A stretch of 64,000 bases of DNA, taken from Kribbella qitaiheensis. Lineage in GTDB: Bacteria > Actinomycetota > Actinomycetes > Propionibacteriales > Kribbellaceae. This document shows, piece after piece, positions 1-64,000 of the stretch; position 1 is the first letter of the stretch; every line of letters starts with the position of its first letter. The notes under the pieces are model-generated. The model searched no databases and was not told where the DNA came from. It worked only from the letters and a program-made list of their open reading frames with translations. Position numbers and translations under genes: made by a program. The stretch lies in the NCBI RefSeq assembly GCF_014217565.1, contig NZ_CP043661.1, forward strand, positions 3,410,001 to 3,474,000, given 5' to 3'.

Positions 1-121
1 ACGGGTGGTCCGAGGTCGAGAAGTGGTCCAGGCCGTCCCGGTCGGCCTGTTCGGCCAGCCGCAATACGTCGCTGACCTCGTCGAGTTCGGCGGGCGAGCC
101 GTATCCGAAGCGCGCATTCAT
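1..121 (-). CDS. LLM-class (luciferase-like) oxidoreductase, N-terminal fragment
   Basis: Only the first 40 codons lie in the window; the gene runs off the left edge. The ATG at 119-121 follows a strong GGAGG about 5 bases upstream. The visible N-terminus (MNARFGYGS, then LAEQADRDGLDHFS and SDHP) matches the start of F420- or FMN-dependent luciferase-like monooxygenases, where the first beta strand leads to a SDHP-like substrate loop. The gene is divergent from the MarR regulator at 216 and shares a 94-bp control region with it, so it is the likely MarR target. The family call rests on 40 residues; the substrate is unknown. Confidence 0.6.
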   Translation of the reverse strand, partial: MNARFGYGSPAELDEVSDVLRLAEQADRDGLDHFSTSDHP

Positions 122-140
122 GGGTAGCCTCCATCGGTAG

Positions 141-177
141 ATAGTTCGTACATCTAAATAGTAGACCTACGAACTAT
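141..177. promoter_or_regulatory. Inverted-repeat operator between LLM oxidoreductase and MarR gene
   Basis: Perfect 10-bp arms, ATAGTTCGTA at 141-150 and TACGAACTAT at 168-177, are separated by 17 bp. The site is the only AT-rich stretch in the 94-bp divergent intergenic region. MarR dimers usually bind inverted repeats of this kind between their own gene and a divergent target, so autoregulation plus control of the oxidoreductase is the likely role. The binding itself is inferred. Confidence 0.55.
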
Positions 178-215
178 TAGGACAACGAACAGTCCGGTCA
201 TCGGACTACAGTGGA

Positions 216-650
216 GTGGTGGCAACCAAGGCAGCGAGCGACACGGAGCTGGTCGGCTCCCTGGTGCGATTGATGCACGTACTACAAGACCTGTACGCCG
301 AGACGAGCCGGCCGCTCGGGTTGACCCCCCAGCAGGCCCATCTGCTCTGCGTACTACTCGACGGCCCACTCGGTATGACGGAGCTGAGCCGGATCATGAG
401 CATTGAACGTTCGAGTCTGACCAGCATGGTCGACCGGCTGGAACGACGATCTCTGGTCGCCCGGGCCGCCGACCCGGCCGACCGCCGGGCCTGCCAGATC
501 GGTCTCACTGACGACGGCCGGACCCTTGCCCACGAGGTGCACGACGCCTACACCGCACGCGTCGACGCCCTGACCACCGACCTCGCCCCCAGCCACAGGT
601 CGCACGTCCTCGCAGCAGTGCGCCGCATCGTCACAGCAGCCACGCCCTAG
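216..650 (+). CDS. MarR-family transcriptional regulator
   Basis: 144 aa, the usual MarR length, with a GTG start just after GTGGA. The winged helix-turn-helix lies around residues 50-80 (MTELSRIMSIERSSLTSMVD), followed by the wing with the family-typical DPADRR and LTDDGR around 86-102. Flanking helices form the dimer interface. MarR proteins are repressors released by small phenolic or oxidant ligands. The divergent neighbour, a flavin-dependent oxidoreductase, and the shared inverted repeat at 141-177 suggest local control of that gene. The effector cannot be read from sequence. Confidence 0.88.
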   Translation: MVATKAASDTELVGSLVRLMHVLQDLYAETSRPLGLTPQQAHLLCVLLDGPLGMTELSRIMSIERSSLTSMVDRLERRSLVARAADPADRRACQIGLTDDGRTLAHEVHDAYTARVDALTTDLAPSHRSHVLAAVRRIVTAATP

Positions 651-821
651 GCACCAGTTGCCCGGCACCGACGACCAGCAGCCACCAACTGGAGGTCGCG
701 CAAGGTAGCCGGACACGCCAGCGCCCGGGGACACACGTAGTACGAGATCCAACGCCCGTCCGGTCCAGAAGGGCGCTGACGCGTCGAAAATCTCCAGGAC
801 GAGTGCGGCTGAGGATGGTTG

Positions 822-1448
822 TCAGCGGGTGAAGGTGAAGAGGGTGCTGTTGGCGGGCGGGGGTTGCGGCGGCCCGGTGTAGCGGTGGGAGCCGACGCCT
901 ACTTCGACGTCGTCGGGGGCGAAGAAGGACTCCTCGATGAAGCCGCTGGCGGTGAACCAGGAGCGGATCGCCGGCGTGAGGTCGGGGGCTCCTCGGTGGC
1001 GGGTCCAGATCACCAGGGCACCTGGTTCGCACATTCCGGGGAGGGCCTCGATCGTGGCCTGGACGTCTTCGTCGCTGATGTTGCCGAACACGCCGGCCAT
1101 CAGGACCAGGTCGGCCGGGATCGCGCCGTCATAGGACTCGGCTCGGCCCGCGTCGACCTGCCGTACTGCGATCGCGGGGAACTCCGCCGCGGCCGACCTG
1201 GCTCGCGCGACGTTCTCCTCGTCGTACTCGAGCAATGTCGCCGTTACCCGCTTCGCGTCGCCGCGATTTCGTAGTACCTGCAAGAGATCTCTGCCGTCGC
1301 CGGCGCACGCGCTGACCACTCGGACGTCATCCGGAGCAGTCCGGTCCAGCCAGTCGCCGATCAAGCCTTGGATGACGCGCAACCGCCGGGACAGCCCGGA
1401 TTCAGGATCGTCGTAGAGCGAATGCCAGGCGTTCCAGTCGGTCGTCAT
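822..1448 (-). CDS. SAM-dependent methyltransferase
   Basis: 208 aa with ATG at 1448. Motif I of class I Rossmann methyltransferases is visible as VVSACAGDGRDLL (about 44-56), followed by an acidic strand end (LLEYDEENV) that would bind the SAM ribose, and a motif IV region ADLVLMAGVFGNI. The protein ends soon after the fold, with no extra substrate domain. No neighbour suggests a substrate: the ApbE operon ends 10 bp upstream of its start on the same strand. It could be translated from the same transcript or stand alone. The fold is clear; the specific reaction is unknown. Confidence 0.8.
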   Translation of the reverse strand: MTTDWNAWHSLYDDPESGLSRRLRVIQGLIGDWLDRTAPDDVRVVSACAGDGRDLLQVLRNRGDAKRVTATLLEYDEENVARARSAAAEFPAIAVRQVDAGRAESYDGAIPADLVLMAGVFGNISDEDVQATIEALPGMCEPGALVIWTRHRGAPDLTPAIRSWFTASGFIEESFFAPDDVEVGVGSHRYTGPPQPPPANSTLFTFTR

Positions 1449-1458
1449 CCACCCGAGG

Positions 1459-2295
1459 CTAGCCGAGCGGAACCGCGTGCGGGGCGGTGTTGTCGAAGAG
1501 GGTGGTTCGGCCGTCGGACCAGACGACCAGGCCGGTACGACCGGGGCGGCGGCGGAGCCACGTGACTGCGTGGAGGCCGTGAGCGAAGGCGGTGGTGGCC
1601 TCGATGTCGGTCCAGGCGAGGGAGTCGCCGACGACCGTGACCGAAGCGATCCCGTACGGCGGGAGCCCGGTGCGCGGGCCGACGATGTGGGTGCCGCGGT
1701 GGGCGGTTCCGGAGGTGGCGACCGCGCCGGTACGCAGGGGCACCGTGGCCACGACGCGGGTGGGATCGAGTGGGTCCTCGATGCCGATAGACCAGGGCGC
1801 GGTCTCGGGATCGAGGGTGCGCGCGATCAGGTCGCCGCCGGCGGACAGGCAGTAGTCGGTATCGGCCAGGTGGTCGAGATGGCGGCGGGCTGCCCGTTCG
1901 ACAGCCCAGCCCTTGACGACGCCGCTGGGGTCGAAGATCAACTCGCCGTCGGCATCCGGCAGATAGACCGAGAAGACGCCGTCGGACAATTCCACTGCCT
2001 GGTTGGCGAGTTCGAGGACCTCGCTCACCTCGGGCGCGCAGTCCGCCAGGCCGATCTCGTCGCGCCCGAGGCGGGAGATGAACGAGTCCGGGCGGTAGGT
2101 GCTGAAGATCCGGTCGACCTCACGCAACTCGTCGATGACAGCGTTCCACGTACTGCGGGCGCTCGTGTCGTGGGTGTGTTTGCCGCGGAGGGCGAGGCTG
2201 ATCGGCATGCCCATCACCTGCTCGACGTACCGGGCGATCGGCGGAGCCGGTGGAGCCGGTGGAGTCGGCGGGGTCGGCGGGGTCGGCGCGGTCAC
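1459..2295 (-). CDS. apbE: FAD:protein FMN transferase (ApbE-like)
   Basis: 278 aa. The GTG start at 2295 overlaps the stop of the FMN-binding gene by 4 bp (GTGA), which decides the start. ApbE enzymes transfer FMN from FAD to a threonine in an SGAT-type motif of a target protein. Visible motifs are FDPSGVVKGWA (121-131), SAGGDL (151-156) and the Thr/His-rich ATSGTAHRGTHIVGPRTG (193-210) that binds Mg and FAD. The N-terminus is a proline/threonine repeat (residues 3-19) and there is no clear signal peptide. The upstream gene encodes a matching SGAT acceptor, and the first gene of the operon a flavin/haem reductase-like membrane protein, so the substrate is probably the neighbour. Confidence 0.88.
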   Translation of the reverse strand: MTAPTPPTPPTPPAPPAPPIARYVEQVMGMPISLALRGKHTHDTSARSTWNAVIDELREVDRIFSTYRPDSFISRLGRDEIGLADCAPEVSEVLELANQAVELSDGVFSVYLPDADGELIFDPSGVVKGWAVERAARRHLDHLADTDYCLSAGGDLIARTLDPETAPWSIGIEDPLDPTRVVATVPLRTGAVATSGTAHRGTHIVGPRTGLPPYGIASVTVVGDSLAWTDIEATTAFAHGLHAVTWLRRRPGRTGLVVWSDGRTTLFDNTAPHAVPLG

Positions 2296-2873
2296 AGGCC
2301 GGCCTTGTCGATGGCGGACTGCAGCGATCGGGTGTAGCCGTCGCTGGTGACGGTAGCGCCGCTGATCATGTCGATGGCCGCGCTCTGCTTGGCGAGGGTC
2401 TCGTCGATGAGCACTGGCAGGGCGTACGCGTTGATCTCCTGGTCCCGGCCGTTGCCGTTGGGGTACTGCAAGACGGAGACGTTGGTGATCTTGCCGCTGG
2501 CAACGGTGATCTGTACCTCGACCGGGCCCCATCGGGTGTCGGCCACATCACCTTGGACCTGAGCTGCGGTAGAGGTCGGTGAAGGCGAGGCCGTCGGGCT
2601 GGGCGACGTCGTACCGGTCGGACTAGGTGATGTCGTACCGGTCGAGTCTGGTGATGGCGTCCCGGTCGGCTCGCTGCTCGGACCGGAGCCGCTCGAAGGG
2701 TCGGGGCTGGTCGAAGGGTCGGGGCTGGTCGAAGGGTCCGAGCCCGTCGAAGGGGCTGCGGCGCCGATCACTGCCGGCGTACTCGTGCCCCTGCCGGAGG
2801 TCGAGGTGTGGTAGCCGAAGAGGAGTACGACGACGGTGATGGTGCTGAGGAGCCAGGCCGCGATGCGTTTCAT
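2292..2873 (-). CDS. Membrane-anchored FMN-binding domain protein
   Basis: 193 aa. ATG at 2873 gives a short cytoplasmic N-terminus and one hydrophobic segment (residues 5-20), a signal anchor. A low-complexity Pro/Ser/Thr linker (about 40-103) with PSTSPDPS-type repeats follows, then a C-terminal FMN_bind domain. The acceptor motif SGAT at 171-174 is intact; its Thr is where ApbE attaches FMN by a phosphoester bond. The linker is encoded by a direct DNA repeat around 2690-2750. Position between the ferric reductase-like gene and apbE supports a role as an extracytoplasmic flavin electron carrier. Confidence 0.87.
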   Translation of the reverse strand: MKRIAAWLLSTITVVVLLFGYHTSTSGRGTSTPAVIGAAAPSTGSDPSTSPDPSTSPDPSSGSGPSSEPTGTPSPDSTGTTSPSPTGTTSPSPTASPSPTSTAAQVQGDVADTRWGPVEVQITVASGKITNVSVLQYPNGNGRDQEINAYALPVLIDETLAKQSAAIDMISGATVTSDGYTRSLQSAIDKAGL

Positions 2874-2877
2874 GCGA

Positions 2878-4348
2878 TCACCAACTGAAGTTCTCAAGGT
2901 GGATACGGTCGGCGGGAACGCCGGCCCGCGAGAGCTGCGCGGGACACGGACCCGGTCCACGGATCCGGTCCGCACAGGTAGACGTCCCGATCCGCGATGT
3001 CAGGGATCCAGGTACGAAGGGCGGCCACGTCGTCGAGGTGGTCGACACCGGCACCGAGCCACGAGTCGGGAGCGCGCCGATGGCCGGGCAGCAGGCCGAT
3101 CAGGAGTCCGCGCTCGTCGGCGAGCATCCGGAGTTCCCGTTCGAAGAGCGGCGTACCGGTGTAGCGCTGAAGCAGGATGGCCTCACCGGGTCCGTAGTCG
3201 AGTCCCTCGGCCAAAGCGCGCAGCGGCGTGATCCCGACCCCTGCACCGATGAGCGCCACTCGGCGACCCGTAAGAGCCCGTGCCGAGAGCCGCCCGTACG
3301 GGCCTTCCATCAGCACAGGCGTGCCGGGCCGCAGGGTGCGCAGGGCTTTACTGTTGTCACCCAACGCCTTCACCGAGATCCGGAGGCCGGAAGCGCTAGG
3401 TGCGGCCGAGAGGGAGTACGGGTGGCCCCTGGTCCAACCAGCGCGGTCTAGGAAGCGCCAGGTGAGGAACTGGCCTGCCTCTGCTCCCAGTCGATCCAGC
3501 CGTCGCCCTGTCACGTACACCGACACCACACCACCGCCCTCGTCCGCCACCGCAGCTACGCGGAGTCGGTGACGCGCACTGTTGACCAGCGGTACTCCGA
3601 CTCGCCACACCAGTACTGCGGCTGCGGTGACAGCCCAGACCGTCCACCAGTACGCCGTTGCTGCGGGCGAGCTAATGAACTCCTGCCCGGTCCACAGTTG
3701 GTGGGGAAGCGCTAGGCCCACTCCGAGGTAGGCGTAGAGGTGGAGCAGGTGCCACGACTCGTAGCGCAGCCGTCGACGCGCAGCCCGCACGCTGGTCACC
3801 ACGGTCAGCACCAGGCACGCAGTACCGGCTAGTGCGAGCAGTACGCCGGGGTAGTTTGCGATGAGGTCCCAGAAGGTGCTGGGGATCGCGGTGATCCGAC
3901 CAGCGGCGTACCCCCAGGTGATCAGTACCAGGTGGGCCAGCATCAGGTTGAACGAGGTGAAGCCGACGATCCGGTGGATCCGCAGCGCCCGGTCCTGGCC
4001 GAACGCGTGCTCCAGAAGCGGAACGCGCGCGATCAGCAGTACTTGGACCAGGAGCAGGTTCGAGGCGAGCAGACCAGCGAGCCGGCCGAGTGAGGTCAGA
4101 CCGGACTCCCAGCCGTTCATCGCTTGGAGGCCGCGACCGGCGACCCACCAATAGGTGACAACCAGCAGACTCAACCACAGGGCGGACCCGGCGAGCACCC
4201 GCACACCCGAGTCGAACCGCGCCCGCCGACCGGGCCGCTGGTGCCGCGGCTGACCGGGCTGCTGGTGCCGCGACAGACCTGGCGGCGGACCGGTGGGTGG
4301 CGCGTGACTGACCGCCTCGAGTCGGCGTACGTCGGTAGTGGTGTGCAT
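2878..4348 (-). CDS. Ferric reductase-like transmembrane flavoprotein (3' frameshift)
   Basis: First gene of the flavinylation operon. After a proline-rich cytoplasmic N-terminus (about 1-45), several membrane helices (about 50-250) carry His residues suited to haem (HRIVGF, AHLVL, WHLLHLYAY). Then comes an FNR-type module with the FAD motif HPYSLS (309-314), the NAD(P)-binding LIGAGVGITPL (366-376) and YLCGPDPW (457-464). As sequenced, the frame stops at 2894 after a non-family tail. In the next frame the expected ending AGVPADRIHLENFSW runs to a TGA at 2878-2880, five bases before the next ATG. Removing one base from the run at 2925-2927 joins the two. Probable role: electrons from NAD(P)H across the membrane to the FMN-carrying partner. 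Confidence 0.85.
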
Positions 4349-4547
4349 CGAGGCCCCCTGGCGGAGTGGTGATTCCTCGATGATTCACGGACTTGCTGAG
4401 ACCCAGACCCGTACAAGCTGTGAGCTTGCTGTGCGTTTGCCCGAGTCCTCGCGTACTCGCCTACCTCAACAACCCGTGATCTGGAGCGGGGGCCTTTGCC
4501 CTGCGTGGGAGGCTGGCTTGTGTGGAGACGACTAGCGGAGTGAACGG
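4349..4547. other. Divergent intergenic region, ferric reductase / htpX
   Basis: About 200 bp without a gene, holding the promoters of two divergent operons. A short inverted repeat, CAAGCT-GTG-AGCTTG, sits at about 4414-4428. No confident promoter elements or terminator were seen. Confidence 0.3.
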
Positions 4548-5444
4548 ATGAAGAGCCGGTTCAAGCCTGACCGTGGGCTGAACAGGCGGATGCTGGCGAC
4601 CACGTTCCTGCTCGGATTGCTGTATGTGGTCTTCATCGGCGTGCTCATCGCGCTGATCAAGAGCGCGGTGCTGGCCATCGTCATCGCCGGCGGGTTGCTG
4701 TTCGCGCAGTACTGGTTCTCCGACCGCATCGCGCTGTTCGCCATGCACGGGCGCGTGGTCACTCCCGAGGAGGCGCCCGAGCTGCACGGCGTGATCGACC
4801 GGCTGTGCGCCCTGGCCGATATGCCGAAGCCCGCTGTCGCGATCGCCGATGTCGATCTGCCCAACGCGTTCGCCACCGGGCGCAGCCCCAAGAAGGCGGT
4901 GGTGTGCGTGACCACCGGGATCATGCGCCGCCTCGACGCCAATGAGCTCGAAGGCGTCCTCGCGCACGAGCTGTCGCATGTCGCGCATCGCGACGTCGCC
5001 GTGATGACGATCGCGTCCTTCCTCGGCGTACTCGCCGGGCTGATCACCCGGATCACTCTCTGGAGCGGCTTCGGCCGGAGTCGCGATCAGAACGCGGCGA
5101 TCGTGGTGCTGACCATCGTGGGCGTGTCCGCGGTCGTCTATGCGCTCTCGTTCCTGCTCACCCGCGCCCTGTCGCGCTACCGCGAACTGGCCGCGGACCG
5201 CGCCGCCGCCATCCTCACCGGCCACCCCTCCGCGCTGGCCTCGGCACTCACGAAGGTGAGCGGCGAGATCGCCCGGATCCCCTCTCGCGATCTACGCCAG
5301 GCCGAGGCGTTCAACGCGTTCTTCTTCGCTCCCGCGATAGCGCAGGGCTTCAGCATCTCCTCGCTGTTCGCCACCCACCCGCCGCTCGAACGGCGTCTCG
5401 ACCAATTGGCCGGAATCGCCCGCGAGCTCGGGCAGGAAGGCTAG
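4548..5444 (+). CDS. htpX: M48 family membrane zinc metalloprotease HtpX
   Basis: 298 aa. Two N-terminal membrane helices (about 16-57) precede the catalytic domain. The zinc-binding HELSH is at 140-144 and the third ligand Glu in RYRELAADR at about 213, with two more hydrophobic segments around 150-170 and 185-205. HtpX degrades misfolded membrane proteins in envelope stress. The next gene, pspAB, begins 2 bp after the stop, a pairing seen in actinobacterial phage-shock-like stress systems. ATG at 4548 lies shortly after an AGCGGAG. The length matches the family. Confidence 0.93.
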   Translation: MKSRFKPDRGLNRRMLATTFLLGLLYVVFIGVLIALIKSAVLAIVIAGGLLFAQYWFSDRIALFAMHGRVVTPEEAPELHGVIDRLCALADMPKPAVAIADVDLPNAFATGRSPKKAVVCVTTGIMRRLDANELEGVLAHELSHVAHRDVAVMTIASFLGVLAGLITRITLWSGFGRSRDQNAAIVVLTIVGVSAVVYALSFLLTRALSRYRELAADRAAAILTGHPSALASALTKVSGEIARIPSRDLRQAEAFNAFFFAPAIAQGFSISSLFATHPPLERRLDQLAGIARELGQEG

Positions 5445-5446
5445 GG

Positions 5447-6007
5447 ATGGGCTTCTTGAACGCGCTGTTCGGCCGGACCAAACCCGTCCCCCCGAACCTC
5501 GACCAGCTCTTCGGACTCCCCTCCGCCGCAATCACTCTGCAGACCTCTACCGGATACAAACCGACCGGTATTGGTTCGGTGTGCTTCAAGGCGGCCGAGG
5601 GCGGCGGGTTCGCCGCGCTGCGGGAAGAGGTCGACAAGCTGCTGGCGCTGGACGGCAAGTACACGAGCCAGACCGACACCTACGGCTACACCTGGTTGAT
5701 CCGGCAGACCCAAGACATCGATCTGGCCGGCCTGGCCACGGACCTCCACGGCGTGAACAGCGCACTGGTCGACGCCGGCTTCGGGCCCGCGTTGCTCTGC
5801 ACCCTCATTGCCTTCACCGACGGCACCCAGCCGGTCGGCCTTGTCTACCTCTACAAGCAGGGCACCTGGTATCCGTTCGCCCCGACCGGGCCGAACAGTC
5901 GCGACAACACCGTCGAGCTTCAGGTCAGGTCCGCGCTCGCACAGGACCTGCGAATCGAGCCCGATCTGGCCCGCTGGTTCCCGCTGTACGGCGCGCCAGG
6001 CCTCTGA
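5447..6007 (+). CDS. pspAB: PspA-associated protein PspAB
   Basis: 186 aa, starting 2 bp after the htpX stop, so certainly co-transcribed. It begins MGFLNALFGRTKP and matches the actinobacterial PspAB family, which accompanies PspA or HtpX; it has no membrane segment. Conserved-looking features are YGYTWLI, LVYLYKQGTWYPF and the C-terminal RWFPLYG. The biochemical role is not established; an envelope-stress function is inferred from its partners. No pspA or pspAA lies in the window. Confidence 0.8.
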   Translation: MGFLNALFGRTKPVPPNLDQLFGLPSAAITLQTSTGYKPTGIGSVCFKAAEGGGFAALREEVDKLLALDGKYTSQTDTYGYTWLIRQTQDIDLAGLATDLHGVNSALVDAGFGPALLCTLIAFTDGTQPVGLVYLYKQGTWYPFAPTGPNSRDNTVELQVRSALAQDLRIEPDLARWFPLYGAPGL

Positions 6008-6039
6008 CGCGCCGCCTCAGCTAAGAGCTGTCGGCTGGG

Positions 6040-7134
6040 CTAAGACTTCGCCGCGAGGTGGAGCCGGAGGATCGTGTCGTAGTCGACCAGCTCGACGGCG
6101 TCGACCTGTTCGACAGCGTCTTGGCTCGTGGTCACCAGGAGCTTGCGCGGATCGCTGAGCTCAACGCCGTACTTCGTCTTCGCGAAAGCACGGTTGTCGG
6201 CGTTCTTGAAGAACTCCTCGTACTGCGTGAGTCGCGCGGCGTCACCAGGTGTGGTGGAGCGGCGGCGGAGCTTCCCGTCCTTCGCCGTCTCCAGGAGCGG
6301 GAGGGCGAGGTCGCCGACGATGTGGGTGCCGTCCGAGCGCTCCAGGATGAAGTCGGGGGCAAGCGTCGTACCGTCCTCTGCCTCGAGGACCGGTTCGCGG
6401 ATCAGCTGGGTCGCGTCGAAGGCCGACAGCAGGATCTCTTCGTGCTGCTGCAGGAACTCACCGACGGTCGTCTTGTGGAGACCCTGGTGGTACGTGCTCC
6501 CGAACGGCTCCGCCTTGAGCAGCTCTTCGAGCTCGCCGCGCGGTACGGCGAAGGTGCCGACCGGGTCGAGGTGCGGCACCGAGTTCACCAGATTCTGCAG
6601 GAAGTCGCGGTACTTGTCGGCCGGCTCGGACCGGTGGATCGCGATCGTCAGGAACGTCCAGTGCAGCCCGGTGCCCGAAGCAAGCAGGACCCGATTGAGC
6701 ACCGAGTAGTTCCCAGGAGCGAACTGCAGCAGCTTGCCGTCGCCGGTACCGACCAGCTCGCGCCCGATCAGCCCTTCAGCGCCCGGGAACCGGTTCCGCA
6801 GCGCACCGCGTCCGGTCTCAGTCGCGATGGTCGCGTCCTGGTAGACATCCGCCTCGCGCAGGATCACTACCGGCTTGGAGCCGCCCGCGTCCCCGAAGTA
6901 CTGATCGATCCCGGCGGCCTTCTGGCGCCGTACTTCGAGCGACCGGTACTCCCGGCTGATCCCGACGAACTCCAGGATGTTCCAGTCCGGCGTCTCGGTC
7001 AGCACCATCGTCCGCGGGAACAGCAGCGGCCCGGGCAGCTCCCGGGAGTGACTGGCAGTCAGATGGTCACTCACACCCTTGAGGTGCTCGTGCCAGAACT
7101 GCCCATTCACCTTGACGAACTCAGTGGGTTTCAT
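6040..7134 (-). CDS. Shedu-like (DUF4263/SduA) nuclease-fold protein
   Basis: 364 aa. The C-terminal half looks like the SduA/DUF4263 domain of the Shedu anti-phage system: a PD-(D/E)xK-type block PDFILERSDGTHIVGDLAL (260-278), then a helix with TQYEEFFKNADNRAF and KYGV, and a strand KLLVTT. In the usual block a lysine follows the second acidic residue by two positions. Here the matching position reads Asp275-Leu-Ala277, so the catalytic Lys may be missing or displaced. The N-terminal half (1-200) is unassigned. The gene stands alone, convergent with pspAB, as expected for a one-gene defence system. The domain call is from recognition, not a search. Confidence 0.62.
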   Translation of the reverse strand: MKPTEFVKVNGQFWHEHLKGVSDHLTASHSRELPGPLLFPRTMVLTETPDWNILEFVGISREYRSLEVRRQKAAGIDQYFGDAGGSKPVVILREADVYQDATIATETGRGALRNRFPGAEGLIGRELVGTGDGKLLQFAPGNYSVLNRVLLASGTGLHWTFLTIAIHRSEPADKYRDFLQNLVNSVPHLDPVGTFAVPRGELEELLKAEPFGSTYHQGLHKTTVGEFLQQHEEILLSAFDATQLIREPVLEAEDGTTLAPDFILERSDGTHIVGDLALPLLETAKDGKLRRRSTTPGDAARLTQYEEFFKNADNRAFAKTKYGVELSDPRKLLVTTSQDAVEQVDAVELVDYDTILRLHLAAKS

Positions 7135-7221
7135 CGCCCGCGTCTCCTACCTCGTACTCAGCCAACCCCGACGTAGTGGCAACCCCCGACCGCCCCAACC
7201 CTATTCCCCACCCGGCGAAAC

Positions 7222-7251
7222 AGCCCCCGACCCGCGTCTGCGCAGGTCAGG
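7222..7251. repeat. Degenerate copy of the tRNA-Tyr terminator hairpin
   Basis: About 26 of 30 bases match the terminator hairpin at 8093-8122, sharing the first 16 bases (AGCCCCCGACCCGCGT) exactly. The hairpin is imperfect here and lacks a T-run. It abuts the point where recognisable GNAT coding sequence begins, so it probably marks a recombination scar between terminator-like sequences. Confidence 0.5.
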
Positions 7252-7254
7252 CCC

Positions 7255-8056
7255 CAGACGGACAACCTCAACCTGGTCTACCTGGAGCTCATCGTGCACC
7301 CGCAGTACCGGCGCCGCGGCATCTGCACCGCGCTGCTGGAGCAGGTCTACGCGGCAGCCCGACACCAACACCGCAGCCTGATCGAGCTCCAGACGGTCCG
7401 TGCACTCCCCGGCGGCATCGCCCGCGACGAGGCCGGCTACCGCTACCTCACCAACCGCGCCCACCACCCCGGCATGACCAGCATCAGATCCCGCTGTCGC
7501 CTCGCCGCCCCTTCACCGGCCGACAAGGCAACGCTCGCCGAGGCGTGGACCCACGCAAACAGCTACTCACTGATCCAGTGGCGCGATGCAGCCCCCGAAG
7601 AAATCATCAAGGACATCGCCGCCCTGCAGAGCCGCCTCACCCTCGACGCCCCCACCGGCAACCTGGCAGTAGAGCAACAGCTATACGACACCGAGCGCGT
7701 ACGCCGCCAGGAGGCCACCGAAGTGGGGCCGCGGCCACCACTCCTACTCAACGGCAGCCCGACACGACGCCACCGGCCAAATCGTCGCCCGCACCAAACT
7801 GTCATTCGAATCGAACGACCACACCCACGCCCGCCAACGAGTCACAATCGTCGAGCCCGCCCACCGAGGCCACCGCCTCGGGCTGCTCGTGAAGTCGGCC
7901 AACCACGCGCACACAAAGGCCCAAGAGCCAGCGCTGCACCCCATCGACGCCTGGAACGCCGAGGACAACACCCACATGCGAGCGGTCAACGAACTACTCG
8001 GCTTCCACCCGGTAGACACCTGGCCAACCTTCCAACTACCGGTCCCGGCCACGTAA
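7255..8056 (+). pseudogene. GNAT acetyltransferase remnant (5'-truncated and frameshifted)
   Basis: Two-domain GNAT enzyme lacking its 5' end. Recognisable protein starts abruptly at 7261 with DNLNLVYLELIVHPQYRRRGI, which holds the acetyl-CoA pyrophosphate loop (QYRRRG) of domain 1, with no start codon or ribosome site of its own. The frame is lost at the four-G run 7725-7728. In the next frame, typical domain 2 continues (HDATGQIVARTKLSFE, VEPAHRGHRLGLLVK, ending in LLGFHPVDTWPTFQLP) to the TAA at 8054-8056. Deleting one G restores one frame, but the missing N-terminus remains. A repeat of the downstream terminator borders the truncation. Non-functional as sequenced. Confidence 0.75.
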
Positions 8057-8092
8057 CCACAGCCCATGAAACCCGACCCCGAACAACAAATC

Positions 8093-8131
8093 AGCCCCCG
8101 ACCCGCGTTTCCGCGGGTCAGGGGCTGTTTT
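8093..8131. terminator. Bidirectional hairpin terminator (GNAT remnant / tRNA-Tyr)
   Basis: A 15-bp stem (one G-U pair) with a 4-nt loop spans 8093-8126, followed on the plus strand by GTTTT. On the minus strand it lies 15 bp after the tRNA-Tyr 3' end and is followed by GATTTGTT. It can serve both converging transcripts. Confidence 0.75.
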
Positions 8132-8140
8132 GAGCTCCTG

Positions 8141-8223
<83 letters not shown>

Positions 8224-8305
8224 AGGGTGCTGCCGACCCGTGGACCGGCGTGAGAGACGATACAACAGACAGTGCCCCTGACAGCAAATCGGAAAGGAAC
8301 TGCCC

Positions 8306-8797
8306 ATGGCTTCGGAGTCCTCCTTCGACATCGTGAACAAGGTCGATCAGCAGGAGGTGGACAACGCCGTGAACCAGGCGGCGAAGGAGATCAGCCAGCG
8401 GTTCGACTTCAAGAACGTCGACGCGTCCATCAAGCTGACCGGCGAGACGATCGACATGCAGGCCAACACCGAGGAGCGCGTCAACGCCGTCCTCGACGTG
8501 CTCAAGGACAAGCTGGTCAAGCGGCAGATCTCGCTGAAGGGTCTGGACGCCGAGGATCCCAAGCTGTCCGGCAAGATCTACAAGCTCACCGCGACGATCA
8601 ACGCCGGTATCACCCAGGAGAACGCGAAGAAGCTGTCGAAGCTGATCCGCGACGAGGGACCCAAGGGGGCCAAGGCGCAGATCCAGGGCGATGAGCTGCG
8701 GATCTCCAGCAAGAGCCGCGACGACCTGCAGGCCGTCCAGGCGCTGATCAAGGGCCAGGACCTCGACTTCGCCGTCCAGTTCGTCAACTACCGCTGA
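8306..8797 (+). CDS. yajQ: YajQ family nucleotide-binding protein
   Basis: 163 aa, the standard length for YajQ. The N-terminus [20 protein letters not shown] and the C-terminal [12 protein letters not shown] are diagnostic. The protein consists of two ferredoxin-like folds. Homologues bind nucleotides or RNA, and one bacterial member binds cyclic di-GMP; the role in actinomycetes is unclear. ATG at 8306 follows GGAAAGGA at a good distance. It is monocistronic, divergent from tRNA-Tyr and convergent with the GT39 gene. Confidence 0.93.
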
Positions 8798-8824
8798 GCC
8801 AACCGCGTAGCGTCCGAACGTCGC

Positions 8825-8843
8825 GCCGGCTGATCCAGCCGGC
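8825..8843. terminator. Hairpin 3' of yajQ
   Basis: Perfect 8-bp arms GCCGGCTG / CAGCCGGC with an ATC loop lie between convergent yajQ and the GT39 gene. There is no T-run, so termination is inferred from position. A small direct repeat (ACCAAGC three times, about 8888-8911) follows. Confidence 0.4.
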
Positions 8844-8915
8844 CGGCGACGGTCGCTCAGCCGCGGGCCGCAGTGACCGATGTCACTGTCGCCACCAAGC
8901 ACCAAGCACCAAGCG

Positions 8916-10439
8916 TCAGCCGAGCCGGATGAGTTGGGGCCAGAGAGCTGACCAAGGTTCGCGGAGTTGGCAGATCCAGATTGGTTTGCCTTTTTCTCGG
9001 GTTGCTGTGGGGGCCTCGATGGTGCCGGCCCGGGTGAGGGTTTGGCAGGCTTGGTGGGTCCATTCGGGGACATCGCCAGGGCCGGTACGGCGGAAGCCGT
9101 CGACCACGATGGCAATGTCGGACGAGTCCGGGGGCGGGCCCCAGTAGCCGAAGCCGTTGTGGCCGCTGTACGCCTGGGGTAGGCCGCGGGCGGGGCCGTA
9201 GCGCTGCAGGGCGGCAGCCTGGCCGTAGCTGTAGGCGTAGACGACCGCGCGGGAGCGCTCGGCCGGTGACAGCTGGTTCGTCGCGCGGGCGACCGAGTCG
9301 GCCAGTTCGGGCCAGCCGCTCTGGCTGCGGGCCTGGTCGACGCCCAGCATCTTGCCGTACGCAATCGCCGTACGTTCTGGCAGCAGTGGTAGCCCGAGAG
9401 GCGCAGCGATCAGCAGGGACAACCCGAGTACGCCGTACAGGGTCAGGGCGCGGCGGCGGGAGCGCATCCAGCGGTCGGCGGCGATCCCTGCACCGGCGAA
9501 GACGGCCGGATAGGCGCTGGCCAGGTAGGTGGCCTTGCCGCCGGTTGCCATCAGTAGCGCGGTGAAGACGATGAAGGTCACTGCGAAGACGCGGTACTGC
9601 CTGGTGCGCCACAGCCAGACCCCGCCTACGACGCACAGGGGCAGCAGTAGCGGCCCGACCACGACCTGGTACGGCAGTAGGCCTAGCGAGCCGCCCTGGG
9701 CAGCCTGTGCTCGCAGTGCCGAGGCCATGGTCAGCTGGGGCCAGTCGTGATTCGCCTGCCACAGCAGGTACGGCGTCCAGAACGCCGCTGCCACCAGGCC
9801 CCCGACAAGGAACCAGCGGCTGTGCATGATCCGTCGAGGGCCGACCAGGACAAGCGCGATCAGTGCAGCAAACACCCACAGAGCCAGCGTCATCTTGTTG
9901 AGCAGGCCGACTCCCAGCACCAGTCCGATGACCAGCCAGAGCCGGTCGTTGCCGGTACGGATCAGTCGGCACAGCAGCCAGCTCAGCGCGGCCACGAAGG
10001 TCAGGTCGGTCGTGCTCGTCCCCAGCACGTGCCCGGTGATCAGCACCATCGTCGAGCACGAGAAAGCGCCTGCAGCTATCAGCTCAGCTCTACGAGCGCC
10101 ACCCAGCTCCCGGACCAGCAGAGCCACGAACAGCACGGTCAGGACGGTACAGACCGTCGCCGGGATCCGCAGGGCCCAGACCTCGCCGGGTGCGAGCGCA
10201 TCCCCGAGCCGGGCCAGCAGTGGCGTCAACGGCGGCTGGTCGGGGTACCCCCAGGCCGGGTGCTGGCCGGAGACCAGGAAGTACATCTCGTCGTGGTAGT
10301 ACCCGTAGCGGTTGCTGACCAGCGTCAGCACGGTCGCCAGCCCGCCGAGCAGGGCCAGCAACGGACGATTGCGGCTGGCCTCGCGACGCACCGGCGCGGA
10401 GAGCCCGACCTCTTCGGACGCGGTCAGCAGTGAGCTCAT
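8916..10439 (-). CDS. GT39-type membrane glycosyltransferase
   Basis: 507 aa with about ten hydrophobic segments. The acidic site in the first periplasmic loop is visible as GYYHDEMYFLVSGQHPAWGYPDQPPL (about 46-71), typical of ArnT/PMT-like enzymes that use polyprenyl-phosphate sugars. Helices fill about 85-370, and a soluble C-terminal domain (about 380-507) follows. The enzyme probably glycosylates a lipid or protein on the outer face of the membrane; donor and acceptor cannot be told. ATG at 10439. No sugar-pathway genes adjoin it. Confidence 0.83.
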   Translation of the reverse strand: MSSLLTASEEVGLSAPVRREASRNRPLLALLGGLATVLTLVSNRYGYYHDEMYFLVSGQHPAWGYPDQPPLTPLLARLGDALAPGEVWALRIPATVCTVLTVLFVALLVRELGGARRAELIAAGAFSCSTMVLITGHVLGTSTTDLTFVAALSWLLCRLIRTGNDRLWLVIGLVLGVGLLNKMTLALWVFAALIALVLVGPRRIMHSRWFLVGGLVAAAFWTPYLLWQANHDWPQLTMASALRAQAAQGGSLGLLPYQVVVGPLLLPLCVVGGVWLWRTRQYRVFAVTFIVFTALLMATGGKATYLASAYPAVFAGAGIAADRWMRSRRRALTLYGVLGLSLLIAAPLGLPLLPERTAIAYGKMLGVDQARSQSGWPELADSVARATNQLSPAERSRAVVYAYSYGQAAALQRYGPARGLPQAYSGHNGFGYWGPPPDSSDIAIVVDGFRRTGPGDVPEWTHQACQTLTRAGTIEAPTATREKGKPIWICQLREPWSALWPQLIRLG

Positions 10440-10555
10440 GCTTCCGAGCCTCGGACAGCGGTCTATACCTCGGGCATATCCGATCGCTCCGGTACGGCCA
10501 CGGTCGACAAGAAATCCGGTGGTCCTACCGCTGGTCCCGGACTAGCGTGAGCCGC

Positions 10556-11293
10556 ATGTACGAGCTGATCCCCGTGGCTGCGGCACCCGAGCTGGACGAC
10601 GAAGCCGAGCAGCGGTTCATAGAGGACTGGCCCGAATTCATCTTTCACGACGAGGGCGTGGCGCCGTACCGGGAGCGGCGGATCGAGTACTTCCGCGACT
10701 GGGAGTTCTACCTCGTCGATGCCGATGACCGGCGACTGATCGCGGGCTGCTGGGGTGTGCCGATCGCGTGGGACGGGACGGTCGAGGATCTCCCCGGCGG
10801 CTTCACGGACTCGTTGGCTCGCTCCGTCGAGTCGTACGAGGCGGGGGTGGAGCCAAACACCTTCGTGCTGATGGCAGCGGCCGTACGGAACGACGAGCAG
10901 GGCAAAGGCCACGCCGGACGGGTGATCACCGCGGTCAAGGAGCAGGCGCTCGCACGCGGCCTCAGCCACATGATCGCGCCAGTGCGGCCGACCTTGAAGT
11001 CGCAGTACCCGCTGATCGACATCGCCGAGTTCATGACCTGGACCCGCGACGACGGACTGCCGCTGGACCCGTGGCTGCGGACCCACGTCCGGCTCGGCGC
11101 CACCCTGCTCGCCCCTGCCACAGTGAGCCAGACGATGACCGGCTCAGTCGCCGACTGGGAGAAGTGGACCGGCCTGGCCCTTCCCGCTACCGGTACCTAC
11201 GTCATCCCCGACGGACTGACCACGCTCGCCATCGACCGCAGTACGGATGCCGGTCTCTACCAGGAGCCCAACATCTGGCTCCAGCACGCCTGA
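10556..11293 (+). CDS. GNAT-like N-acetyltransferase
   Basis: 245 aa from ATG at 10556. The in-frame extension upstream to 10430 has no ribosome site and overlaps the divergent glycosyltransferase start, so it is rejected. The acetyl-CoA region is AAVRNDEQGKGHAGRVITAV (about 107-126), with the Q/RxxGxA-type loop as QGKGHAG. C-terminal to the GNAT core is a conserved-looking tail (PDGLTTLAIDR, YQEPNIWLQH). The substrate is unknown. Confidence 0.72.
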   Translation: MYELIPVAAAPELDDEAEQRFIEDWPEFIFHDEGVAPYRERRIEYFRDWEFYLVDADDRRLIAGCWGVPIAWDGTVEDLPGGFTDSLARSVESYEAGVEPNTFVLMAAAVRNDEQGKGHAGRVITAVKEQALARGLSHMIAPVRPTLKSQYPLIDIAEFMTWTRDDGLPLDPWLRTHVRLGATLLAPATVSQTMTGSVADWEKWTGLALPATGTYVIPDGLTTLAIDRSTDAGLYQEPNIWLQHA

Positions 11294-11296
11294 CGC

Positions 11297-12238
11297 TCAA
11301 GCAAGAGCCTGTACTGCGAGTCCGTCGGGGCTTAGGACGCCTTGGAGGATGCGGAGGCAGTCCTCGCGGTCCGGGCCGTCGATGGCCTGGTCGGCCCATT
11401 GGGCGATGTCTTCCAGGGCTCGGGCGCAGCGGTAGTAGGTGAGTCGGGTGGCGTCCAGGTCGACGGCGCCGTAGCCGCTGAAGAAGGCGTCCTTCTGGGC
11501 CGTTGTGGCGGGTCCTAGAGAACCCATGCCCCCCAGGAAGAACAGCAGGTCTTGCTCGCGGGGTGCTAGTACTACGTCGTCCCAGTCAATGAGGTACAGC
11601 TGCCCAGCAGCGACCAGGACGTTGCCGAGGTGAGGGTCCGCGTGACAGAGGACCGGGATGCCGCCCAGGTCGCGGCGGGCCAGGTCCTCGGTCTGTTCGA
11701 CGATGGTGGCGATGGTGTCGCTGTGGGCCCGCCATACGGTCGCTAGCTCTTCCTCGATCGCGTCCTTAGGTGTAGCGAGCCGGGCCTGGATGGAGTGGGT
11801 CAGGGCGGGCATGCGGGCGTTGATCGGGTTGATGCGCGGCAGGACGGCCTGTAGCTCCGCAGGCGGCTCTGTGCGATGCACTTCAGCCAGCAGGGCGCCG
11901 TACGAGGTCCACTGCTCGACAGTGAGCCCGGTGCGGGCCGCACGCTCTCCTGCGATCCAGGGGACCACAGAGAGCCGCCCGCCCTCCCGTTCACTCCACA
12001 GGTCGCCGCCAAGAGTAGGGACCGGCGAGGGGACACCACGGATGCCTCTGCTTGCCAGGTACGCCGTTGCGCGCGGCCCGGCGTCAGTACCGCCGCCGGA
12101 CCACTTCACGGCGTACGAGAGCTCCCCTGTCGCTCGCCAGACCTCAGCAGCGACATCAGCGCCCTCGTGGACCTGCTCGAGCTCCCGTACGGCGAACCCG
12201 AAGTCCTCAGCCAGCCACAACCGCAGCTTGTCCGTCAC
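11297..12238 (-). CDS. Aminoglycoside phosphotransferase-fold kinase (APH family)
   Basis: 313 aa with a GTG start at 12238. The catalytic loop CHADPHLGNVL (about 198-208, Asp201 and Asn206) and the metal-binding IDWDDV (217-222) are intact, as is a lysine in the N-lobe (AVKWSG). This fold phosphorylates small molecules such as sugars, homoserine, choline or aminoglycosides; nothing nearby points to resistance. It is convergent with the GNAT gene, whose stop is 3 bp away. An active kinase is likely; the substrate is unknown. Confidence 0.82.
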   Translation of the reverse strand: MTDKLRLWLAEDFGFAVRELEQVHEGADVAAEVWRATGELSYAVKWSGGGTDAGPRATAYLASRGIRGVPSPVPTLGGDLWSEREGGRLSVVPWIAGERAARTGLTVEQWTSYGALLAEVHRTEPPAELQAVLPRINPINARMPALTHSIQARLATPKDAIEEELATVWRAHSDTIATIVEQTEDLARRDLGGIPVLCHADPHLGNVLVAAGQLYLIDWDDVVLAPREQDLLFFLGGMGSLGPATTAQKDAFFSGYGAVDLDATRLTYYRCARALEDIAQWADQAIDGPDREDCLRILQGVLSPDGLAVQALA

Positions 12239-12278
12239 CGGCCCAACAATGCCCTACAGACAACAGGCCGCAGCCCAA

Positions 12279-13046
12279 TTACCCGGCGCGGACGCTTCGG
12301 GGCGAGCCGCCCAGTTCACGGTGACAGGACTTGTTGAAGGCGTGCAGGTCGGGGATGCCCACGGAGGCGGCTACGGCCGGGATCGAGAGAGTGGACGAGA
12401 CCAGCAGGTGGCGGGCGCGGGCCATCCGGCGTTGGCGGATGTAGGCGACGACCGTAGTACCGGTCTCTGAGCCGAAGAGGCGGGTCAGGTGGTTGTGGGA
12501 GATGCCGGCCGCTCGGGCGAGCGCGGGCACAGTAAGCGGCCGGGCCAGGTTCGCTTCGATGTAGGCGATGGCTGCCGCGACGGACGGGTGGCCCGCGGTA
12601 CCGCCGCCTTCGCCGAGTGCAGCGCTGAGTTGGGCGACCCGCCAGAGCGCGGTCCACACCTCGGCGGCGACTCGCGCCGAGCCGGATGGTGTCGCCTCGA
12701 TCGCCTGGCGGAGCAGGTCGGAGATGACGGGCGCCGCAGTACCGGAGTCTTGCACCACCGGCACGTACGACGGCTCGCCGACCAGCCGCGGCCGGAAGTG
12801 CGCGTAGAGGTGCTCCGACCGGCCGCGATAGGCGAACTCCACCTGCACGCCGGCCGGCACCAGACTGACCGACCCGGGCGAGACCCCGTACGTCGTACCG
12901 CCGACCGTCAGATCCGCGGAGTACCCGAAGAGGTGGAACTGCCAGAGATCGGGCAGCCGGAAGACATCCCGTCGGCCGCGGACGCCGTGGACACCGACGC
13001 CGGCATTCACCACCTCGGGCGGCTCGGCCAGGTGAAGAAGCACCAT
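12279..13046 (-). CDS. AraC-family transcriptional regulator
   Basis: 255 aa. An N-terminal cupin-like sensor (about 25-100, with LVPAGVQVEF) precedes the double helix-turn-helix domain at about 155-255: LTVPALARAAGISHNHLTRLF as the first HTH and IPAVAASVGIPDLHAFNKS as the second. It is divergent from the PhyH dioxygenase gene, 111 bp away, which is the likely target. An inverted repeat, GTGGTTGG / CCAACCAC, lies between them at 13092-13127. AraC proteins of this layout usually activate catabolic genes in response to a sugar or related ligand. Confidence 0.87.
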   Translation of the reverse strand: MVLLHLAEPPEVVNAGVGVHGVRGRRDVFRLPDLWQFHLFGYSADLTVGGTTYGVSPGSVSLVPAGVQVEFAYRGRSEHLYAHFRPRLVGEPSYVPVVQDSGTAAPVISDLLRQAIEATPSGSARVAAEVWTALWRVAQLSAALGEGGGTAGHPSVAAAIAYIEANLARPLTVPALARAAGISHNHLTRLFGSETGTTVVAYIRQRRMARARHLLVSSTLSIPAVAASVGIPDLHAFNKSCHRELGGSPRSVRAG

Positions 13047-13091
13047 GGTGAGAAATTACCACCAGTGGTGATCTCAACCCACGCGAGACAA

Positions 13092-13127
13092 GTGGTTGGA
13101 AACCTAGCCTGGTCGAGTACCAACCAC
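13092..13127. promoter_or_regulatory. Inverted repeat in AraC / PhyH divergent region
   Basis: GTGGTTGG at 13092-13099 and CCAACCAC at 13120-13127 are perfect 8-bp arms. They lie in the 111-bp region between the AraC-type regulator and the dioxygenase gene, about 30 bp before the dioxygenase ATG. Regulator binding is inferred from position only. Confidence 0.35.
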
Positions 13128-13157
13128 CACGGACCACTCGCCCCGACAGGGAGAGAC

Positions 13158-14022
13158 ATGCCCCATCCACATCGCAAGAACCTGCTGACCTCGGTCCAGC
13201 TGGCGCATTTCGTCGCCACCGGCGCGTTCCGGATGGACGCCGTCGTCCCCGACGAGATGAACCGCGAGGCGCTCGACGTCCTCAAGGCCGGCATCCCCGG
13301 CGTCCCGTACGGCACCCCGCTCTCGGAGGCCTTCGAAAGCAGCGAGTTCGTCCAGAAGCTGGTGCAGCTGCCGGAGATCGCCGGCGCCATCCACAGCCTG
13401 GTCGGCCCCGAGCCGACCGTCGACCACCACGCGGTCCACATCCGGGAGGCGCACGAGGGTGAGGCGCAGAACCTGCACGGCGACGCGATCATCGACGTAC
13501 GGCCGGACGCGTTCGACGTACAGCTCATGTACTACCCGCAGGAGGTGACGCTCGAGATGGGCGGCACCCTGAGCGTGCCCGGCAGCCACCTGCGCCGGAC
13601 CAACGAGTCCGACACCGGCCGGTACCAGAACCTGCTCGGCCAGACCCGGCTCACCTGCCCGCCCGGAACGATCGTCCTGCTGCACCACGGCATCTGGCAC
13701 GGCGGCCGCAAGAACGACAGCGACATCGACCGCTACATGTTCAAGATCCGCTTCAACCCGACCGTCCGCCAGGTCCGGCTCTGGAACACCGACGACCTGT
13801 ACGACGAGCAGGTGGCGGCCGAGCTCGGCCAGTACTTCCCCTGGTACGAGAACGCCACCGGGCCGGCTGGAGATCTACAACCGGGTCAAGCTCTGGCAGG
13901 CCCTCACCGGCGACGACACGTTCGACCCGGACTACTGGGTCACCCGGGTGTCGAACCGCCCGCAGCGGGTCGTCGCGCAGCGCAGCCTCAACCCGCACGC
14001 CGCGAAGAAGGAGATGGCATGA
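13158..14022 (+). CDS. Phytanoyl-CoA dioxygenase (PhyH) family protein (frameshifted)
   Basis: Fe(II)/2-oxoglutarate dioxygenase of the PhyH family; ATG at 13158. The HxD iron ligands appear in QNLHGDA (His107, Asp109). The distal His and the 2-OG-binding Arg are in HHGIWHGGRK (about 176-185). The frame breaks at the GGG run 13860-13862. Removing one G lets coding continue as RLEIYNRVKLWQALTGDD and DPDYWVTRVSNRPQ to a TGA at 14020-14022, giving about 287 aa. That stop overlaps the ATG of the next gene by 4 bp, supporting the corrected frame. The catalytic core lies before the break. The AraC regulator upstream is the probable controller. Confidence 0.8.
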
Positions 14023-14315
14023 CAACTGTTCAGCAGACCCTTCACCAGCAAGTACAGCGCCAGCAGGTGCTGGTGCTGTACCTGGCCTCTTCGGCGCTGG
14101 ACTCGCGCGTGGTCGGCTGGTCGACGTACGACGGGACCGGGGCGACGTCACCGACGACGGGTGACAGTGACGAGCCGCCGTACGCGAACGGTCTTGACGC
14201 GTTGAAGGACGGCTGGCGGCTCTTCCAGGCGGCGCAACTGCTGCCGCCGCAGCCGGGGCACGAGTACGACGTGTCGTTCCTCAAGCACGAGTTCTTCTTC
14301 GAAAAACTCGTCTGA
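14019..14315 (+). CDS. Conserved 98-aa protein linked to PhyH dioxygenase
   Basis: 98 aa. The start is fixed by a 4-bp overlap (ATGA) with the corrected stop of the PhyH gene. A short hydrophobic strand (VLVLYLASSALDSRVVGWS, about 15-33) is followed by a polar middle and a strongly patterned C-terminus (GLDALKDGWRLFQAAQLLPP, HEYDVSFLKHEFFFEKLV). It has no signal peptide and no known catalytic motif. Translational coupling suggests an accessory or small-subunit role with the dioxygenase; the function is unknown. A strong terminator follows at 14335. Confidence 0.72.
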   Translation: MTTVQQTLHQQVQRQQVLVLYLASSALDSRVVGWSTYDGTGATSPTTGDSDEPPYANGLDALKDGWRLFQAAQLLPPQPGHEYDVSFLKHEFFFEKLV

Positions 14316-14334
14316 GCATCACCAGAAGCAGGAA

Positions 14335-14369
14335 CCCCGGCCGGGCCCTCGGCCGGGGCTCCTTTTTTT
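14335..14369 (+). terminator. Rho-independent terminator of the PhyH operon
   Basis: The 9-bp stem CCCCGGCCG / CGGCCGGGG has a 6-nt loop and is followed, after CTCC, by seven T residues at 14363-14369. It lies 20 bp after the stop of the 98-aa gene and just before the convergent lactonase-like gene. This is the clearest classical terminator in the window. Confidence 0.9.
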
Positions 14370-14384
14370 GGACCTGTTTTGGAT

Positions 14385-15404
14385 TCAGACAGGCAGCACG
14401 CAGCCGGGCTGGGGCCAGCTCAGCGGCGTCCCCGTTGCGGTGAGGGCGCCGCTGCTCTGGTCGACGGCGAAGACCGCGATCGAGTCGGATCGCTCGTTCG
14501 CCGCGTACAGCTGGGTCCCATCCTTGCTGAAGGCAAGGTGCCGCGGCCAGGTCCCACCGGATCCGATCGTCTGGATCAGCTCCGCGTCGACTCCCTCGGC
14601 ACCGGTCTCGAACACCGCGATGGTGTCGTCACCGCGGTTCGAGCCGTAGACGAACCGGCCGTCGGCCGACACCAGCACCTCGGCCGGGAAACTCTCGCCC
14701 TCGGCATCGTCCGGCCGCGTCGACAGGGTCTGTACGACGGTCAGCTTGCCGTCGGCGTAGGCGCAAACGGTGAGCGTCGAGTCCAGCTCGTTGATCACGT
14801 ACGCCGCTCCGCCGCCCGGGTGGAACACGATGTGCCGAGGTCCGGCACCTGCGTGGATCGCGAGCCGGTCGACGTCTTCCAGCCGGCCTTCTTTTGTGAG
14901 CTTGGAGATGTAGACCGAGTCGGAGCCGAGGTCGACGTTGAACGCGTACGCACCGGCCGGGTCGAAGGTGATCTGGTGGGCGTGCGGGCCTTCCTGGCGC
15001 TCCTCGTTGGGGCCGGTGCCTTCGCGCTGCAGGATCTGGGTCGCGTCGCCGAGTGAACCGTCGGCCGCGATCGGGTGGATCGCGACCGAACCGGAGCTGT
15101 AGTTCGCCGACAGCAGGAAGCTTCCGGTCGGGTCGATCGCCAGGTGGCAGGGGTGAGCGCCCTCGGTCGACTGATCGTTGAGGAACTCCAGCGAACCGTC
15201 CTCCTGGATCGCGAACGCGCTGACCCGGCCGGCCTCCAGCTCGTTCGTCGCGTAGAGGAACCGCCCGTCGCCCGACCGGGTCAGGAACGACGGGTCGTCC
15301 GTCGCCACGGCGAGCGTCATCGCATCGAGCGAGCCGACGCCGATGCCCTTCCCGCCGCCCGCCCGATTGGTGTAACTACCGACGTAGATCCGCTCCGAAG
15401 TCAT
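14385..15404 (-). CDS. Lactonase family seven-bladed propeller protein
   Basis: 339 aa from ATG at 15404. Six to seven repeated blade motifs are visible (RIYVGSYTNRAGGGKGIGV, HLAIDPTGSFLLSANYSSGS, HQITFDPAGAYAFNVDLGSD, HIVFHPGGGAAYVINEL, VSADGRFVYGSNRGDDTIAVF, HLAFSKDGTQLYAANERSDS). This is the 6-phosphogluconolactonase/YbhE-like fold, with conserved His and Glu/Asp at blade tips. The length and absence of a signal peptide fit a cytoplasmic enzyme. Some family members act on other lactones, and no pentose-phosphate genes adjoin it. Confidence 0.87.
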   Translation of the reverse strand: MTSERIYVGSYTNRAGGGKGIGVGSLDAMTLAVATDDPSFLTRSGDGRFLYATNELEAGRVSAFAIQEDGSLEFLNDQSTEGAHPCHLAIDPTGSFLLSANYSSGSVAIHPIAADGSLGDATQILQREGTGPNEERQEGPHAHQITFDPAGAYAFNVDLGSDSVYISKLTKEGRLEDVDRLAIHAGAGPRHIVFHPGGGAAYVINELDSTLTVCAYADGKLTVVQTLSTRPDDAEGESFPAEVLVSADGRFVYGSNRGDDTIAVFETGAEGVDAELIQTIGSGGTWPRHLAFSKDGTQLYAANERSDSIAVFAVDQSSGALTATGTPLSWPQPGCVLPV

Positions 15405-15512
15405 GCCCCCACCCTGCCAGGTCTTCGAACCCCAGGCACTCCCCGATCCAGCATTCAAGCCGTCGTGGTTATTGGTGGGTGAGTCTTTGCCGTTCGCCCC
15501 TACTCTCGGTCC

Positions 15513-16352
15513 ATGGATACGACCGCCTTCCTTCGCCGGCTCGGACTCCGTGGGCATGACGGGCCGAGCCTCGAAGCGCTCACCACTCTGCATGCCGCGT
15601 TCTCGGACTCGGTGCCGTACGAGACGGTCCAGTACCAGTTCGGCCAGGGCGGTCCGCTGGATCCCGAGGCGGCCGCGGCGCGGATCATCTCGCGCGAAGC
15701 CGGTGGGTACTGCTTCCAGCTGAACGGCTCCTTCGGCGCTCTGCTCACCGCCCTTGGCTACCAGGTGACCATGCATCGAGGCGGTGCCGAGACCGCGACC
15801 CGTCCTGCGAAGGTGGACGCCAGCCACCTGGTCCTCACCGTCGACGGTCTGCCGGACGCACCCGGGACCTGGCTGGTCGACGTCGGGCTCGGCGAAGGAC
15901 TGATCGCACCACTGCCGCTCGGTGTGGGGCGGTTCGAGCAGGAGCCCTTCAAGCTCCGTCTGCGACCGTCCGAGATCGTCGACGGCTGGCGGCTCGACCA
16001 CGACCCGCGCAGCAGCCTGGTCGGCATGGATTTCGAGGCCGCTCCCGCCACGATGCAGGCGTTCGAGGCGCAGCACGCCTACCTGTCCGCCTCACCGGAC
16101 TCCCCCTTCGTCCGGCTCCTATCAGCCTTCCGCCGCAAGCCCCGCAGTACAGCGATCCTCCGCGGCCTCACCCTCACCGAACTCTCCGCCACCGACCTCA
16201 GCACCACGATCCTGGAATCCAAGCCCGACTTCTACACCGCCCTCAACGACATCTTCGGCCTCCCCATGACCCACCTCACCCCCGCCCAACGCACCCACCT
16301 CTGGCACCGCGCGACCAACCAGCACGAGGACTTCCTGGCCCGCTCGCAGTAG
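15513..16352 (+). CDS. Arylamine N-acetyltransferase
   Basis: 279 aa, family length. The Cys-His-Asp triad is in place: REAGGYCFQLN (Cys67), DASHLVL (His105) and LVDVGLGEG (Asp123). NAT enzymes transfer acetyl groups from acetyl-CoA to arylamines and hydrazines; in actinomycetes some members act in amide-bond formation or xenobiotic handling. ATG at 15513. The C-terminal half becomes C-rich at the third codon position, as elsewhere in this genome. The hexapeptide-protein gene follows by 13 bp and may be co-transcribed. Confidence 0.9.
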   Translation: MDTTAFLRRLGLRGHDGPSLEALTTLHAAFSDSVPYETVQYQFGQGGPLDPEAAAARIISREAGGYCFQLNGSFGALLTALGYQVTMHRGGAETATRPAKVDASHLVLTVDGLPDAPGTWLVDVGLGEGLIAPLPLGVGRFEQEPFKLRLRPSEIVDGWRLDHDPRSSLVGMDFEAAPATMQAFEAQHAYLSASPDSPFVRLLSAFRRKPRSTAILRGLTLTELSATDLSTTILESKPDFYTALNDIFGLPMTHLTPAQRTHLWHRATNQHEDFLARSQ

Positions 16353-16365
16353 GTACTGTCGCTGG

Positions 16366-16992
16366 ATGATCTTCGATGACCAGCGATCCGCCCGCGGCCT
16401 GCGAACCGTCTCCGACCTGCTGGAACTGGCCGAGGCAGGCACGATCATCCTCGACCCGTACTCCGTGCTGCTCGGCACGCGAGTCGTTCTGGGCACCGGA
16501 AACGTGCTCTACCCGGGTGTCGTCATCGAGTGCGGCCCAGATAGCTCCTGCTCAGTCGGCTCAAGTAACACCTTCCTACCGGGCACCTTCCTCGCCGCGA
16601 CCAACGGCGGCTCGATCGTCATCGGCGACAACAACCGGATCGGCGAAGGCGGGGCCCGGATCATGGCGGACAGCGGACGGGTGACGCTCGGCGACAGAAT
16701 CCGAATCAGCAGCGGCCCGGTCATCGTCGCCCCGGCGGACCTCGGCACCGGCTGCCAGGTCCTCGGCCAGATCACGGCCCAGGGCGTCCGCCTCGGTGCA
16801 GGCGAGGACTTCAACTACCCCGACCCGGACGGCCGCGGCGCAGTACTGAAGGGCTTCGGCAAGGCCCGTGGTCTGACGCTCGGGGCGGGAGAGGTCGTCA
16901 ACGGCGCCGGGGACTTCGCCGACGCCCCGGTTGAGCGGCAGCGTGGCTATCACCCGAACAGCCCAACCCTCCGGCCCGCGCCCAGGAGCTGA
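16366..16992 (+). CDS. Left-handed beta-helix (hexapeptide repeat) protein
   Basis: 208 aa dominated by hexapeptide repeats from about 30 to 150 (ILDPYSVLLGTRVVLGTG, VLYPGVVIECG, SIVIGDNNRIGEGGARI, VTLGDRIRISSGPVIV). This is the left-handed beta-helix found in acyltransferases, carbonic-anhydrase-like proteins and some scaffold proteins. There is no obvious catalytic His loop, so it may be a non-catalytic or atypical member. It begins 13 bp after the arylamine N-acetyltransferase gene. Confidence 0.7.
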   Translation: MIFDDQRSARGLRTVSDLLELAEAGTIILDPYSVLLGTRVVLGTGNVLYPGVVIECGPDSSCSVGSSNTFLPGTFLAATNGGSIVIGDNNRIGEGGARIMADSGRVTLGDRIRISSGPVIVAPADLGTGCQVLGQITAQGVRLGAGEDFNYPDPDGRGAVLKGFGKARGLTLGAGEVVNGAGDFADAPVERQRGYHPNSPTLRPAPRS

Positions 16993-17151
16993 TGAAAGGG
17001 GATACGGCCGGGCGGAGGCCGGCGGAGACCGCCGAAGCGGAGGCCGGGCGGAGCGCACCCTGGCGGAGGTGCGAGGCGGGGCGTAGCCGCCAGCGGTGGG
17101 CGGGAGGACGAGTCAGGACGACGCCGCGGAGCCGCAGTCACATCATCACTG

Positions 17152-18603
17152 TTAGGTGACTAGGGCGAAGAGGGTGCCGGGGAGGATGGAGAGGATTACG
17201 GCGGCGCCGGCGCAGGTGCTGATTACGGCTACTGCGGGGGTTTCGATGTTGACCGAGAAAGGGTCTTCCGCGGGGAGGCGGAAGAGTTCGGCTATCCAGC
17301 GGAGGTAGACGGCTAGGCCGATCATGACGTTGAGGGCCATGACTACTGCTAGCCAGCCGATATGCGCGTCTAGGACTGCCTGGAAGGCGGCGAATTTGGT
17401 GAAGAGGCCGGCTAGGCCCGGTGGGAGACCGGCGAGGACTACCAAGAAGAAGACCAGGGCGACGCCTAGGCCGGGCTCTGAGCGGACCATTCCTCGATAG
17501 TCGGTCAGTAGGCCGGCTGGGCGGTGGCGTTGTACCACGGCTACTGCTCCGAAGGCGCCGAGCGTGACGACGACGTACGCCGCTAGGTAGCCGACTGCCG
17601 CCTGGGCGTCGCCCACCGCGAGGGGCGCGAGCAGGAAGCCGACTTGGCCGATCGACGACCATGCGAGGAGTCGGACAGCCTCGACCTGGCGCAGCGCGGC
17701 CAGGTTTCCGACCGTCATCGTGACCGCCGCGAGGATGCAGACCACAGTTCGCAGCTCCGACCCGCTCGGGGCGAGGCCGAACGTCACGAGCACCAGCAGC
17801 CCGCCGACTCCGGCCGACTTCGACACCACGGCAAGGAAGGCGGCCACCTCGACCGGCGCACCGGCGTACGTGTCCGGAAGCCAACCGTGGAAGGGCACCG
17901 CGGCGATCTTGAACCCGAAGCCGACGATCACGAACAACCCGGCCGCGAATGCGACCCGGCGCAGGTCCGGATCGATCCCCGGCAGGCGGTTAACGATCGT
18001 CTGCAGGTAGAGGGACCCCGTCACGCCGTACAGGTAGGAGATCCCGAACAGCATCACCGCGGTCGACAACACCGAGACCAGGAACGCCTTGAGCGCACCT
18101 TCCGAGCCGCGCCGATCGCGGCGCAGGGCGACCATCGCGAAGCTCGGCAGTGACACCACCTCGAGCGCGATCACGACCGTGGCGAGGTCTCGCGCACCGG
18201 CCAGAACCGTCCCTCCGGTCAGCGCGCTGAGCAGGAGGAAGTGGTACTCCCCCACCGGAATGTCCACGTCGAGCAACCGGTACGCCGAGAGGCCGACGAC
18301 GCCGAGCCCGCCCATCAGCAGCACCGCCCAGAGCCCGACCGTCAGCGGCTCGAAGACCAGGCTGCACTGAGCCGGCCCCTCGATCGCCGGCCGGCAGAAC
18401 GCGGGCTTCAGGCTGTTGCGCTGAACCGCGATGAACGCGAGCCCGAACAGGATCGCCGCTCCGGTCATCAGCGTGATCACCGTGTGCTTGACCTGCTTGC
18501 TGCCGGTCCGCCAGAAACCGTCAGCCAGCAACACGGTGACGGCACCAAGGGCGAGCACCAGCGGTACGGCGATCGCCTGCCAGTCGATCCAGGTCATCGT
18601 CAT
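17152..18603 (-). CDS. nuoN: NADH-quinone oxidoreductase subunit N (second nuo set)
   Basis: 483 aa antiporter-like proton-channel subunit. About 13-14 membrane helices and the family motif core are present: LEVVSLPSFAMVAL, GFGFKIAAVPFHGWLPDTYAGAPVEVAAFLAVVSK (broken-helix region with buried Lys) and WSSIGQVGFLLAP. Last gene of nuoI-J-K-L-M-N. Its ATG overlaps the nuoM stop by 4 bp. Length is typical, with no frameshift. In complex I it pumps protons; here it belongs to a set that lacks the NADH-input subunits. Confidence 0.95.
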   Translation of the reverse strand: MTMTWIDWQAIAVPLVLALGAVTVLLADGFWRTGSKQVKHTVITLMTGAAILFGLAFIAVQRNSLKPAFCRPAIEGPAQCSLVFEPLTVGLWAVLLMGGLGVVGLSAYRLLDVDIPVGEYHFLLLSALTGGTVLAGARDLATVVIALEVVSLPSFAMVALRRDRRGSEGALKAFLVSVLSTAVMLFGISYLYGVTGSLYLQTIVNRLPGIDPDLRRVAFAAGLFVIVGFGFKIAAVPFHGWLPDTYAGAPVEVAAFLAVVSKSAGVGGLLVLVTFGLAPSGSELRTVVCILAAVTMTVGNLAALRQVEAVRLLAWSSIGQVGFLLAPLAVGDAQAAVGYLAAYVVVTLGAFGAVAVVQRHRPAGLLTDYRGMVRSEPGLGVALVFFLVVLAGLPPGLAGLFTKFAAFQAVLDAHIGWLAVVMALNVMIGLAVYLRWIAELFRLPAEDPFSVNIETPAVAVISTCAGAAVILSILPGTLFALVT

Positions 18604-20147
18604 GCGAACGTCCAGTACTGGAGCAGGAACCAGGGCCAGATCCCGAGGAAAACGGTGAGTGCTACCAGCGGCGTCCAGGTGATCAGCTCGATCCGGCTCA
18701 GGTCCACCGCGAAGGCGGCCGCCGGATGTTCGGCCGGATCACCCTGGCAGAGGTTCCGAATGAGGCGCAGGAAGTACGCAGCAGTGAGCACAGTGCCGAT
18801 CCCGGCGATCACCATGAACACCAGGAAAGTTGTCCGTGGCAACAGATCGCCCGGGTGGTAAGCGCCGAGCAGGACCAGCATCTCGCCCCAGAACCCGGCC
18901 AGCCCGGGCAGCCCGAGTGAGGCGAGACAGGCGAACGTGAGCAACCCGCTGAGCCGTGGCAGCCGGGCATACAACGCACGGCCGATCTCGCGCAGGTCAC
19001 TGGTGTCGTGGCGGTCCTTGATCGCCCCGGCGAGGAAGAACAGCAGGCCGGTGATGATGCCGTGCGCGATGTTCGCGAACAGCGCGCCGCTCAGGCCTTC
19101 GGGTGACATGGTCGCGATGCCGAGCCCGATGAAGCCCATGTGACCGACGCTGGAGTACGCGATCAGGCGTTTCACGTCGGTCTGCGCAAGGCACGCCAAC
19201 GACCCGACGATGATCGCCACCGTCGACAATCCACCGAGGTACGGCGCGATGGTGGCCGAATCTCCCGGCAGCACCGGCAGCAGGATCCGGACCATCCCGT
19301 AGCTGCCGAGCTTCAGCAGGACGCCCGCGAGCAGCACCGACCCGACCGTGGGGGCCTTGGCGTGCGCGTCCGGCAGCCAGATGTGCAGCGGCCACAGCGG
19401 CATCTTCACCGCCAGGCCGATCGCGATCAGGATGGCGGCCTTGAGGCCCGTGCCACCACTGCTTCGCCAGGGATGGCTGCTCAGGTACTCGATGTCGAAC
19501 GAGCCGGCCAGCCGATGCACCAGCAGGAACCCGAGCAGCATCAGCGCCGACCCGAACACCGTCATCAGCACGAAGGTGGTCGCGGCGCGCCGCCGCCCGG
19601 CCGGGTCGTGGTGGTCGCCCCAGATGTCGATCACCAGCCACATCGGGATCAGCACGACCTCGAAGAACAGAAAGAACAACACCAGGTCGAGCGCCGAGAA
19701 CGTCCCGATCACGCCGGTCTCGATCACCAGCAGCAGTGCGATCAGCGACCTGGCCCGGCCGGCCCGAGGGGTGATGCGGAGCGAGTACAGACAACAGAGG
19801 AACACCAGCAAGGCGGTGAGCACGATCAACGGCATCGAGATCGTGTCGATGCCGAGGTGGAACCGCACGTCGAGCGCGGGGATCCAGGACACGTCCGTTT
19901 CGGCGTACGCGTTGACCTTGCCGGGCAAAGTCCTCGGGATGTCGTTCGTGGCCACCAGGTCCAGCGTCGGCGTACCGCGCGGCCTCAGCAGATCCCACCA
20001 GAGCAGAGCCGATCCGATCAGCACCAGACCGGAGATGACCGAGCCGACGACGGCGGCAACCCGCTCGCCAACTCCCGCCGGTAGCGCCCACAGCAGCGCG
20101 GCGGTCAGCGCCGGCACGGCAATCAGAGCGATCAGCAACCCGCTCAC
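18600..20147 (-). CDS. nuoM: NADH-quinone oxidoreductase subunit M (second nuo set)
   Basis: 515 aa, GTG start overlapping the nuoL stop by 4 bp. Typical chain-4 features are visible: FFLFFEVVLIPMWLVIDIWG with the key Glu of helix 5, AVKMPLWPLHIWLPDAHAKAPTVGSVLLAGVLLKLGSYG with the channel lysine and broken helix, and YSSVGHMGFIGLG. About 14 membrane helices. It is an antiporter-like proton-pumping subunit. Confidence 0.96.
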   Translation of the reverse strand: MSGLLIALIAVPALTAALLWALPAGVGERVAAVVGSVISGLVLIGSALLWWDLLRPRGTPTLDLVATNDIPRTLPGKVNAYAETDVSWIPALDVRFHLGIDTISMPLIVLTALLVFLCCLYSLRITPRAGRARSLIALLLVIETGVIGTFSALDLVLFFLFFEVVLIPMWLVIDIWGDHHDPAGRRRAATTFVLMTVFGSALMLLGFLLVHRLAGSFDIEYLSSHPWRSSGGTGLKAAILIAIGLAVKMPLWPLHIWLPDAHAKAPTVGSVLLAGVLLKLGSYGMVRILLPVLPGDSATIAPYLGGLSTVAIIVGSLACLAQTDVKRLIAYSSVGHMGFIGLGIATMSPEGLSGALFANIAHGIITGLLFFLAGAIKDRHDTSDLREIGRALYARLPRLSGLLTFACLASLGLPGLAGFWGEMLVLLGAYHPGDLLPRTTFLVFMVIAGIGTVLTAAYFLRLIRNLCQGDPAEHPAAAFAVDLSRIELITWTPLVALTVFLGIWPWFLLQYWTFA

Positions 20148-21910
20148 GAGCCGATCACCCCCGCCAGGACCGCGAGCGCGACCACTCCGACCACGGCCGC
20201 GGTCAGATACGTCTGGACGTTTCCGGTCTGCAAACGCCGGAAACCTTCGGATGCGAGCGTCCCGGCCCGCCCGGTCGCCCGGACGTACCCACCGATCACG
20301 TCCCGATCACCACCGACCGCAAGCTTCGCGAACCACCGCACCGGCACTACGAACAGCCGCTGGTACGCCGTATCGACGCCGAACTCGCGTTCCAGCAGGA
20401 CCGGCCGTGGATCCGCGCCACGCTGCCACAGCGAGTACGCCGGGAGTGCGCCGAACAGCGCCAGCACGGTGGTCACCAGCGCGATCACCCAGTTCACGTG
20501 GACTCCGTCGACGTACCCCAGCCCGGCGGCTCCGATGGCCAGCACCACCAGTGGAGCCAGCATCAGCCAGGAAGGCTCGTGCAGCTTCGACAGGTCGGGG
20601 TCCTCCAGATCCGCCATCGGATCGTCGGCCTCGAACGCTCCCAGGGCGCCCGCGAGCGCCGGCGTACGGAAGAAGACCCAGAGCCAGAGGCGTACGCAGT
20701 AGAAGGCAGTCATCGCGGCGGTCACGCAGACCGACATCAGCACGACCCAGCCGAGCGTGGAGCCGTCGCGCGCGTGGTCCCAGGCTGCTTCGACCACCGA
20801 GTCCTTGGAGAAGAACCCGGCCAGGCCTGGTACGCCGGCGAGCGCGCCGAGGCCGATCGTCATCGTGACGAAAGTGACCGGCATCGCCCTACGCAGCGCA
20901 CCACGGCGGGTGTAGCGCCGGAGTACGACGAATGCCGCACTGCCGACCTGATGCAGCAGGACACCGGCACAGAGGAAGAGGAGGCCCTTGAAGGCAGCGT
21001 GGGTGAGCAGGTGGAACAACGCGGCGTGCCGGCCGTCCTTGGTGCCGAGCGAGAGGCCGGCGAACATGATCGCGAGTTGACTCACGGTCGACCAGGCGAG
21101 CACCCGCTTCACCTCGACCGCGGCCATCGCGCAGAGTGCGGCGAACAGCATCGTCACGCAAGCGACGATCGCGAGCACGGTGAGCGTCGCGTCGGCCGCG
21201 GTGAACAAGTCGTACAGGCGGGCTATCAGGAAGACACCGGCGGCGACCATCGTGGCTGCGTGGATCAGTGCGCTGACCGGGCTCGGGCCCGGCATCGCGT
21301 CGGGGAGCCAGGTCTGCAAGGGAACTTGAGCAGACTTGCCGACCACGCCGACGAGCAGCAGCAAGGTCCCGGCGGTCAGAGCGGGTGACGACATCTCGTC
21401 GGCGCGGAGGCCGGAGATCCGGAAGGTGTCGCCGGCCAGGCCGAGCACGAAGATGCCGAACAGGAAGCCGACATCGCCGAGCCGGGTCATCAGGAACGCC
21501 TTCATCGCGCCGGACCGGGCGTCCTGGCGCTCCCAGTAGTGACCGATCAGCAGGTACGAGCAGACGCCCATCACCTCCCAGCCGATCAGCAGCAGGAACA
21601 GGCTGTCCGAGATGACGACAGTCACCATCGCCGCGGTGAAGAGGGTGACGAGCGCCGTGTACGACGCGACGCGTTTCTCGAGGTAGCCGATCGAGTAGAG
21701 CTGCACGCAGGCCGAGACGACTCCGACGACGGCGAGCATCAGCACGGTCAGGTCGTCGGTCCGGACGGCGAAATCGACGTAGATGTGGATGCCTACGTAG
21801 CTGCCGGCGAGCTCGACCTGCTGTGGATCCACGCCGTGCAGCAGGGCGGCGGTCAGGATGACCAGCAGGGAGAAGCCGACGCCGATCACCCGCGAGGCGG
21901 TCGCGATCAC
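20144..21910 (-). CDS. nuoL: NADH-quinone oxidoreductase subunit L (second nuo set), short N-terminus
   Basis: 588 aa, GTG start overlapping the nuoK stop by 4 bp. Core chain-5 motifs are present: [51 protein letters not shown] and [18 protein letters not shown], with a C-terminal lateral-helix region (about 470-588). Compared from memory with E. coli NuoL (613 aa), the protein starts at what should be helix 2; the first helix, about 25 residues, is absent. The nuoK coding sequence occupies the space where it would be encoded. Confidence 0.93.
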
Positions 21911-22239
21911 AGCTCGTTCTCCTGAAGCTCGGGCCGCTCACGCAGGTCACGAGCCGCGTCGGCGTCGACATGGCCGTGGCCGCGGAACAACAGCAACACG
22001 ATCGCGAGGCCGAGTCCGATCTCAGCGGCGGCCAGGGTGATCACGAAGACCGCGAGGGTCTGCCCCGTCGCCAGGCCATCGAGTCGCCAGGCGTCGAAAG
22101 CGACCAGGTTGAGGTTCACCGCGTTCAGCATCAGCTCGAAGGACATCAGCATCGTGATCGCGTTGCGACGCGCGAGCACGCCGTACACGCCGAGGCAGAA
22201 CAGCAGCACCGCCAGCAACAGCGGCAGGATCAACGGCAT
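21907..22239 (-). CDS. nuoK: NADH-quinone oxidoreductase subunit K (second nuo set)
   Basis: 110 aa with three membrane helices and the conserved glutamates in [18 protein letters not shown] and [18 protein letters not shown]. Its ATG overlaps the nuoJ stop by 1 bp. The C-terminal tail (about 92-110) is charged and slightly longer than the usual 100 aa. It forms part of the proton path next to NuoJ and NuoA. Confidence 0.95.
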
Positions 22240-22778
22240 CAGTCGTCCCCCTTCACCGAGGACGACACCGTCTCATCTGGCTCCGACAGTTTTCCGGACC
22301 GTTGCGAAAGGACGATCGCGCCGATCAATGCCGCCAGCAACAACACCGACAAAACCTCGAACGGGAGCACCCAGACGCGGAACACCGCAGTACCGATGTC
22401 TTCGGCCGATCCAGCTGGTACCGGCTTGATCTTTTCGTTGCCGAAGGCAATGACTATGCCGGTGCCGAGGAGGAGAAAGAGTGCGCCGGCTACTACAGCG
22501 GCGAACGGGCTGCGTCTTGTCGTCAATGCCGGCAACGGATTCGTCGGCGCCTTCGTGAGCATCAGGGCGAAGAGGACCAGTACTACGATCGCGCCGACGT
22601 AGACCAGGATCTGAACGAGCGCGACGAACTCGGCGTGCAGTGCCCCGAAGCAACCGGCTACCGCGCCGAGGGCAACTACCAACCAGAGGGCCGCGTGCAC
22701 GATTCGGCGCGTGGTGACGACGACCACCGCCGCCGCCACTGCCACCGCCCCCGCGATGGAGAAGAGCGCAGTGGTCAC
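22239..22778 (-). CDS. nuoJ: NADH-quinone oxidoreductase subunit J (second nuo set)
   Basis: 179 aa. The GTG start at 22778 overlaps the nuoI stop by 4 bp; the long in-frame upstream extension lies inside nuoI and is rejected. Five membrane helices. The pi-bulge helix 3 region [28 protein letters not shown] is well conserved. The C-terminal tail is acidic. Membrane subunit at the junction with the hydrophilic arm. Confidence 0.94.
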
Positions 22779-23311
22779 TCCTCGCCCCCGGGCTCGGCCT
22801 GACCTTCTTGGGCCGGTCCAGCTTGGGCCGGATCGGCTTCGATCACCGACGGGCCGGGGTCGATCGGTTGGGGTGCTGGGACGGTCCACATCCAGTCGCG
22901 GAGGCGGTCCTTCTCGTGGGTCAGATTGCGCAGTTCCGTCTCGGCGTACTCGAATTCCGGCGACCAGAACAGCGCGTCGAACGGGCATGCCTCGATGCAG
23001 ATCCCGCAGTACATACAGAGCGAGAAGTCGATCGCGAACCGGTCCAGCACGTTCCGGCTCCGCTCCCGGGCCTGCTCACCGACCGACGGCGCGGTCTCGG
23101 TGTGCGAGTCGATGTAGATACACCAGCTCGGGCATTCGCGCGCGCAGAGCATGCAGGAGGTGCAGTTCTCCTCCATCAGCGCGATCACCCCGCGCGTCCG
23201 CGGCGGCAGCTCAGGCTGGACATCCGGGTACTGCTCGGTGACGGAGCGGCGGCCCAGTGTCTTCGCGGTGACCTTCAGGCCATCGATCAACCCCTTGCCA
23301 GGTACGGCCAC
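22775..23311 (-). CDS. nuoI: NADH-quinone oxidoreductase subunit I, 2x[4Fe-4S] (second nuo set)
   Basis: 178 aa. The GTG at 23311 follows a very strong GGAGGAGGAG, which decides the start over the in-frame extension to 23491. Two [4Fe-4S] motifs are seen, [12 protein letters not shown] and [12 protein letters not shown], each with the CxxCxxCxxxCP pattern. They carry electrons toward NuoB. The C-terminus is an Ala/Pro/Glu-rich tail. First gene of the I-J-K-L-M-N block, preceded by an 811-bp repeat-rich gap rather than by nuoH. In ferredoxin-dependent relatives of complex I this subunit is a plausible docking point. Confidence 0.95.
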
Positions 23312-23395
23312 GCCTCCTCCTCCGTCAGTCGGTTCGCAGGCTGAGACTAGTCGGTCCAGGCCGATGACGGGACGGAGAGGCGCGTACTGCGGGCA

Positions 23396-23458
23396 AAAGC
23401 CCCCGCGCAGCTCCTCTGTCGGCGCTCCCGCCCACCCAGGTACGCCACTCCGTCGCGG
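23396..23458. repeat. Dispersed intergenic repeat, copy A (upstream of nuoI)
   Basis: About 63 bp resembling the stretch right after korB (54010-54076), starting AAAGCCCCC in both and ending CTCCGTCGCGG in both, roughly three-quarters identical by eye. A partial third copy lies near 23849-23895. Followed by a hairpin. Confidence 0.5.
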
Positions 23459-23464
23459 TTGAAA

Positions 23465-23483
23465 CTGCGGGATTGTCCCGCAG
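23465..23483. repeat. 8-bp hairpin in nuoI upstream gap
   Basis: Perfect arms CTGCGGGA / TCCCGCAG with a TTG loop, directly after dispersed repeat copy A. A related but imperfect hairpin follows the partial copy near 23877. Confidence 0.5.
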
Positions 23484-23684
23484 CGCATCACGCTGGGGGC
23501 TCATTGCCCACGCTCCTGGTCGCAGCGCCTCGCCCGAGGGCGCCGACCCTCTGCGAGTCGAGCCGGGAAGTGGGGGCGACGCTCTCGAGTCGAGGCGACG
23601 CATGGCAGGTCCAGGCTCCGTTGTCGATGCCGGCCGGACCGCCACGCCATCAGTAGGCGGTATTTCAAGTGTCGGTGTGCCTGG

Positions 23685-23710
23685 CAATACCCCGTCCGGA
23701 CGGGGTATTG
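23685..23710. promoter_or_regulatory. 26-bp perfect palindrome
   Basis: A perfect 26-bp palindrome without a central spacer, with arms CAATACCCCGTCC and GGACGGGGTATTG. It lies about 375 bp upstream of the nuoI start. A strong operator for a dimeric regulator, or a cruciform, are both possible. No T-run follows, so a terminator is less likely. Confidence 0.55.
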
Positions 23711-23919
23711 ATGGCCTGGAGGTCCGGGCAGGCAGGACTGAGCTCGGTCCGGTTGCGACGACGATTCACCGGAACTCGTACACCCACTCCCCGCGACGCG
23801 TAGCCGGGGTCGTCGGTCTCGGAGGTGTCCACGAGGATCGGCTCCACCGGACGACCTCCTCCATCGCGGCTGAACAACTGCGGGCGGTGCCGCGAGATGG
23901 TGTCTCAGCGGGGTCCGGC

Positions 23920-24019
23920 GTCCCGACGGACAGGTAGTGGGCCCGGCGAACGGCCCGATACGAAGGGGGTTGAGCGTGGCCGGATGCCGGGCGGTGGACT
24001 ACTACCTGTCCGTCGGGAC
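23920..24019. repeat. 100-bp element with 19-bp perfect terminal inverted repeats
   Basis: Arms at 23920-23938 and 24001-24019 are perfectly complementary over 19 bp (GTCCCGACGGACAGGTAGT on the left). An inner 7-bp stem (GCCCGGC 23941-23947, GCCGGGC 23986-23992) extends the fold. There is no open reading frame of note. It could be a miniature mobile element or a structured RNA between the MTHFR-like gene and nuoI. Confidence 0.55.
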
Positions 24020-24122
24020 ACCCACGGGCCGGGAAGGTCGGATCGAAGAGTCCTAGGTGGCGGGCCGCACAAAGATCGGCCCAGCCAGCCGCCTTGGGAA
24101 GCGCGAGCGGGCGGAGTACCGG

Positions 24123-24884
24123 TTAGAGGTCGCGTTCCAGGCGGGCGGCGACTTGGCGGTAGCGGCTCACGGGGATCAGGTGCACGCCGTCGAAGGCGCC
24201 GCTGGCTCTGATCTGGAGGATGTGGTCGCAGGCTGCGTCGATGCCGGCGTCGGGGTCCTGCTCGACCGAGGCGATCAGGGTGTCGGGGATTGTGAGTTGA
24301 GGTAGGGCGGCCAGGTTGTGGGCCATTTTGGCGCTGGCGAGGACCATGACGCCGGCGTACACGGGGATGTCGACGGTGATGCTGTCCCGCCAGCGCAGAA
24401 GGTCCTCCAAGGAGTAGCTGACCTGGACGTAGAGGAAGTCGGCCTCTGCTTTCCAAGCGGGGACGGGGCGGAGGCGGGTTGCCGCGCCGACCTGGAACGG
24501 GGCGATGCCGGGGAAGGACGTGGCGCGGGCCTCTTCGATCATCGTGCGGACGGTGAGTTGGCTGGTCCGGGCACCGGCGGTCGGTTCGTCGCCGTGGACG
24601 AAGAGGAACTGCTCCACGCCGTACGCCGCAGCCGTGAGCAGGTCGCGGCGGAAACCGAGCAGGTTCCGGTCGCGGGAGTTCAGGCAGGCGATGCCGCGGG
24701 CACCCATCCCCTGTACTTCGTTGGCCACGGCGACGCTGGACACCGTCGCCCGGCCGATGTGGTTGTCGGGGATCAGGAAGGCGTCCGCGATCGGGCTCAG
24801 TACGCCGATCTGGTGCCGCACCTTTTTCAGATCGGGCCGCGTCGGCGGCTCCACCTCACAGATCAATTCGAATCCTTCAGCCAT
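24123..24884 (-). CDS. Methylenetetrahydrofolate reductase-like protein
   Basis: 253 aa from ATG at 24884. This is the short TIM-barrel MetF/MTHFR fold: CEVEPPTRPDLKKV near the start (the Glu of the family), FLIPDNHIGRATVSSV, GIACLNSRDRNLLGF, FLFVHGDEP, and a C-terminal DGVHLIPVSRYRQVAARL. It lacks the usual regulatory extension and is shorter than MetF of about 300 aa. It may reduce methylene-THF or act as a ferredoxin- or F420-linked variant. It lies between nuoI and nuoH on the same strand. Confidence 0.72.
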   Translation of the reverse strand: MAEGFELICEVEPPTRPDLKKVRHQIGVLSPIADAFLIPDNHIGRATVSSVAVANEVQGMGARGIACLNSRDRNLLGFRRDLLTAAAYGVEQFLFVHGDEPTAGARTSQLTVRTMIEEARATSFPGIAPFQVGAATRLRPVPAWKAEADFLYVQVSYSLEDLLRWRDSITVDIPVYAGVMVLASAKMAHNLAALPQLTIPDTLIASVEQDPDAGIDAACDHILQIRASGAFDGVHLIPVSRYRQVAARLERDL

Positions 24885-25143
24885 GACACCGGACTGTAGC
24901 GAGTGAAGGCGGCGTGTTCGGGCACCGGACGAGCGGTCCGCCAGCCAGGCAGTGGCCCTGCGGCGACTTCCCATTCACGCTCAACATCCCTACGCCGTGC
25001 CCAACCTGGACGAGCACTGCCTGTCTGGCGGATCAGTTCGCCCCGAGATGGCGGACCGACCCTGCCGAGTCAGCCGGATTGCGTCGCTGATCGAGCGACG
25101 GCGCCTGCCACCGAGGTGCTGAGTGCTGGAGGTCCGCCTTCGC

Positions 25144-26364
25144 CTAGAGGGTGGACTGTTGGTGGGTCAGGAAGGTGCGTTCAGCCGTGTTGGTGGTGAG
25201 GGGGATGGCTGCGGCGTATGCGGCGCGTGCGGCGGCCTTCCTGTCTAGGCGTTTGAGGAGGTCGGCTCGGATGGCGTGGAAGAGGTAGTAGTTGCCGAGA
25301 TCGAGTTCGTCGACTAGCGCGAGGGCCGCTTCGGGTCCGTCGACTTCCGCGACCGCTACCGCGCGATTCAGGGCGACGACTGGGGTCGGGGTGAAGGTGA
25401 GGAGTTGGTCGTAGAGCTGGACGATCTGGTCCCATGCCGTTGTCGATGTACTAGGTGCGTCGCTGTGGACTGCGTTGATCGCGGCCTGGAGCTGGTACGG
25501 GCCTGGCGCGTCTCGGCGAAGGCACCGGCGTACGAGGTCTTGGCCCTCCAGAACCAACGCGCGATCCCAGAGGGACCGGTCTTGTTGAGCCAATAAGACC
25601 AGCGAACCATCGGGCCCGACTCGCGCGGGTCGGCGCGATTCCTGGAGGAGCATGAGGGCGAGCAGGCCGACAGCCTCGGGTTCGTCGGGCATCAGTTCGA
25701 CCAGGAGCCGCCCGAGCCGGATCGCCTCGAGGCAGAGCTCCGACCGGATCAGCTCATCGCCGGACGACGCGGCGTACCCCTCGTTGAAGATCAGGTACAC
25801 GACAGCCAGTACGCCGCGGACGCGCTCGGGCAGATCCGCCTCATAAGGAACCCGGTACGGAATCCCCGCGGTCCGGATCTTCGCCTTCGCGCGGACCAGT
25901 CGTTGCGCCATCGTCGGCTCGGGGACCAGGAAAGCACGCGCGATCTCGGTGGTGGTGAGCCCGCCGAGCAGCCGCAGGGTCAGCGCGACCCGGACGTTCA
26001 GAGCCAGCGCCGGGTGGCAGCACGTGAAGATCAACCGCAGCCGGTCATCGCGCACGACACCCTCCTCCACTGGCTCGCCCTGGGCATGCAGCAACGCCGC
26101 TTGCGCGTGCTTGTCCTCCCGCGACGACTCCCGCCGCAGCCGATCGATCGCACGATTCCGCGCCGTCGTGATGATCCAGCCGGCCGGACTCGGCGGCAGC
26201 CCTGCTGCCGGCCACTTCTCCACCGCCGCCGCGAAGGCCTCCTGTACTGCGTCCTCGGCGATCTCCAGATCCCCGAAAACCCGAGCCAGTACCGCGACCG
26301 CCCGCCCGTGCTCAGCACGGAAGACGCCCGCGACCTCCGCCACCGAAATGCTGCCCGACTGCAT
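25144..26364 (-). CDS. ECF42-type RNA polymerase sigma factor with C-terminal TPR region
   Basis: 406 aa. Sigma2 (about 12-75, LARVFGDLEIAEDAVQEAFAAAVEKWP), sigma4 (about 115-165, RLLGGLTTTEIARAFLVPEPTMAQRLVRAKAKIR), then a helical C-terminal half of about 200 aa ending in repeat-like helices (ALNRAVAVAEVDGPEAALALVDEL, YLFHAIRADLLKRL). This layout and the adjacent YCII gene define the ECF42 group, where no anti-sigma factor is present and the C-terminal domain controls activity. The start overlaps the YCII stop by 1 bp. Confidence 0.9.
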   Translation of the reverse strand: MQSGSISVAEVAGVFRAEHGRAVAVLARVFGDLEIAEDAVQEAFAAAVEKWPAAGLPPSPAGWIITTARNRAIDRLRRESSREDKHAQAALLHAQGEPVEEGVVRDDRLRLIFTCCHPALALNVRVALTLRLLGGLTTTEIARAFLVPEPTMAQRLVRAKAKIRTAGIPYRVPYEADLPERVRGVLAVVYLIFNEGYAASSGDELIRSELCLEAIRLGRLLVELMPDEPEAVGLLALMLLQESRRPARVGPDGSLVLLAQQDRSLWDRALVLEGQDLVRRCLRRDAPGPYQLQAAINAVHSDAPSTSTTAWDQIVQLYDQLLTFTPTPVVALNRAVAVAEVDGPEAALALVDELDLGNYYLFHAIRADLLKRLDRKAAARAAYAAAIPLTTNTAERTFLTHQQSTL

Positions 26365-26705
26365 CAGGTGAAAGGCCTGACTTCTACGGACAGGGGCTCG
26401 AGAATCCGGGTGAGTTTGCGAGCCCAGAGCAATGCTTCGTCGAGGTCCTCGACCTGGATGACGGTGAAGCCGCCGAGGTGCTCCTTGCCTTCCGTGAACG
26501 GGCCGTCCGTGACGAGCACCTCGTCACCCGAAGCACGCAGTACGGTCGATGACTCCGGCGGATGAAGACCGGCGCTGAACACCCAGGACCCGGCTTCGCG
26601 CAGCTCGTCATTCCAGCTAGCGAGGTTCGTCATGATCGGTTCCAGCACCGACGGCTCCGGAATCGGCCCATCCGGCTGGTAGATGCCGAGCAGATACTGC
26701 TTCAT
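26364..26705 (-). CDS. YCII/DGPF-domain protein, ECF42 partner
   Basis: 113 aa from ATG at 26705. YCII-type fold with VTDGPFTEGKEHLGGFTVIQVEDLDEALLWA carrying the conserved D-G-P-F motif, and C-terminal VEVRPF. It precedes and overlaps the ECF42 sigma gene. In studied relatives these proteins are partners and regulon members of ECF42; the enzymatic role is unknown. Confidence 0.88.
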   Translation of the reverse strand: MKQYLLGIYQPDGPIPEPSVLEPIMTNLASWNDELREAGSWVFSAGLHPPESSTVLRASGDEVLVTDGPFTEGKEHLGGFTVIQVEDLDEALLWARKLTRILEPLSVEVRPFT

Positions 26706-26747
26706 CTGTCCTCCCAAGAGACGGTTCTACCCTCTGTACGAACGGGG

Positions 26748-27983
26748 TCAGCCCGGATCGACAGGCAGCGTCGCGACCACCACCAACCCACCGCCTCGGC
26801 GAGGATCGGCACGCACCGATCCACCATGAGCCTCGGCCACGGAACGGACGATCGACAACCCCAGCCCGGCCCCTTTCGCGCCGACCAGCCGGTTGCCGCT
26901 CAGCCGGTGGAACGGCTTGAACAGCCCCTCGACCTCGTACGCCGGTACGTCGGGCCCGCTGTTCGCCACCTTCACCTCGACCTGATCCTGATCGGTGGTC
27001 CGGCTGGTGAGCTCGACCCAGCCACCCGCGTGGTTGTGCCGGATGGCGTTCTCGACCAGGTTGTGGACCAGCCGTTCGAGCAGCAGCGCGTCCCCGGTGG
27101 TCGGCGCGTCGCCCGGCTCGGCCCGTACTTCGACTTCGGCAGCGGCGGCCTCGCGCGTCAGCTGAGCCACCACGTGGCTGCTGACGTCGGCCAGGTTCAC
27201 CGGGTATCTGGCTGTCAGTTCCTTCTCGGAATCGGCGAGCAGCAGCAGCCCGCTGATCAGCTGCTCGTGCCGGTCGTTGATCGCCAGCAGGCTCTCACCC
27301 AGTTGCTTCACGTCGTCGGAGGCCGATCGCCGGTGCATCGCGATCTCGACGAGCGCCCGGCCGAGGGTGAGCGGCGTACGGAGTTCGTGGGAGGCGTTCG
27401 CCACGAACCGGCGCTGGCCGTCGAACGAGTGGTCCAGCCGTTCCACCATCGTGTCGAACGCGTCGGCGAGGTTCTTCACCTCGTCGTCCGGCCCGCGCAG
27501 GGCGATCCGCTCGTGCAGTCCCCGTCCGGCCGCCGGAGCCGTCGCGATCCGGCGAGCGGTGTCGGTGACGCGATGCAGGGGCGCGAGCACCCGGCCTGCC
27601 ACCAGCCAGCCGGAGCCGGCTGCCAGTCCGCCGACCAGCAGCAAGGCGATCCCGCCCTCGGTCAGCAGGGATTTGGTGGCGGCCGATCGCAACTGGTCGC
27701 GCTGTTCGTTCATCACCCGCTCGGCATCGGGTCCGGTCAGCACGTCGCCCGCGCTGTTGAGCACCACCAGGCTTTTGTCCGAGGGCTTGGCTGTCGGTGT
27801 GGCACCGCTCGGAGGAGGCGACAGATAGGTGCCCTTGACGATCACGCGATGGTCCGACGAGAGCTGCTGACTGAACAGTGCATAGGTGAGGCCGAGCAGC
27901 AGCACGCCGGCCGCCATGAACAGGCCGCCGTAGATCAAGGTCAGCCGGGCGCGGAGGGTGAGGTGACGCGGTAGCAGCTTCAC
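26748..27983 (-). CDS. Sensor histidine kinase
   Basis: 411 aa from the GTG at 27983, which overlaps the response-regulator stop by 4 bp. Two membrane helices (about 15-37 and 106-130) flank a short extracytoplasmic sensor with a low-complexity segment. HAMP (about 130-185), dimerisation/phosphoacceptor helix with FVANASHELRTPLT (His199) and ATPase domain with the N-box NLVENAIRHNH and G-box GAGLGLSIV follow. Partner of the regulator just upstream. The divergent lipoprotein/adaptor/ABC operon is the likely target. Confidence 0.93.
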   Translation of the reverse strand: MKLLPRHLTLRARLTLIYGGLFMAAGVLLLGLTYALFSQQLSSDHRVIVKGTYLSPPPSGATPTAKPSDKSLVVLNSAGDVLTGPDAERVMNEQRDQLRSAATKSLLTEGGIALLLVGGLAAGSGWLVAGRVLAPLHRVTDTARRIATAPAAGRGLHERIALRGPDDEVKNLADAFDTMVERLDHSFDGQRRFVANASHELRTPLTLGRALVEIAMHRRSASDDVKQLGESLLAINDRHEQLISGLLLLADSEKELTARYPVNLADVSSHVVAQLTREAAAAEVEVRAEPGDAPTTGDALLLERLVHNLVENAIRHNHAGGWVELTSRTTDQDQVEVKVANSGPDVPAYEVEGLFKPFHRLSGNRLVGAKGAGLGLSIVRSVAEAHGGSVRADPRRGGGLVVVATLPVDPG

Positions 27984-28636
27984 GGAATCCGGTACCCCAC
28001 TCCGGTGACGGTCTCCACGACCGCGGGCTCGCCGAGTTTGCGGCGCAGTTTGAGAATGGTCAGCCGCACCGCGCCGGTGAACGGGTCGACATGTTCGTCC
28101 CAGGCCTTCTCCAGCAACTGCTCGGCGGACACCGTCGCCCCGTCGGCCCGGAGCAGCTCGGCCAGTACCGCGAACTCCTTCTTCGCGAGCGGCACATAGC
28201 GGCCGTCCCGGAACACCTCGTGCCGCGCCGGATCCAGGGTCAGCCCGTTGCGACGTAGTACGGGCGGATCGGCCGGGCGGCTCCGGCGGCCCAGCGCCTG
28301 GACGCGGGCCGCCAGCTCGGCGAACGCGAACGGCTTCGTGAGGTAGTCGTCGGCGCCGATCCCGAGACCCTCCACCCGGTCGTTGATCGCCGCCGCCGCG
28401 GTCAGCATCAGGACCCGCGTCGTCGATCCGGACGCCACCAGTTCGCGGCAGACGTCGTCCCCGTGCACCCGCGGGAGATCCCGGTCCAGCACCAGTACGT
28501 CGTACTCGTTGACCGTCAGGCGTTCGAGCGCCGCCGAACCGTCCGGCGCCAGATCGACGGCATGCGCCTCGTCCCGCAGCCACTCCGCGATCGCTGCCGC
28601 GAGCAACGGTTCGTCCTCGGCCACCAGTACCCGCAT
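27980..28636 (-). CDS. OmpR-type response regulator
   Basis: 218 aa from ATG at 28636; the in-frame extension to 29155 covers the divergent operon and is rejected. Receiver domain: acidic pair in VAEDEP, phosphoacceptor Asp51 in LVLDRDLP, Lys in YLTKPFAF. C-terminal winged helix (about 125-218, ending in TVTGVGYRIP), of OmpR/PhoB type. It is divergent from the lipoprotein gene at 28773 across 136 bp that must hold both promoters. Confidence 0.94.
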   Translation of the reverse strand: MRVLVAEDEPLLAAAIAEWLRDEAHAVDLAPDGSAALERLTVNEYDVLVLDRDLPRVHGDDVCRELVASGSTTRVLMLTAAAAINDRVEGLGIGADDYLTKPFAFAELAARVQALGRRSRPADPPVLRRNGLTLDPARHEVFRDGRYVPLAKKEFAVLAELLRADGATVSAEQLLEKAWDEHVDPFTGAVRLTILKLRRKLGEPAVVETVTGVGYRIP

Positions 28637-28772
28637 CCCACCGCCACCTTCCGTCGGTCTCCCCATGATCCACGACCGCGGTGTTTCCCCCGCGTTACCG
28701 CCGAAGTGGAAACGCCGGGGAAACGCCGGGGCGCCTTGGCTGGGGATCTCAATCGATTTCGAAGGAGACAAC

Positions 28773-29291
28773 GTGAAGCTCACCATCAGCGCGGTACTCG
28801 CCGCGGCGACGCTGACCCTGGTCCTGTCCGGCTGTGGAGCCAAGGCCGAGGACAACCAGGTGGCCTCGGGCGGCGGCGCGCAGGGGACGGCCGGCCCGAG
28901 CAGCGCCCCGGCGAGCCTGAGTCGCGACGAGAAGGGCGTGAAGTTCGCCCAGTGCCTGCGGGAGCACGGGATCAATGTGCAGGATCCCGAACCGGGCAAG
29001 GGGATCCAGCTCAAGATCGACCCCAGCAGCGGGGTGGCCAAGGCGGACGTCGACAAGGCGATGGAAGCGTGCAAGCAGTACGACCCGCAGGCCGACGGAA
29101 CGAACAACGCGAATCCGCAGGCGGAGGAGAACGGGCGCAAGTTCGCCGAGTGCATGCGGAAGAACGGTGTCGAGAAGTTTCCGGACCCGAAGCCGGGTCA
29201 GCGCGGGATCCTGATCGACAAGGCGACCGCCGACGACCCGGACCTGCCGAAGGCGCAGGAGATCTGCCAGCCCATCCTGGCGGGTAAGTGA
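28773..29291 (+). CDS. Lipoprotein with duplicated CxRxxG motif
   Basis: 172 aa, GTG start after GAAGGAG. Signal peptide with lipobox LSGC (Cys21). The mature part carries two copies of a Cys motif, KFAQCLREHGI (about 67-77) and KFAECMRKNGV (about 120-130), each followed by a second Cys (ACKQYD, EICQPI), suggesting two small disulphide-linked helical units. First gene of an operon with the adaptor and ABC exporter genes, overlapping the next gene. It is divergent from the two-component system. The function is unknown; a sensor or substrate-binding role for the exporter is plausible. Confidence 0.78.
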   Translation: MKLTISAVLAAATLTLVLSGCGAKAEDNQVASGGGAQGTAGPSSAPASLSRDEKGVKFAQCLREHGINVQDPEPGKGIQLKIDPSSGVAKADVDKAMEACKQYDPQADGTNNANPQAEENGRKFAECMRKNGVEKFPDPKPGQRGILIDKATADDPDLPKAQEICQPILAGK

Positions 29292-30343
29292 TGCCGCGGC
29301 GCAACCGCCGAGCGTTAATGGTCGTGGCGATGCTCGCAGCGAGCGGCGTACTGACGGCTGTCCTGCTCACCCGATCGGACAGCAGCCAGGCCACCGACAA
29401 GAAGGCTGTCGACCTACCGCCCAACACCGCCAAGGTGACTCGCCAGACGCTCACGGACACCGAGACCGTCGACGGCGAGCTCGGATACGGCACGACGACA
29501 GCAGCAGCCAGCCGTACTCCTGGAACCATCACCTGGCTTCCTGACAGCGGGCAGGCGCTCAGCCGCGGACAAGCGCTCTTCAAGGTGAACAACAAGCCCA
29601 CCAGCATCATGTACGGCGCACTGCCGGCGTACCGGCGGCTTGCGGTCGACAGCGAAGGGCAGGATGTCCGCCAGCTCGAGCAGAACCTCAAGGCGCTGGG
29701 CTACACCGGGTTCACGGTCGACGACGAATACACGTCCGCAACAGCCTCGGCGGTCGAGGAATGGCAGGAGGACCGCGGTCTGGACGAGACCGGGGTCGTG
29801 GAGCTCGGCCAAGTCGTCTTCACCGGCGGCCCGGTGCGGGTGGACAGCCTTTCGGCCCAAGAGGGTGCACCGACGGCGCCAGGCCAGACCGTACTGACGT
29901 ACACCGGCACCACCAAGGCGGTCACGGTCGAGCTCGACGCGGCGGATCAGCGCTTGGCGAAGCGGAACGGAAATGTGTCGGTGACGTTGCCTGACGACAG
30001 TACGGTCGCGGGCCGGATCGACGAGGTGTCCACGAAGATCGTGCCCGCCGAGTCGCCGGACAAGGAGCCGGAAACGAAGATCGAGCTTGTTGTTGCCATT
30101 AGCAACCAGAAGGCGGCCGCACCGGCGTCGGTCGACGTGGTGTTCACGGCGTCCGAGCGGAAGAACGTCCTGACCGTGCCGGTCGCGGCTCTGCTCGCGT
30201 TGCAGGAGGGCGGCTTCGGCGTCCAAGTGACCGGCACCGGCTCGCAGTACACGCCGGTGAAGACAGGGATGTTCGCGAACGGCCGGGTCGAGATCAGCGG
30301 TGCGGGGATCGCGGCCGGCGTGAGTGTGGGGGTGCCGAAGTGA
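29291..30343 (+). CDS. Peptidoglycan-binding / efflux periplasmic-adaptor protein
   Basis: 350 aa. ATG at 29291 overlaps the lipoprotein stop; a GTG three bases earlier is possible. An N-terminal membrane anchor (about 8-26), a lipoyl/barrel-type segment around 60-105 ([24 protein letters not shown]), an inserted peptidoglycan-binding domain (about 118-165, [23 protein letters not shown]) and a C-terminal barrel ([20 protein letters not shown]). This is the actinobacterial HlyD-like adaptor partnered with MacB-type exporters; the following genes encode the ATPase and permease. Confidence 0.85.
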
Positions 30344-31002
30344 TCGAGCTGACCGACGTGACGAAGGTCTACCCGGGTGGTGTCAGCGCACTGGCGGGAG
30401 TGTCGCTGCGGATCGAAGCGGGCGAACTGGTGGCGATCGTCGGCCCGTCCGGGTCCGGCAAGTCGACGATGCTGAATGTGCTCGGCACGCTGGACCGGCC
30501 CACCAGCGGCCGGGTCCGGATCGACCGGTACGACGTGGCGCGACTGTCCGACAGTGGCTTGTCGGCCCTGCGGGCGAGCCGGATCGGGTTCGTGTTCCAG
30601 CAGTTCCACCTGGCGGCCGGAGTACGGGCGGTCGACAACGTGGCGGACGGGTTGTTGTACTCCGGCCTGAGGCGAGCCGAACGCCGTCGCCGGGCCGAAG
30701 CCGCGCTGGAACGAGTCGGACTTGGGCATCGGATGGATCACGAACCGCACGAGCTCTCCGGCGGAGAACGCCAACGGGTCGCTGTGGCCCGCGCGGTGGC
30801 AGGCGATCCCGCTCTGCTCCTCGCGGACGAGCCGACCGGAGCGTTGGACTCGGTCTCAGGTGCGGGCGTGATGCAACTGCTCCGCGACCTGCACTCGGGC
30901 GGTACGACGGTCGTCATCATCACCCACGACCGCGACATCGCCGCCTCGCTCCCCCGCCAACTGCCGATGCGAGACGGCCACCTACTCCCTGAGGCCGGCT
31001 GA
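30340..31002 (+). CDS. ABC transporter ATP-binding protein (MacB/LolD type)
   Basis: 220 aa. GTG start overlapping the adaptor stop by 4 bp. Walker [10 protein letters not shown] (35-43), Q-loop VFQQFHL, signature LSGGERQRV, Walker B LLLADEP and the switch His in ITHDRD are all intact. It pairs with the FtsX-like permease that follows; together with the adaptor it forms a tripartite-like export or mechanotransmission system across the actinobacterial envelope. Confidence 0.95.
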
Positions 31003-32204
31003 TGGCGGGCGAGTTGCGGGCCGCCAGATTGTGGCCGGGCGACGTACTGCGGGTCGGCGGGGTCGGACTGAGAACCCGGCCGTTGCGAGCCTTCCTGTCG
31101 GCGCTGGGGATCGCGATCGGGATCGGCGCGATGGTCTCGGTGGTCGGCATCTCGTCGTCCTCGCAGGCCGGGCTGAACGCGACGCTCGATGCCCTGGGCA
31201 CCAATCTGCTCACCGTCGCACCGGGCACGACGCTGACCGGCGAGCAGGCGCAGTTGCCGCTCGCCGCCGAGGCGATGGTCAGCCGGATCGGCCCGGTCCA
31301 GGCGCAGTCCGCGATCGGCCGGGTCGACGACGCGAATGTCTACCGCACCAACCGGATTCCCGCCATCGAGACCAACGGGATCGTCCCGTACGCCGCCCGC
31401 GCCGACCTGCTCACCACCATCGGTGGAACCATCCGCAGCGGCCGCTGGCTCGATGCCGCGACGGGCTCCTACCCGGCGACCGTGCTCGGCTCCGCAGCCG
31501 CGGAACGGCTCGGGATCAGCCGATCCGGCCCGGACACCCAGGTACTGATCGGCAACCGCTGGTTCACCGTCATCGGCATCCTGCAACCGGCCGCGCTCGC
31601 CCCCGAACTCGACAGCGCCGTGCTGATCGGCTGGCCCGCGGCCGACTCCACCCTCGGTTTCGACGGGCACCCGACCCGGATCTACACCCGGTCGCCGGAT
31701 TCCCAGGTCGAGGCGGTCCGGTCGGTCCTCGGCGCCACTGCGAATCCCGAGGCACCGAACGAGGTGGAGGTCTCCCGCCCGTCCGACGCGCTGGCGGCGA
31801 AACAGGCCGCGGGTGAGGCGTTCACCGGGCTGCTGCTCGGGCTCGGCGCGGTTGCCCTGCTCGTCGGCGGGGTCGGCGTCGCCAACATCATGGTGATCTC
31901 CGTGCTCGAACGCCGGGCCGAGATCGGGTTGCGGAGGTCGCTGGGAGCTACTCGGGGTCAGGTCAGGACCCAGTTCCTGACGGAGTCGTTGCTGTTGTCC
32001 GCGTTGGGTGGTGCCGGCGGTAGCGTCCTGGGCAGCGGGGTGACCGCGACCTACGCGGCGTACCAGGACTGGCTGACGGTGATTCCGGTGTGGGCGTTGC
32101 TCGGCGGGTTCGCCTCGACCTTGGTGATCGGTGGCCTGGCCGGCCTCTACCCGGCGATCCGCGCTTCGCGGCTCTCACCCACCGAAGCGCTCGCCAACCC
32201 GTAG
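31002..32204 (+). CDS. MacB-like ABC transporter permease
   Basis: 400 aa. ATG overlaps the ATPase stop by 1 bp. One N-terminal helix (about 29-50), a large extracytoplasmic MacB-PCD domain (about 55-270), then an FtsX domain with three helices (about 275-395). LERRAEIGLRRSLGATRGQVRTQFLTESLLLS is the diagnostic coupling-loop region. It ends 4 bp before the convergent nuoH stop. Confidence 0.94.
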   Translation: MAGELRAARLWPGDVLRVGGVGLRTRPLRAFLSALGIAIGIGAMVSVVGISSSSQAGLNATLDALGTNLLTVAPGTTLTGEQAQLPLAAEAMVSRIGPVQAQSAIGRVDDANVYRTNRIPAIETNGIVPYAARADLLTTIGGTIRSGRWLDAATGSYPATVLGSAAAERLGISRSGPDTQVLIGNRWFTVIGILQPAALAPELDSAVLIGWPAADSTLGFDGHPTRIYTRSPDSQVEAVRSVLGATANPEAPNEVEVSRPSDALAAKQAAGEAFTGLLLGLGAVALLVGGVGVANIMVISVLERRAEIGLRRSLGATRGQVRTQFLTESLLLSALGGAGGSVLGSGVTATYAAYQDWLTVIPVWALLGGFASTLVIGGLAGLYPAIRASRLSPTEALANP

Positions 32205-32208
32205 TGCG

Positions 32209-33159
32209 TCAGTAGAAGATCGCTACGCCGATGCCTGTCAGGGCCAGTTGGAGGAGGGCCAGCGGGACCAGGCCCTGCCAGGCGAGTTTCTGGAGTTGGT
32301 CGGCGCGCATGCGGGGAAAGGCGACGCGGACCCAGATGACGACGAGGGAGACCGCTGCGACCTTGAGCACTGTCCAGAGCCAGTCGAGTTCGTCGGGACC
32401 CGGGCCTGACCAACCGCCGAGGAACAGGACTGTGGTCAGGCCTGCCAGCACCACGATCCCGGCGTACTCCGCGAGCAGGAACATCGCGAACCGCAGCCCG
32501 GTGTACTCCGTGTAGGGGCCGAAGATCACCTCGGAGTCGGCCACCGGCATGTCGAACGGGGGCCGTTGCAGCTCGGCGAGACCGGCGATGAAGAACACGA
32601 TCAGACCGGGGAGCTGCCAGAGCAACCACCACGGATTCCATTGGTCGACGATCCCGCTCAGGCTCAGCGTGCCCGCGGCGACGGCGACACTCGCGGCCGA
32701 GAGCACGAACGGCAGCTCGTAGCTCATCAGCTGCGCCGCGACCCGCAGGCCACCGAGGAGGCTGTACTTGTTGCCGCTCGCCCAGCCCGCCATCAGGGAG
32801 CCGAGCACGCCGACCGACATCACCGCGAGGACGAAGAACACTCCCGAGTCGAGATCCGCGCCGACGATGCCGGGCGCGATCGGGATCGCGGCCATCGCCG
32901 CCATGTACGGCAGGATCGCGACGACCGGGGCCCACTCGAAGACCCGCTTGTCCGCGGCGGTCGGGGTGACACTCTCCTTCTGGATGAACTTCACCCCGTC
33001 GGCGACGAGCTGCGCCCAGCCGTGGAAGGCCCCGGCGTACATCGGGCCGAGCCTGGACTGCATGTGCGCCATCACCTTGTGCTCGGCCTGGCCGACCAGC
33101 AACGGGGTCACCAGGAACGCGACCAGCACGCCGACGACCCGCACCAAGAACTCGAGCAT
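32209..33159 (-). CDS. nuoH: NADH-quinone oxidoreductase subunit H (second nuo set)
   Basis: 316 aa, eight membrane helices. Family motifs: MQSRLGPMYAGAFHGWAQLVADGVKFIQKE near the N-terminus (the quinone-cavity loop), LAELQRPPFDMPVADSEVIFGPYTEYTGLRFAMFLLAEY in the middle and RVAFPRMRADQLQKLAW near the end. It connects the membrane arm to the quinone site. It stands alone, with its own promoter region opposite the NmrA-like gene, separated from nuoI by about 9 kb of unrelated genes and from nuoC by about 1.7 kb. Confidence 0.96.
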   Translation of the reverse strand: MLEFLVRVVGVLVAFLVTPLLVGQAEHKVMAHMQSRLGPMYAGAFHGWAQLVADGVKFIQKESVTPTAADKRVFEWAPVVAILPYMAAMAAIPIAPGIVGADLDSGVFFVLAVMSVGVLGSLMAGWASGNKYSLLGGLRVAAQLMSYELPFVLSAASVAVAAGTLSLSGIVDQWNPWWLLWQLPGLIVFFIAGLAELQRPPFDMPVADSEVIFGPYTEYTGLRFAMFLLAEYAGIVVLAGLTTVLFLGGWSGPGPDELDWLWTVLKVAAVSLVVIWVRVAFPRMRADQLQKLAWQGLVPLALLQLALTGIGVAIFY

Positions 33160-33240
33160 GACCGAACCCTACCGAGTCCGGCTTGACCTGAACCATTGTT
33201 GAGGTCCCAAGGTGTGGATAAACCACAGTTGGAGGAGCTC

Positions 33241-34080
33241 ATGCCCACAGTTCTCGTCACCGGCGCTACCGGACGCGTCGGCCGGCATTTGGTGAACGAT
33301 CTGCTGGACGCCGGTACTACGGTGCGCGCGCTGGTGCGGGACCCGGCCGCTGCCGCGCTGCCCGAGGCCGTCGAGGTGGTGCACGGTGACATCACTGACG
33401 AGGCGGCCGTCGACCGTGCTGCGGCCGGGACGGATGCCGCGTTCCTGCTGTGGCCGTCGTTCAGCGCCGAGGGTGCGCAGCCGGTGGTCGCGGCGTTGAC
33501 CGAGCAGGTCTCGCGGGTGGTGTACCTGTCCTCGCTGAGCGTGCGCGACGACGAGCCGCCGGCCGCTTCGGGGGTCTGGGGCGAGGTCGAGGATCTGTTG
33601 ATCGGCTCGGACTGGACCTTCTTGCGGCCGAGCGGGTTCGCGGTGAACACGCTGGGGTGGGCGGAGGAGTTCCGCCGAGGGAACGTCGTACGGGTGTCGT
33701 CGCCTGAGGCGGGGCGGTCGCTGATCCACCAGCGCGACATCGCAGCGGTCGCGGCCGTCGCGTTGCTGGACGACAAGCACATCGGGCAGAAATACCTGCT
33801 GACCGGGCCGGAGGTGCTGACCCAGACCCAGCAGGTCGCAATCCTCAGCGAGGCCGTCGGCAAGCCGATGCGGATCGAGGAGCAGTCCCCCGCCGAAGCC
33901 CGCCAAGCGATGCTGGACCTCGGCGCCGACCCAACCCTCGCCGACAGCTCAGTCGCCTACTGGGCGTCCCTGGTCACCAACCCAGAACCAGTCACCACCA
34001 CAGTCCCCGACCTCCTCAACCGCCCCGCCCTCACCTTCCAAGCCTGGGCCGAAGAACACGCCGACGACTTCCGCAACTAG
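33241..34080 (+). CDS. NmrA-like NAD(P)-binding SDR protein
   Basis: 279 aa; ATG at 33241 after GGAGGAG. N-terminal TGATGRVGRHLV (8-19) is the atypical/extended SDR nucleotide-binding loop. It lacks the YxxxK catalytic pair in the expected place, as NmrA-like proteins do. The C-terminal half (LTQTQQVAILSEAVGKPMRIEE) binds substrates or partners. It could be a redox-sensing regulator or a quinone/NADPH reductase. It is divergent from nuoH and interrupts the nuoC-nuoH junction. The last 40 codons are notably C-rich at third positions. Confidence 0.83.
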   Translation: MPTVLVTGATGRVGRHLVNDLLDAGTTVRALVRDPAAAALPEAVEVVHGDITDEAAVDRAAAGTDAAFLLWPSFSAEGAQPVVAALTEQVSRVVYLSSLSVRDDEPPAASGVWGEVEDLLIGSDWTFLRPSGFAVNTLGWAEEFRRGNVVRVSSPEAGRSLIHQRDIAAVAAVALLDDKHIGQKYLLTGPEVLTQTQQVAILSEAVGKPMRIEEQSPAEARQAMLDLGADPTLADSSVAYWASLVTNPEPVTTTVPDLLNRPALTFQAWAEEHADDFRN

Positions 34081-34125
34081 TTTCAGAGCCCAAGAATTGG
34101 AGCTGCGCCCGTCCGCCACGGCATT

Positions 34126-34145
34126 CCGATATCATGTGATATCGG
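34126..34145. promoter_or_regulatory. Palindromic operator of the VapBC-like pair
   Basis: CCGATATCA and TGATATCGG form perfect 9-bp arms around a TG centre, 14 bp before the antitoxin ATG and just ahead of its GGGAGG ribosome site. Antitoxins with ribbon-helix-helix domains bind such sites to repress their own operon. The palindrome includes TATCAT, which could be the -10 element. Confidence 0.65.
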
Positions 34146-34159
34146 AAAGGGAGGTTGGT

Positions 34160-34381
34160 ATGAGTGACGTTCTGATTCGCGACGTTCCAGATGATGTTCT
34201 CGCGGTGATCGATCACCGCGCCGGTCACCTTGGGCTGTCCCGGAGCGAATACCTACGCCGGCAGTTGAGCCGGGAGGCGGCTCGAAGTGACGGCCCCGTG
34301 TCTACGGCTGATCTTCAGCGGCTGTCCCACACACTCCGGGATCTGGCAGATCCAGATGTCATGGACCAGGCCTGGTCGTGA
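34160..34381 (+). CDS. VapB-like ribbon-helix-helix antitoxin
   Basis: 73 aa; ATG at 34160 with GGGAGG at proper distance. The N-terminus [36 protein letters not shown] is a ribbon-helix-helix DNA-binding domain (first strand VLIRDVP, helix [11 protein letters not shown]). The C-terminal part (about 45-73) would wrap the toxin. It overlaps the PIN toxin start by 4 bp. The perfect palindrome just upstream is the probable autorepression site. Confidence 0.88.
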
Positions 34382-34809
34382 CGCCCAAGGGTGAGAACCG
34401 GCGCTGGCTGGTCGACAAGTCAGCATTGGTACGCCTGGGGGAAAGCCCTAACGTCGACGAGTGGGCAAACCGGATCGACCGCGGGCTGGTGCACATCGCC
34501 ACCGTCACCTTACTTGAGGTCGGCTTCTCCGCAAGGACTCCGGAGGAGCATCGGCTCGCCTTGCAGAATCCGCCGATCTCCTCGATGCCTGTCGAAAACA
34601 CGACACCCGCCATCGAGCGGAGAGCTGTGGCCATTCAGTCCATGCTCGCGTCCGCCGGGCAGCATCGAGCGCCGTCGGTGCCAGATCTGCTGATCTCAGC
34701 TACCGCCGAACTAGCCGGACTGATCGTCCTCCACCTCGACAAGGACTTCGAGTTGATCGCAGCTCTGACCGGCCAACGACTGGAACGTCTGGACCAGAGC
34801 GACTCATAG
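34378..34809 (+). CDS. VapC-like PIN-domain toxin
   Basis: 143 aa, GTG start overlapping the antitoxin stop by 4 bp. The PIN acidic residues are visible: Asp13 (VDKSAL), Glu47 (LLEVGFS), Asp103 (VPDLLI) and Asp121/Asp123 (HLDKDFE). VapC toxins are Mg-dependent RNases that usually cut tRNA or rRNA. The cassette sits exactly where nuoD-G would be in a full nuo operon, between nuoC and nuoH, so it probably arrived by transfer. Confidence 0.9.
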
Positions 34810-34827
34810 CCGAACCAGTGGTACCGC

Positions 34828-35635
34828 TCAGATCTCGGGGCTTTCCGTACCGCGGTCAGGTGGTGCCGCGGCGGGCGGGTCGGCGGGGGTTACCGGCGTA
34901 CTGGGCGTGTCCGCTGCAGTCGGCTCGGCGGGTGGGGCTGGGGTGGCTGTCGGTGTAGTGCGGGGGTTGCGGCGTTCGCCTGATGCGCGGCGGGGGCGGG
35001 CTGGGGTGGCGGCGCTCAAAGCCGGCGCGAGAGGATCCGGGTCGGGTGAGCCGGGTGGACGCGGTCCCCATGAGTCAGGATCCGGTACGCCGGGTGGGAG
35101 GGTACGGCGGCGGCCGGGGGCGCCGGCCCTTGGCGGCTGGAGCGTGGTCGGATTCGCCAGGTTCTTTGGCTCCTGGCCACGGCTTCGCTACCCGGGAGGC
35201 GAGGACAAACTCCTTGCGCAGCGGGTGTCCCTCGAAGCCGTCCGGGAGCAGCAGTGGGATCAGGTTCGGGTGGCCGTCGAAGGTGATGCCGAACATCTCG
35301 GCCGTCTCGCGCTCATGCCAGTTCGCGCCGGCGTACACGTCTGCCAGGGAAGCGAGCTGCGGCGTCGCCCGCGGGATCAGCGTCCGGACCATCAGGTGAT
35401 CGACGTGCGACCCACCCCAGAAGTCCGCCAGGTGCGTGACCACCCGGAACCCGTCGTTCAGCTCGTCGCTGGCGGTCAGGAAGTCGAAGAAGGTCACCCC
35501 GACCTCGTCCCGCAGTACTTCGTGCGCGGCGACCCACGCCTCAGCCGGTACGTCGTACGCCTGCGGCCCGAAGCTGTCCGACACCGTCGCCGCGATCCCC
35601 GCCGCGGTCAGCGCGGCAAGCACCTCGTCGCTCAC
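34828..35635 (-). CDS. nuoC: NADH-quinone oxidoreductase subunit C with Pro-rich tail (frameshifted)
   Basis: GTG start overlapping the nuoB stop by 4 bp. The 30-kDa-subunit core is seen at about 25-145 ([63 protein letters not shown]). As sequenced the frame stops at 35075 after a spurious tail. In the next frame, coding continues with the expected [12 protein letters not shown] and a long Pro/Ala/Thr tail to a TGA at 34828. Removing one base from the five-G run at 35116-35120 joins them, giving about 268 aa. The catalytic core is unaffected. It is coupled to nuoB; nuoD does not follow. Confidence 0.9.
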
Positions 35636-36225
35636 TCCGCCGGCTCCTCGACCGAAGAGCCCTGGCCCGGTGCGACCAGCCCGCGAGTCAGCGCTCCCAC
35701 AGACGGTTCGTAACGGCTGGTGACGTTCTCGCCGGCGATCTTCTCCTGGAGCTTGAGGATGCCTTGCAGCAACGCCTCCGGCCGCGGCGGACAGCCCGGT
35801 ACATAGACGTCGACCGGGATGATCTGGTCGACACCCTTCGTCACGCAGTACGAATCCCAGTACGGCCCGCCCGAGTTCGAGCAGGACCCGAACGAGATCA
35901 CGTACTTCGGCTCCGGCATCTGGTCGTAGAGCCGCTTGATCGCGGGCGCCATCTTGTCCGTCACCGTGCCGGAGACCACCATCAGATCGGCCTGCCGCGG
36001 CCCGGGCGCGAACGGGATCACGCCGAGCCGGATGAAGTCGTGCCGCCCCATCGAGGCGGCGATGAACTCGATCGCGCAGCAGGCGAGCCCGAAGTTGAAG
36101 ACCCAGAGCGAGTACTTGCGGCCCCAGTTGAGCAGGTACCGGACCGGCTCGGGCGCCAGTTTCGCCAGCGCTCCGACGGCCGGCCGTACGGTCGGCGTCG
36201 GCAGATGAACCGGACTGTCAGGCAT
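35632..36225 (-). CDS. nuoB: NADH-quinone oxidoreductase subunit B, N2 cluster (second nuo set)
   Basis: 197 aa from ATG at 36225. The four Cys ligands of cluster N2 are in place: the tandem pair Cys49-Cys50 (LACCAIE), Cys115 (GSCSNSGG) and Cys145 (PGCPPRP). Quinone-site helix residues precede them. It starts 5 bp after the stop of the epoxide hydrolase-like gene, whose TGA forms part of the ribosome site, so translation is probably coupled. It overlaps nuoC. Confidence 0.96.
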
Positions 36226-36230
36226 GGGCC

Positions 36231-37094
36231 TCAGCCTAGTCCGACAATCTCCTCCGCGAGGATCTCCGGGTATTCCAGCGGCGCGTAATGCCCGGCCCCG
36301 TCGACGTGGCGGAGCCGGACGTCGCTGAAGAAGTCGTCGAGCCGGTCCGACCAGGCGCGCGGAAAGAGCGGATCGAACTCCGGCCACAGCACCACCGTCG
36401 GCACGCTGATCCGGTCGTAGATCGCCGGCGCCGTCTCTGCCGCGGAAGTCGCGACGGACCCCGCACCCGCCCGGTACCAATTGATCGAGGCGGTGAAGGC
36501 ACCCGGCTGCGAGTACACCTCCACCAAGTGATCCAGCTCAGGCTCGAAGCCCGGCCCCGACCAGTGCGTCCAGAAGTGCTCCAGGTAAGCCCGCACCGCA
36601 TCGGGCCGCCCGTCGACAAGCTGCTCGATCACGGGCAGCTTGTGAAAGGCCTGGTACCAGAACTCCGCCTGCGCCTTCTCCGAGAACACCCGCTTCCCGA
36701 TGCCCGGCAGCGGCGGCGCGACAACCAGACCGTCCACCAGTTCCGGCCTGCTGCGCGCGATCCCCTGCGCGATCCGGCTGCCGACGTCGTAGCCCGCCAG
36801 CACCGGCCGCTCGAGACCCAACTCCTCGATCAGCCCCAGCACGCTCCGCGCCTGCCCAGCCACCCCGTACTGCGCGGCCGGGTCAGCCGCATGCTTGTCC
36901 GACTCCCCGAACCCGCGCAGATCCGGTACTACGACCTCATGCCCCTGCTCCACCAGCAGCGGCACCAGTCGCCGGTAGTCGGTCCGATCACCAGGCCAGC
37001 CGTGCAGCAGCACGACGGCGGGACCCTCACCTTCCCGGTCGTAGGCCAATGAGAACCCGTCTACAGCAGCACTGTTCGACATGGGGCCCATCAT
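36231..37094 (-). CDS. Alpha/beta hydrolase, epoxide hydrolase-like
   Basis: 287 aa from ATG at 37094 (a second ATG at 37082 is possible). Oxyanion-hole motif HGWPG (31-35), nucleophile Asp103 in AGYDVGS, a cap region (about 135-220) and the catalytic His in [11 protein letters not shown] near the C-terminus. An Asp nucleophile with HGWPG is the signature of epoxide hydrolases and haloalkane dehalogenases. It lies 5 bp upstream of nuoB on the same strand, with the SDR 29 bp further upstream, so the three may be one transcript. Confidence 0.85.
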
Positions 37095-37123
37095 GGGTCC
37101 CCAGGTAAATCAGCGCAGGTGAA

Positions 37124-37897
37124 TCAGCCGATCTTGTTGAGGAGATGACCTGGGCCTGTCGTCAGCCCACCTTCCACCGGCAGGGTGATGCCGGTGATCC
37201 AGGCCGCGTCGTCGGAGGCCAGGAAGGCGATGGCGGCCGCGACATCCTCGGGCTGACCGACCCGGCCGAGCGGGTAGATCGCCTTCAGCTCGTCCAGCAG
37301 CTTCTCCTTGCCGAGAAACCGGTCGGTGGCAACGGTCGCCGGGGCCACCACGTTGAAGCGGACGCCCTGCGGCCCGTGGTCGGAGGCCAGATTGCGAACG
37401 AGGTTGGCCACCGCAGCCTTCGCAGCGGCGTACGGGGCGGTGCCGAGGGCAACCTCGCCACTGATCGAGCCGACCAGGACGACCGCTCCGCGGGACTCCA
37501 TCAGATGCGGCAGCGACGCCCGGATGCAGCGGACTGCGCCGGTGAAGGTGAAGTCGTACTGCCGGCCCCACTGCTCCTCGGCAGGCTCAGCTCCCTCGAG
37601 CCCTCCGACGTTGTGACCGGCAACGTTGGCCAGTACGTCGAGCCGCCCGAACCGCCCGACCGTCGCTGCCACCGCCGCGTCGACCGAGGCGGTGTCGGTG
37701 ATGTCGCAGCTGAGTGCCACGGCAGATCCTCCGGCCTCGGTGATCTCGGCGACGACCGCGGCTGTCCCTTCGGCGTCGACATCGGCTGCTCCGATCGCGG
37801 CGCCTTCCGCCGCTAGGCGCAGGACGGTCGCCCGGCCGATGCCGTGCGCTGCTCCGGTGACAAAAGCGACCCGGTTCTCGAACCTCTTCAAAGCCAT
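37124..37897 (-). CDS. Short-chain dehydrogenase/reductase
   Basis: 257 aa, classical SDR. TGAAHGIG (14-21) binds NAD(P); NVAGHN at 91-96 matches the NNAG position; the catalytic triad is Ser144 (VGSIS), Tyr156 and Lys160 (PYAAAKAAV). Asp39 after strand 2 (AADVDAEG) suggests NAD preference. The promoter upstream has a MerR-type layout (37918-37948). It heads the SDR-hydrolase-nuoB-nuoC strand. The substrate is unknown. Confidence 0.9.
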   Translation of the reverse strand: MALKRFENRVAFVTGAAHGIGRATVLRLAAEGAAIGAADVDAEGTAAVVAEITEAGGSAVALSCDITDTASVDAAVAATVGRFGRLDVLANVAGHNVGGLEGAEPAEEQWGRQYDFTFTGAVRCIRASLPHLMESRGAVVLVGSISGEVALGTAPYAAAKAAVANLVRNLASDHGPQGVRFNVVAPATVATDRFLGKEKLLDELKAIYPLGRVGQPEDVAAAIAFLASDDAAWITGITLPVEGGLTTGPGHLLNKIG

Positions 37898-37917
37898 CTC
37901 CTCCGCTGGGAGTCCAG

Positions 37918-37948
37918 ACGCTAGGTCCTAGAGAGGGCTCTAGGTCAA
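37918..37948 (-). promoter_or_regulatory. MerR-type promoter with 19-bp spacer upstream of the SDR gene
   Basis: On the minus strand, -35 TTGACC (37948-37943) and -10 TAGCGT (37923-37918) are separated by exactly 19 bp. The spacer region contains the inverted repeat CCTAGAG-CCCT-CTCTAGG (37944-37927). The overlong spacer with a centred palindrome is the hallmark of promoters activated by MerR-family regulators. No merR gene lies in the window. Confidence 0.6.
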
Positions 37949-38028
37949 ACCGCTCCTTGACCCTGACATCCGGCCGTCGTAGCTTGATTGAACAGGACTG
38001 GACAGGTTCATTTCGAGTGGGAGAACCG

Positions 38029-39492
38029 ATGACGGATCAGGTGCAGGTGGAGCCGGGCGAGGTTCGGGCTCTGCAGGTGGAGCTCAACGGGCTGAACGTT
38101 ATCGACGACGCCGATCGGAAGGGCAGGCCGAACCATCTGTTCTGGCCCTGGTTCGGCGCCAACGTGTCGGTGCTCGGGCTCAGCTACGGGGCGTTCGCGC
38201 TCGGGTTCGGCATCTCGTTCTGGCAGGCCGTGATCGCCGGCGTGGTCGGGATCGTCTTCTCGTTCCTGCTCTGTGGTCTGATCGCGCTGGCCGGTAAGCG
38301 TGGTTCCGCGCCGACGATGGTGCTTAGCCGGGCCGCGTTCGGCGTACGGGGCAACAAGCTGCCCTCGCTCATCTCGTGGTTGCTGACGGTCGGCTGGGAG
38401 ACCGTGCTGACCATCCTCGCCACGCTCGCGACGGCGACCGTCTTCGACCGCCTCGGCTGGGGCGGCGGTGGCGTCACCAAGGTGATCGCGCTGGTGGTCG
38501 TCGGTACCTTGATCGTCGGCTGCGGTGTGCTCGGCTTCGACCTGATCATGCGGATGCAGACGATCATCACGATCGTCACCGGCGTACTCACCGTCGTCTA
38601 CATCGCACTCGTTGCCGACCAGGTCCACTGGAGCACGGTGAGCGGCCTGCCGAACGGCTCGACCCAGGCCGTGATCGGCGCCCTGGTCTTCCTGATGACC
38701 GGATTCGGGCTCGGCTGGGTGAACGCGGCGGCCGACTACTCGCGCTACCTCCCGCGCTCCGCGTCCAGCAGCGGCGTGATCGGCTGGACCACCTTCGGCT
38801 CGTCGATCGCGCCGATCGTCCTGCTGATCTTCGGCCTGATGCTCGCGGGTTCCTCGCCGGACCTCTCCACGGCCATCGCGGCAGATCCGATCGGGGCCCT
38901 CGCCGGGACGTTGCCGACCTGGTTCCTGGTGCCGTTCGTGATCGTCGCCGTCCTCGGACTCGTCGGGGGTGCGGTGCTGGACATCTACTCGTCCGGCCTG
39001 GCCCTGCTCTCGATCGGACTGCCGGCACCGCGGTACGTCGCGGCCTTCGTCGACGGCGTCATCATGATCGCCGGCACGATCTACGTGGTGTTCTTCGGCG
39101 ACGAGTTCCTCGGCCAGTTCACCGGCTTCCTGATCACCCTCGGAGTGCCGGTCGCGGCCTGGTGCGGCATCATGCTCGCCGACATCGCCAGCCGGCGGCG
39201 CGACTACGCCGAGGCCGACCTGTTCGACCGCAACGGCCGGTACGGCGACATCCGCTGGTTGCCCGTAGCAACCATTCTGATTACGACCGCGATCGGCTGG
39301 GGCCTGGTCACCAACGGCAGCGCCAAGTGGCTCACCTGGCAGGGCTACCTGCTCGACCCGCTCGGACTCGGCGGCAAGCAGGGCAACTGGGCTTTCGCCA
39401 ATCTGGGCGTGCTGTTCGCCCTCGTCGTGGCCTTCGTCGTGCAACTGCTGGCGGGCCGGCGGGCGGTCGAAGCACAGGAGGTAGCCGCCTGA
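38029..39492 (+). CDS. NCS1-family purine/cytosine permease
   Basis: 487 aa, 12 membrane helices. ATG at 38029 after GTGGGAG. The N-terminus FWPWFGANVSVLGLSYGAF is the NCS1 helix-1 motif; GLGWVNAAADYSRYLPRSAS near the middle is the second signature. It imports a nucleobase or related heterocycle with Na+ or H+. First gene of a five-gene overlapping operon with a cysteine hydrolase, GntR regulator, ADP-ribosylglycohydrolase and PfkB kinase, which suggests uptake and breakdown of a ribosylated compound. Confidence 0.9.
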   Translation: MTDQVQVEPGEVRALQVELNGLNVIDDADRKGRPNHLFWPWFGANVSVLGLSYGAFALGFGISFWQAVIAGVVGIVFSFLLCGLIALAGKRGSAPTMVLSRAAFGVRGNKLPSLISWLLTVGWETVLTILATLATATVFDRLGWGGGGVTKVIALVVVGTLIVGCGVLGFDLIMRMQTIITIVTGVLTVVYIALVADQVHWSTVSGLPNGSTQAVIGALVFLMTGFGLGWVNAAADYSRYLPRSASSSGVIGWTTFGSSIAPIVLLIFGLMLAGSSPDLSTAIAADPIGALAGTLPTWFLVPFVIVAVLGLVGGAVLDIYSSGLALLSIGLPAPRYVAAFVDGVIMIAGTIYVVFFGDEFLGQFTGFLITLGVPVAAWCGIMLADIASRRRDYAEADLFDRNGRYGDIRWLPVATILITTAIGWGLVTNGSAKWLTWQGYLLDPLGLGGKQGNWAFANLGVLFALVVAFVVQLLAGRRAVEAQEVAA

Positions 39493-40025
39493 TGGTGCTC
39501 GCGATCATCGACCTGCAACGGATCTTCGCCGAACCCGAGAGCGGCTGGGCGACCCCTGACTTCCAGCGCGTGGTGAAGCCGACCCAACGATTGGTCGAGC
39601 TGTTCGCGCCGGACGTCGTCTTCACCCGCTTCATCGCACCCGAACAACCGACCGGCTCCTGGATCCCGTACTACGAGCTGTACCCGTTCGCGCTGCAGTC
39701 CCCCGACTCGTACGCGTATCAGCTGGTGGACGAGTTCCGTGGCGCACCCACGCTCGACAAGACCACCTTCGGCAAATGGGGCACCGACCTCGCGGAGGCC
39801 GCGAATGGGCGACTCGTCCTGAGCGGGGTGAGCACGGAATGCTGCGTGCTCACCACCGCCTTGGCCGCGGTCGACGCCGGCGTCGCAGTACAGGTGGTCG
39901 AGGATGCGTGTGCCGGTGTGGACGAGGCCGGCCACCGCAAGGCGATCGACCTGATGCGGCTCTACTCCCCCATGCTCGAGGTCGTCACCGTCGACGAGCT
40001 GGTACGGCGCGCGGAGCAGCAGTGA
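39492..40025 (+). CDS. Cysteine hydrolase (isochorismatase-like)
   Basis: 177 aa; ATG overlaps the permease stop by 1 bp. The catalytic triad is visible: Asp7 (IIDLQR), Lys95 (TTFGKW) and Cys117 (GVSTECCVLTT) with the conserved cis-peptide region before it. Family members hydrolyse amides such as nicotinamide, ureidoacrylate or biuret. Next to a nucleobase permease and a ribosyl hydrolase, an amidase on a nucleobase-derived amide is likely. Confidence 0.9.
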   Translation: MVLAIIDLQRIFAEPESGWATPDFQRVVKPTQRLVELFAPDVVFTRFIAPEQPTGSWIPYYELYPFALQSPDSYAYQLVDEFRGAPTLDKTTFGKWGTDLAEAANGRLVLSGVSTECCVLTTALAAVDAGVAVQVVEDACAGVDEAGHRKAIDLMRLYSPMLEVVTVDELVRRAEQQ

Positions 40026-40741
40026 TGCGGGGGGTGAACCTGAAGCACGAGCGGATCGCGTCGGTGCTGGCCCGGGAGATCCGCTCCGGCCGGGTCGGCC
40101 ACGGTGACCAGTTGCCCGGCGAGATCGAACTCGCGAAGCGGTTCGCGGTCAGCCGGAACACGGTCCGCTCGGCGCTCGCCGTACTGACCGAGGACGGCCT
40201 GATCACCACCCGCACCGGTAAGGGTTCCTTCGTCCTCTTCGACGGCCGACCGCTGGACGACCGGCTCGGTTGGACCCACGCGCTCGCGGAACAGGGCGTC
40301 GAGACCCAGGTCCGCGTACTTCGGCTCGCGCTCGTGCAGGACGCCCGACTGGCCGATCGACTGGCCATGGAGTCGCCTGACTTCGTCGTGATCGAACGGC
40401 TCCGGGTGATCGTCGGCGGAGCCGCGATCTCGATCGAACGCAGCCGCATCCCAGCACTCGGCCACCTCCGCGAATTGCCGTCCCGGGGACTACTGGACGA
40501 CTCGATCACCGCAAGCCTCAGCCAGGCCGGCATCCATCTCGATCACGGCCGGCAGCGGCTCCGGGGCCGGCCGCTCGACGCGGAGGAGGCCGCGTTGCTG
40601 GACCGGCCCGTAGGCACCTGGTTCCTGCACACCCGGCGTACTAGCTGGACGGCCGACGACCGGTTCGCCGAGCAGGTCGACAGCCTCCTCGATCCACTGC
40701 ACTTCGAACTCAGCCTGAACTACAACGGGACCAGCCGGTGA
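40025..40741 (+). CDS. GntR-family regulator (HutC/UTRA type)
   Basis: 238 aa; ATG overlaps the previous stop by 1 bp. N-terminal winged HTH (about 5-70: LPGEIELAKRFAVSRNTVRSALAVLTEDGLITTRTGKGSFV), then a UTRA ligand-binding domain (about 85-235: VVIERLRVIVGGAAISIERSRIP). Such regulators repress their own catabolic operon until a metabolite binds. Being inside the operon, it very likely controls it. Confidence 0.93.
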   Translation: MRGVNLKHERIASVLAREIRSGRVGHGDQLPGEIELAKRFAVSRNTVRSALAVLTEDGLITTRTGKGSFVLFDGRPLDDRLGWTHALAEQGVETQVRVLRLALVQDARLADRLAMESPDFVVIERLRVIVGGAAISIERSRIPALGHLRELPSRGLLDDSITASLSQAGIHLDHGRQRLRGRPLDAEEAALLDRPVGTWFLHTRRTSWTADDRFAEQVDSLLDPLHFELSLNYNGTSR

Positions 40742-41754
40742 CTCGTACTACGCGCGCAGCCGGTGCTCTCTACGGCCTGGCGATCGGCGACGCGCTCGGG
40801 ATGCCAACCCAGTCGTTGCCCAGGGCGCTCATCGTCGAGCGGTACGGCGAACTGCTCGACGGTTTCCACCCTGCGCCTGACGATCAGCCACTGGCCGCCG
40901 GGATGCCGGCCGGCGCGATCACCGACGACACCGAGCAGGCAGTCCTGCTCGGTGAGCTCGTCGTCTCCTCGCGCGGCAAGATCGACGGGCACGAGTTGGC
41001 GCGGAAGTTGCTGGCCTGGGAGGTCTCGATGCGCGCCCGCGGCTCGCTCGACCTGCTCGGCCCGTCCACCAGGCGAGCCATCGACGAACTCCTGGCCGGC
41101 ACCGACATCACCGAGACCGGCCGCTTCGGTACGACGAACGGCGCCGCCATGCGAATCACGCCGGTCGGCATCGCGACCTCACTTACTCCAGCCGGCTTGC
41201 TGCTCGATCGCGTGGTCGCGGCAAGCGCGGCGACGCACAACACCGGCCTCGCCCTGTCAGCCGCCGCGGCCGTCGCTGCCGCGGTCAGCGCAGGCATCGA
41301 CGGCGCGACCGTTGCCGAGGCGATCCCGATCGCGATCCAGGCCGCCGCCGAAGCAGCCGACCGCGGCCACTGGGTAGCCGGCGCAGCCCTCGCCCCCCGA
41401 ATCACCTGGGCCACCTCCCTGATCGACACGGCGCCTGGCACTACCCCTCCTCGGCCGGGCGCCGTGTCTGCACTGCTGTACGACCTGGTCGGCACCAGCC
41501 TGGCCAGCCAGGAATCCGTGCCGGCCGCCTTCGCCGTCCTCGCCGCCTACCCGGACGACCCCTGGCTCGTCTGCCGGCTGGCAGCGTCGGTTGGTGGCGA
41601 CACGGACACCATCGCGGCGATCGCCGGAGCGGTGGCCGGCGCCTGCCACGGCCTCGACGCGTTCCCGGCGGATGCCCGGCAGACCGTTGCCGAGGTCAAC
41701 GGCCTCCACCTCGACGACCTGGCCGACCGCCTCCTCGAAGTACGCGACGCATGA
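40738..41754 (+). CDS. ADP-ribosylglycohydrolase family protein
   Basis: 338 aa, GTG start overlapping the GntR stop by 4 bp. All-helical ARH fold with the binuclear metal motifs TDDTEQ (62-67) and GGDTDTIA near the C-terminus (about 290). N-terminal GALYGLAIGDALGMPTQ is typical. Known members remove ADP-ribose from Arg, Ser or DNA, or cleave N-glycosidic bonds of small molecules. In this catabolic operon a small-molecule ribosyl hydrolase feeding the PfkB kinase is more likely than protein de-ADP-ribosylation. Confidence 0.9.
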   Translation: MTRTTRAAGALYGLAIGDALGMPTQSLPRALIVERYGELLDGFHPAPDDQPLAAGMPAGAITDDTEQAVLLGELVVSSRGKIDGHELARKLLAWEVSMRARGSLDLLGPSTRRAIDELLAGTDITETGRFGTTNGAAMRITPVGIATSLTPAGLLLDRVVAASAATHNTGLALSAAAAVAAAVSAGIDGATVAEAIPIAIQAAAEAADRGHWVAGAALAPRITWATSLIDTAPGTTPPRPGAVSALLYDLVGTSLASQESVPAAFAVLAAYPDDPWLVCRLAASVGGDTDTIAAIAGAVAGACHGLDAFPADARQTVAEVNGLHLDDLADRLLEVRDA

Positions 41755-42734
41755 GACTGATCCACCTCGGCAACGTCGTCGTCGACCTCGTGCTCACCGT
41801 GGGCGATCTCCCGGTCCGCGGCGGTGACGTGATCGCCTCCAGCACGACGGTCACCCCCGGCGGCGGCTTCAACGTGATGGCTGCCGCCTCCCGGCTCGGC
41901 CTCACCACCCTGTACGCCGGTCCGCTTGGCACCGGCCCCTTCGGCGACAAGGCGCGAGCCGCTCTCACCGCAGCCGGTATCGAGTGGTTGCTCCCGGCAA
42001 GGGCGGAGCTGGACACGGGTTTCGTGGTCACGCTGGTCGACTCGTCCGGCGAACGTACCTTCGTCACCAGCCGTGGCGCCGAGGCAACTCTGAGCAGCGC
42101 CGACCTACGGCGGCCGGATCCTGACGACGTGGTGTACCTGTCCGGCTACAGCCTGCTCCACGATTCCAACCGAGCAGCTCTGGTCCCATGGCTCGAGACG
42201 ATCCCGGCTGACGTACAGGTCTTCTTCGACCCGGGTCCTTTGGTTGCCGACATCCCCTCAACTGCTCTTGAAGCCGTCCTCGCGAGAGCCAGTTGGATCA
42301 GCTGCAACGCCGCCGAGGCGGAGGCGCTGACAGGCCTGACTGACCCCGCTACTGCCGCCGCCGCTGCCGGCGCCGCTGCTGTCGCCGCCGCTGCGTTGGC
42401 TGCTCGGGCTGGCCGCGGCGGGGTGATCCCGGGCAACGCGTCCATCGCCCCGGACCCGGCGCCCGGAGTACTGGTTCGAATCGGGTCGGGCGGCTGCCTG
42501 CTCGCAGTACGGGGTGAGGTTGTGGCTGTCGAGGGGTTCGCCGTGGATGCAGTGGACCTGAACGGTGCCGGGGACGCCCACGCGGGGGCATTTCTGGCAG
42601 GGATTGCCGAGGGCAAGGAACCGGTGGAGGCGGCCCGCTGGGCCAATGCGGCCGCGGCTCTTGCGGTCACTCGTCGCGGACCGGCTACCGGGCCGTCCAG
42701 GAGTGAGCTCGAGGGGTTCCTAAGGGAGCACTAG
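41751..42734 (+). CDS. PfkB-family sugar/nucleoside kinase
   Basis: 327 aa; ATG overlaps the ARH stop by 4 bp. N-terminal GNVVVDLVLTV and GGGFNVMAAASRLG bind the sugar; the anion-hole and catalytic Asp are in DLNGAGDAHAGAFLAG near residue 265-280. An Ala-rich stretch (about 200-225) is unusual. Ribokinase- or pseudouridine-kinase-like role: it would phosphorylate the ribose moiety released by the upstream hydrolase. Last gene of the operon. Confidence 0.9.
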   Translation: MRLIHLGNVVVDLVLTVGDLPVRGGDVIASSTTVTPGGGFNVMAAASRLGLTTLYAGPLGTGPFGDKARAALTAAGIEWLLPARAELDTGFVVTLVDSSGERTFVTSRGAEATLSSADLRRPDPDDVVYLSGYSLLHDSNRAALVPWLETIPADVQVFFDPGPLVADIPSTALEAVLARASWISCNAAEAEALTGLTDPATAAAAAGAAAVAAAALAARAGRGGVIPGNASIAPDPAPGVLVRIGSGGCLLAVRGEVVAVEGFAVDAVDLNGAGDAHAGAFLAGIAEGKEPVEAARWANAAAALAVTRRGPATGPSRSELEGFLREH

Positions 42735-42759
42735 TGCGCCCGGCGTGGGCGTAGGTACC

Positions 42760-42818
42760 GGGATAGGGAGTTGTGCGGATGTGCCCGTCCTCCTCAGGCG
42801 AGCAGAGTCTGGGCATCG
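42760..42818 (+). promoter_or_regulatory. Leader block, copy 1, of the small-protein cluster
   Basis: A 59-bp block starting GGGATAGGGAG and ending GGGCATCG, 45 of 59 positions identical to 43247-43305 with no gaps. It lies 24 bp before the first small gene. CTAGTG occurs upstream in both copies. It probably contains a shared promoter/operator and 5' leader. Both copies also encode a similar start, Met-Cys-x-x-Ser-Ser-x-Glu-Gln, so a leader peptide is possible. Confidence 0.5.
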
Positions 42819-42841
42819 ACACACTCCCGGAGGAGATCATG

Positions 42842-43009
42842 ATGTTGTTCTACTCTTCCCAGTTCCTCGACGCGGAGATCGCCTACCGCCAGGAGCGGAT
42901 CAAGCGGGACTACCAGCGCCCACTGTGGTTCCGTAAGCCCAAGCCCGCCCCGAAGCCCACACCGCAGCAGGCTTGCCGCCCAGCGGTCCAGGCCCGGCAC
43001 GCCATGTGA
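42842..43009 (+). CDS. Tiny basic protein 1 of a tandem paralogous trio
   Basis: 55 aa. ATG at 42842 is 6 bp after GGAGGAG (the ATG just before it is too close). It shares with the two downstream proteins the core (I/V/T)xYRxERxxR(D/E)(Y/F): here AEIAYRQERIKRDY at residues 11-24. The C-terminal half is Pro/Lys-rich (KPKPAPKPTPQQ). No signal peptide or membrane segment. The function is unknown. Being placed before a LuxR/ATPase regulator and preceded by a leader that is duplicated before the second gene suggests common control. Confidence 0.65.
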   Translation: MLFYSSQFLDAEIAYRQERIKRDYQRPLWFRKPKPAPKPTPQQACRPAVQARHAM

Positions 43010-43047
43010 ATGCCCGGTCCCCACCCCAACCCCAATCCCCCCACTGC

Positions 43048-43088
43048 GCAGCGCGGCCGAGGTCCCTCCCAGACCCCGGCCGCGCTGC
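43048..43088. terminator. Hairpin after small gene 1
   Basis: Perfect 11-bp arms GCAGCGCGGCC and GGCCGCGCTGC around a 19-nt loop, 39 bp after the stop of the first small gene. There is no T-run, so it may attenuate rather than fully terminate. Confidence 0.45.
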
Positions 43089-43246
43089 CGCATTTCCGCC
43101 TCGCAAGCCTCAGGCAGACCTCCTCTGAACCTCTCGCTTTCCCTCACCTGTGCCCGCGCGACGGCCAGTCGCCTGCGGCGTACGAGAAGGGGGCCTTAGG
43201 CGGCATTCCAGCCAGCTGAGGACTACCTAGTGAGTCCCTAGGGCCA

Positions 43247-43305
43247 GGGATAGGGAGGAAGTCCGATGTGCGGCCCCTCCTCAGACGAGCAGATTAGGGG
43301 CATCG
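43247..43305 (+). promoter_or_regulatory. Leader block, copy 2, of the small-protein cluster
   Basis: Gapless 59-bp relative of 42760-42818 (45 of 59 identical), 37 bp before the second small gene. Just upstream TCCCTA (43235-43240) and TAGGGA (43251-43256) form an inverted repeat with a 10-bp spacer. Probably the promoter/operator and leader for small genes 2 and 3. The 333-bp gap 43010-43342 holds this block, the hairpin at 43048-43088 and no other gene. Confidence 0.5.
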
Positions 43306-43342
43306 GCAAGGAGCCGGGAGCAACAGCCAGGAGGCAACCGAA

Positions 43343-43474
43343 ATGTTCACCACCGACAGCGTCAAGGCCGAGGTCACCTACCGCCGCGAGCGTCTCACCC
43401 GCGACTACGGCCGGACGGCTCGCCGTACCGGAGCCAGCCGGCACCTCGTCCACCTGTTCACCAAGAACGTCTGA
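43343..43474 (+). CDS. Tiny basic protein 2 of a tandem paralogous trio
   Basis: 43 aa; ATG at 43343 is 8 bp after AGGAGG. Core AEVTYRRERLTRDY at residues 9-22 aligns with AEIAYRQERIKRDY and AETAYRQERTKREF in the neighbours. The rest is Arg-rich, ending HLVHLFTKNV. It is too short for standard gene finders and lies in a frame overlapped by longer spurious ORFs. The conserved core, ribosome site and 15-bp spacing to gene 3 argue that it is real. Confidence 0.62.
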   Translation: MFTTDSVKAEVTYRRERLTRDYGRTARRTGASRHLVHLFTKNV

Positions 43475-43489
43475 GGGGAGGCAACAACC

Positions 43490-43651
43490 ATGTTCATCAA
43501 CACTTACTCGATCCAGGCGGAGACCGCCTACCGACAAGAGCGGACCAAGCGCGAGTTCCGGGTCACCCCCCGGAAGGAGAGCCAGCAGCAGGCCCCCAAG
43601 CCTGAACCGCGGCAAGCGCGCCGGGCCCTGCGACCCACCCACGCCGCATGA
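43490..43651 (+). CDS. Tiny basic protein 3 of a tandem paralogous trio
   Basis: 53 aa; ATG at 43490 after GAGGGGAGG. Core AETAYRQERTKREF at residues 10-23, then Gln/Pro/Arg-rich tail (ESQQQAPKPEPRQARRAL) similar in style to protein 1. It is followed by a strong hairpin terminator, then the LuxR/ATPase regulator. Function unknown; regulatory peptides or nucleic-acid-binding proteins are guesses. Confidence 0.65.
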   Translation: MFINTYSIQAETAYRQERTKREFRVTPRKESQQQAPKPEPRQARRALRPTHAA

Positions 43652-43661
43652 CCCCCGCATC

Positions 43662-43707
43662 CACCGTCCCCGACCGGTTACTCCAGGTCGGGGACGGTGT
43701 TCTTTCT
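43662..43707 (+). terminator. Rho-independent terminator after the small-protein cluster
   Basis: Perfect 14-bp stem (CACCGTCCCCGACC / GGTCGGGGACGGTG, 43662-43675 and 43686-43699) with a 10-nt loop, followed by TTCTTTCT. It ends the small-gene transcript 10 bp after its last stop and separates it from the LuxR regulator. Confidence 0.88.
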
Positions 43708-43815
43708 CCCGACCCTCACCCAGCCGGTGGTACAGGTGTTCGGACAGTGATTCTTTCGGCCGCGGACAGCGCGCGGACGGGATGCCGTCGATTTGTGTCG
43801 GCTCCAGGGGCGAAG

Positions 43816-46735
43816 ATGGACGACGTGCCCTGGACCTCGACACCCCTCGTCGGCCGCTCGACCGAGATGGCCGCCCTGCTCAGCACCGTCGACGACGCGA
43901 AAACGCGTCGCGCCGGTGCAGTTCTGCTGTCCGGTGACGCGGGCGTCGGCAAGACCCGGCTGCTAGACGAGGTCGCGACCGGCGCGCACGAGCGCGGGTT
44001 CGGTGTCCTGGTCGGGCACTGCACCGACTTCGGCGACGCCGGGCCTGCCGTACCTCGCCTTCACCGAGATCTTCGGCCGGCTGGCCGGGGAGCGCCCCGA
44101 CCTGGTCGAGAGCGTGCTCGACAACTTCCCCGCGATCAGCCGGCTGCTGCCCACGCACCGGCTGATCGGCGCGCCCGCCGTTCCGCAGGACGGCCAGCTG
44201 GACCGCGCCGCCCTGTTCGACGCCGTGCTCGGGGCCTTCACCGCGCTGTCCACCAGCGAGCCGCTGCTGGTGATCATCGAGGACGCGCACTGGGCAGACG
44301 ACTCGACGCGGGACCTGATCGGTTTCCTGCTCACCCGGCTGACCTCGCAACGGCTCGCGCTGGTGGTCTCGTACCGCAGCGACGACCTGCACCGTCGGCA
44401 CCCGCTGCGCCGGCCGATCGCCGAGTGGTCCCGCATCCCGCGCGTACGCCGGGTGAACGTGGCTCCGTTGAACGCCGACGAGTCCCTGACCCTGCTCAAC
44501 GAGCTGACCACCGAACCGCTGTCGGAGGTCGAAGTACGGCGGATTCTGGAGCGGGCCGGGGGGAACGCCTTCTTCACCGAGGAGCTGGTCGCCGCCGCAT
44601 CCATGGGCGACGGCGACATGGTGCCACCGGATCTGGCCGATCTCCTGCTGGTCCGCCTCGACCCACTGTCGGACGACGCGCGCCAGGTCGCCCGGGTGAT
44701 CGCCGTCGCCGGGCGACGCGTTCCGCACACCCTGCTGACCGCCGTGGCCGGGCTGCCGGACCGCGAGCTCGACGCCGCGCTCCGGGAGCTCATCGACGCG
44801 CACATCATCGAGCACCCCGGCAACGCGAGCTACTACTTCCGGCACGCGCTGCTGGCCGAGGCTGTGTACGACGACCTGCTGCCGGGCGAGCGGGTGCGCC
44901 AGCACGCGGCGTACGCGAAAGCACTGAAGGACCAGACAGTCGCCGGTACTGCGGCGGAGCTGGCTGGGCACGCCACCAGGTCGCATGATCTGGCGACCGC
45001 CTTCGAAGCACGGGTGCGGGCCGGTCAGGAGGCGATCTCGGTCGCTGCGCCGCAGGAGGCACTGAAGCACTACGAGATGGCGCTGGAGCTGTATCCGAAC
45101 GCGGCCGAGGACGCCAGCATCGACAAGACCTGGCTCGTCGTCGCGACGGCAAAGGCAGCCGCCCTCTCGGCGCAGCAACCGCGAGCTCTGAAGTTGCTCC
45201 GCAAGGCCCTGGTCGAGCTGCCGGCCGATGCTCCGCGCCTCCAGCGGGCCCAGCTGTTGATGCCGCTGGCCGAGATCGCGCTGTACATCGACTACGACCA
45301 GGAGGCGCACGAGGCCATCACCCAGGCTCTGCGGCTGACCTCGGACGAGCCTGCGAGCGTGTTCAAGGCAGAGGTCATGTCGCTGTACGCGCGGGTCTCG
45401 GACGCGCTCGGCCGGCCGATGGAGGCAGAGCGCTGGGCGCTCGAGGCGGTCCAGATCGCCCGCGAGGTCGGCCAGGAGTCGGCAGCGGGCGACGCCGGGA
45501 TCACCCTCGCCATCCTTCGCCGCCGTGCGGGTGACCCCGTCGCCGCGGCGAAACAGTTGGAGGAGGCCGCCGTACGGGCCCAGCTGGCCGGAGACCCGGC
45601 GGCCGAAGTACGCAGCCGGTTCCTGCTCGGCTCTACCCACTACGAACAAGGTGACCTGGTCAATGCCAGGACTGCCCTTCAGGACGCCGCTCTGCGGGCG
45701 GGCGAGCTCGGACGGCAGTGGGCCGCGTACGGGTTCGACGCCCGGCGGATGCTCGCGCTGACCCAGTTCATGCTCGGCGATTGGGACGGCGCAGCTGCCA
45801 CCGCCCGGGTCGGTTCGATGACGCCGATCGCGGCGGAGGCCGCTTTGCGCGGCGTGGGCCTGGCTGTCCGGGGCGGGCGCGGCGACACCTCGGTTGCCGA
45901 GGACCTGGAACGGCTGCGCAAGTGGTGGTCGCTCGATGTGATGCTGCCGATCATCGGGTTGCAGCCCGCGGTGGACGCCTATCGCGCGCTGGGTCAGACC
46001 GCCGAGGCGGAGAAGCTCATCGCCGACGTATCGGCGCTGTGTGCCGACGCGTTCCAGACCGACTGGTTCATGGCGAGGATCCGGTTCTCGGCACTCGGGC
46101 TCCAGCTGCTCAGCCACCGAGTGGTGAGTGAGCCCAGTGCGGCCGCGGAGCTCGTCGCGCGGGGCGCGGAGCTGGTCGGCGACGGACAGGCGACCGCCGA
46201 GAAGGGAACGCCGCCCGGGCGGGTGCTCGGGGCCGAGGGGATCGCCTGGCTGGCCCGGCTGGAAGCCGAGTGGGAGCGGCTGCGCTGGCTGGCGGGGATC
46301 GATGCGCCGACGGCCGAGGAGCATGTCGCGACCTGGCGGCGGACCGTGGATGCCTTCGGGTACGGATACGTGTTCGAGCAGGCGTGGTCGCGGGTGCATC
46401 TGTCGGCGGCATTGCGTGCGGCCGGCCGGATGACCGACGCGCACGAGCAGACCCAGCTCGCGACCGAGGTGGCCCGGCAGTTGGGGGCCAAACCGCTGCT
46501 CGACGAGCTCGGTGGAGCCGAAGCGGGGATGGGGCCCGCCGCGTTGACCGCTCGCGAGACCGAGGTGCTGGCGCTGCTGGCCGAGGGCCGGACCAACCGG
46601 CAACTGGCCCGCGAGCTCTACATCAGCGAGAAGACAGTCAGCGTGCACGTCTCCAACATCTTGGCCAAGCTCGGTGTCCGCTCCCGGACCGAAGCAGCCG
46701 CCGTGGCCCGCCGCGACGGCCTGCTGGACAGCTGA
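43816..46735 (+). CDS. LuxR-family regulator with N-terminal ATPase (frameshifted)
   Basis: Large ATP-binding LuxR (LAL/MalT-like) regulator, about 972 aa when corrected. ATG at 43816; Walker A GDAGVGKT (40-47). Walker B/sensor features continue (LLVIIEDAHWADDSTRDL), then a long TPR-like helical middle and a C-terminal LuxR HTH (LTARETEVLALLAEGRTNRQLARELYISEKTVSVHVSNILAKLG). The frame breaks at the GGG run 44041-44043: CTDFGDAG is followed in the next frame by LPYLAFTEIFGRLAGERPD. Deleting one G restores it. The HTH is complete and in the long downstream frame. Probable regulator of the small-protein cluster upstream. Confidence 0.87.
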
Positions 46736-46777
46736 CGCCGCTGCGGTCCAGCAGTGCCGGGCGTGCGATGCCGGCAG

Positions 46778-47011
46778 CTAGTGGTGGCGGCGGTGGCCGG
46801 CTATGTGCGGAAGGTGGGTGAAGGCCCCTCGCCGGTTCGACTCGCGTTCGAGGCGCCGGCGGCCCACCTCGTCGGCGCGCGGGTCTGTGCTGCCGGCGGT
46901 CTGACCGACGATCTGGTTGAAGATTTCTTCAGCGTGCCGCAGCTTCAGCACGAAGAAACCGACCCCACCCGCCACAGCCGTCGCAACCAATACCCAGAGT
47001 TGCCAAGACAT
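46778..47011 (-). CDS. Small single-pass membrane protein
   Basis: 77 aa. One hydrophobic helix (residues 3-22, LWVLVATAVAGGVGFFVL) is followed by a charged cytoplasmic tail ending in His/Arg residues. ATG at 47011 with GAGG just upstream. The promoter side is unusually AT-rich for this genome (47040-47120). No family recognised. It is convergent with the LuxR regulator. Confidence 0.5.
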   Translation of the reverse strand: MSWQLWVLVATAVAGGVGFFVLKLRHAEEIFNQIVGQTAGSTDPRADEVGRRRLERESNRRGAFTHLPHIAGHRRHH

Positions 47012-47193
47012 ACCTCACCACCCCGTATTCGCCCCGTATCCCCGAGTAGTCACCTTAACCCTGTTTTAACGAATTGGCGACAGGCAGATAGCAATCCGTC
47101 ACATAACAAGGCATCAGGAGCGATTGTTGTGCGAGGCAATGACTCAGGGTGATCAGGCAACGACCGTTCCCTGCGGCGGCAGGTTACTCTCCG

Positions 47194-48214
47194 CTACGCC
47201 CTCAGGTCGCCGAGGACGCGGAGCAGGTTGGCGCCGAGGATCTTCCGGATCGTTGGTTCGGGCATTCCGCGGGACACCAGTTCGTCGGTGAGCAGCGGCA
47301 TACCGGCCGGACCTTCGAGGCCCGGGACGTGGATGTCGGCGTCGAGGCCTTCGATGATCAGCGGCCGATCGCAAGCCGGGATCTTCTCGTCGAACACTTC
47401 CTGGACGAAGTCGCTGCCGAGCCCGACGTGGTCCTCCCCGGCAACGTCCACGATGTACTGGACGTGGCCGGCGAGGTGGCCGATCGTCGGCTTCTCGGTG
47501 GTCAGGAAGCCCGCGAAGAAGTTCACGCAGATCACGCCCCCGGTCGCGGCGATCCCGCGGAGCTGCTCGTCGGTCAGGTTGCGGTGGTGCTCGCGCAGCG
47601 CGAAGGCGCTCGAGTGCGAGGCGACGACCGGCTTCGTGGCGAGCTCCAGAATGTGCTCGACGCCGCCGCGGCCGACGTGCGAGACATCGATCAGGACGCC
47701 GAGTTCCTCCAGCAGCCCGACCGCTTCCACGCCGGCCCCGGGTCAGCCGGCTGCCCGCCGCGTCCTCACCGGAGCCGTCGCCGAGCGCACTCCGGCCGAA
47801 GTGGGTGAACGAAGCCATCCGTACGCCGAGGCGCTGCAGCGTCTGCAGCAGTTCGAGATCGACGTCGATCTGTGGGCAGCCCTCCAACGCGAGGACCAAG
47901 GCGATCTTGTTCGCCTCGACCGCAGCGGTGATCTCGGCCCCGCTGCGGCACAGCGCCACCTCGTCACCATTGCCTTCGGCGATCTGGTGCGCGGCCTCGA
48001 CCATCCGGAGCGTCTCGCGCAACGAGCCTTCGGGACGGAACTCGTCGTCGATGAAGACCGGCAGCACCTGGACGTCGACGCCGCCCTCGCGGAGCTGCGG
48101 GATCCAGCGCTCGCGGAAGTACCCGACCCAGTTCCGCCGCGGCCGTCTTGCCACCAGCATCAACAGGTCGTTGTGCGCGTCCGCGACCACCGCGTCCCGA
48201 TGCAGCTCCGTCAT
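47194..48214 (-). CDS. Membrane dipeptidase, M19 family (frameshifted)
   Basis: Zinc dipeptidase of the renal-dipeptidase/amidohydrolase type, about 339 aa corrected. The N-terminal zinc motif VADAHNDLLM (His13, Asp15) is in the first frame, which loses sense after GDGSGEDAAGSRLT. The second frame carries EAVGLLEELGVLIDVSHVG, VVASHSSAFAL, IGHLAGHVQYIVDVAGEDHVGLGSDF and the C-terminus to 47194. Deleting one base from the CCCC run 47736-47739 joins them. It hydrolyses dipeptides, often with D-residues. Divergent from the ornithine cyclodeaminase-like gene. Confidence 0.86.
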
Positions 48215-48257
48215 CGATTCCCCTCAGCTTTTCCGTCGTCCCCGAATCCGCAGGCCA

Positions 48258-48315
48258 ACCGCTTACGTCCGAAGAGCTGCGGGGCAGGTCCCTCCGGTCT
48301 TCGGACGTAAGCGGT
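48258..48315. promoter_or_regulatory. 18-bp perfect inverted repeat, dipeptidase / OCD divergent region
   Basis: Arms at 48258-48275 and 48298-48315 are perfectly complementary (ACCGCTTACGTCCGAAGA on the left) around a 22-nt loop. The repeat lies in the 219-bp region between two divergent genes, so it is not a terminator by position. An operator, a cruciform or a leader-RNA structure are possible. Confidence 0.5.
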
Positions 48316-48433
48316 CTTCTCCGACTGAGTTTCCCGCGTCGAGGATCCGGGGGGTTAGCGTCTGGGCGCCGGAGATCGGGGTGGATTCCTGCCGCGGGGC
48401 ACTAGCGATTCGCCAGCACCTAAGGTACGGGCC

Positions 48434-49336
48434 ATGAAGGTTCTGTCTGCCGACGACGTACGTCGCCTGACGCCGATGCCGGTCGCGATCGACGTGGTCA
48501 GGCAGGCGTTCCTGGACCTGGCTGCCGGACACTTCGTCCTACCGGCCAGGCAGATCTTCGGCGACGGCGCGGTACTGGTGATGTCGGCGTACCACACCCC
48601 TACCCGGACCGCGGTGGTGAAGAAGATCGGCATCGCCCTCGACCAGATCCCGGCGATCCGCGCGACGGTGATCTGGACCGGCGACGGCGAACAGTTCGTC
48701 GCCGACGGCATATCGATCACCACCTTGCGGACCGGCGCGGTCGTCGGTGTGGCCACGGACCTCCTCGCGCCGCCCGACGCGACCCGACTCGCCTTGCTAG
48801 GTACCGGCGCTCAGGCGGCGGATCAGGCCCGCGCGGTCCTCGCAGTACGGCGTATCGCCCGCGTCACCGTCACCGGACGAAACCTCGCTCGGGCGACTTC
48901 GCTGGCGTCGGAGTTGGCCACCGAGTTCCCCGAGGTGAAGTTCGTCCCGTCGACCTCGATCGGTGAGTCGGTCTCCGACGCCGACGTGATCTGCTGCGCG
49001 ACGTCTTCCTCGACTCCACTCTTCGAGCTCGCCGCCCTCCCCGACCGCGTCCACATCAACGCCATCGGCGCCTTCCGCCCCACCATGCGCGAACTCCCCC
49101 GCCCCCTCTTCGCCGACGCCTCCCTAGTCGTCGTCGACCAGATCGAGGCCGCCCTAGAAGAATCCGGCGAAATCATCGACGCCGTCACCTCCGGCACCCT
49201 GCCCCAGTCCGCCCTCCTCGAACTAGGCACAGCCCTCACCACCCACCCCACCCCCACCGGCCGCACCATCTTCAAATCCGTGGGCGTAGGCCCCCAAGAC
49301 TGGGCAATAACCCACCACCTCCACACGGTCAGCTGA
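48434..49336 (+). CDS. Ornithine cyclodeaminase / mu-crystallin family protein
   Basis: 300 aa. N-terminal dimerisation part with VLPARQIFGDG and TAVVKKIGI (substrate Lys), then a Rossmann domain with LLGTGAQAADQARAVLAVRRI and an acidic second strand region, and C-terminal INAIGAFRPTMREL. The family includes ornithine cyclodeaminase, alanine dehydrogenase (archaeal type) and ketimine reductases; activity cannot be told from sequence. The last third is extremely C-rich at third positions. Divergent from the dipeptidase. Confidence 0.87.
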   Translation: MKVLSADDVRRLTPMPVAIDVVRQAFLDLAAGHFVLPARQIFGDGAVLVMSAYHTPTRTAVVKKIGIALDQIPAIRATVIWTGDGEQFVADGISITTLRTGAVVGVATDLLAPPDATRLALLGTGAQAADQARAVLAVRRIARVTVTGRNLARATSLASELATEFPEVKFVPSTSIGESVSDADVICCATSSSTPLFELAALPDRVHINAIGAFRPTMRELPRPLFADASLVVVDQIEAALEESGEIIDAVTSGTLPQSALLELGTALTTHPTPTGRTIFKSVGVGPQDWAITHHLHTVS

Positions 49337-49342
49337 CGACCG

Positions 49343-49699
49343 TCAGGTCCAGGAGAGGACGCCTTTGCGGTAGGCGTAGAGGAGGCCGACTGTGACGAAG
49401 GCGAGGAAGACGAACATCTCGATCAGGGACGAGACGCCGACGGCGGCGAAGACGCCTGCCCACGGGAAGAGGTAGATCGCGTCCACGGCGAAGATGACGT
49501 AGAGGTAGGCGTAGAGGTAGTAGCGGATGTGGACCTGGGCCCAGCCTTCGCCGACCGGGTCCACGCCCGACTCGTACGTCTTGAGTTTTTCGGCCGTCGG
49601 GTAGGTGATGGTCAGGGCGCGGTTCAGCGCGAAAGCGCCGATCAGGCCGCCGAGACCCAGGACGAGAATCGCCGCGACAACTCCGTAGCCCTCTGACAC
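49343..49699 (-). CDS. nuoA: NADH-quinone oxidoreductase subunit A (second nuo set)
   Basis: 118 aa, three membrane helices, GTG start at 49699. Family features: LKTYESGVDPVGEGWAQVHIRYYLYAYLYVIFAVDAIYLFPWA (the conserved loop with the ESGxxP motif and helix 2). It lies 25 bp downstream of a lipoprotein gene on the same strand, about 13 kb upstream of nuoB, and next to the divergent korAB. No frameshift. Confidence 0.95.
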   Translation of the reverse strand: MSEGYGVVAAILVLGLGGLIGAFALNRALTITYPTAEKLKTYESGVDPVGEGWAQVHIRYYLYAYLYVIFAVDAIYLFPWAGVFAAVGVSSLIEMFVFLAFVTVGLLYAYRKGVLSWT

Positions 49700-49724
49700 G
49701 CTGCCTACTTTAGGTGCTGCAGGC

Positions 49725-50534
49725 TCAGTTGGTGCAGAGCAGCATCGAGTCGGTGGCGACCTGCGGGCCGTAGCCGGAATTCACGTCCGCGACCTGGAGG
49801 CGCAGCCGGGTGACGCCGGCGATCTGGCGGTTCAGCCAGCCCTCGCTCTCCTGGACCTGGTCGAGAGTGCCGAGCACCGTGCTGCCGTTCAGCAGCGAGG
49901 CGCGGATCGTGCCGTCGGTGATGTTGCCGAGCCAGTTCTTCACCCAGCTGCAGCCCGCGCTGTTGATGTCGCCCCAGACCAGACCGCCCTTGTCCGCGAG
50001 CAGTTCGGCTTCGGCCCGGCGAGGGCCTTCGGCCGGCGGGACGATGTTGTACTGCGGGTGGTTCTTGCCGCCGCTGGCCAGCAGCGGTTGCTTGTAGATG
50101 CCCCGCCAGACGTAGTGGTTGAACCCGGTCGGCGCGGACGCGGCAGCGGCGTACGGCGCCTGCGGCCCGATCGCGAGCCGGTACGTGCGGATCGAGCCGG
50201 GCTGGTTCGCGGAGATCGTCACCTGGGTGCCGGACGCGCTGGCATGGCCGATCTCCTGCCAGCCCGCCGTCGCCGACCAGCGCTGAAGGGCGACGCGAGA
50301 ACCGGGGGCTGGTGCCGGCGTGAGCGTCCCGGCCACGGTCAGCGTGCCATTGGTGTAGTCGCTGGTCCGGATGCTGGTGATCTTCACGGTCCGGACCGGC
50401 GCAGCGGCCTGTGTGGCCGCCTGGCTTCTCTGGAGCGTGAGCGAGCTCTCTGCCGGCAGGGCGGTCGCGCCGCAAGCAGTCAACGGTGCGAGCAGCAGCA
50501 CCACGGTCAGCATGACGATCGGGCGAACGCCCAT
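49725..50534 (-). CDS. Lipoprotein of unknown function
   Basis: 269 aa. Signal peptide with lipobox LTACG (Cys21). The mature part begins with a Ser/Ala/Gln-rich linker, then a region of beta-strand character (TVAGTLTPAPAPGSRVALQRW, TYRLAIGP) like a filamin- or bacterial Ig-type fold, and a C-terminal half with two Cys (NSAGCSWVKNW, SMLLCTN) that may form a disulphide. No family named. It precedes nuoA by 25 bp on the same strand, so the two may be co-transcribed, and is divergent from korA. Confidence 0.72.
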   Translation of the reverse strand: MGVRPIVMLTVVLLLAPLTACGATALPAESSLTLQRSQAATQAAAPVRTVKITSIRTSDYTNGTLTVAGTLTPAPAPGSRVALQRWSATAGWQEIGHASASGTQVTISANQPGSIRTYRLAIGPQAPYAAAASAPTGFNHYVWRGIYKQPLLASGGKNHPQYNIVPPAEGPRRAEAELLADKGGLVWGDINSAGCSWVKNWLGNITDGTIRASLLNGSTVLGTLDQVQESEGWLNRQIAGVTRLRLQVADVNSGYGPQVATDSMLLCTN

Positions 50535-50949
50535 GGTGGAACTCCCTCGAGCCCGGGTGGATCCCGGGGTAGATCACAGATCAATGACGACACCCTGCCG
50601 GTAATAACTGCAGAAGGCAAGCGAACGACTGCTTTGAGTCACCAGTGCGCCGTGTCGGAGGTTCCGTTAGCGATAGCGGTGGTCAGGTGCGTGCCTCGCG
50701 GTGGCGGAGGGAAGGCCTCGATGTTTTCCATCGTGGCCTTTCCTCCGCTGCCGTGAGGTGCGTGCCTGGGCGCCGGTAGCGCAACGGAACCTCCGACACG
50801 GCGCACTAGCGATGGGTGATCCCAGGCTGTGGACTGCACTGGCTTCTGCGTGGTTCCGTACAAGGGGCGAACTAACATGGGGGTATCGCCCTACCGGGGG
50901 GATCGGCTGTCTCCACAAGAGATCAGGCCGGCCCAAGCTCGACTTGGAG
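50535..50949. other. Divergent control region, lipoprotein-nuoA / korAB
   Basis: 415 bp without a gene. It holds a 164-bp nested inverted-repeat element (50644-50807) and, closer to korA, a stretch 50808-50949 that should contain the korAB promoter. No confident -35/-10 pair could be assigned. Confidence 0.5.
50644..50807. repeat. 164-bp element with 25-bp perfect terminal inverted repeats and inner hairpin
   Basis: Outer arms at 50644-50668 and 50783-50807 match perfectly over 25 bp. An inner near-perfect hairpin of about 21 bp lies at 50703-50751 with a TTTT loop (50724-50727). A direct repeat AGGTGCGTGCCT occurs on both sides of the inner hairpin. TAGCGAT follows each outer arm. No coding capacity. 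It may be a miniature mobile element or a structured leader/regulator between nuoA-side and kor genes. Confidence 0.6.
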
Positions 50950-52944
50950 ATGAAGAGACCAGTGACCATCGAGGTCAGGCAGCTCGACCGCGTGGTGATC
51001 CGATTCGCCGGTGACTCCGGTGACGGGATGCAGCTCACGGGGGACAGGTTCACAGCGGAAACGGCATCGTTCGGCAATGACCTGTCGACCCTGCCCAACT
51101 TCCCCGCCGAGATCCGGGCACCAGCCGGGACTCTGCCGGGCGTCTCGTCGTTCCAGTTGCACTTCGCCGACCACGACATCCTGACGCCTGGTGATGCGCC
51201 CGATGTGCTGATCGCGATGAACCCCGCCGCCCTGAAGGCGAACCTGACCGACGTACCGCGCGGTTCGACCCTGATCATCGACACCGCGGACTTCACCGCC
51301 CGGAACCTGAAGCGGATCGGGTACGACGAGAACCCGCTGGAGACCGGCGAGCTGGACGGCTACCACGTCGTACCGCTGAACCTGACCGGGATGACGGTGG
51401 AGTCGGTCAAGGAGTTCGGCCTGACCCGCAAGGACGCGTCCCGGGCGAAGAACATGTACGCCCTCGGCCTGGTGTCCTGGCTGTTCCAGCGACCGGTCGA
51501 GTCGACGATCAGCTTCCTCCAGACGAAGTTCGCCGGTAAGCCCGACATCCGGGACGCGAACATCGCGGCCTTCCGGGCCGGCTACAACTTCGGCGAGACG
51601 GCCGAGGAGTTCTCGGTCCGGTACGAGGTGAAGCCGGCGAGAATGGCCACCGGCCAGTACCGCAACATCTCCGGCAACCTCGCCTTGGCGTACGGCCTGG
51701 TGGCGGGCGCCCAGCGAGCCGGGATGCCGCTGGTGCTCGGCGCGTATCCGATCACGCCCGCGTCCGACGTACTGCATGAGCTGTCCAAGCTGAAGCGGTT
51801 CGACGTGACGACGATCCAGGCCGAGGACGAGATCGCCGGTGTCGGCGCTGCCCTTGGTGCCTCGTTCGCCGGGGCGCTCGGCGTCACCACCTCGTCCGGC
51901 CCGGGCATCAGCCTGAAGTCCGAGACGATCGGCCTCGGCGTGATGCTCGAGCTGCCGCTCGTCGTCTGCGACATCCAGCGGGCCGGCCCGTCGACGGGGA
52001 TGCCGACCAAGACCGAGCAGGCCGACCTGCTGCAGGTGATGTTCGGCCGTAACGGCGAGGCACCACTGCCGGTGGTCGCGGCCCAGTCCCCCGCGGACTG
52101 CTTCGCGATCGCGGTCGAGGCGACCCGGATCGCGGTCACCTACCGGACGCCGGTGATGGTGCTGTCCGACGGCTACCTGGCCAACGGTTCGGAGCCCTGG
52201 CAGATCCCGGTGATCGAGAATCTGCCTTCCATCGACCCGAATTTCACGACTGGGCCCAACGCCACCAACGACAAGGGTGAGCCGATCTACCTTCCCTACC
52301 TGCGCGATCCGGAGACCCTGGCCCGTGCCTGGGCGATTCCCGGTACGCCGGGGCTCGATCACCGCATCGGCGGTCTGGAGAAGGAGGACAAGACCGGCAA
52401 CATCTCCTACGACCCGGCGAACCACGATCTGATGATCCGCACCCGGCAGGCCAAGATCGACGGGATCACCGTCCCGCCACTGGAGGTGGACGATCCGGAC
52501 GGTACGGCGAAGGTGCTGGTACTCGGCTGGGGTTCGACGTACGGGCCGATCGGTGCCGCGTGCCGCCGGGTCCGCAAGGTGGGCGGCAAGATCGCGCAGG
52601 CGCACCTTCGGCATCTCAACCCGTTCCCGTCGAACCTGGGCGACATCCTCAAGTCGCACGACAAGGTGCTCGTCCCCGAGATGAACCTCGGCCAGCTGGC
52701 GATGCTGCTCCGCGCGAAGTACCTGGTCGACGTCGTCTCGTACGCGCAGGTCCGCGGCATGCCGCTCGGCGCGGCCGAACTCGCCGAGGTGATCGGCAAC
52801 CTGGTCGAGGAGACCGAGGGGATCGACGACGACGCCCGGCATCTGGGCGCCGACGCGGCCGCGGTCACCCACGGCGAGGCGCTGCACGATCCCATTACGC
52901 ACTCTTCTGCCAACGGACATCTGAACCCGGAGGGAGCACGATGA
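50950..52944 (+). CDS. korA: 2-oxoacid:ferredoxin oxidoreductase subunit alpha (fused gamma-alpha)
   Basis: 664 aa from ATG at 50950 (GTG at 50962 is an alternative; the longer frame to 50701 runs through the inverted-repeat element and is rejected). N-terminal gamma domain with RFAGDSGDGMQLTGDRFTAE, then the alpha pyrimidine-binding domain with AYPITPASDVLHELSKL and QAEDEIAGVGAALGASFAGALGVTTSSGPG, and a transketolase-C domain (VLVLGWGSTYGPI). This layout is the actinobacterial 2-oxoglutarate:ferredoxin oxidoreductase, which makes succinyl-CoA and reduced ferredoxin. It overlaps korB by 4 bp. Confidence 0.95.
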   Translation: MKRPVTIEVRQLDRVVIRFAGDSGDGMQLTGDRFTAETASFGNDLSTLPNFPAEIRAPAGTLPGVSSFQLHFADHDILTPGDAPDVLIAMNPAALKANLTDVPRGSTLIIDTADFTARNLKRIGYDENPLETGELDGYHVVPLNLTGMTVESVKEFGLTRKDASRAKNMYALGLVSWLFQRPVESTISFLQTKFAGKPDIRDANIAAFRAGYNFGETAEEFSVRYEVKPARMATGQYRNISGNLALAYGLVAGAQRAGMPLVLGAYPITPASDVLHELSKLKRFDVTTIQAEDEIAGVGAALGASFAGALGVTTSSGPGISLKSETIGLGVMLELPLVVCDIQRAGPSTGMPTKTEQADLLQVMFGRNGEAPLPVVAAQSPADCFAIAVEATRIAVTYRTPVMVLSDGYLANGSEPWQIPVIENLPSIDPNFTTGPNATNDKGEPIYLPYLRDPETLARAWAIPGTPGLDHRIGGLEKEDKTGNISYDPANHDLMIRTRQAKIDGITVPPLEVDDPDGTAKVLVLGWGSTYGPIGAACRRVRKVGGKIAQAHLRHLNPFPSNLGDILKSHDKVLVPEMNLGQLAMLLRAKYLVDVVSYAQVRGMPLGAAELAEVIGNLVEETEGIDDDARHLGADAAAVTHGEALHDPITHSSANGHLNPEGAR

Positions 52945-54008
52945 GCACGATCGACCTGGGTCTGCCCGGCCTCCACGGAGTCCCGACCGCAGACGAGCCG
53001 CAGAACCGCAAGGAGTACGTGTCGGACCAGGAGGTCCGCTGGTGCCCAGGGTGCGGCGACTACGCAGTACTGGCTGCTTTCCAGGGGTTCCTGCCCGAGC
53101 TCGGGATCAAGCGCGAGAACGTCGCGATGGTCTCCGGGATCGGCTGCTCCTCGCGCTTCCCGTACTACCTCTCGACGTACGGCATGCACTCGATCCACGG
53201 TCGCGCACCGGCGATCGCGACCGGGCTCGCGGTGGCCCGGCCGGATCTGAGCGTCTGGGTCGTCACCGGTGACGGCGACGCGCTGTCGATCGGCGGCAAC
53301 CATCTGATCCACACGCTGCGGCGCAATGTGAACCTGAAGATCCTGCTGTTCAACAACCGGATCTACGGCCTGACGAAGGGGCAGTACTCCCCCACCTCGG
53401 AGCCGGGCAAGGTGACGAAGTCGACGCCGATGGGGTCGGTGGACAACCCGTTCAACCCGGTCTCGCTGGCGCTCGGCGCGGAGGCGACCTTCGTGGCGCG
53501 CACGGTCGATTCGGACCGCAAGCACCTGACCTCCGTACTGCGTGAAGCCGCGGCCCACCGCGGTACGGCGATCGTGGAGATCTACCAGAACTGCCCGATC
53601 TTCAACGACAACGCCTTCGACGCGTTCAAGAACCCCGAGACCCGCGACGACGCGATCATCCCGCTGGTCCACGGCGAACCCATCCGCTTCGGCACCGACG
53701 GCCGCCTCGGCGTAGTACGCGACGGCTTCGCCTCCCTCGCGGTGCGCGAGGTCGCGTCGCTCCCCGGCGGCGAGGCCGACCTGGTCATCCACGACGCCCA
53801 CGCCGACGACCCGGCCTACGCCTTCGCCCTCTCCCGCCTGACCGACACCGGCGTCCTCCACCGAGCCCCGATCGGCGTCTTCCGCTCGGTCAAACGCCCG
53901 GCATACGACGACCTGGTCCGCCAACAGGTAACCACCGCCAAAGAATCCCAAGGCCCCGGCGACCTCCAGGCCCTCGTAACCGGCGCCGACACCTGGACAG
54001 TCAACTAA
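52941..54008 (+). CDS. korB: 2-oxoacid:ferredoxin oxidoreductase subunit beta
   Basis: 355 aa; ATG overlaps the korA stop by 4 bp. Cys ligands in RWCPGCGDY (about 32-40) with a further Cys in GIGCSSRFPYY, and the thiamine diphosphate motif GDGDALSIGGNHLIH ending in LLFNNRIYGLTKGQYSPTS. The enzyme has no ferredoxin-like delta subunit here, as usual for the two-subunit type, so a separate ferredoxin takes the electrons. Adjacent divergent nuoA suggests these may go to the complex I-like set. Confidence 0.95.
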   Translation: MSTIDLGLPGLHGVPTADEPQNRKEYVSDQEVRWCPGCGDYAVLAAFQGFLPELGIKRENVAMVSGIGCSSRFPYYLSTYGMHSIHGRAPAIATGLAVARPDLSVWVVTGDGDALSIGGNHLIHTLRRNVNLKILLFNNRIYGLTKGQYSPTSEPGKVTKSTPMGSVDNPFNPVSLALGAEATFVARTVDSDRKHLTSVLREAAAHRGTAIVEIYQNCPIFNDNAFDAFKNPETRDDAIIPLVHGEPIRFGTDGRLGVVRDGFASLAVREVASLPGGEADLVIHDAHADDPAYAFALSRLTDTGVLHRAPIGVFRSVKRPAYDDLVRQQVTTAKESQGPGDLQALVTGADTWTVN

Positions 54009-54009
54009 G

Positions 54010-54076
54010 AAAGCCCCCACGCACCTCATACGTCGCCGCTCCCACCCACCCCGGGGTCGCCGCACCTCCGTCGCGG
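54010..54076. repeat. Dispersed intergenic repeat, copy B (after korB)
   Basis: Begins 2 bp after the korB stop with AAAGCCCCC and ends CTCCGTCGCGG, like copy A at 23396-23458 upstream of nuoI. About three-quarters identical by eye, with a few gaps. The remainder of the gap to 54236 shows no feature. Confidence 0.45.
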
Positions 54077-54236
54077 CTCAGCGGCCGGTGCTTGCGGCGG
54101 CGACCAAGGTGATCGTCACGCTCGCAAAGGCTGTCTTCGGCCTGGTGTGGTGACCGGGCTCACGCGCCGCTGGTTGCGGCGGCCCTACCCGGTTCACGTG
54201 CAGATGGTTGCGGCCGGTGTCCAGCCGACGGCAGCT

Positions 54237-54865
54237 TCAGGCAGAGAGCAAGACACGCTTGGACAAGAGGTCCGTCTGCCGGATGTCGACCAACCCGTCG
54301 TCAGAGAGGCGCAGCCGGTCAGGGACCTGCCGCATGGCCTTTCGATCCGGAAGGTACTTGCGACCTGCGGCGTGCTCCAGAACCACCTGTGTGCTCATGA
54401 GGCTCAGGCTCCCCACAGGGCGCCCTAGCTTCTGCAGACGCTGAAGCCGAGCACCTTCGACTGCCGCGAGCGCCGCGCCGCGCCGCGCCCATCATCGATC
54501 AGCACGACGACATCACTTCCGCCCTCCGCCCGAACGGCGGCGTGCCCGAGCACCATGATCTCCCCGAGGTCCTTGGCTCTGGTCATTCGCTCTGCCATCG
54601 GCACGCTGGTAATGCGCTGGATGGCAGCCGCGAGTTCCGGGGTCGCGTTGTCGGAGAGCACCTCGAGCCAGACGCTCTGCGCCAGCTTCGCCCAGACATC
54701 GGCGGCGACCCGGAAGCGGGGATCCTGTTTTGCCTTGCCCTTGATCTCTCCAGCAACGGTTTCCGGTACGGCGATCTTGCCCACGGCATCGATAAGCAGG
54801 CGTTCCTGGTTGATCGAAAAGAAGTTCAGGGCCGGTCCTGCGTCGACGATGACGGGGTCGGTCAT
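54237..54865 (-). CDS. PIN-domain nuclease-like protein, third gene of XRE-ImmA-PIN module (frameshifted)
   Basis: ATG at 54865 overlaps the ImmA stop by 4 bp. N-terminal VDAGPALNFF gives the first PIN Asp (residue 8); LGEIMVLGHAAV and VVVLIDDGRGA supply further acidic residues. As read, the frame stops at 54425. Coding sense resumes in another frame (AAVEGARLQRLQKLGRPVGS, then STQVVLEHAAGRKYLP) to a TGA at 54237. The break lies in four tandem GCGCC units (54470-54489); three units would restore the frame and give about 207 aa. The 53-aa tail may alternatively start at its own ATG at 54398. Probable RNase. Confidence 0.72.
54470..54489. repeat. Pentanucleotide repeat (GCGCC)x4 inside the PIN gene
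   Basis: Four exact tandem copies of GCGCC. Losing one unit would put the two halves of the PIN coding sequence in frame. Such a repeat could slip in replication and switch the gene, or could be a sequencing or assembly error in a difficult GC-rich stretch. Confidence 0.7.
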
Positions 54866-55776
54866 TCGCGATGCGTTCCCGAATCATGTCCTGCGACACC
54901 GCGACGGTCGGTCAGCTCATCGAGGGCGTCGAGGTCGCTGAAGTCGGTGTCCGGGCGACGGCTGTCCGCGGGCTTGATCGGCGCGGTGACCGGCTCGATC
55001 GGGTCGGGCACGATGCCGGCCAACTCGAACTCCGTTGCGACCTGCTCGACTGGCAGACCGCGGAGTCGTGCAACTGCTGCGAGGGATACGACGTTGGCCA
55101 CGTAGCCCTGGATCGCTCTGGACAACAAGCGCTGAGGGGCCCGTCGAGTGTCAGATTCCTGCTGCCATCCCTGGTAGAGGTCGGTCCACCCGAAGCGTGA
55201 TGCGAGCGTCGGGGTCGACAGTGCCATCCACTCCTTCTTCCGGGCAGCGCTGATCAAACCGCCCTCGTGCAGTTGGATCGCCACCAGAACTGGTGACGCC
55301 TTGAACCGCTGCACGATCATGGACAGCTCCGGCAGCGCGACCTTTTCCCTGTCAGGTCGCTCCCCCTCGCGCGATCCACCGACGACGCGATCCGCAAGCA
55401 CTGCCTCGATGCCGGCGACGGGTACGAGCAGGTGCCGAGCGAACGCATCAGCGCGGATCTCCTCAGGGCTCCGGCTGTCCCAGCCGCCGGTCTTCGGTGG
55501 AGCGAAGTCGCCGAAGAGAACGTGCCCGAGTTCATGCGCGAGCGTGCTGCGCTGGCGCACCGGCTTACGAGTCGTGGCGACAGCCACCATCACCACGTCG
55601 CGGGCCGGATCGCGCACTGTCATGCCGTGCTCAGCCGGCTCTGCATCGAGCACCGCGACATCGACATGCTGTGTCAGCTCGATCAGACTGACCAAGTCAG
55701 GCAGTGGGACGTGCCCGAGTTTGTGCTCCTTACGGAAGGCCTCCGCTCGCGCCCGCCCTTGGTTCTCTGCGTTCAT
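54862..55776 (-). CDS. ImmA/IrrE family metallo-endopeptidase
   Basis: 304 aa from ATG at 55776, overlapping the XRE stop by 3 bp; the longer frame to 55887 lies inside the XRE gene and is rejected. Zinc site HELGH at 81-85 (STLAHELGHVLFGD), with a downstream Glu in EEIRADAFARHLLVP. A C-terminal extension (about 170-304) is not part of the minimal domain. ImmA-type peptidases cleave a partner XRE repressor under stress to induce an operon or element. The adjacent XRE gene is the natural substrate. Confidence 0.9.
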   Translation of the reverse strand: MNAENQGRARAEAFRKEHKLGHVPLPDLVSLIELTQHVDVAVLDAEPAEHGMTVRDPARDVVMVAVATTRKPVRQRSTLAHELGHVLFGDFAPPKTGGWDSRSPEEIRADAFARHLLVPVAGIEAVLADRVVGGSREGERPDREKVALPELSMIVQRFKASPVLVAIQLHEGGLISAARKKEWMALSTPTLASRFGWTDLYQGWQQESDTRRAPQRLLSRAIQGYVANVVSLAAVARLRGLPVEQVATEFELAGIVPDPIEPVTAPIKPADSRRPDTDFSDLDALDELTDRRGVAGHDSGTHRE

Positions 55777-56123
55777 ATCTGCGGCGAGATTCCTTGATCC
55801 TCGAGATACGCATCCAGTTCCAGGTAGTGGCTCAGCTCGCTGTACATGGTCTTCATATCGGCGTCGTCCGTTGCACGGGCGACGCACTGCAGCCGTTCCT
55901 GCACGCTCGAGAGGCCGGTCAACTCCGAGATCGTGCAGCCGAGCACGTCCGCGAGGATGACGATCTCGTTCATCTTGGCGGCCCGCGTGCCCTGCTCGAT
56001 GCGTGAGAGCGTGGCCTGGGCGATCCCGGAGCGAGTCGCGAGCTGGCGTTGCGACAGCTTGGCCGCTTCGCGCGCTTCAGCTATCCGGCGGGACTGCTCG
56101 CCCTCGTGGACCACCTGAATCAC
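55773..56123 (-). CDS. XRE-family transcriptional regulator
   Basis: 116 aa with a GTG start at 56123, preceded by GAGGGAGA. HTH_3 domain at about 12-65 (REAAKLSQRQLATRSGIAQATLSRIEQGTRAAKMNEIVILADVLG). A short helical C-terminus would contact the peptidase. First gene of the overlapping XRE-ImmA-PIN operon. An inverted repeat overlapping the start codon indicates autorepression. Confidence 0.92.
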   Translation of the reverse strand: MIQVVHEGEQSRRIAEAREAAKLSQRQLATRSGIAQATLSRIEQGTRAAKMNEIVILADVLGCTISELTGLSSVQERLQCVARATDDADMKTMYSELSHYLELDAYLEDQGISPQI

Positions 56124-56143
56124 TCTCCCTCGTAGTGATTCAG
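56115..56143. promoter_or_regulatory. Operator overlapping the XRE start codon
   Basis: Perfect 10-bp arms CTGAATCACT (56115-56124) and AGTGATTCAG (56134-56143) with a 9-bp spacer. The spacer holds the ribosome site and the left arm covers the GTG start of the XRE gene. Binding of the XRE protein would block its own expression; cleavage by ImmA would relieve it. Confidence 0.65.
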
Positions 56144-56241
56144 TCTATCTCCGGCAGAGATCCCTGGCAATTCGGACTCACCGGTTCCTGTGCGCACCGC
56201 GCAGGTCGTCGACGCTCAGCCGTCGACTCGGCCGCCGGTTG

Positions 56242-57489
56242 CTAGAGGAGTTGGGCGAGGGTGTGGATTAGGAGGCCTACCAGGGCTCCTACGACGGTGC
56301 CGTTGATGCGGATGAATTGGAGGTCTCGGCCTACGTGGAGTTCGATCCGGTCGGCGGCTTCTCGGCCGTCCCAGCGTTCGATGGTGTCGGAGATTACGGA
56401 GACGATCTCGGGGCCGTAGGTGCGGATCACGTAGGTGACTGCCTCGGAGGCTCGGGTGTCTACGCGGGCGCGGAGGGTGTCGTCGGTTTGGAGGCGGGTG
56501 CCCAGGTCCTTGATGAATTGGGTGCCGCGAGTGCGAAGGGGGCCGGCCGGGTCGGCGATCGCGTCGATCAACGCAGTACGGACTGCGTCCCAGACGGCGG
56601 TCAGACTGGTGCCCATGTCGGGGTGGGTGAGCATCCGGCGTTTGAAGGCCTCGAAGCGGTCCATCATCTCTGGATCGTGCTGGAGGTCGTCGGCCAGTTG
56701 GTCGAGCAGGCGGTCGACGGCCTTGCGGGCTGGATGGTGCTGGTCGTCCCGTACTCCGGCCAGCCAGGTGAGCGCCTCGCGGTGGATCCGATCGATGACG
56801 ATCGAGTCCACCCAGCGCGGGGACCAGCGGGGTGCGCGTGGGCCGACCACTTCGGTCAGGAGTTCCCGGTTCTCGCTGAGCCAGTCGTACGCCTCGACCA
56901 TCAGCAGGTCGAAGAGAGCGTGGTGGGCACCGTCGTCGACGACCGACTTGAGGAAGTGGCCGGCGATCGGACTCAGGGGCTCCTCAGCGAAGCGGGGTAG
57001 GAGGGAGCCCTGGACGAATGCTGTGACGTCGTCGTCGCCGAGCTTCGGGAGTGCGGCGCCGATCGTGCGGGCGCCTTCCTCGACGATCCGCTCGGCGTGG
57101 TTGCCCGCGGCAAGCCATTCGCCGACGCGGCGGCCGACCTCGGCGGTCCGCATCTTCTCGGCGACGACCTCTTCGGACAGGAAGTTCTCGGTGACGAACT
57201 GTTCGAGGCTCTCAGCCAGGCTGTCCTTGCGGGTCGGCACGATCGCGGTATGCGGGATCGGCAACCCGAGCGGGTGCCGGAACAGCGCGGTGACGGCGAA
57301 CCAGTCGGCGAGCGCACCGACCATCGCGGCCTCGGCCGCCGAGTTCACGTATCCCCAGCCGCCGTCGTGGTGCAGCGTGAAGATGTAGATGATCGCCGCC
57401 AGGACCAGCAAGGAGAGCGCCACCATACGCATCTGCCGCAGCCCACGCTTCCGCACCAGATCCGCCCCGCTCAAAACCATTGTCGCCAT
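56242..57489 (-). CDS. DUF445 family membrane protein
   Basis: 415 aa from ATG at 57489. An N-terminal membrane segment (about 21-42) is followed by the DUF445 signature YVNSAAEAAMVGALADWFAVTALFRHPLGLPIPHTAIVPTRKDSL (about 48-92). A long amphipathic helical middle and a final hydrophobic segment near the C-terminus (GALVGLLIHTLAQLL) complete it. The function is unknown; the family is widespread in bacteria. No partner genes nearby. Confidence 0.85.
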   Translation of the reverse strand: MATMVLSGADLVRKRGLRQMRMVALSLLVLAAIIYIFTLHHDGGWGYVNSAAEAAMVGALADWFAVTALFRHPLGLPIPHTAIVPTRKDSLAESLEQFVTENFLSEEVVAEKMRTAEVGRRVGEWLAAGNHAERIVEEGARTIGAALPKLGDDDVTAFVQGSLLPRFAEEPLSPIAGHFLKSVVDDGAHHALFDLLMVEAYDWLSENRELLTEVVGPRAPRWSPRWVDSIVIDRIHREALTWLAGVRDDQHHPARKAVDRLLDQLADDLQHDPEMMDRFEAFKRRMLTHPDMGTSLTAVWDAVRTALIDAIADPAGPLRTRGTQFIKDLGTRLQTDDTLRARVDTRASEAVTYVIRTYGPEIVSVISDTIERWDGREAADRIELHVGRDLQFIRINGTVVGALVGLLIHTLAQLL

Positions 57490-57712
57490 ACCCCGATTCA
57501 ACCAACCCACGAAAGCATCAGGCTCCGGCAACCGCCGGAGACACCCCTGAATCTGGGGAAGAAGGGAGGGAAGGCGCGCAGAGCGCGCGGGAAAGACGTG
57601 CGGACGCAGGCGCAGAGCGCGCGTAGCTGCGCGGGGCGAAGGAGCGGAGTGCGGGACCCAGGCGCAGAGCCCGGGGCAAGGCCGACGAGGTCCGTACGCC
57701 CGCGGACGGCTG
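57490..57712. other. GC-rich intergenic stretch with short repeats
   Basis: 223 bp between two minus-strand genes. The phrase GCGCAGAGC occurs three times (near 57578, 57611 and 57663). No gene, promoter or terminator recognised. Confidence 0.35.
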
Positions 57713-58681
57713 TTACGGGGTGGTTGGGTAGTTCACGACCTGGTCGGAGGGGACCCCGATTTTTGTGGTGGGGGTGGATTGGAGGGGGTAGATGTAGCGA
57801 TCGGTCTCGGTGAGGGGCTTGGCGTGTTCGATGTCGTGCCATTGGCGGAGGTCGCGGAGTTTGCTTTGGCGGAGCAGGGTTTCCAGCATGGCCAGCCAAG
57901 CGCCGCGGTAGCCCGGTTGCTTCACCGAGAGCGCCGCGGGCAGCTTCGCGTCGAAGGCGTCCGTCGCCAGCTGTTCGGCGGCTGCAGGTGTCTTCGCCGG
58001 GCCGAACTTCTGAGCGGCCATTCCCGTGATCGTGCTCGTGATCAGCCCGTACGAAAGGTCGTACGCACGCCTCGCGTCATCCAAATGCTCCTGCTCGCCG
58101 CGCTGGATGAGACCAGAGATGTCCGTACTGACCCGATGCCAGGCGGCGTACGTCTTGCCCTTCGCACCGGGCGCGGTATGCGTCCCCCATTTGTGGTCGC
58201 CCGGCGCCGGGAAGAACGAGTCGTGCACCGCGTCGGGCGACGCCACCGGCGGATCGACCGTGACGAAGTGGTCCTCACCAGGCTTGGCCGGCCGGATCCA
58301 GCTGGTGGTGAAGTTCGGGGTGACGAAGGCGCCGGCCATCTTGATGCCCGTCCATCCGGCCGCGGCACCGAGCGCCGAGCTGGCTTCGTTGGACTGAATC
58401 GCGTCCATGCCGCCGGGCGGAACCTGCGCGGTGGCGGCACCGGCGTACAGGTCCAGGCGGTCGGCGCGAGGTTCGACCGAGCGGATCTCGGCGAGGTCCG
58501 TGGAACGCAGCGACGAGAGCAGCTGACAGACAGCCGCATTGCCGGCCGTGTGCTGCAGGTGCGCCAGCGGTCCGTCACTGCCAGAGGACCGCGCTACCCG
58601 CCCGGCCTCGAACTCCCGGGACCGATCGATCATGGATTGGCCAGACGTCGCCCGGGATCGGCCGAGCTTATGGCTGCGCAT
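57713..58681 (-). CDS. Unknown protein with N-terminal TAGN motif
   Basis: 322 aa. A basic, flexible N-terminus is followed by LAHLQHTAGNAAVCQLL (39-55). This resembles the LQRTAGNxAVxxLL element found in many actinobacterial proteins that also carry an eCIS-core (DUF4157) domain or are linked to contractile injection systems. The rest (about 90-322) is unassigned, with W/H-rich patches (HKWGTHT, YAAWHRVS, RQWHDIEHAKPLTETDRYIYPL). No signal peptide. No injection-system genes lie in the window, so the link is by motif only. Confidence 0.6.
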   Translation of the reverse strand: MRSHKLGRSRATSGQSMIDRSREFEAGRVARSSGSDGPLAHLQHTAGNAAVCQLLSSLRSTDLAEIRSVEPRADRLDLYAGAATAQVPPGGMDAIQSNEASSALGAAAGWTGIKMAGAFVTPNFTTSWIRPAKPGEDHFVTVDPPVASPDAVHDSFFPAPGDHKWGTHTAPGAKGKTYAAWHRVSTDISGLIQRGEQEHLDDARRAYDLSYGLITSTITGMAAQKFGPAKTPAAAEQLATDAFDAKLPAALSVKQPGYRGAWLAMLETLLRQSKLRDLRQWHDIEHAKPLTETDRYIYPLQSTPTTKIGVPSDQVVNYPTTP

Positions 58682-58702
58682 CCCGGCACCTCCCCGAACC
58701 AG

Positions 58703-59965
58703 TTACCGCTGAGAGTAGCCCTCCACAGCAGGCGATGTCGTGCCCTCGCCAACCGCCCGGCCCGTACGCCGGTCCATCAGCCCCGACACCAGCGCGAGCA
58801 CCAGACCCGCCACAGCCAGCACCGCACCCACGCGACTCGGCCACTCGTAGCCATAACCCGCGGAGAGCACGACGCTGCCGAGCCAGGCGCCGAGAGCGTT
58901 CGCGACGTTGAGCGTCGAGTGATTCAGGGAGGCGGCGAGCGACTGACCCTCGTGAGCGACGTCCATCAACCGGGTCTGCAGCGCCGGGATCAGAATGCTC
59001 GCGCTGAACCCCATCGCGAACACCCCGATCAGCGCGCCCGGCTTGGACTGCGCGAGCCAGCCGAAGGTCCCGAGCACGATCGTGACGGCCACCAACCCGC
59101 CGTACAGGCTGGGCATCAACGCGCGGTCGGCCAGCCGGCCGCCGACCAGGGTGCCGCCGGTCATGCCGACGCCGTACACCGCCAGCACGATCGTCACCGC
59201 GGTCTCGCTGAAGCCGGCCAGCTCCGTCATCGTCGGGGTGATGAACGAGTACGTCGCGAACATGCCGCCGAAACCGACCATGCCGACCAGCAGCGCCATC
59301 CAGACCTGCGGTTTCGCCAGCGCGCTCAGTTCGCTGCGGACGTTGACGTCGTTGCCGACCGGCTGCGGCGCGACCCAGAACCAGACCGCGACCAGGGTCA
59401 GCAGACCGAGTACGCCGACCGCCAGGAACGGGATCTGCCAGCCGAGCCGCTGACCGAGCAGCGTGGTCAGCGGGACGCCGATGATGTTGGCCACCGGCAG
59501 GCCGACCATGATCATCGAGACGGCCCAGGCCCGCCGGTTCGCCGGCACCATCGAGGTGCCGACGACGGCGCCGATCCCGAAGAACGCACCGTGCGGCAGG
59601 CCGGTCAGGAACCGGGCGGCCATCAGGAGTTCGTAGCTGTTGGCAACGGCCGAGAGAACGTTGCCGATGACAAAGACCGCCATCAACCCGAGCAGCAGGC
59701 GTTTGCGGCCGGTCCGCGCGCCGAGGGCGGCGATCACGGGGGCGCCGACGACAACACCGATCGCGTACGCCGAGACGACGTGCCCGGCGGTCGGGATGGA
59801 GATATGCACCCCGTCAGCGATCTGCGGCAACAGCCCCATCGTGACGAACTCGGTGGTCCCGATCGCGAAACCACCGATCGCCAAGGCCAGCAGGGCCAGC
59901 CCCAGATGCCGCGAGGCGCGCGGACCGTCAGGAGCTACTGAGGTGGTCACGCCTGATTGTCTCAT
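58703..59965 (-). CDS. MFS transporter, DHA1/AraJ type
   Basis: 420 aa, 12 membrane helices. ATG at 59965 after AGAGGG (GTG at 59950 is possible). Typical N-terminal IGTTEFVTMGLLPQIADGVHISIPTAGHVVSAYAIGVVVGAPVIAALGARTGRKRLLLGL includes the motif A loop. Members of this Bcr/AraJ-like group export sugars, arabinose polymers or drugs. Monocistronic; divergent from the alpha-hydroxy-acid oxidase gene across about 240 bp. Confidence 0.9.
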   Translation of the reverse strand: MRQSGVTTSVAPDGPRASRHLGLALLALAIGGFAIGTTEFVTMGLLPQIADGVHISIPTAGHVVSAYAIGVVVGAPVIAALGARTGRKRLLLGLMAVFVIGNVLSAVANSYELLMAARFLTGLPHGAFFGIGAVVGTSMVPANRRAWAVSMIMVGLPVANIIGVPLTTLLGQRLGWQIPFLAVGVLGLLTLVAVWFWVAPQPVGNDVNVRSELSALAKPQVWMALLVGMVGFGGMFATYSFITPTMTELAGFSETAVTIVLAVYGVGMTGGTLVGGRLADRALMPSLYGGLVAVTIVLGTFGWLAQSKPGALIGVFAMGFSASILIPALQTRLMDVAHEGQSLAASLNHSTLNVANALGAWLGSVVLSAGYGYEWPSRVGAVLAVAGLVLALVSGLMDRRTGRAVGEGTTSPAVEGYSQR

Positions 59966-60206
59966 CACCCTCTGCCGCCGGGGCCGTCGTCCCAGCCGCG
60001 GGTGTGACCACTGCCACCCGCCGCCACGCGACCACCAGCCTCCACCAGCACGATCGGGACCGTGATGCTCCACACCGTGTGCAGAGTGAGCACGAACACC
60101 GCCCAAGGCGCCCCTACTTCGCGATGACAGATGTCATGGCCGCCCCCGCCCCGGCGACGCCGGACGGGCCTTCCCTGCGACAGGCGCCGCGTGAAAACAT
60201 CCGGAA

Positions 60207-61358
60207 ATGGCCAACTACGGCGATCATCAGTTGAGCATCTACCTGCAGGGGATGTTCCAGAACACCCGGCCGGAGATCACCACCGACCTGTCCCGGCTGG
60301 AATCCCAGGCCGCGGCGAATCTGACGGCCGAGGCGATGGGATACATCGTCCCGAGCGCCGGCAGTGGTTCGACCGCGCGGGCAAATCTGGCCGCCTTCGA
60401 CCGGTGGCGACTGGTCCCGCGCATGCTCCGCGGCAGCACCGAGCGAGATCTGTCCTGCACCATTCTCGGCACCAAGATGCCCGCGCCGGTGGTGATCGCG
60501 CCTGTCGGCGTACAGACGCTTGCTCATCCCGAGGGCGAACTGGCGACGGCGCGGGCCGCAAGCGCGCTCGGGTTGACCTACACGCACTCGACGCAGGCGA
60601 GCCACTCGTTCGAGCAGATCGAGGCGGACAGCAAGTGGTACCAGCTGTATTGGCCGACCGACAAGGACGTCTGCCTCAGCTTCCTGCAACGAGCCAAGGC
60701 CAGCGGGTACTCCGTGCTGCTACTCACGCTCGACACCGGAACGATCGGGTGGCGACCGGCTGATCTGGATCGTGGCTTCCTGCCGTTCCTGAAGGGCGAG
60801 GGGCTGGCCAACTACTTCAGCGATCCCGCGTTCCAGGCGAAGCTGGCCAAGCCGATCGCGGAGGATCCCACCGCGGCGGTGATGCACTGGGCGCAGATGT
60901 TCCCGAACGTCGGGCTGGGCTGGGACGAACTGTCCTTCCTCCGCGACAACTGGGACGGCCCGATCGTGCTCAAGGGGATCACGTCGGTCGACGACGCCAA
61001 GCTTGCGGCCGAGCACGGCGTCGACGGCATCGTGGTGTCGAACCATGGCGGTCGCCAGGTCGACGGCGCGATCGCGGCACTCGACGCGCTACCCGCGATC
61101 GCGGACACGGTCGGCGAGCAGGTCACCGTGCTCTTCGACTCGGGGATCCGGACCGGCTCCGACGCCGCGAAGGCGCTTGCCCTTGGTGCGAAGGCGATCC
61201 TGCTCGGCCGCCCGTTCCTGTACGGCCTCGCGCTCGCCGGCCAAGCAGGAGTCGAACACGTACTGCGGTGCCTGCTGGCCGAGCTGGACCTCACCCTCGC
61301 CCTCTCCGGCTACGCCAACCACCGCGAACTCAACCGCGACTCGGTGAAACCGGCGTGA
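60207..61358 (+). CDS. FMN-dependent alpha-hydroxy-acid oxidase (lactate 2-monooxygenase-like)
   Basis: 383 aa TIM-barrel flavoenzyme. N-terminal YLQGMFQNTRPEI is typical of the lactate 2-monooxygenase branch. The FMN/active-site segments are PVVIAPVGVQTLAHPEGELATARAA, YQLYWPTDKDV, VLKGITSVDDAKLAAEHGVDGIVVSNHGGRQVDG (catalytic His and Arg) and LFDSGIRTGSDAAKALALGAKAILLGRP. It would oxidise L-lactate or a related 2-hydroxy acid. The following HAD gene overlaps by 4 bp. Confidence 0.9.
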   Translation: MANYGDHQLSIYLQGMFQNTRPEITTDLSRLESQAAANLTAEAMGYIVPSAGSGSTARANLAAFDRWRLVPRMLRGSTERDLSCTILGTKMPAPVVIAPVGVQTLAHPEGELATARAASALGLTYTHSTQASHSFEQIEADSKWYQLYWPTDKDVCLSFLQRAKASGYSVLLLTLDTGTIGWRPADLDRGFLPFLKGEGLANYFSDPAFQAKLAKPIAEDPTAAVMHWAQMFPNVGLGWDELSFLRDNWDGPIVLKGITSVDDAKLAAEHGVDGIVVSNHGGRQVDGAIAALDALPAIADTVGEQVTVLFDSGIRTGSDAAKALALGAKAILLGRPFLYGLALAGQAGVEHVLRCLLAELDLTLALSGYANHRELNRDSVKPA

Positions 61359-62017
61359 AGGCGGTTGTGTTCGATCTCGACGACACGCTGTTCGACCACA
61401 CGGCCTCGGCCACCCAGGCGGTCCACGCCTGGGTCGCGGAGCTCGGTGGCACGCCTTCCGACGAACTGATCGCGCAGTGGTTCGAGATCGAGCAACGCGT
61501 CTACGGCGACTGGCTGACGGGCAAGCTCACCCATCAAGGACAGCGCCGGGCCAGAATCCGTGAGTTCCTGCCACTCATCGATCGACCGGTGCCCGGTACC
61601 GATGACGAGCAGGACAACGCCTTCGAGCCCTACCTCACCTTGTACCGCGGGAACTGGTCCGCGTTCGACGATGCGCGACCGGCGCTGGAAGTTGCCCGTA
61701 GCAACGGCTGGCGGATCGGCGTACTGACCAACGGAAGTACGGTGCAACAGAACGCCAAGCTCGAGCAGATCGGGTTGGCGGATCTCGTCGACGTGGTGTG
61801 CACCTCGCAGAGCCTTGGGTACAGCAAGCCCGCGGTAGAGGCGTATCAGCTGATCTGTGAGGCGCTCGGGGTGGAACCGGCCGAGACCTTGATGATCGGC
61901 GACAACCTCGACCTCGACGTACTGGGCGCCCGCGCCGCCGGCCTGACCGCCGAGCACCTGGACCGCGCTGCGGGGGTCACCCTCACCCAGCTGATCCGGA
62001 GCACCCGCGTTCCGTAG
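61355..62017 (+). CDS. HAD-superfamily hydrolase
   Basis: 220 aa, GTG start overlapping the oxidase stop by 4 bp. Motif I FDLDDTLFDH (nucleophile Asp7, Asp9), a helical cap (about 15-90), motif II VLTNGS, motif III Lys in YSKPAVEAY and motif IV IGDNLDLDVLGA. Subfamily I with a C1 cap, as in phosphoglycolate phosphatases and haloacid dehalogenases. Coupling to the 2-hydroxy-acid oxidase makes 2-phosphoglycolate or another small phosphate or halo-acid a sensible guess. Confidence 0.9.
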   Translation: MKAVVFDLDDTLFDHTASATQAVHAWVAELGGTPSDELIAQWFEIEQRVYGDWLTGKLTHQGQRRARIREFLPLIDRPVPGTDDEQDNAFEPYLTLYRGNWSAFDDARPALEVARSNGWRIGVLTNGSTVQQNAKLEQIGLADLVDVVCTSQSLGYSKPAVEAYQLICEALGVEPAETLMIGDNLDLDVLGARAAGLTAEHLDRAAGVTLTQLIRSTRVP

Positions 62018-62049
62018 TACGGGCTAGCGAGCGGCCAGCCCGTACTACG
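62013..62049. terminator. Hairpin between convergent HAD and M15-like genes
   Basis: Perfect 13-bp arms CGTAGTACGGGCT and AGCCCGTACTACG around an 11-nt loop; the HAD stop codon lies in the left arm. No T-run follows, but its place between two convergent genes fits a bidirectional terminator. Confidence 0.6.
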
Positions 62050-62071
62050 CGTCTTCAGCTGAGGACCGCGG

Positions 62072-62827
62072 TCAGATCCCGCAGTTGGGGGCTGACCAGG
62101 AGTTCGTGGTGCGGATGTCGACGTGGGTGTGGTCGTCGTGGCCCGGGTAGCCGGGACCGAAGATCCCGCCGAAGCCGTGGTAGCGCGCTTGTTTGGCCAG
62201 CGTGCAGAACGACGGCGATCCGGTCAGGTCGGCGGACCGGCCGTACAGGTGCTGGCTGTTGCTCGCGCCGCCGACCGAGTTGTTGCAGGGAATGCTGCGG
62301 AACCCGCTGCTGATGTTGATCGCCACGTCGCCGAGCGCGTGCCGGAGCGCCTCCAGTTGCCACATGGTCTGCAGTGCGTTCGCCTTGGTGGCAGCCTCGG
62401 ACAGCGGCCCACCGTCGTACCCACTGCCGCCGCAGCCGTCGTCGAGTTCGGCGTAGGTGAAGTGGATCGGTGTGCAGTCGTCGTCCTGCAGGGCGTAGAT
62501 CTTGCTGAACGTCCCGGAACCGGCGATGCCGTCCGCACCCAGCCCGTAGGCGGACTGGAAGCGCTGCACCGCCGCCTTGGTCGCCGGGCCGAACGCGCCG
62601 TCGGCAGCGATATGACCGCCGTACGCCGGATAGCCGGCGACCCGGATCTGCAATTGCCGGACGTCCTCACCACTGGCGCCCTCACTGAGCGTGCGACTCC
62701 AGGTGTAGCAACCGTCGGCGTGCGCCTTGGTCGCGGTGACGATCGAGGTGGTGATGCTGGTCGCGAGCATCGCCGCGAACAGGGCGAGTACGGCCAGGAT
62801 CCTGGGAAGTCTTCTCCTACTGAGCAT
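62072..62827 (-). CDS. Secreted peptidoglycan-binding M15-like peptidase
   Basis: 251 aa; ATG at 62827 with CGGAGG upstream. Sec signal peptide (about 1-38, ending near KAHADG). Peptidoglycan-binding domain 1 (about 50-110: GEDVRQLQIRVAGYPAYGG, GAFGPATKAAVQRFQSAYGL). The C-terminal domain has the zinc D-Ala-D-Ala carboxypeptidase (M15) residues: SGFRSIPCN, SQHLYGRSADL (His, Asp) and HDDHTHVDI (His). It probably cleaves D-Ala or cross-links in the cell wall outside the cell. Four or more Cys may form disulphides. Confidence 0.88.
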   Translation of the reverse strand: MLSRRRLPRILAVLALFAAMLATSITTSIVTATKAHADGCYTWSRTLSEGASGEDVRQLQIRVAGYPAYGGHIAADGAFGPATKAAVQRFQSAYGLGADGIAGSGTFSKIYALQDDDCTPIHFTYAELDDGCGGSGYDGGPLSEAATKANALQTMWQLEALRHALGDVAINISSGFRSIPCNNSVGGASNSQHLYGRSADLTGSPSFCTLAKQARYHGFGGIFGPGYPGHDDHTHVDIRTTNSWSAPNCGI

Positions 62828-63186
62828 GGGTATACCTCCGGGGCGTGAGGGGGTGGAACGTGGTTGTTATCGGCCAGAATTGCGTGACTATCTACCGCTT
62901 GACCAGGGCTCGACGGAAACTTTTCGACGAACGGGCAACCAATTCCACCCACCGGTGGGTTCTGCTCACGTCTCAGCGATCGCGCCCGATCGCGCCGATC
63001 GCCGGTGCGGTGACAGCGGGACGTCGGTGCTGAGGCGGCTGGGCGGCGCACTGGCCCGGCGGGGTGACCATCGATTCCGACCTCAACGGTTCAGGTCGCG
63101 GCACTAGCTCGCCTGCGCGCAGTCAGTACGACGCGCATCATGCCGGCCAGCCGATCCATCGCCGTTGTACGCGGGCCGATCACGCT
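62828..63186. other. 359-bp intergenic region upstream of the M15-like gene
   Basis: No gene on either strand. It contains a 14-bp palindrome (ACCCACCGGTGGGT, 62947-62960) and a triple GATCGCG/C-type repeat near 62978-63003. It probably holds the promoter of the peptidase gene. A cyclic-di-AMP riboswitch was considered but its conserved segments were not found. Confidence 0.5.
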
Positions 63187-64000
63187 CTAGTTCGGGCGGC
63201 GGGCGACCAGGATGTCTCGGACGATCGCCTGGTCGACGCGGTGGACGAAGTCCTGGTACGGCGGGGCGTCGAGCGGTTCGAGGCCGGCTTCGGCCAGGAT
63301 CTCGGCCGCTGCCGAACGCTTCGCCACATTGGTATTCCAGGCGATGCCGAGTGCACCGCCTCGCCGGAGCAGCTTGGCCCAGATCGGGGCGGCCGCCTTG
63401 AGCAGGTCGATCGGGCTGCGGTGAAGCCCGCTCTCCGTAGTGCGAGAGCCGTGCTGCACGCCGTACGGCGCGTCGGTCACCACCAGGTCGAAGCTGCCGG
63501 GTTTGTAGAACTCGAGCGCCTTGGTGGTGTCGGCGCTGACGTAGCTGAGGTTCAGCTTGTCGCCGGCCTTCCAGTCTTCCTTCGTGAGCCCGAGCGACAC
63601 CTCCAGCCGATGCGCCACCACCCGGCCCTCACGCCGGACCCGGACAACCTCGGCGTCGTGCTTGAACCGCTTGCGCTTCAACCAGGTCTGGATGAAAGTG
63701 CCGTACGCCTCGAAGTCCTTGCGATCGACATCGACCCCGGCCGCGTCGAACCCGTACATCAGCGCCTGGTTCATCGTGGTGCCGCGGCCGCAGAGCGGGT
63801 CGATCACCGAGAACTTGCGCTCCAGCAGCTCGCCGGCGAAGTTCGACGAGAGCAGGGTGACGTTGAGCAGCAGCTTCGTGAACAGCTCGTTGGTCTTGCC
63901 CTGGTACTTCGGAATGCTGATCAGGTCGCTGTCGAGCTTGTCGAGCGATTGCAGGAAGACCGGCTCCAGCAACTTCCCGTCGTACCGGAACAGTGCGTAG
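63187..64000 (-). CDS. TRM11-like SAM-dependent methyltransferase (5' end outside window)
   Basis: The frame stays open to the right edge (the residues before LLEPVFLQS are YALFRYDGK, on codons up to 64000), so the start is outside the window. Motif I FSVIDPLCGRGTTMNQALMYGFDAAGVD and the catalytic-type motif DLVVTDAPYGVQHG (a DPPY variant) place it with TRM11-type tRNA guanine or DNA/RNA amino-methyltransferases. The C-terminal part ends LVARRPN. No THUMP domain is visible in the part present. Confidence 0.8.
   Translation of the reverse strand, partial: YALFRYDGKLLEPVFLQSLDKLDSDLISIPKYQGKTNELFTKLLLNVTLLSSNFAGELLERKFSVIDPLCGRGTTMNQALMYGFDAAGVDVDRKDFEAYGTFIQTWLKRKRFKHDAEVVRVRREGRVVAHRLEVSLGLTKEDWKAGDKLNLSYVSADTTKALEFYKPGSFDLVVTDAPYGVQHGSRTTESGLHRSPIDLLKAAAPIWAKLLRRGGALGIAWNTNVAKRSAAAEILAEAGLEPLDAPPYQDFVHRVDQAIVRDILVARRPN

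Follow-up and report, generated by a model that had tools for sequence, protein, structure and literature searches.

We analysed a window of 64,000 nucleotides from Kribbella qitaiheensis (assembly GCF_014217565.1, NZ_CP043661.1 positions 3,410,001–3,474,000, forward strand), to which all coordinates refer. The locus contains three small ORFs (A, B and C) that look like real genes, a terminator-like hairpin and the gene for a LuxR-type large ATP-binding regulator (LAL). It also contains a duplicated promoter element, which a preliminary description of this DNA had missed. The features are as follows:

42719–42725, no strand assigned: CCTAAGG site upstream of the A element, with CTAGTG then at 42731
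42760–42815, + strand: promoter element copy 1, before ORF A, with ATAGGGAG at 42763, GATGTG at 42778 and CTCCTCAG at 42790 (model R1, E 1.8e-15 in its own genome)
42842–43009, + strand: ORF A, 55 codons (ORF list, genus homologues), with a second in-frame ATG at 42839
43194–43200, no strand assigned: CCTTAGG site upstream of the B element
43237–43242, no strand assigned: CCTAGG site upstream of the B element, with CTAGTG also at 43227
43247–43302, + strand: promoter element copy 2, before B–C, with ATAGGGAG at 43250, GATGTG at 43265 and CTCCTCAG at 43277 (model R1, E 3.3e-14 in its own genome)
43343–43474, + strand: ORF B, 43 codons (ORF list, genus homologues), with a single predicted helix at residues 4–40
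43490–43651, + strand: ORF C, 53 codons (ORF list, genus homologues), starting 15 bases past the B stop
43662–43699, + strand: terminator-like hairpin, then TTCTTTCT (fold; also in locus L039 of the same alignment)
43816–46735, + strand: LAL gene (AAA_16, TPR, GerE), interrupted in this assembly by a frameshift between about 44003 and 44060

The three ORFs had been presented as tandem paralogues of 55, 43 and 53 codons that share the core AExxYRxERxxR(D/E)(Y/F), with Pro/Lys/Gln-rich tails on proteins 1 and 3. All of these points hold, the invariant residues being A, E, Y, R, E, R and R plus one C-terminal R. The proteins also lack a known domain, as had been stated: they have no match in Pfam, NCBIfam, PADLOC or PHROGs, a Pfam search with 25 members returning merely two single weak matches (E 0.027 and 0.03). 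A phage origin is rejected on the absence of PHROGs matches, and a defence system is rejected because the PADLOC matches are only HTH-level and lie on the LAL. Homologues of the small ORFs were found in all 37 other Kribbella genomes searched (best E 4.8e-24), at least three of them in 36 of the 37; the small proteins are present in 38 of 38 genus genomes.

Synonymous-site bias is evident for A (median ω 0.47; 263 pairs, 24 sequences), a value that rests on the 24 of 38 genus loci in which the pattern recognised A, and for C (median ω 0.60; 702 pairs, 38 sequences). It is ambiguous for B (median ω 0.83), in which the first 24 codons have a dN of 0.14 versus a dS of 0.31 and the remainder a dN of 0.34 versus a dS of 0.14. 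The B values, with dS below dN in the second half, would suit chance open frames in GC-rich DNA, with conservation limited to the promoter DNA. That explanation is scarcely credible, however: the protein core is retained across families and orders, ω is below 1 in 98.5% (A) and 93.9% (C) of usable pairs, and B stays at 42–45 aa across its 37 loci, all of which have a ribosome-site-like motif before it. A good ribosome site had been noted for each of the three ORFs; across the genus, a ribosome-site-like motif precedes A in 20 of 24 ORFs, B in 37 of 37 and C in 28 of 38, and some of the misses (for example, A of L056 and L068) arose where the script picked a later Met.

The strong terminator described after the third ORF corresponds to the hairpin at 43662–43699 (−33.6 kcal/mol in a 70-nt fold), which a simple terminator scan did not list. 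Directly behind the small ORFs lies the LAL, in 38 of 38 genus loci and with an identity of 72–92% (L042, a contig fragment, was dropped from these loci); in front of the trio, by contrast, a sugar-kinase gene is found in just 11 of 38. In this assembly the regulator is not the single 972-aa ORF that had been described: from the ATG at 43816 to 46735 the gene spans 2,920 bases, which is indivisible by three, with the P-loop part in the frame of ORF 43648–44988 and the remainder in the frame of ORF 44003–46735. LAL regulators form one chain of about 900–1000 aa, and the gene is open throughout in the genus relatives, with the sole exception of G028 (one TAA). An AAA_16 match (E 7.3e-16, frame of 43648–44985) marks the N-terminal ATP-binding domain and a GerE match (E 6.8e-21, residues 847–902) the C-terminal LuxR/GerE HTH. 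The LAL is of the type composed of an AAA ATPase, TPR and a LuxR/GerE DNA-binding end, the MalT-like STAND kind; its score of 35.5 bits against the MalT equivalog NCBIfam NF003420 is far below the cut-off of 537.

The promoter element is gapless, highly conserved, about 56 bp long and of the form TA[A/G]GG-N8-CGATGT-N9-CCTCAG, with one copy for A and one for the B–C pair. It is present in 38 of 38 genus genomes, and the K. qitaiheensis genome has exactly two copies and no third. The sites that precede it are not alike in the genus and in other families: CCTAGG/CCTNAGG in Kribbella, CTGAGGTA/TACCTCAG-like elsewhere. The genus sites cluster about 24 bp before the TAGGGA of the A element, and 79 of them occur in 37 B promoters versus 3.7 in shuffles. 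Outside the genus, 103 TGAGG[T/C]A-type sites occur in 114 promoters (still including L287, a genus copy) versus 1.3 in shuffles, with a peak 22–23 bp before TAGGG, roughly the position of a −35 region. This placing is a guess, as is the −10 label from which it follows, because the TAGGG hexamer is unlike the usual actinomycete −10 TANNNT, which fits 0 of 73 genus elements and 1 of 114 others.

Alternatively, the element might act as a structured 5′ leader RNA or as the start of a leader peptide (attenuation), given that GATGTG holds an ATG about 15 bases past TAGGG and that a short hairpin is predicted farther down the genus B leader (RNAalifold −6.6). This is very unlikely. Rfam gave no match above chance level for 42000–44500, and no conserved pair was predicted in 103 aligned elements (alignment A5, which holds 103 of the elements collected and whose conserved columns are partly imposed by the collecting patterns; L267 was dropped from the element alignments). 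On these two results a riboswitch is rejected. A leader peptide MCxxSSxEQ starting at the element ATGTG is also rejected, because variants such as L070 (GACGT) lose its ATG; in L048 a stop would come right after the ATG, and for B the element ATG is out of frame with the protein.

Among 391 genomes of the order, 154 have both element and LAL, 19 the LAL only, 12 the element only and 206 neither (116, 19, 12 and 206 without the genus); as these genomes are related, Fisher P values for the co-occurrence overstate independence. In fact, a LAL that falls at or below the cut-off exists in at least 6 of the 12 element-only genomes (G105, G180, G216, G386, G270, which is L103, and G346, which is L114); the LAL in the 19 LAL-only genomes, where the element is absent, is found at E up to 1e-130. 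In a blind scan with the exact pattern, 88 matches fell in the 80 loci listed; a LAL match lies downstream in 73, and within 1.2 kb in 72 of these.

Many LAL relatives in other families and orders are preceded by one Arg-rich protein of about 36–81 aa, often with an AExxYRxER core, and these members lead us to reject a genus-only family. In other families, of 40 regions upstream of a LAL, selected mostly for having escaped the protein profile, 30 have a small ORF and 7 have neither ORF nor element; the 34 LAL loci from other orders comprise 17 with a small ORF, 3 with the element or operator only and 14 with neither. All 24 loci fetched through small-protein profile matches (L070–L073 and L100–L119) have a LAL nearby, seen in L103 and L114 as partial alignments only. 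LAL identity is merely 33–37% in six Intrasporangiaceae-type loci (L235, L256, L275, L278, L296 and L300). In some loci the small gene and the LAL are nearly back to back, 17 bases apart in L071. Tripling is mainly a feature of the genus; elsewhere the unit usually consists of one small protein, the LAL and the conserved promoter element. At the sequence level, the small proteins, the element and the LAL form a jointly conserved set, and the proposal of a dedicated regulator draws support from position in the genus loci and from element–LAL co-occurrence in the order.

Extra copies of the element stand before WhiB7 homologues in Nocardioides-type genomes and before MFS-transporter or L-amino-acid-ligase genes in some Kribbella, these targets being found in a minority of genomes. 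The WhiB7 assignment is based on the Whib domain and RGRP hook: the L238 and L279 proteins match Pfam Whib, the best PDB match of the L238 protein is WhiB7 (E 2.7e-28) and the remaining homologues were found by tblastn (48–74%). The two WhiB proteins that Pfam matched were without a family in NCBIfam. Antibiotic or translation stress is suggested by the WhiB7 and MFS genes among these targets, which lend indirect support to the stress system proposed earlier.

The extra targets also bear on two other explanations. Instead of the LAL, an alternative sigma factor or WhiB7 itself may be the factor that uses the element as its promoter, with the LAL only one target beside the WhiB7, MFS and ligase genes; a TAGGG hexamer in place of a TANNNT box would suit an unusual sigma factor. 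We consider this unlikely in view of the close co-occurrence of element and LAL, the spacing of the genus CCTAGG/CCTNAGG sites by roughly one helical turn, which suits a DNA-binding regulator, and the lack of the WhiB7 site GAAAWY upstream of any of the 73 genus or 114 other elements. WhiB7 as the factor reading the element is rejected on the GAAAWY and TANNNT counts. The ligase and MFS genes behind the same promoter would also agree with small proteins that are precursors of modified peptides, which the ligase would process and the MFS protein export. This is highly improbable, as ligase orthologues lie near the query in only 6 of 38 genus genomes, versus small proteins in all 38, and the ligase loci sit elsewhere in those genomes.

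The system is not described in the open-access literature that we searched. MalT-like LuxR regulators share with it the ATPase and the LuxR-type DNA-binding end. The partner protein MalY represses MalT of Escherichia coli, which is a STAND protein (PMC10427625), and in Actinoplanes sp. SE50/110 the promoters of MalT targets carry a palindromic motif that overlaps their −35 region (PMC7567727). That motif is TCATCC-N5-GGATGA, whereas the sites here are CTGAGGTA/TACCTCAG or CCTNAGG, and the portion of the description examined does not mention a small-protein gene (PMC7567727). WhiB7/WblC, to which the element is linked by the WhiB7 homologues among its targets in some relatives, is described as an autoregulated actinomycete response to translation-targeting antibiotics with GAAAWY sites and a TANNNT −10 (PMC7157823); the element is without either. 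Streptomyces XRE/DUF397 pairs likewise couple a transcription regulator genetically to a small protein, but are reported to have another regulator class and a downstream small protein with DUF397 (PMC10364602), whereas the window proteins have no Pfam family.

We propose, with a probability of roughly 0.68, that the locus is an actinomycete module of a LAL and one or more small helical Arg-rich proteins, with a promoter element that is most likely recognised by the LAL. As the best reading we take an autoregulated LAL stress regulon, with these proteins as its usual products; we infer its signal, the binding and the protein role. On arrival of a signal, the LAL would assemble on the upstream sites and activate the promoters. 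An almost back-to-back order of small gene and LAL, as in L071, would make the LAL feed back on itself; A and B–C would form separate units in Kribbella, where the terminator-like hairpin stands ahead of the LAL. Least certainly, the AExxYRxER helix might dock while the Arg-rich part contacts nucleic acid or the ribosome. A role of the small proteins as a feedback partner of the LAL is tentative, at somewhat less than an even chance, and slightly more likely than that of a pure output effector. Rather doubtful is a class-wide actinomycete stress circuit in which the LAL, on sensing stress (blocked translation, perhaps), recognises the TA[A/G]GG-N8-CGATGT-N9-CCTCAG plus CTGAGGTA promoter and induces small helical Arg-rich proteins with the LAL or the ribosome as their target, in some lineages also sitting above WhiB7. 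Such a circuit would add an upstream layer to intrinsic antibiotic resistance and, were the WhiB7 link causal, an extra regulator over the main switch of intrinsic resistance.

Actinomycetes commonly have LAL regulators, yet few are known for which an operator, target set or partner has been established. The small proteins, without a family in the databases searched, are easily lost in annotation. The exact 34-bp pattern, with 18 fixed bases, picks out one LAL subfamily together with a small-protein gene across genera, so that the regulon can be read from genomes.

The features considered here, with positions counted within the window, are as follows.

Window: bases 3410001-3474000, in a single-contig genome of 8.16 Mb
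42760-42815: promoter element before ORF A
42842-43009: ORF A, 55 codons
43247-43302: promoter element before ORFs B and C
43343-43474: ORF B, 43 codons
43490-43651: ORF C, 53 codons
43816-46735, plus strand: LuxR-type large ATP-binding regulator (LAL)

The three small Arg-rich ORFs can be aligned across the AExxYRxERxxR core that the preliminary description had ascribed to them; likewise, A and C have a Pro/Lys/Gln-rich stretch in common, and the terminator proposed downstream of C is a hairpin with a T-rich tail. The proposal that they are genes was followed up in relatives: a three-protein profile found homologues in all 37 other Kribbella genomes, with at least three in 36 and two in genome G004. 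Outside the genus, this first profile matched in only 5 of 79 order (Propionibacteriales) relatives. Among the 38 fetched genus loci, pattern recognition recovered ORF A 24 times, B 37 times and C in every one. The expected synonymous-site bias was borne out for A and C (median omega 0.47 and 0.60) and is ambiguous for B (0.83). The dS of B is unusually low, at 0.42 of that of LAL for the same genome pairs, and in its second half dS is lower than dN, which could be explained by codon or mRNA constraint. The coding status of B is argued for by its 37 frames, all 42–45 aa long and each with a ribosome-site-like motif, and by retention of the core in other families. B is predicted to form one helix (residues 4–40), with confidence over about the first 20 residues. 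Genus B leaders (for example, window 43303-43325) have a predicted 5-pair hairpin, the stem letters of which vary (GGC/GCC, GAC/GTC, AGC/GCT). At locus L060 (G028), the A and C proteins are longer (73 and 93 aa), there are three elements, B is not found by pattern and LAL contains one TAA.

The regulator downstream of C contains AAA_16, TPR and GerE domains. It had been described as a single 972-aa protein; in this assembly a frameshift splits it. Overlapping minus-strand frames at 47153-48214 and 47194-47730, by eye apparent parts of one dipeptidase-like gene, suggest a second frameshift, and the LAL frameshift may therefore be an assembly error. The placement of the regulator beside the trio holds throughout the genus, where LAL follows the small ORFs in 38 of 38 loci (identity 72–92%); a sugar-kinase gene lies in front in only 11 of the 38 (two loci start close to a contig end).

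The DNA upstream of A resembles that upstream of B. In the genus, this element is a near-invariant stretch containing TAGGGA, GATGTG and CTCAG, and a sequence model places it in 38 of 38 genomes, with one copy in G004 and, in the window's own genome, copies only at the two places before A and B. The motif aligns without gaps in 103 elements drawn from many families, and no RNA fold is predicted from this alignment; we thus read the element as promoter or operator DNA. Upstream in 37 genus B promoters there are 79 CCTAGG/CCTNAGG sites, versus 3.7 in shuffles, at distances of about 14, 24, 34, 45 and 56 bp from TAGGGA, in steps of about one helical turn. Beyond the genus, sites of the TGAGG[T/C]A type are most frequent 22–23 bp before TAGGG. 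GTACGCC / GGCGTACGGCGTAC recurs between operator sites of L070, L072, L100–L113 and genus loci such as L052 and L061.

In Streptomyces, transcription is reported to start 7–8 bp after the -10 region (PMC7157823). If TAGGG is a -10 region with a Streptomyces-like start, the TGAGG[T/C]A-type site would cover about -35, which is where PMC7567727 locates the palindromic motif of Actinoplanes MalT. TANNNT does not fit the hexamer at TAGGG, which counts against the -10 reading. MalT is a STAND activator restrained by its partner protein MalY, according to PMC10427625. From this precedent we infer that LAL may activate the element, with the small proteins as its putative feedback partner or first effectors.

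Element and LAL tend to occur together. Among 391 order genomes (maximum E 1e-130 for LAL and 1e-4 for the element), both are present in 154, LAL alone in 19, the element alone in 12 and neither of them in 206 (p = 7e-71, a nominal value only, since the genomes are related). Seven of the 12 element-only genomes were inspected, and at least six of the 12 have a LAL whose match lies at or below the cut-off (G105, G180, G216, G386, and G270 and G346, which are loci L103 and L114); in the seventh, G387, the contig runs out. Elsewhere in the order, other families have a small protein ahead of a LAL of about 39–48% identity. Forty LAL upstream regions, chiefly from genomes missed by the protein profile, were fetched and all but L174 inspected; they yielded a small ORF in 30 (20 by pattern, 10 by eye) and none in seven. 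In L168 and L169, as judged by eye, the small ORF is divergent and the DNA separating the genes carries CTGAGGTACCTCAG or a close match to it. Other orders contributed 34 LAL loci: a small ORF is present in 17 (identified by eye in L210 and L216), only the element or operator in three, and neither in 14. L194 and L212 have two small ORFs each, with a separate element for each in L194.

A scan of the public genome collection for exact TAGGG-N8-CGATGTG-N8-CCTCAG, blind to LAL, gave 88 matches in the 80 loci listed, where chance would give about 8 (assuming equal base frequencies). LAL lies downstream of 73, within 1.2 kb for 72 and at 4.4 kb in L290, in genera including Kribbella, Nocardioides, Terrabacter, Intrasporangium, Ornithinimicrobium and Aeromicrobium; a regular expression found the small ORF at 65 matches. 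The 15 without LAL comprise nine that run off the stretch or contig (a LAL visibly starts in L236), two before WhiB7 (L238, L279), one before a ligase (L287), L273 before a small Arg-rich ORF, L246 (Arsenicicoccus) with a small ORF and no LAL, and L267, which looks like chance.

The window proteins matched no family in four family libraries, and no description of the system was found in the open-access literature. The regulator class is already known; what appears to be new is its pairing with a family of small proteins and with a promoter element of wide distribution.

The element also precedes other genes. Nine extra genus copies were fetched, including the weak L128 (E 0.0026): five lie before an ATP-grasp gene of L-amino-acid-ligase type and four before an MFS gene (Pfam on L128, the others by eye). 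The L126 ligase-type protein matches Pfam LAL_C2 and PDB 3vot, and the five genes are 80–100% identical to that of L126. In L120 and L122, the ligase gene opens with the element and the first ORF B codons, as though promoter and start codon region had been transferred jointly; in L120, these codons moved along with the element and now begin the ligase frame (by eye). Thirteen copies fetched outside the genus precede a WhiB7 homologue (seven), a lone small Arg-rich ORF (two), a small Arg-rich ORF plus another gene (three) or a small hydrophobic ORF (one); L353 and L356 are apparently L279 and L238, so this set overlaps the exact-pattern set. The WhiB assignment comes from a Pfam match, with WhiB7 as best PDB match (E 2.7e-28, RGRPRK hook included); the remaining homologues have tblastn identities of 48–74%. 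The presence of WhiB7 and MFS genes among the targets suggests that the setting is antibiotic or translation stress; the element itself lacks the WhiB7 site. In L352 (G364), the ORF behind the element is 47 aa long and its N-terminal half is hydrophobic, which sets it apart from the Arg-rich family. In L358, L359 and L362, element and small Arg-rich ORF stand in front of another gene, the start of which presumably resembles LigD-type polymerases.
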